Below, piece after piece: positions 1 through 21,170 of a DNA stretch of 21,170 bases. Where the stretch lies: positions 3,789-24,958 of the forward strand of contig JAMYWO010000023.1 of NCBI GenBank assembly GCA_024220525.1. The letters run 5' to 3'. Within the stretch, counting starts at the first letter, position 1, and each line of letters begins with the position of its first letter. This stretch comes from Cochliopodium minus. Its lineage: Eukaryota > Discosea > Himatismenida > Cochliopodiidae. The notes beneath the pieces were generated by a model. It searched no databases. It was not told the DNA's origin and was given only the letters and a program-made list of their open reading frames with translations. A program made the translations under genes and the position numbers.

Positions 1-1009
1 TTCTTTGATTTATTAGATTTGACTTCAAGGGTAATATCAGTTGCATAAGGAGAACTTTTGTCACTAAAGGGAGACTGATGACAAAAGAAAATTCCCTTCT
101 CTTTTGATATCAAATTTTGGTTGAGAATTTTTGTTGCTTCTTTTGAAAAATATGATTTGTGTTCTTTAGTCATCTCTATGTTTTCATATTTTCTTGTTAC
201 TCTCATCTCAATTATTTCTTTTGCACATTCTTGAATTTCTTTGCTGAATTCCCCTCTCCTATGAAAACTCACCATCATTTCAAAGAAAAGCGGGTGATCA
301 GTTATTTTGCAGGGAGAAAAATTTGTTTCTAAAATTGTCTGTGTCCATGACGAGGGTGCCTTACTTACTGAAAATAAGTAATTTTCGATGTGCCCTTGAT
401 TTTTTGAGTTATTAAGAACTTGATTCTCTTCTCTCATTTCTTTTAACTCTGATTTTAATTTCTCAATTTCTTGTTGCATTCTCTTATAAAAATAAAATTT
501 GGAATAATCATTTAATAAATAATCATTTAAGTGGAAATTTTAATTTATTTATAACAATTTTAATATTTGTCAAAAAAATGTTCTACCTCCAACAATTGTT
601 GTGTATTTTGATTTTGTAGCTTGTTTTTCAAAATTAATAAATAAATAAATTTTTTTTTAAAATTATTAACCTCAGATTGCCCTTTAACCTTTTAGAAAAA
701 TTAAAAGAAATCTTCAAAATTTTCTTATCTTACAACAAAAAAAATGATCAAATCCTTCATTTTTAAAATTTCATCCATATGTTCTCCCCATAAATCACAC
801 AAATTAAATTCTCTGCTTTTGTTAATAAAAAACATCCTTTCAATTTCTTCTAATTTGAATTTTTCTTTTATCCTTTTTTCCAAAGCTTCATATGTTTTAC
901 AATCAAACACTTGAATGTTTTCATTTTTAATTTGTTGATTCAAAGCATTAATTACTATCACTTTATCTTTAGAATAATTCTCCAAGAAATTTTCAAAATC
1001 ATTTTTCAT
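1..1009 (-). CDS. Unrecognised spliced gene, 3'-truncated by the window: possible beta-grasp domain plus coiled coil
   Basis: The first exon (1009-734) encodes about 92 residues. Their pattern, a strand, a lysine-rich helix (ALEKRIKEKF) and a closing DLIIFFVV strand, resembles a small ubiquitin-like or PB1-like beta-grasp fold; this is inference. It stops at GTAAGA in phase 0. The last visible exon (482-1) opens in phase 0 after TATAAG, starts RMQQEIEKLKSELKEM and stays open to the left edge for about 160 residues. Hydrophobic residues there keep 3-4 heptad spacing, so a coiled coil is likely. Two small phase-0 exons may lie between them (688-671, 18 nt; 619-587, 33 nt encoding LQNQNTQQLLE); the second extends the heptads without a break. 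If there is no splicing, the two parts would be separate genes, the second starting at 479. I do not recognise the family, and the 3' end lies outside the window. Confidence 0.5.
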
Positions 1010-1465
1010 TTTTTTATTTTAATATTGAAAACTATACTCATGTTTAATTAAATTGAATTCATTTATTTAAAATAGTAACCTCTCAGTCCATGTAAATTTT
1101 GCACCAGAATTTGCTGGCTACATCCTATCTTAAAAATAATGTTTTTTCAAATTCATCACAACTTGCAAATTTTCTTCTTTTCTCACATTTAAAAATAAAA
1201 AAATAAAGAATTAGCAATGGTGACAATTTGGAAGTCTTGAAGTTAATATATAAAGGAGAATTATTTGGAATCTGAATTAAATTGGTTAAAAGGTAGATTG
1301 AAAAAAAGAAATTTGCATCACAACTTTCAAAATTTCTTCTTTTCTTCATCATTCAACTTTCTTTAATTTAAAATTTATTTAAAAAAGATTGAGAAAAAAA
1401 AAAATTTATAAAAAAAAAAATAAAAATTAGATAATTTTTTATTTAAATAAATCTTCTTGAAATAA
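1010..1465. other. Spacer between the EPG5 3' end and the left-edge gene
   Basis: This 456-bp spacer separates the stop of EPG5 from the start of the downstream minus-strand gene. It is mostly A/T. A 75-codon open frame on the minus strand (1352-1125) exists, but it is low-complexity apart from one short sequence that occurs twice (see the repeat entry), and no family resemblance is visible. The spacer should hold the EPG5 3' untranslated region and the promoter of the left-edge gene. I could not pick out a specific signal. Confidence 0.5.
1154..1351. repeat. Pair of short direct repeats (about 30 bp)
   Basis: Copies lie at about 1154-1189 and 1316-1351. Both begin CATCACAACTT and continue into a TTTCTTCTTTTCT pyrimidine run. 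Differences are a few substitutions and a small length change at the end. The intervening 126 bp are not repeated. The shared part is too specific to be only low complexity. It may be a local duplication or a paired protein-binding site; nothing in the sequence decides between these. Confidence 0.55.
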
Positions 1466-4400
1466 CTAATTATTCTCCTTGATTCTGAAAATGGTCTTCA
1501 AATAAGGCAACATAGGGATCAAACCGCCAGTAACTTCGTTCTGAAAATTGTTCAAAGTGCAGAGAGGAGACAAAAAGGTCTCAGCGCTGTCGAAAAAAGT
1601 CTTGCATTCCTTGTTCTCTGTGAGTTTTTTATGATAAAAGAGCTGGGTTTTGAGATTATTCAAACTGTAATTCATTTTGTTTAGATCGACGTTCTTGCCC
1701 TTCTCAAAAATGATTCTTTCGAGGTACAAGAGGCAAGCAGAAGAAGCGATTTTGAGACGAGAAGTCATGAAGTTCTTGGAGAGGGTGGTGTAAATGGGGT
1801 TGTTGGGAGAAAAAAGGGCTCTCAACTTTTTGAGGGAATCAAAAGCCTTTCCTTCAATGGTATTCACGTTAGGAAGATAATTGACATCATAAAAAGGGAA
1901 TCTCTTGTCGTTAACGATAGAAAGAGAGTAAAGCCACAAACTCAAACCGTCCAAAATGTAGTTAGAGTTGAGTTGGAAGGAGGCGATATAACCCAAAGAA
2001 GGGATGGCGAACTGATTGAGCCAGTCGGGGTTAGGCAAGTTGTTGTACTCGGTCCTTTGCTTCTCCAAGACGACAACGAGGGTCATGGAAGATTGGGTGG
2101 AGACACAGGCCATGGAATGATGAGCAGGGACGGCGCTGGAAAGTTGGAGGGCTTGCGAGACGGTGGCCAAAGGATTCTCGTCTTCGTCACAATGAGTGAA
2201 ATAAGTTCTCAGCGAGATTTCGAGGATGGGAAACAAAATGACGGGTGATTCGATTAATTTAGGTGACAACGAAAGGTTGATGAGACATATCTCTTTTGGA
2301 GCGGTCGAGAAGTTTTGGCAGATGAGTCCGTGAATTCTCTTTTGCATGTCTTTGTTCTCGTTGACGAGCTTGCTGGGCGACTCGGTGGTCACTGAAAGGA
2401 CGGACGATGTTGGGATTGGTTCTTGCCACAAATTCTCTCCGATACAAGACAACAGATCTGTGAGAATACGCAAAGTGCAATCAGAGTTGGGAAAAGAGAT
2501 TCTCGAACTGATCAAAAAAATAAAAATAAATAAAAATAAAAAAATAAAAATAAATAAAATAAAAAATAAATAAAAATAAATAAAAATAAATAAAAATAAA
2601 TAAAAATAAAAAAATAAAAATAATAATAAAAAAGTTTCAAAAAAAAATGAACTATAAAAATGAAACGAAGAAAAATTAAATTTTTGATTACCTTGGTATT
2701 AAGATTTGGGAGATGATGGAAACATGGGAATCAAAAGACAAATACCAATAATGTCCTTGCTGGTTCACTGTATTGAAAAAGAGGATACTTCTGACCTGCC
2801 TGATGAAAGCAGCGTGCAACTGTGGTTGGTTCATGGAAGAGATAGTTGATCTCAAGATGGAGATGTTCTCCAACACTTGATCAGTGGGATCAATTTGAAC
2901 TTGCCCGCTGATGATCATCTCGATCAAAAAGTTGTTGGATTTCAAAAAGTTCAAAACAAAGTTTTCGTCCAAGTTCTTCCATTGAAACAAGTTTCTGACA
3001 AACTGGATCTTCTGCTCGGAAATCTTTTTTTCTTTGTCAGTGTTGTCGAAGATCAAGTTGTCACACCTCAAGACGTTGGTGTCCAAGTACAAGAGCAAGA
3101 AGTGCAAAGCGTTGTCGTTGGTGATGTATTGATCCAAGTTGGTCCAATCGAGCTTTTCTATGAGCTTCAAGATGAAATCTTTGTGTTTGGTGATGTAGAA
3201 ACGGATCTTGGAGAAACTTCTGGGATCTACTTTGTGGAAATCGGCTTTAGACCAGTCGAAGCTTGTCAAAGCTTCGGATATGATGCCTTGGTCGTGGTGT
3301 CTGTAGGATACGACTTGATTGTAAAAACTCTTTTCGTACCAGTACCAGATGTTGTTGATGAGTGATGGATCCTCGCTTGAATGGGAGATGCTCTTGATCA
3401 ATTGTAAAACAGGAAGGATATCCTTGACTTTTCTTCTTCCCTCTGTGAAAGGAGCCAAGATTCCGTTGATGATAGAAATCATCTCGTCCCACAAATCCAA
3501 TTCTTGGGAGATTTCGTTGTTTGTTTCTGATGGATTCTTTTTCTCTTTGGAACATTGGATCAAGTTGACAAGATAGTTCTCCAAAAGAAAGATCTTTGAT
3601 GCGAAATAAACTAATGAAGGGATCGAAAAGTTCTCATTGAATGGGAGATCAGCTTTGAGCAGACGAGAGATAGATCTCAATGTCTCTATTGGGATTTGTT
3701 TCCAATCGATTTCCAAAAACCATTTAGGATCATAAGATGTGATGATAGATCTTCCATCAATCTTTTGTTTTGATGCAGTAAACAATGAAGAGAAAGTCTT
3801 TTGCAAATTCTTTGGGAAATCAAGTGCAAACAGTTTCTGTAAGACATTTCCTGCAAACTTGTTAGTTTCTTCAAATCTGAGCAAGTAAGGAGCCAGATTG
3901 ATCAATCTCTCGATATCAGAAGGATTGTTTTTCGATAAGATTGTTTGAACAGAGTTTTCCAAGTCAAAACTAGAAAATAATTGAGATTCTTCTTGTCTAG
4001 TGAGTTTAAGAGGAGAAGAGGTAACCTTTTTCAACATTTCAAGGTACTGTTCGGTGTTGTTGGAAAGAAATTGAGTAGGAGTGAACAAATGTAACAAAAT
4101 TTGTCTATTTTCAAAGAATCTGTTGAGAAGAATGTTGTCTTCTTCGTTTTCCAAAAGCAAATCGGATTGTTTCTGTGTAATTAAGGTATGTTCGGTAATG
4201 TTGGAGTTAGAAGAAGCGTTCAAAAAGTTGTGCAAAAATTGGATTTGATTCTCAGGCTTCAAAATGTTTTTACCCAAGTTGTAGGTAAGACGGATGATCT
4301 TGGAGGTAGGAGGGGAATAAGGAGGCAAGTAATTTAAAACAATGATTTGAAGTAAAGAAAAGAACAAAGAGAGAGGAACCTTTTCCGAATCGCTTTGTTG

Positions 4401-7400
4401 TGCTTTCAAAGAAAGTTGCTCAAGTAAAACAGTATAATTGGCAAGAGCACGAGATTGTTCAAATAAAGAGCCATAATAAGTCGACATTAATTCTCTGTTT
4501 CTGGCGATCTCATCTTTCAAGGTTGGAGAAATGGGTGCACTCAAATAACTCACGACATTTAATGAAGCAGGTCCTTGGCAAAAATTTTTTCCTCTTTCAC
4601 AGAATAATTTGACAGTTTGATTACGAGGATGATTAAAAAACAAGTTTCTTGAAAGTTCTAGAAAATGGATATCTGATTTGTAAACTTTGTCCCCAAGTTC
4701 ATAGTACAAAGACAAAATAGAGGTAAGTTCTTCACTTGAAGCAAACACTTGCTTATCATTTTCCAAGTTTGAAGAAATAGAATTGTACAATTTGTTGAGG
4801 TTGGATTTTCTCAACTCTTCCTCCTTTATTTTTTTCTTGTAAGTTTCCTGAGGGAGTTCTTCTCTTTGTCCCAAAAGCATTGCCAAATTCTTCTTAGTTA
4901 TAACCAAAAACCTTTCTATGCTGTCCTTTTCGAAAATGTCCAAACCTTTTTGATTGGGAATCATTGAGAGGTTCGGAGAGAAGTTGTGAAAGTGAGAAAC
5001 GTGAGATTGTTCATTTTGGGCAAGAATTAAAAAGGGAGGGTTCAAAATGGTAAAAGCTTGCAAAATGTGGGAATTCTTGAAAAAAGATCCGTTCTCGACA
5101 ATTTTGTCTTCAGAGAATGAAGAGAAAGAAACGAATAGATTTGCAATGGCTGTAACATTCACAAAAGCTTGACTGACTTGAATAAACAAAAGTTTTAGTT
5201 CTTCTTTCAGGGTTGGAGGAACCAAATGTCTTCTGTCCTCAACTGATTTCTTTGCGAAATAAAGCTCCCAAAACTTTTCCCAAAAGATGAGAGAAAGAGA
5301 TGCATTTTGGGAAATGCTTTGTCTTCCAATTAGTTGGAGAAGTCCGAGAGAAGACTTTTCAAATTCTCCAAAGGTATGAGGATAAAGTGGTTCGTAAGCT
5401 TGCGCGTAAGCATATGAAATCCATGGAAACTTTGAAGAAAATTTGATGATCTCCTCTCTTTCAAAGTGCTGAGAGCTGATTGTGTCAAATAATGCACTCC
5501 AATTTGATCTTTCGTGAAAAGTGATGTTGATCAAGGTTTCAAAGAGCAAACAAAAGAAATGATTGGTGTTTGGTGAAAATATTTTTTGAGAGAGCACAGA
5601 AGCCCAAACTTGGATCCAAAGTCTTCTGTTTTTGGAATTGGACAATTCATCTCTAGAGTTTTTGCAGGCCAAAGAATCTTTCATCAACTTGTCAACAAGG
5701 AAATATCTATTTTTAGAATCAGTTGAATTATCGTTCTTTCCCAAAAAGTTGGAAAGAACATCAGCAAGAAAGTTTGATTTCATCAAAGGTTTGAATCTCA
5801 TCAAAGAAAACAAAGCTTGTAAAATGCAGACTCCAAATTGTGGTTTGTTGGAGAATTTGAGGAGAACACGTTGGATTCTTGGGAAGATAGAGTATTGAAT
5901 CTCCAACCACTGGGGAGAATAAATCTCGTCTCCTTCTCCCAAATCCATCTGAACATTTAGAGAAGTAAGATAGAGAGCCAACATCACTTTGGCGACTTCT
6001 ATCTCATCTCTGCACAACATTTCCTCTTCTTGCAAGTTTAGGATTGTGTCCAACCAAGGTTTTGCGTTCTTGAGCTCCAACAAAATTTCTTTTTTGGTCT
6101 TTGGATTGTTGAAACTAGTGTAAAAGAGGCCAATTTGCTCAGAAAGCAAAAATAGAAAGATTTGATCACTTGGCAAGCCAATAGTCTTAGAAGATAACAG
6201 GATCATCATACCTTTTAGCTTGTCCAAAACAGACTCATTCTTCCAGTTGATAGATTGCCAGATATTAAAACCAAGAATATAACCATTGAATCTTCTGAGA
6301 AGCTCTAATTGAGTTTGTTGGACATTGGTGGGTCTCAAAAGACAGATATCTCTCCAAAAATTGACTTCAGAAAGTAGGTGTGATTGTTCTTCCGGTACAA
6401 AAATGTTTCTGTAGCACATCAAAAATGAAATCCATTGTATGCTTTTTGTGTCACACTTCCAGTTCTCAAAGATAGAAGGATTGAGCACCCAGACAAGAGA
6501 TTGTGTATCTATGATGGTGAAATGTGTTGCAATTAACTCGATAAGCTGTGAAAGATATTTAACTCCCTCTGAGCTTTTGCAAATATCAATGATTTCTTTT
6601 TGTGCTTCTTGTTTTAAAGAAGGGATCCATTTAGACAAAGGCAATCCCAAATTGATAGGCTCGTAAGAAAAGTAGAAAAGTTCTTCAAACCATAGCTTTT
6701 GCAAAGTAGGATTGATTTTGCTGATTTTGTTGAATGCTTTAAAATGAGGGTAGTGTACTCTTTCTAAGTTAAGTTCTATTTGGTAAGCCTCAGTGATAAA
6801 ATTCTGGTTTTTGAGCAACTCATTGACAAATTGGATACGATGTTCGACCTTTTTGCTTTCTTCGAGTGTGAGATAGTTTTGGAAGTTTTCAACAGTCTCA
6901 AGTTTATACAATTCGATGAAAACCAAAAGAGAGTCTTCAGTAGAAAGGATATACCAAGGAAATAGAGGATATAGTACGCTCAAGAGTGAAGAGCAGTTGC
7001 TAGGGCTTCTTGTGAGCATGGCACAGCACTTTGTTCCTTCGCTTGGGAACAGTGAAACGGTTTGCTAAATTTTAAAATTAAAATAAACAATAAAAAATAA
7101 AATTGAGATTTACCAAAACCAATTTCCCGATTAATAAAATCAACTTACTATAGCCTGTAGAGTAGAATCTTTTGAAAGCTTGTTGCAGAGGTAGCAAAAT
7201 AAACTTTTGTGTCTCATCTGTGCTCATTTTTTGGACTTCGCTCCAAGGAATTTGTTGTAAAGCCTCAACATAAACATATTCAGGGTAGAACCTCTCCCCA
7301 CCAGATGTCAACAACTTGGAAATCCAGTTGTTTCTGATTAACTGTTGAAGGTTAGGTTGTAACAATGACTTTGCCCAAGAAATACATCCTGTATGCATCA

Positions 7401-8610
7401 CCTTTTTGAGTAAATAAGTGTGGATAAGATCTATTTTGTTTTCCATAGTGCTTTCTTCAGTATTTTCTGAGAATTGTTTACGAACGAACTCTACATCAAT
7501 GTGAAACTCTAGACTCAACAACTTTCCTGATTCATTGTTGGTATGTTGTTTTTCTTCAACGGAAAGTTGTGAAAGTAATAAAGATCCCAAAGAAAGAACC
7601 AAGTTTTTCAATTCCTTTTCTGTGTTTTTGCTGAGATGGATCTTTTGATTGTTCTTGATGCTGTTATGGGCAATGATATCAAATAATATATCCAAAATCT
7701 CTATCAAAAGAGGAAAATCAGTCTTTATTTCATCTATATTCGAAAAGATATATCTATCCAACAAGATCTCTGCATTAGTCTGTTCATATAAACTTAGAAA
7801 AATGTTTCTTATATTATGCTGATTGATGGCTTTGAATTCAGACATCAATTTATTATAGATGTTTTCATCCACAAACACCAAATCATTCTTTTGTACATAC
7901 GTGGCAATTTCATTACATGCACAATTAGCAGAGTAATTTTTTTTCGCATCTTGTTTTATCCAAAGACTATTATAAAGATTTTGGATGTTCTTTTCTGTCA
8001 ATGTTTTGATATTCAAAGCTTTTTCGTGCTTGGTGGAGGAATGGCAAAGGATTTTGGTCAATTTCTTGAAATATTGGATATCTATCTTTTTATTTTTGTT
8101 GATGGAAGGTTGTTGAAACAAATTTTCCAAGTCATTCTCCGATTTCGTTTGTGAGATATCCTGAAAAAGAAAATAATTGTTGCTATTATCATTATTATCA
8201 TCTAATTCATTAATTGGTCTCATAAAATCTATATTAGGTGTTTCCAATTTTGGTGGCTCCAATATATTGAAAAGATTATTATTATTTGAAGGTAGATGTT
8301 CTTGATTATTTTCAGATATATTTTCTTGTTCTTTGATTTCATTGGTATTATTAATGAAATCAAAATTGCCAATCAATGACGTGCCAATTAAATTTTGATT
8401 TACAAATGGGTTGATTTGTGTCATCAAATGTGATTCATTTTGGTCTTCATGCTCTCCCAAAACATTATTATTATCAATTTGATTTGTGGTCTCAATATTT
8501 TGGACAGAAAAGTTGTTTATTGATTGCAAATCCCCAAGCAATGAAATTGTTGGCGTAATATTTTGATTATTTCCATCATGTTCAATTGAATTAGGGTTAT
8601 TTTCGTCCAT
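1466..8610 (-). CDS. EPG5: EPG5-like autophagy tethering protein
   Basis: EPG5 is a Rab7 effector that tethers autophagosomes to late endosomes and lysosomes and promotes SNARE-driven fusion. The gene reads as three exons, 8610-7114, 7064-2692 and 2507-1466, joined by a 49-nt phase-0 intron (donor GTAAAT) and a 184-nt phase-2 intron. The product is 2303 residues; human EPG5 has about 2579. Recalled human landmarks appear in order: SVLYPLFPWYIL near 530; LIGRQ followed by SLIFWEKFWELYF near 1070; a Cys-rich GKNFCQG followed by a helix and the SLFFSLLQIIVL segment near 1325-1420; FDWSKADFHKVDP then KLDWTNL near 1775; and SPNNPIYTTLSKNF near the C-terminus. The first 200 residues are Asn/Gln-rich and disordered. 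An in-frame ATG at 8670 could extend the start; 8610 was preferred because the added stretch is AT-rich and leader-like. The 4.4-kb middle exon contrasts with its intron-rich neighbours. The 3' exon is visibly richer in G+C than the 5' exon. Confidence 0.85.
2508..2691 (-). repeat. Simple-repeat tract inside EPG5 intron 2
   Basis: Most of this intron (about 2514-2640) is a run of TAAAAATAAA-type units on the plus strand, so it is T-rich on the sense strand. The splice sites, GTAATC and TTGATCAG, sit at its edges and keep phase 2. Such tracts are prone to slippage, so the length may differ between strains or assemblies. Confidence 0.8.
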
Positions 8611-8886
8611 AGAAGTTGATAATTGAAAGAATTTTTTTTTATTTAAAATATGCATAAATTTCAATATCAAAATAAAATCACAGTTTTTATATTCAAATAA
8701 TGGTTTTGTTTTTTTCTGTTAAAATTATTTACAATATTGGTTTCTTTGTAATTGAACATTTCTTTCACCTTTTCCAAATTTAATGTTGATAAATATTGTT
8801 TCCCAAATTAAAAAAAAAAATTGGAGGTAAAATAAGCAAAAAGATTAATACCATGGATGTTATAATATACTTTATAATTAAAATAG
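8611..8886. promoter_or_regulatory. Divergent spacer between EPG5 and the transporter
   Basis: These 276 bp separate two start codons pointing away from each other, so the region should hold both promoters. It is very A/T-rich with poly-A and poly-T tracts. I see no motif that can be assigned with confidence. Position is the only evidence. Confidence 0.4.
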
Positions 8887-10555
8887 ATGGAAATAATAAA
8901 TAATCATGGATATTCTGATGAATTATCCAAAATTGAAACAAAAAGGACATCATTTGTTTATATATTGACAATAATAGCTGGAATTGGAGGATTATTATTT
9001 GGGTATTTTAAATACAAAAATTAGTTTGAATATATCATCTTTTTCTTAAAGATATGATACAGGAGTGATATCAGGTGCATTATTGTTCATAAAGAATGAT
9101 TTCGATCTAAATAGTTTCCAACAGGAAATAGTGGTAAGTTCGGCGATCGGAGGGGCGGGTATAATTAATATTAATCTTATATTAAAACTTTCAAATTCAA
9201 ACATTTATTTCCTTTATAAAAATTAAAGTGATTGGATCATTGTTCGGAGGAATCATGAGCGATAAAATAGGAAGGAAATTCACCATTATATGCGCATCGA
9301 TAATCTTCGCATTAGGAGCAATAGTTATGGCAATAGCGCCAGATAAATATTTCTTAATATCAGGTCGCATAGTAGTGGGAATAGGAATAGGATTATCGAG
9401 TATGAGTGTCCCAGTATATATAGCAGAAAGTGCACCAGCAGATAAAAGAGGAGCATTGGTTACGGCCAATGTACTGTGTATCACCACCGGACAGTTTCTT
9501 TCTTATTGTGTAAATGCGGGTTTGGTGCACGTGAAAGATCAATGGAGATGGATGTTAGGTCTTGCTGCTGCGCCTGCTGTCATTCAGTTCGTCGGCATGT
9601 TTTTTCTCCCCGAAAGCCCTAGGTTTTTGGTAATGAAGGGAAAAACGGATGAAGCAATTTTTCATTTGACCAGGATGAGAGGTACAAAATTTTTAATTTT
9701 TTTTTAAAGTGAATTAATTAACATGTTTTAATAATTTCAATAATTTAAATGAATTTTATAATGAGAATAAAACAAATAGGGATGTCCAAAAATATTACAA
9801 CAGTTCAAATTTTGTTACTAAAAATACTATATCCGCTAACAAAGTTGTAATATTTGGACATGTCTATAAAACAAAAAATAATATAATGAATTCTTTAATG
9901 AGAAATATTTTTTTTGATAAATAGGAAGTGGGGAGGTTGCTTTGAAAGAAGTTCAAGTCATCCAAGAAAGTTTAGAAATAGACTCAGGTGGCTCTCCCAT
10001 CAAAGAAATTTTCACCAACAAAGTTCACAGAAGAGCGTTATTTATTGGAATGGCTCTTCAAATGTTCCAGCAATTCTGTGCAATCAACACTGTAATGTAT
10101 TATTCTCCCTCAATTCTTAAAAAGGCTGGGTTCAACAAAGATAGTGAAGTTGTATATTTAAGGTAAAAACTAAAATTATTATTTGTCAATCATGATTTTT
10201 TTTAATATTTTTATTCAATTTAATTATTGCTTTATCAATTAAATTTTTTTTTAAAAAAAAATAATCATCTTTATTACTTTTTTTAGTATTCTTCCTGCTG
10301 GAGTAAATTCACTTATGACTGTTGCTGGGATGTTTTTGATAGACAGAATGGGAAGAAGAAAGCTCATTTTGGGTAGTTTGTTCGGTGTTTTTTTTTCGCT
10401 CATCCTCCTTGCATTGGCTTTCCATTTCAATTCTAGATATGGTGCTTTGGTGGGTTTATTATGCTATCTATTTTTCTTTGCGCCTGGAATGGGTTTGAAA
10501 TATTTGTTATTTTTTTAAAAAAAACTAAATATTTATTTATTTAGGACCTGTTCCC
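8887..10555 (+). CDS. Sugar/myo-inositol transporter of the MFS, 3' end missing at the assembly gap
   Basis: This is a member of the MFS sugar porter family and probably carries a hexose or inositol across a membrane, likely coupled to protons. Visible exons are 8887-9002, 9052-9158, 9229-9681, 9925-10162, 10287-10492 and an 11-nt exon 10545-10555. All phases agree and give 377 residues. Family signatures are [18 protein letters not shown] in helix 1, [15 protein letters not shown] after helix 2, PVYIAESAP in the helix 4-5 loop, PESPRFL after helix 6, [14 protein letters not shown] in helix 7, DRMGRRKL after helix 8 and APGMGPVP in helix 10. The helix 1 and helix 7 wording is closest to plant INT and animal HMIT inositol carriers. 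The next codon should be the Trp of PVPW, but the reading enters an intron (GTAATT) and then the gap at 10727, so helices 11-12 and the tail (about 100 residues or more) are absent. The substrate is not certain. Confidence 0.85.
9779..9864. mobile_element. Tiny MITE-like element in a transporter intron
   Basis: An 86-bp segment in the 243-nt third intron begins GGGATGTCCAAAAATATTAC and ends with the near reverse complement TTGTAATATTTGGACATGTC. The terminal inverted repeats are about 21-23 bp long and differ by two A residues and the outermost bases. A shorter inner inverted match, TTTGTTA with TAACAAA, extends the pairing. TA lies immediately outside both ends, as expected of a Tc1/mariner target duplication. 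There is no coding capacity, so it is a non-autonomous miniature element. A simple hairpin of other origin is the alternative. Confidence 0.6.
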
Positions 10556-10894
10556 GTAATTTTTAAATATTGTCCAATATTTATTTTTTCTTTTATTTTA
10601 TTTTATTTTTATTTTTATTTTGATTTTTATTGCAAAAATTTTATTTTTGTATTTTTTTTATTTTTTATTTTTTATTTTTTATTTTTTATTTTTTATTTTT
10701 TATTTTTTATTTTTTATTTTTTATTTNATAAAAAATAAAAAATAAAAAATAAAAAATAAAAAATAAAAAATAAAAAATAAAAAATAAAAAATAAAAAAAA
10801 AATTAATAAAAAATAAAAAATAAAAAATAAATAAAAAAAAAAAATTTTTTTAAATAAAGGATTCATGGGAGAAAAAACAAAAAAATAAAAAAAC
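10556..10894. other. Gap region: inverted heptamer simple repeat around one N
   Basis: From about 10655 to 10726 the plus strand repeats ATTTTTT with a 7-bp period. A single N stands at 10727. From 10728 to about 10830 the exact complement, ATAAAAA, repeats. The two arms mirror each other around the N. Both flanking genes are cut in mid-frame here, with the transporter 3' end expected on the left and the cullin 3' end on the right. An undersized scaffold gap or a false join through a simple repeat explains this better than real biology. No gene is visible inside. Confidence 0.8.
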
Positions 10895-13800
10895 CTTCCA
10901 ACTTGGAAGTAAACTGAGAACCACACTCAGGCTTCAACTTGGAAATCATGAGTTTCTCAGCCTCCTCAGAAACAGAACGGCCAAGCAACAAACGTTTGGA
11001 AAGATGTTTTTTATAAAAAGCTTCAAAAACATCTTTCCCATTAACAAAACTAAGTAAAGAAATCAAATCATCCAGTTTTCTTTCCAACTCTTCTTCTCCC
11101 ATTTTGCTTCCCCCCTTCAAGTAGTTTTCGCTTTCCATTGCTATCAGCTCTGCCACTTTGTTTGCTCTAGAGTTTATAAAGTAGATGAACCCTGACTGTA
11201 TGTCATTGTTTTTTTTTTTTTTCAAAAAAATAAAAAAAATGATTAAAAAAATTTTAAAAATAAAAAAAAACAAATTGAACTAAAAAATGGAAATGAAGTT
11301 ACAAAATATTTTAATTGAAATGTACAAAAATTTTGTAAAGCGTTGAAAATATTTTTTTTAATAATGATTTATTTATTTTTTACAAATTAATTAAAAAAAC
11401 GGAAATAAAAATAAAATTAAAAGAAGAAAATAAAATAAAGAATAAAAAGAATGAAAAGAATAATAAATTAAAATAAAAAGATAGAAATAAAATATGATAA
11501 AAAATAAAAATAAAATATAATTTAAAGTACAAAAATTTGTAAAGCGTTGAAAATATTATCAGATTTGATTTTTTTTTTACAATTAAAAAATAAAATAAAA
11601 GTAAATTTTAAAATGCATTTTATACAATTTCATTAATATATAAATATTTTTTTTTTGTTTTTTTTTTTTTTTAAATTAATTTGTAAAAAATATTTTACAC
11701 GAAGGGTTTCTTTGAAAAGAGGGTCATTGAGGAAAGAAGAGGAGACAATGTTGGTGAGTTTTTCTTTGAAAAGAAGAAGCTCTTGTACCAATGTCTCCTC
11801 TTTGTTTTGATCATTCACCATCTCCAATCCCACTCTCTTACAATATGTCCCAAACGATACCTTTATTTAACAATTAAAAAATTTTAATAAACTTTTTAAA
11901 TATTCAAATAAAATAATTACAAAAAAATATTAAAAAAATAAATTAAAAAGATTACAAGAAAATTATGAAAAAAAACTTTTTTAAAATTATCAAAAAAAAA
12001 AAAATTAAAAAATAAAATAAAATAAATTAAAAAAATAAATTAAAAAAATAAATTAAAAAAATAAAATGAGATAAAATAAAAAATAAAATAAAAAATAGAA
12101 TTATAAAAAATCAAAAAAAAAAATTGTATACATTGATGGCTTCCACACTCCCCACTCTGCTAAATAATTTGTGCAACAAAGCCAATTGTTGCACATTGTT
12201 ATCTTCAATTAAACCATCAAACCCTGTTTTTTGAAAAAAAAAATTTTTTAAACAAAAAATATTGAATGTAAAAAAATTATTTCAGAAAAATAAAAAAATT
12301 AAAAATCAAATAAACAAAAAATTAATAAAATATCAATGATTCTTTGATTGCCAAAAAAAAAAAAAATCAAGAAATAAAATATAAATTGAAAAAAATTGTG
12401 ATTATTTTAACAAAATGATAAAAAAAAAAAAATATTGAAAATATTTTACATCATAAAAAAAAAAAAGAAAAAAAAAGAAAAAAAAAAAATATTGATTTAA
12501 AACCATTGACCAGAAGCTCCTCGACATGAAACTGAACAAGCTGCTGCTCAGTAAGATCCAACAAAAGTTTCTTAGTCTTAGGATCCAAATAATGATGAAC
12601 ACGATCAGATTCCAATTGACGTTTAGATTCAACGTAAAGGAGATAATCAGGTAAAGTGCTTTTCAACACTTTTTCTCTGCTTTCTACTTCGTAATGTTGT
12701 TTCGTCTCCTTCAAAAACAAAACTTCGAATTGATCGTAAAGTTGCAACGTGATGAACATTCTCAGTGTGTTTTTAATCAGAATTCTGTCCACTGTTTCTC
12801 CTTCCCTGTCTCTTTTTATTGTGTGAAGAATCTCCTCCTTCAATTCTTATTTTTTTAAAAAAAAAAATAAATAAAAAATAACAATAAAAAAAAAACCAAA
12901 ATAATGTAAATAAAATGAAAGGATTGAAAGAAAATGAAATGAAATAAAAATAAAAAATAAAAAAAAAATTATCAAAAAAAATTATCAAAAGATAAAAAAA
13001 AAAATGAAACGAAAATTTTCAATTTCTGTTTAAAAAAATGATAAAAAATTGATTAAAAATTAAAAAATAAAGAATCAAAAAAATGAAATTATAAGAAAAA
13101 AATAAAAAAATAAAAAAATTTCAATTTATTAAATTTTTGTTTAAAAAAAAATGATAAAAAAATGATAAAAAATAAAGTTTTTACTGTTTTCAATGGAGGG
13201 ATTTTCGATGATGATTTGGCGAAACAGCTCATCGCCCATTTTAACGATGGGTTTGACTTTAGAAGCGTAACTCGTCTCCAAAAGAATGAAGATCTGTTTA
13301 ATGAGTATTATTTGGCAACAATGTAAATCCCAACACTCGTTTATCAAGTCCAAAAACCTTTTTAAAAATAAAATAAAATTAAAAAAAATGAACAAAAAAT
13401 TTTATGAAAATAAAGATATCTTTTTAATAATTTCAAAAAAACAAAATAAAATAATTAATTAATTTTTAAAAAGGAAAAAAGATAAATCAGTTCAAATTTT
13501 TTGTGTTGGTATTTAATTATTTAAAATAAATTTCTAATAAACTAAACTAAAATAAAAAAAAAAAAAACCTCTTGTTAGAAAGCTCATTGGAGAGTCTTTT
13601 CAACTCTATTTTCATGTGTTCTTCTTGTTCTTTTTGCAATTTATTGTACAAATTTTCTGAGAGTTTGTTTTCCACCAAGTCTTCACAACACTTTTATTAA
13701 AATGGAAAAAATTAATTTTAATTTTAATTTTATTTGGGGATTGTTTTATTTTAGGTGAAATAATTGAATTGAATTAATTTATAACCAAATATATCCTTAT

Positions 13801-14357
13801 AGGATCTTTTTTGGGAATTTTTAGGATCTTTGATGTTAAATCTAGATTTGAAATAGATTTTATAAAGGGAGATATATACCTTGAGCAATTCTTCAAATGT
13901 AAATTCTGTTGCACTTTGGGAATGAATGGCCTTTATTGCTGTTTTCAATTTGCTCCAATTGATTGATTCAAAATTTTCAGGGAGGGTTGCTGTGTTGAAA
14001 AAGAAAAAAATTATAAAAATTTGGAAAACCAAAAATATAAATAAATAAGCCTTAATATGCTTCAGAAGGTAAAATTTATTGTTTAATAAAATACTAACGT
14101 GCTGTTTTGATTTTGAATGTCAATTTTTTGCCATTGGACGAATTTAATTTGATGTTATTTCTAGATTTATTCATTTTGAATGAATTAATGTTGGATTCTT
14201 TTTGTATGTATGTTATATCAAGGATATCTGAATTATTGTCAATGTTTTCGCTCTTATTTTTTTTTAATTTTTTAGATTTTTTATTTTTGTCATCCATTTC
14301 TTTTCTTTTATTTGAACCATTATTAACATTATTAACATTACTATTTTGCTTCCTCAT
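10895..14357 (-). CDS. CUL4: Cullin-4 family E3 ligase scaffold, 3' end missing at the assembly gap
   Basis: Cullin-4 holds DDB1-based substrate receptors at its N-terminus and RBX1/E2 at its C-terminus. Exons are 14357-14099, 13989-13880, 13690-13569, 13357-13185, 12845-12504, 12223-12132, 11860-11699 and 11195-10895. All seven junctions keep phase and give 520 residues. After an Asn/Lys-rich, basic N-terminus of about 80 residues, KLTFKIKTAPTLPENFESIN opens the cullin repeats. INECWDLHC, MGDELFR, EGETVDRILIKNTLRM and LHKLFSRVGS match cullin-4 landmarks in order. The cullin homology region follows: GKDVFEAFYKKHLSKRLL, then KPECGSQFTSKLEG. VFEAFYKK and ANKVAELIA favour CUL4 over CUL1 and CUL3. 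The frame ends at a phase-1 donor 168 bp from the N, so roughly 240 residues with the RBX1-binding part, winged helix and neddylation lysine are not present. Introns are long for this window (109-503 nt). Confidence 0.88.
11322..11557. repeat. Direct repeat pair inside the longest CUL4 intron
   Basis: A 32-bp sequence at 11322-11353, containing TTGTAAAGCGTTGAAAATAT, recurs at 11527-11557 with a single T removed. The copies are 205 bp apart and both lie in the 503-nt intron between the last two visible cullin exons. The first copy carries a 15-bp palindrome, TACAAAAATTTTGTA. The GCG core is unusual in otherwise pure A/T sequence. A recent tandem duplication of an intron segment is the simplest reading. 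Confidence 0.65.
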
Positions 14358-14581
14358 TGATGTGATATATTGATAGAAAGAACCACAATAGCAAATTTTT
14401 TTAATTTTATTTTATTTGATAAACTTCTCAATATATAATCATCAAAATGAATGTCTCAAAAGAAAGGGAATGATATTTTTTCAAATAATAATAAGGATAA
14501 TTTTAATCTTTCTTTTATTTTCTTGGTGAATAAAAGAACAAACAAAGAATAAGGTTGGAAAAAAAAATCAAACAACACATA

Positions 14582-15647
14582 TTATAAATCATCACTGCCC
14601 TCTGATTCCTCATAGACCTCCCCCTTTAGATGTTTAACAAAATCGTCGAAAATTTCAGGCATAGAACCAGAATCATCGTATTTATCGAGGCCATTAGCAG
14701 TAACATGTCTGACAAATTCCAAAAATTGATTCCAAGTATCTTTTGAAACAACCCTTATTTTCTTTTGATCTTTAATAAATTCCTCCCATTCTTTGAGATA
14801 TTTGAATCTGTCAGCAAATACGAGTTTCCACAAACCAGAAGCACCATCAATATCAAGCACTTTGGAGTTACTTTCTTTTGCATAACTAAAAATCCATTGA
14901 TAAAAATTTTTGAAGATGAGGTCGTCAAATAATTGGGCTCTGAGCGCTCCAATCTTTTCTTTCAATTTGGCCAAACTATCAAATCTATTTTAAAAAAGAG
15001 CAAATTTTAGTTTATAATAAAGATATTTCGAATCGAAAGAAAATTGATTCATACTGCAATTCTTCTGCTGCATGTTGAAACTCAGGAAGACTGATCTCTG
15101 AAAATACTTTGGCTTGGCAATGGAAAGAAAACAAGAAAACAATGATATCATCTGCATCAACACCAATTTCTTGAAATAATTTCTCGATACCTTCCCATCT
15201 AATGACATCTTCATCAGAATCTTGGGCTACATTCAAGAAATTAAATTTAATTGGAAAAAATCGATAGATTTGTTTATATGAGTTTATAAAATTTATTTTC
15301 CAAAAAAAAAAGCTTGTTCACCTTTATATTTGGTAAAAAATTGAATAAGTTTTCCATCATCAACAGAATCTCTTTCAGGTGGAGGAGGTGATGGGGGATT
15401 ATTAAAAAACCCATCTACTGCTTCTTCTAATCTCCATCCTCCTCGCTCAAGAGCTTTGATTGCCATATTAGTGCTTTATAAAAATTGGGATAAAAAAAAA
15501 ATTTAGAAAAGTCTTTTAATTCATACTCGCAAGAAGTGAATTCTTTGAACTGTCCAACCAAATTTCTTTGAGTATTTGTTAATTTATTCTTTCAAAAGAA
15601 ATTATAATATTGAAATAAAAAAAATATAAAAGCTGGAAAATTACCAT
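14582..15647 (-). CDS. DCN1: DCN1-like protein (DCUN1D), cullin neddylation co-activator
   Basis: DCN1 proteins bind the acetylated N-terminus of the NEDD8 E2 and the cullin winged helix, and speed NEDD8 transfer to cullins. Exons are 15647-15645, 15588-15527, 15473-15322, 15226-15055 and 14984-14582. Introns are 53-95 nt, all phases agree, and the product is 263 residues (human DCUN1D1 has 259). The first exon is the ATG alone, then MNKLTNTQRNLVGQFKEFT follows as in animal homologues. A UBA domain (residues about 8-46) holds ALERGGWRLEEAVDGFFNNP. The PONY domain (about 75-250) shows LFQEIGVDADD, FKNFYQWIFSYAKE, LWKLVFADRFKYL, VSKDTWNQFLEF and YDDSGSMPEIFDDFV. The last motif covers part of the cullin-binding DAD patch; its usual Ala appears as Ser. 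The C-terminus is acidic. The gene lies 224 bp upstream of CUL4 on the same strand. Confidence 0.93.
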
Positions 15648-15762
15648 TTTTTTTTTTATTTTTGATATAGCTATATAATTTAAATAATTGCAACATCATG
15701 CAAATTATATCATATTGGATCAATAAAATTTATGTTTTATGGTCAATTGAAAAATATAATTT

Positions 15763-16082
15763 TTATTTATTTTTATCTTCAAATTTTTTGATTTGTAATT
15801 CAAAATATCTGTTTGTTTCCATTTCTCTGATCTCATTATAATTATCCACAATATATTGATCACGTGCAACCATAGCATAATCAAAACGAGATTGGGATGC
15901 AATAGCATTCTAATATAGCAAAATTACAATTATATATTATGAAAAAAGATGTGGTGATTATATTATATTACATGTGTTTGATGTGCTAAATTAAGTTTTT
16001 CAACCAAGTATCCACATCCAGTTAATAATCCAGATAAAACTGCAATTCTTTTGATATTAAGGATTAATATTAATATACTCAT
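15763..16082 (-). CDS. Small single-span membrane protein, possibly complex I subunit NDUFA1 (MWFE)
   Basis: Two exons, 16082-15972 and 15909-15763, are joined by a 62-nt phase-0 intron (GTAATA to ATTAG) and give 85 residues. The N-terminus is a hydrophobic segment of about 25 residues (MSILILILN, then IAVLSGLLTGCGYLV), followed by a soluble, charged tail. The tail reads SRFDYAMVARDQYIVDNYNE, close in spacing to the WDVAMERRDKK motif I recall from plant MWFE subunits. MWFE is a small inner-membrane subunit of NADH:ubiquinone oxidoreductase of about 65-75 residues with the same one-span layout. The match is short, so the identity is tentative, but the splice phase and clean frame support a real gene. 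Another small mitochondrial membrane protein is the main alternative. Confidence 0.6.
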
Positions 16083-16344
16083 GATTGGAGGTGATAATTA
16101 AAGTATTTTACGTTGGTATTACTTCGTATGACATTTAATAAGCTAATTTTTAAAAAATATTAATCAAAGAAAAAATTACGTTTAAAATTTTTTACACTAT
16201 TTTTTTTTTTTTATATTTTTCATTCAAAGAGATTTTAAATCAATAAGCCTATTTATATTCTCATATTCTTTATGAACAATCCAAAATTTTATATTTGTTT
16301 CAAATATTTTTTTATACGTGGTGCAATATAAATTATAAAAAAAA
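16083..16344. promoter_or_regulatory. Divergent spacer before the p24 gene
   Basis: These 262 bp lie between the start of the small membrane protein gene (minus strand) and the p24 gene (plus strand). The spacer is A/T-rich. CGTGGTGCAATATAAATTAT about 27 bp before the p24 ATG contains a TATA-like string, but such strings are common by chance here. No specific factor site is claimed. Confidence 0.35.
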
Positions 16345-16989
16345 ATGAATTATCTTCTCTTCACTATTTTCATAATTTTATTGATTTCATTTTCTTGTTT
16401 TGGGCATGAAAGTAAACTTGTATTTCAAGTAGAACCATTATCAGAAGAATGTTATTTTCTTGAAATTAATGAACAACAATTAAGACATCCAATTATAATT
16501 GAATTGGGAGTAATGAGAGGAGGATTATTGGATGTATTGTTAGAAGTATATAATCCACAAAACGATAGAATTTACTCACAAATGTATTTTGAAGAGCAAC
16601 ATAGAGGCACAACACATAATTTTGTAGCTGAAGCAATAGGATCATATAAAGTATGTATGAATAATAAAATGGCAAGATGGACAGCAAAGGTAGTATCATT
16701 CCAAGCAAAGATTGGAGAAGGAAAGGAAAAGCATAATCCAATCAAAAAAGAAGACATAGACCCTTTTCATGAATCTCTTAACAGCATCCTCAATCTCTAT
16801 GATAGAATCATCAGTCAACAAAATTATTTAAAGGATAGAGAATACAGACATACCTCCACTTTAGAGAGCACCTACCAAAGAATCGCATGGTTTAGCTTTT
16901 TTGAATCTTCTGTTCTCATTTTGTTGGGTATCGTTCAAATTTTCTTCGTCAGAACTTGGTTCTCCAACACCGCAAGAATCATGATATAA
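16345..16989 (+). CDS. p24/TMED family cargo receptor (emp24/gp25L)
   Basis: p24 proteins are type I membrane proteins that cycle between ER and Golgi in COPII and COPI vesicles and help sort secretory cargo. The intronless frame encodes 214 residues, the usual size. A signal peptide spans about residues 1-20 (MNYLLFTIFIILLISFSCFG). A GOLD domain follows with the two conserved cysteines, in EECYFLEI and SYKVCMNN. A coiled-coil stem (about 130-180) is next, with IISQQNYLKDREYRHTSTLE. The single membrane span (about 182-202) contains SSVLILLGIVQIFF. The cytosolic tail, RTWFSNTARIMI, lacks the dilysine COPI signal and the exact FF pair common in the family, so its sorting signals may differ or it may act only in hetero-oligomers. 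The subfamily cannot be assigned safely. Confidence 0.9.
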   Translation: MNYLLFTIFIILLISFSCFGHESKLVFQVEPLSEECYFLEINEQQLRHPIIIELGVMRGGLLDVLLEVYNPQNDRIYSQMYFEEQHRGTTHNFVAEAIGSYKVCMNNKMARWTAKVVSFQAKIGEGKEKHNPIKKEDIDPFHESLNSILNLYDRIISQQNYLKDREYRHTSTLESTYQRIAWFSFFESSVLILLGIVQIFFVRTWFSNTARIMI

Positions 16990-17226
16990 TTTCCAAAACA
17001 AATCAACAATCAATTTTATCAACTAACTTTGGGATCCAAATATATATATTTTTCTTTAAATTATTAAAATAATTATTCTAATTTATTCTTTTTTTTATCT
17101 TGAACTTTCATCCTTGAAATAATATGAAATTATCTTCATTTAATCCTTATTACCTGTGACTGAAGAAGCTTGCTTTTATAATATATTTCAACAAAAAAAA
17201 TAAAAATAAAAATAGGGTCTGATCTG

Positions 17227-19323
17227 ATGAAATTAATTTCAACATCTTGTTTTTCTCATCACAATATTATATTATGTGGTAATGGATAAATGAATTACAC
17301 CATTTTATTTTAATTTCCCTTCAAAAGAAAATGGAGATGTTTACTCATTTGGCTATAATGATTTGGGTCAATGTGGGACAGGAATTAAAAGAGATGTATC
17401 AAAACCAGTGAAGATAATGAACAATCCAAATATCAAATGCATCGTCCTGGGATTGAATCATTCTTTCTATTTGGAGAGTAATAAAAAAAAAAGAAAGAAT
17501 TATATTTTCAAAAAATTATTTAATTAATTGTCAATTTATCCAGAAAATGGAGATTTGTATGGATGTGGTAAAAAAAGCAGATTTTTTTATTTTTTTATTT
17601 TATTTTTTAATAAAATATTATTTCTCTCGAAAAAGGATGCAATGAAAACGGGGAATTGGGAATAAAAAAACCACCGAATGTAGGTAAATTTGTAAAATTA
17701 TCTTCCAATGTCAAGTCTGTATTTGCCTCTTTCGAGTTTAGTGTAATCCAAAAAAGTAAAAATTTTTTTTAAAATATTTATCATCACATTTATTTTTTAT
17801 TGTGACATTTTTTTTTTAATTTTTTTTTTTTTTTTATTTTTTTTTTTAATAAAAGACAAGAGCTTACAATTTTTTGGGTTAAACCATGATATATCAAAGG
17901 CAATTAAAAAAGTGAAAACAGATGACATTGTGACAATGAGCTTTGGAGACAATCATTTTATAATTTTGAAAAGTAACAAATTAATAAATTAAACGAAAAT
18001 AAAATTAAAAAATTAAAAAAATAAATAAATTAAATCAAAATATTTAAATTATCTTTTTTTAAGGCACTGGGGAAATTTGGGCAATGGGGTCCAACCAGTA
18101 TGGAGAAACGTATTTTTTTTTTGTTTAGTTTTTAAAAATAATTTTTTTTTTTTTTATTTTATTTTTTATTTTTTTATTTTTATTTTTAATTAATATTTTT
18201 CAATTGAAAGAGGTTTTGAGAAAAAAACTTGTAACATTAAAAATCCAAAACTTTTAATGGTGGATAAAAATGCTTTTTCAGTGTGTTGCGGATACGACCA
18301 TACCTTCATTTTGTCCAGTATTTTATTTTATATATTTTTTTTTTTATATTTTTTTTTTTATTTTATTTTTTTATTTTTTTTTATTTTAATTCAATTCAAA
18401 ATTTTTTTTTAAAAAGAAAATAATTTAGGGAAAACAGTTTTAAATTGTTTTGGAAAAAACGAAAATGGACAGTAAATAATTTAATTATTTTTATTTTCTT
18501 TAATTTAATTTAATTTTTTTTTTTTTTTATTTTTAGATTGGGACTGCGACATGACCAAAATCAATTTGGTATGAAAACTATTGAAACTTTTTCAAATATA
18601 AATTCCATCCATTGCGGTGCTTATCATTCTCTGATTTTGTTGGGTATTATAAATTTAAATTTTAAATTTTTTTTTTTTATTTTTTTAATTTTTTTTTATT
18701 TTTTTTTTTTGATTTTAGATGATGGGAGAGTTTTTGCAACGGGGCATAACCTTTATGGGCAACTCGGACTGGGAAATACAACACAATACACTGTTTTCAC
18801 GGAGACTTATTTAAGGGACATTACTAATATTTCTACTGGTTCTTATCACTCTCTTTTCGTAAACAGTAAATGTTTTTTTTTTTTTTTAATTTTTTATTTT
18901 ATTTTATTTTTTATTTTTTTTTTTTTAGAAAAAGGGGAAATTCTGGTTTGTGGAAATGGAAGATACGGAAATCTGGGTTTAGGTGACTCCACAAACTATA
19001 ATATTGCAATACACCTTGAACTTCCATCCAAAATAAAATTAATTCAAAGCCATGAAATTGATTTGGTATTTTTTTAGTTTTCTTTTTTAATAAAATTATT
19101 TTTTAAATATTTTTTTTATAATTTAATTTTTAAATATTAATTTAATTTTTTTTTTATTAACAAGGTATGGAGCCCAGAAGATCACAAGTACTTCCCACAA
19201 AGATTTAAAATTGTGGTTCTTTTTTTCCTTCTTAGCTTAAAAAGGATTTTCAGTCACAAAATATTTTCAAGCAAAATTCCAAAGCCTGTTCTTTTTATTA
19301 TCATCAAAGATACTCAACATTAG
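17227..19323 (+). CDS. RCC1-type seven-bladed beta-propeller protein
   Basis: RCC1 repeats form a seven-bladed propeller used in GTPase exchange factors, ubiquitin ligases and scaffolds. Twelve exons (17227-17278, 17328-17477, 17544-17567, 17636-17755, 17856-17972, 18064-18109, 18211-18317, 18429-18471, 18537-18643, 18719-18865, 18929-19065, 19165-19323) keep phase throughout and give 402 residues. Blades open with ENGDVYSFG, KNGDLYGCG, NKSLQFFG, STGEIWAMG, RKTVLNCFG, DDGRVFATG and KKGEILVCG. Most blades close with a His-containing strand such as CGAYHSLILL or TGSYHSLFVN. Seven introns are phase 1 and fall just before these openings. After the propeller comes WSPEDHKYFPQRFK plus a helical tail ending IPKPVLFIIIK, a C-terminal module I recall on propeller and BTB proteins of amoebae. 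An upstream exon ending at the AATAG near 17213 cannot be excluded. The partner is unknown. Confidence 0.88.
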
Positions 19324-19491
19324 CCAAAAAAAAAAAAATTTAATTTATTTATTATGTAATAATTATGAAAATCATAAAATCAAAATTAAAATTATTTTAT
19401 TTCATTTTTCAAAAAAATTAAATTCAAAGATCTGATTGAATTGATCCTCAAAAAAAGGAGTTATCATTTTAATATTAAAAACGTTTTTGAA

Positions 19492-19759
19492 ATGAATGGT
19501 AAAGTATAAAAAACAGAATTAAAAAAAGTGTATCATTTACCAAAAGCTTTTCTATGATGGAAGGGAGATAGAAGATGCATTTACTTTGAAAGAAGCAATT
19601 CAGGTTCCAATTAAATCTTTCTTACAGAACTTTTTTCAAAATATAGAAAAAGAATTTCCCATAACTCAACAATCAATTGGCCCTGTTGAGCTTATTCAAG
19701 GATGGAGGACACAATTAAACAAAAGCTTGGGCAATTGTATAATTTCTTTTGAAAACTGA
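19492..19759 (+). CDS. Unrecognised small gene, start uncertain
   Basis: The minimal model joins 19492-19503 (ATG AAT GGT AAA) to 19547-19759 across a 43-nt phase-0 intron (GTATAA to CAAAAG). It gives 74 residues: MNGKLFYDGREIEDAFTLKE, then a helical stretch with FLQNFFQNIEKEFP and PVELIQGWRTQLNKSLG before a TGA stop. Codons upstream of the ATG in the same frame, back to about 19429 (DLIELILKKRSYHFN), look equally coding but have no ATG before a stop at 19387. The true start may therefore lie in an earlier exon joined at CAAAG (19429). I do not recognise the family. It sits between the RCC1 gene and the F-box gene in the same direction. A gene remnant is possible. Confidence 0.45.
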
Positions 19760-19878
19760 TTTTCATATCTAAATCGAAGATGTGGAAAGTTCCTTAAATT
19801 ACTTGTCAATTCTTCTTTTCTTTACATCAAGCAATTTTCATTTTGAAAGCTGATTAAAGTAAAATAAAAATTGAACTG

Positions 19879-21086
19879 ATGGATTGGAAATCATTAGATA
19901 AAAATGAAAAGAAGATTCTTCTGTTGGGTGATTTCAACTCTATTTCTATCAATGTAATCAAAATTATTCTCACACATCTTGATTATCGGATCTTATGCGA
20001 AATGGCCTCTATTAATTCAATCTGGAAAGAGATTTCAGAGGATGATGGGTAAATTTACTTTAAAAATCGTTTCCAAATAACCAATAGACAATTCTCCTTG
20101 GATAGATTGTGGAAAATTTTATTTGAGAGGGAATTTTCTCAATCTCTATTCAATCAACTAAAGGAGCAATCAGGATGGAAAAATCTATTCATCAAAAATT
20201 GGGATATAGGTGAATTGGATGAAGGAAAGCACTATGGCAAGATTTTTGGCTAAAAAAGGATTGTTATCAAACATAAAGAGCATTTTCAAGAAAAATAAAA
20301 ATCAAGTTCCAGAAATACTCACTCATTTTTTAATTTTTGGAATGCCCAACTCTGGAAAAAAGTAAAAAAAAGGTGTTCAATTGAGTTTTAATATATTAAA
20401 TTTATAAAAAACAAACAAAGAAAATTGTTGAACAGATTAAAAATTGGAAGAACTAAAACAGAAAGGTCCCTTCAAAATCAAAATAGCAAAGTTTTCTACG
20501 TTGCACATGGTAGAATTTTTTGTTTGATTATCAAAATTTATTTAGTTTTTTAAAGAAAGTTTGAGGGTAACAAGTATTGGTAATATTGGTCCCAGTTTAA
20601 ATTCAACCAATAAAAAATTTATTTCAACACTGTAGATATTGATTCAAATTTGGGTAAGAATCTTTTCTTAATTAAACAAAACTTTAATTGAGAAAAAAAA
20701 AAAAGATTCTCTGACTGGAAAGTATTTCACAAAAGAAAAAAAAGCACTCATTTTTGTGTTTGATTCTTCGAACATTGATAGTGCTCCAGCAGCAAAAATA
20801 CGTGACAAAAACCAAAATAAAAATTTTTATTCAATTTTTTTATATTTTATTTGAAATAGAGCTGAAAAAACTTGCATTTTTGGAAGAAGTAAAGAATTTG
20901 CCACTTCTTGTTTTTTGCAACAAACAGGATCTCTTCGATGCAAAGTCTGTAGCGGAGATTTGTAACGAGTTGGGTTTGCACGAATTCAGGAAAAAGCGGT
21001 GGTACATTCAAACAGCATGTTTTTTGAGTTATGATGGTATTATTGAAGGTTTTGATTGGCTCTACCATTGCTTGAATCAAAAATAA
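19879..21086 (+). CDS. F-box domain fused to a degenerate Arf-like GTPase domain
   Basis: F-box proteins recruit substrates to SCF (SKP1-CUL1) ubiquitin ligases; Arf-like GTPases act on membrane traffic and cilia. Exons are 19879-20048, 20106-20209, 20259-20361, 20421-20509, 20556-20579, 20636-20653, 20706-20801 and 20860-21086, phase-consistent, giving 276 residues. The N-terminus carries an F-box: INVIKIILTHLDYRILCEMA, then SIWKEISEDDGLWKILFERE. The GTPase part has a P-loop GMPNSGKK (the usual Thr/Ser is Lys), a G3 position read as SIDIDSN instead of DxGG, strand KKALIFVFDSSN, an intact G4 VFCNKQDL, and the Arf C-terminus IQTACFLSYDGIIEGFDWLY. Nucleotide hydrolysis is doubtful. The join at 20210-20258 is a 49-nt intron by phase, but it could instead be a boundary between two overlapping genes: the F-box frame would run to TAA at 20253 (105 residues), and the GTPase frame has an ATG at 20234. 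The two exons at 20556 and 20636 are tiny and less sure. Confidence 0.65.
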
Positions 21087-21091
21087 ATATT

Positions 21092-21170
21092 ATGACAGAA
21101 GGACTTCACAAGTATTGGGAGGCTACAAATAAATTGAATGATCAAATAATGTGTCTTTTGTTGATTTCTA
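21092..21170 (+). CDS. Start of a further gene, cut by the window edge
   Basis: An ATG five bases after the previous stop opens a frame of 26 codons that is still open at the right edge: MTEGLHKYWEATNKLNDQIM, then a Leu/Ile stretch. The wording LNDQIMCLLLIS is compatible with the beginning of an F-box (compare LPDDIMLLILS-type openings), but it is too short to assign. It could equally be a 3' untranslated part of the upstream gene that is open by chance. Confidence 0.4.
   Translation, partial: MTEGLHKYWEATNKLNDQIMCLLLIS

Follow-up and report, generated by a model that had tools for sequence, protein, structure and literature searches.

A candidate F-box-Arf fusion gene in Cochliopodium minus and its sister genes

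Does the region at positions 19879-21086 encode one protein in which an F-box is followed by an Arf-type domain, and what would such a protein do? The region lies in a stretch of 21,170 nucleotides of Cochliopodium minus DNA (C23:3789-24958, assembly of 44.65 Mb in 598 contigs), which was analysed at its full length and is called the window below. The original prediction placed here eight phase-compatible exons that link an F-box to a C-terminal Arf-type domain.

Gene model and neighbouring sequences

Eight exons were found in the region. Together with seven GT-AG introns of 39-59 nt and compatible phases, they give a translation of 282 residues without internal stop, 276 residues having been predicted originally (Table 1). 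Seven of the eight exons are exon-like in composition; exon 6, of 18 nt, is not. The Arf half of the model scored 94.1 bits against Pfam Arf (cut-off 22.3). The F-box half reached 13.3 bits against Pfam F-box, under the cut-off of 20.5, and F-box was absent from the matches when the fused model was scanned with Pfam at E 1. Against profiles made from five sister genes (see below), with the window gene excluded, the F-box half scored 51.4 bits and the Arf half 119.2 bits, the best of 2000 shuffles reaching 11.5 and 10.5 bits, respectively. Hence, assignment of the two halves to the Arf and F-box families was borne out in Pfam for the Arf half, and for the F-box half by the sister-gene profile though not by Pfam. 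When leave-one-out profiles were used, with both C423 genes omitted together, all six F-boxes (28.6-69.9 bits) exceeded 1000 shuffles (9.9-14.4 bits). The credibility of the window model derives from these sister genes and from the 24-nt exon 5 with its C423 counterparts; the fit of the phases says little.

Table 1. Positions in the window of the features of the candidate F-box-Arf gene and of the neighbouring cullin and Cullin_binding genes
Feature	Positions	Strand	Remarks
Exon 1	19879..20048	+	Start codon and first F-box part; in-frame TAA upstream at 19855; F-box by family profile
Intron 1	20049..20087	+	GT-AG, 39 nt, contains in-frame TAA
Exon 2	20088..20209	+	Remaining F-box (LWKILFEREF...WKNLFIKNW)
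Candidate intron 2	20210..20258	+	F-box/Arf junction, 49 nt; contains ATG 20234 and stop of F-box ORF at 20253
Exon 3	20259..20361	+	Linker and counterpart of Arf N-terminal helix (GLLSNIKSIFKK), as far as P-loop
Degenerate P-loop GMPNSGKKK	20339..20424	+	Split by intron 3 (20362-20420); Lys at the Ser/Thr place of GK[ST]
Exon 4	20421..20509	+	Switch I region; PTIGF motif absent
Exon 5	20556..20579	+	24-nt micro-exon between phase-1 introns; 24-nt equivalents in both C423 genes
Exon 6	20636..20653	+	Degenerate DxxGQ region (DIDSN); preceding phase-1 intron splits Asp codon, as in C243 and the C423 plus-strand gene
Exon 7	20706..20801	+	Arf core strand (KALIFVFDSSN)
Exon 8	20860..21086	+	Arf C-terminal part and stop; intact NKQD at 20919-20930
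Alternative first exon for separate Arf gene	20234..20361	+	Starts MARFLAKKGLLSN...; 20-nt overlap with F-box ORF
Cullin gene (PF00888) and adjoining Cullin_binding gene (PF03556)	10866-12846 and 14585-14989	-	Upstream of the F-box-Arf gene, at a distance of about 5 to 9 kb

Between an upstream RCC1 gene and the F-box exon lies a coding-like stretch on the plus strand (19420-19759), which matched itself only in a search of the genome and matched no Pfam family; it possibly represents upstream exons of the F-box-Arf gene or belongs to another gene. Elsewhere in the window, two long reading frames on the minus strand (2691-7064 and 7081-8718, 1458 and 546 residues) had no Pfam match at E 0.001.

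Sister genes of the same design

A search of the genome with the window F-box detected a gene on contig C243, and searches with the C243 protein together with a profile scan of 22 loci detected genes on C48 and C74 and two on C423, one on each strand. In all six genes, the window gene included, an F-box is followed by an Arf domain on the same strand. This number is a lower bound, since the 129 Arf matches in the genome, which include other GTPases, were examined in part.

Two of these genes bear directly on whether the domains are joined. A single 402-nt exon of C74 (L040 2431-2030) covers, in one frame, both the C-terminal part of the F-box and the Arf P-loop. The last residues of the C243 F-box exon, EGFFGRLTSK, resemble those with which a standalone Arf begins (MGIFGRLFNQ), and the exon is followed by a phase-1 GTAAGG donor that leads to the remaining Arf domain; the sole Met that could serve as a separate Arf start sits in the strand adjoining the P-loop. 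Since the two domains meet within one exon in C74 and again in C243, the fusion in these genes does not hinge on how the halves are spliced together; the family thus encodes one chain, and the homologues are not always two genes. With at least five further genes of this design in the same genome, the F-box-Arf fusion is, as a family, very probably real.

C243, C48 and C74 each gave a single model in which Pfam F-box-like and Arf were both above cut-off, C48 scoring 244 bits for Arf and 30.2 bits for F-box-like (cut-off 24.3). For the two C423 genes Arf was above cut-off and the F-box was under 24.3 (15.0 and 14.2 bits). Pfam Arf scores of the sister domains range from 122 to 244 bits. The F-box family profile matches solved F-box proteins (best E 3.7e-8), and the best match of the Arf family profile is to Arf1 structures (245 bits).

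The genes also share features of their exon structure. Introns at the Asp of DxxGQ coincide in C243 and both C423 genes, the codon being Ser in the minus-strand C423 gene. The window intron also lies within the Asp codon, yet it is displaced by two columns in the automatic alignment, and the same two-column offset separates the 24-nt exon 5 of the window gene from the 24-nt C423 exons. The two C423 genes lie tail to tail (L047 1-1720, plus strand, and 5981-4262, minus strand); over at least 1720 nt their 5' parts do not differ, and the fused models are 54% identical as proteins. The identity of the 5' parts would reflect gene conversion of recent date, or else an artefact of the assembly.

In a tree of the Arf domains, whose rows were assembled from the profile matches of single exons and contain gaps, the window gene groups with C243 (SH-aLRT 94.4, UFBoot 96) and the two C423 genes form a pair (98.4/100). 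The six fused Arf domains are not united in this tree, and a single clade of them is not rejected (AU p 0.082).

Three members carry additional sequences. RCC1 sequence is present upstream of F-box-Arf in C48 (in exons, above cut-off) and in both C423 genes (46 bits, above cut-off). In C423, RCC1 repeats and the first F-box helix occupy one open frame of 217 residues in the plus-strand copy and 229 in the minus-strand copy, and farther upstream each gene has Kelch-like sequence (best 42.9 bits, under the cut-off of 50). The window too has an RCC1 gene upstream (~17.3-19.3 kb), which was considered as the N-terminus of the F-box-Arf gene and set aside because it ends in a C-terminal tail of its own that recurs in the genome. 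The occurrence of RCC1 sequence upstream in C48 and C423 makes a past split at the window locus possible. The tail itself (19172-19323, WSPEDHKYFPQRF...) has at least 149 genome matches at E 0.1 or better among the 150 of 405 candidates that were scored, three of them within the window, and no Pfam match above cut-off; it appears to be an expanded, unnamed C-terminal module.

Three other loci were not counted as fusions. No Arf was seen after the F-box on C75, where the following sequence resembles MORN repeats. On C171 the F-box is downstream of Arf in a separate ORF, and on C73 a weak F-box match (15 bits) lies 2.2 kb upstream in a frame that overlaps another ORF. Two viral contigs (L073, L074) encode two Arf-family proteins; no F-box was found in the 2 kb flanking them on each side.

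The junction in the window copy

That an F-box and an Arf domain stand in one chain, as originally predicted, holds at the exon level for C74 and C243; for the window gene it depends on the region 20210-20258. Around this junction we tried 20 GT-AG pairs of at least 25 nt, of which 8 are frame-compatible and 6 of these open. Given that 8 of 20 pairs fit the frame, frame fit is weak evidence. Donor 20210 alone retains the F-box; it has three frame-compatible acceptors, among them 20258, which retains the counterpart of the Arf N-terminal helix. The donor hexamer GTGAAT is absent among 24 sister introns, and intron 7 of the window gene begins with GTGACA.

If the 49 nt are an intron, one transcript would run across the window gene. 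A different reading keeps the fusion family as true and takes the window copy as broken or split, by decay or by an assembly error, with a frame change that leaves an F-box ORF and an Arf ORF overlapping by 20 nt. Several features are consistent with such a break. The composition of 20210-20258 is exon-like (log-odds -11.6 bits, versus -1.7 to +15.6 bits for the other six introns), and this region, when read as coding with a frame change, brings the score against the family profile to 166.4 bits versus 159.9 bits for the spliced form; as the read-through form is ahead by 6.5 bits, the window gene may be frame-shifted or decaying. Moreover, C243, the closest sister of the window gene, is without an intron at this linker position, the ATG at 20234 immediately precedes ARFLAKKGLLSN, and neither the P-loop nor the DxxGQ motif is preserved in the window copy. 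What speaks against a broken copy is that the GT-AG intron has the right phase and occupies the same alignment column, with the same phase, as the introns of both C423 genes, and that all exons except the very short exon 6 have kept exon-like composition. A search of the genome for a second copy of the junction DNA, as a check on the assembly, found none. We regard a broken window copy as rather unlikely.

The simplest alternative, two ordinary adjacent genes encoding a small F-box protein and then a separate Arf, would account for each half having its own ATG, that of the Arf ORF being at 20234. It would also require the two ORFs to overlap on the same strand, and the same F-box/Arf order in five other genes, and the join within single exons of C74 and C243, speak against it. 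In view of the sister genes we consider it very improbable. For the junction of the window copy itself, three readings compete: a 49-nt intron of exon-like composition, a change of frame, and a pair of ORFs that overlap (20234-20253). The balance tilts moderately towards a fused product from the window copy.

State of the Arf domain and proposed role

The catalytic Gln of DxxGQ is present in none of the six fused genes. It is replaced by N in the window gene (where the alignment is gapped and the residue was judged partly by eye), E in C243, P in C48, L in C74, and R and H in C423. Among the Arf-family genes without F-box found alongside, it is present in 18 of the 21 that were readable, the exceptions being C39 (H), C41 (S) and C171 (N); the C39 gene we take to be Sar1-like. 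The difference between fused and other genes is significant (Fisher p 2.8e-4) when related genes are treated as if they were independent. Here, without F-box means no family-profile F-box in the flanks of 22 loci, plus 8 loci (best 7.1 bits). The count covers 29 loci and omits, as set aside before counting, the duplicates L044 and L055 and a Ras-type match on C206 minus, together with genes unreadable at an exon edge (the second genes of C3 and C23, C173, C2 and C144). The C41 gene (L055 1749-850, minus strand) has DMGGS replacing DxxGQ, and its extension resembles ankyrin repeats (Ank_4 12.2 bits, below cut-off); it is perhaps another Arf fusion without the glutamine.

Other motifs are retained in part. 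The P-loop GxxxxGK[ST] is intact in four of the six genes (C48, C74 and both C423 genes) and lost in the window gene and in C243 (GLDKIGRKS). The NKxD motif is kept in the window gene, C48, C74 and the plus-strand C423 gene, altered in the minus-strand copy (NHQD) and lost in C243 (HKIK). The counterpart of the Arf N-terminal helix is internal, after the F-box, which for the window gene depends on the fused model; since the Arf N-terminus is internal, N-myristoylation of Gly2 would be excluded in the fused protein. Judged by the lost residues, the fused Arf domains would be unable to hydrolyse GTP, and that of the window gene is probably unable to bind GTP in the usual way. The GTPase-like fold of the original prediction thus stands as an Arf domain recognised by profile, and not as an ordinary GTPase, its P-loop and catalytic residues being degenerate.

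The F-box would dock the fused protein on Skp1 and a cullin in an SCF ligase. By its place after the F-box, the Arf domain would be the partner-binding part, a fixed docking module that captures Arf-binding proteins (effectors, coats, regulators), and the captured partners would be ubiquitinated. The genome has six Skp1 matches, and the window itself carries the cullin and Cullin_binding genes. SCF assembly, nucleotide state and substrates are inferred. Our preferred interpretation, held with moderate confidence, is that the F-box-Arf fusion genes number at least six, that the one in the window has diverged most among them, and that it encodes an SCF adaptor in which the Arf domain serves for docking and does not hydrolyse GTP. 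More tentatively, the proteins may be SCF adaptors that use the Arf, locked in one state, as a receptor baiting Arf effectors, coats and regulators for ubiquitination, with an RCC1 propeller in three members (Kelch-like sequence in two) adding a second binding surface.

In TRIM23, B-box and coiled-coil lie between RING and ARF in the domain order. The protein, also named ARD1, is described in the part of the source available to us as a RING ligase with a C-terminal ARF and ARF GTPase activity (PMC12068639). The F-box-Arf genes resemble it in having the ubiquitin-ligase part N-terminal and the ARF domain C-terminal, and differ in that the link to the ligase is an F-box and that residues for hydrolysis are lost; no RING or B-box was found when the F-box-Arf models of the window, C243, C48, C74 and C423 were scanned with Pfam. 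By analogy with TRIM23, the fused Arf might still function as a regulated switch by which the ligase is turned on or off, and the P-loop of four genes and the NKxD of four would fit such a role. Replacement of the catalytic Gln in all six genes, loss of the P-loop in the window gene and C243, and a Gly following the F-box that would not be open to N-myristoylation speak against a switch, which we consider unlikely.

FBXO8 consists of an F-box and a Sec7 domain. It thus differs from the present genes in having Sec7 in place of Arf itself, and Sec7 had no match in Pfam scans of the same models. The likeness is that of an F-box protein tied to Arf biology: in the part of the source available, FBXO8 is listed with the Arf GEF family and may act through Arf6 ubiquitination (PMC4644846). 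Arf1-type GTPases, the best structural match of the Arf family profile, differ from the fused genes, which are without a free N-terminal Gly and without the catalytic Gln, and in two of six without the P-loop.

The original prediction could not assign the architecture to a standard family. The architecture is not unknown, as the section available of Vargova et al. 2021 (PMC8358228) names the F-box among the domains of multidomain ARF members, and describes F-box+ARF architectures as generally lineage-specific and as a recruitment of ARF members into ubiquitin circuits. The present set shares with those proteins the combination of F-box and ARF-family domain in one protein, at the exon level in C74 and C243 and, for the window gene, depending on 20210-20258. 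The present set is multi-copy, has RCC1 upstream in three genes and is without the catalytic Gln, whereas the text of that section gives no sequences or motif state. Among the papers listed in a literature search for the F-box+Arf architecture, none besides this one dealt with it, and in the main text, as available, of a paper on an anaerobic amoeba genome (PMC11550330) no F-box was found. As far as the literature searched and that section show, what is new is the multi-copy set, the presence of RCC1 sequence ahead of the F-box in three members, and the loss of Gln from all of them.

Among ubiquitin ligases with an Arf domain of their own, TRIM23 is the well-known example. The presence in one genome of six F-box-Arf genes that all lack the catalytic glutamine suggests a reuse of the Arf fold as a fixed docking module of SCF ligases.
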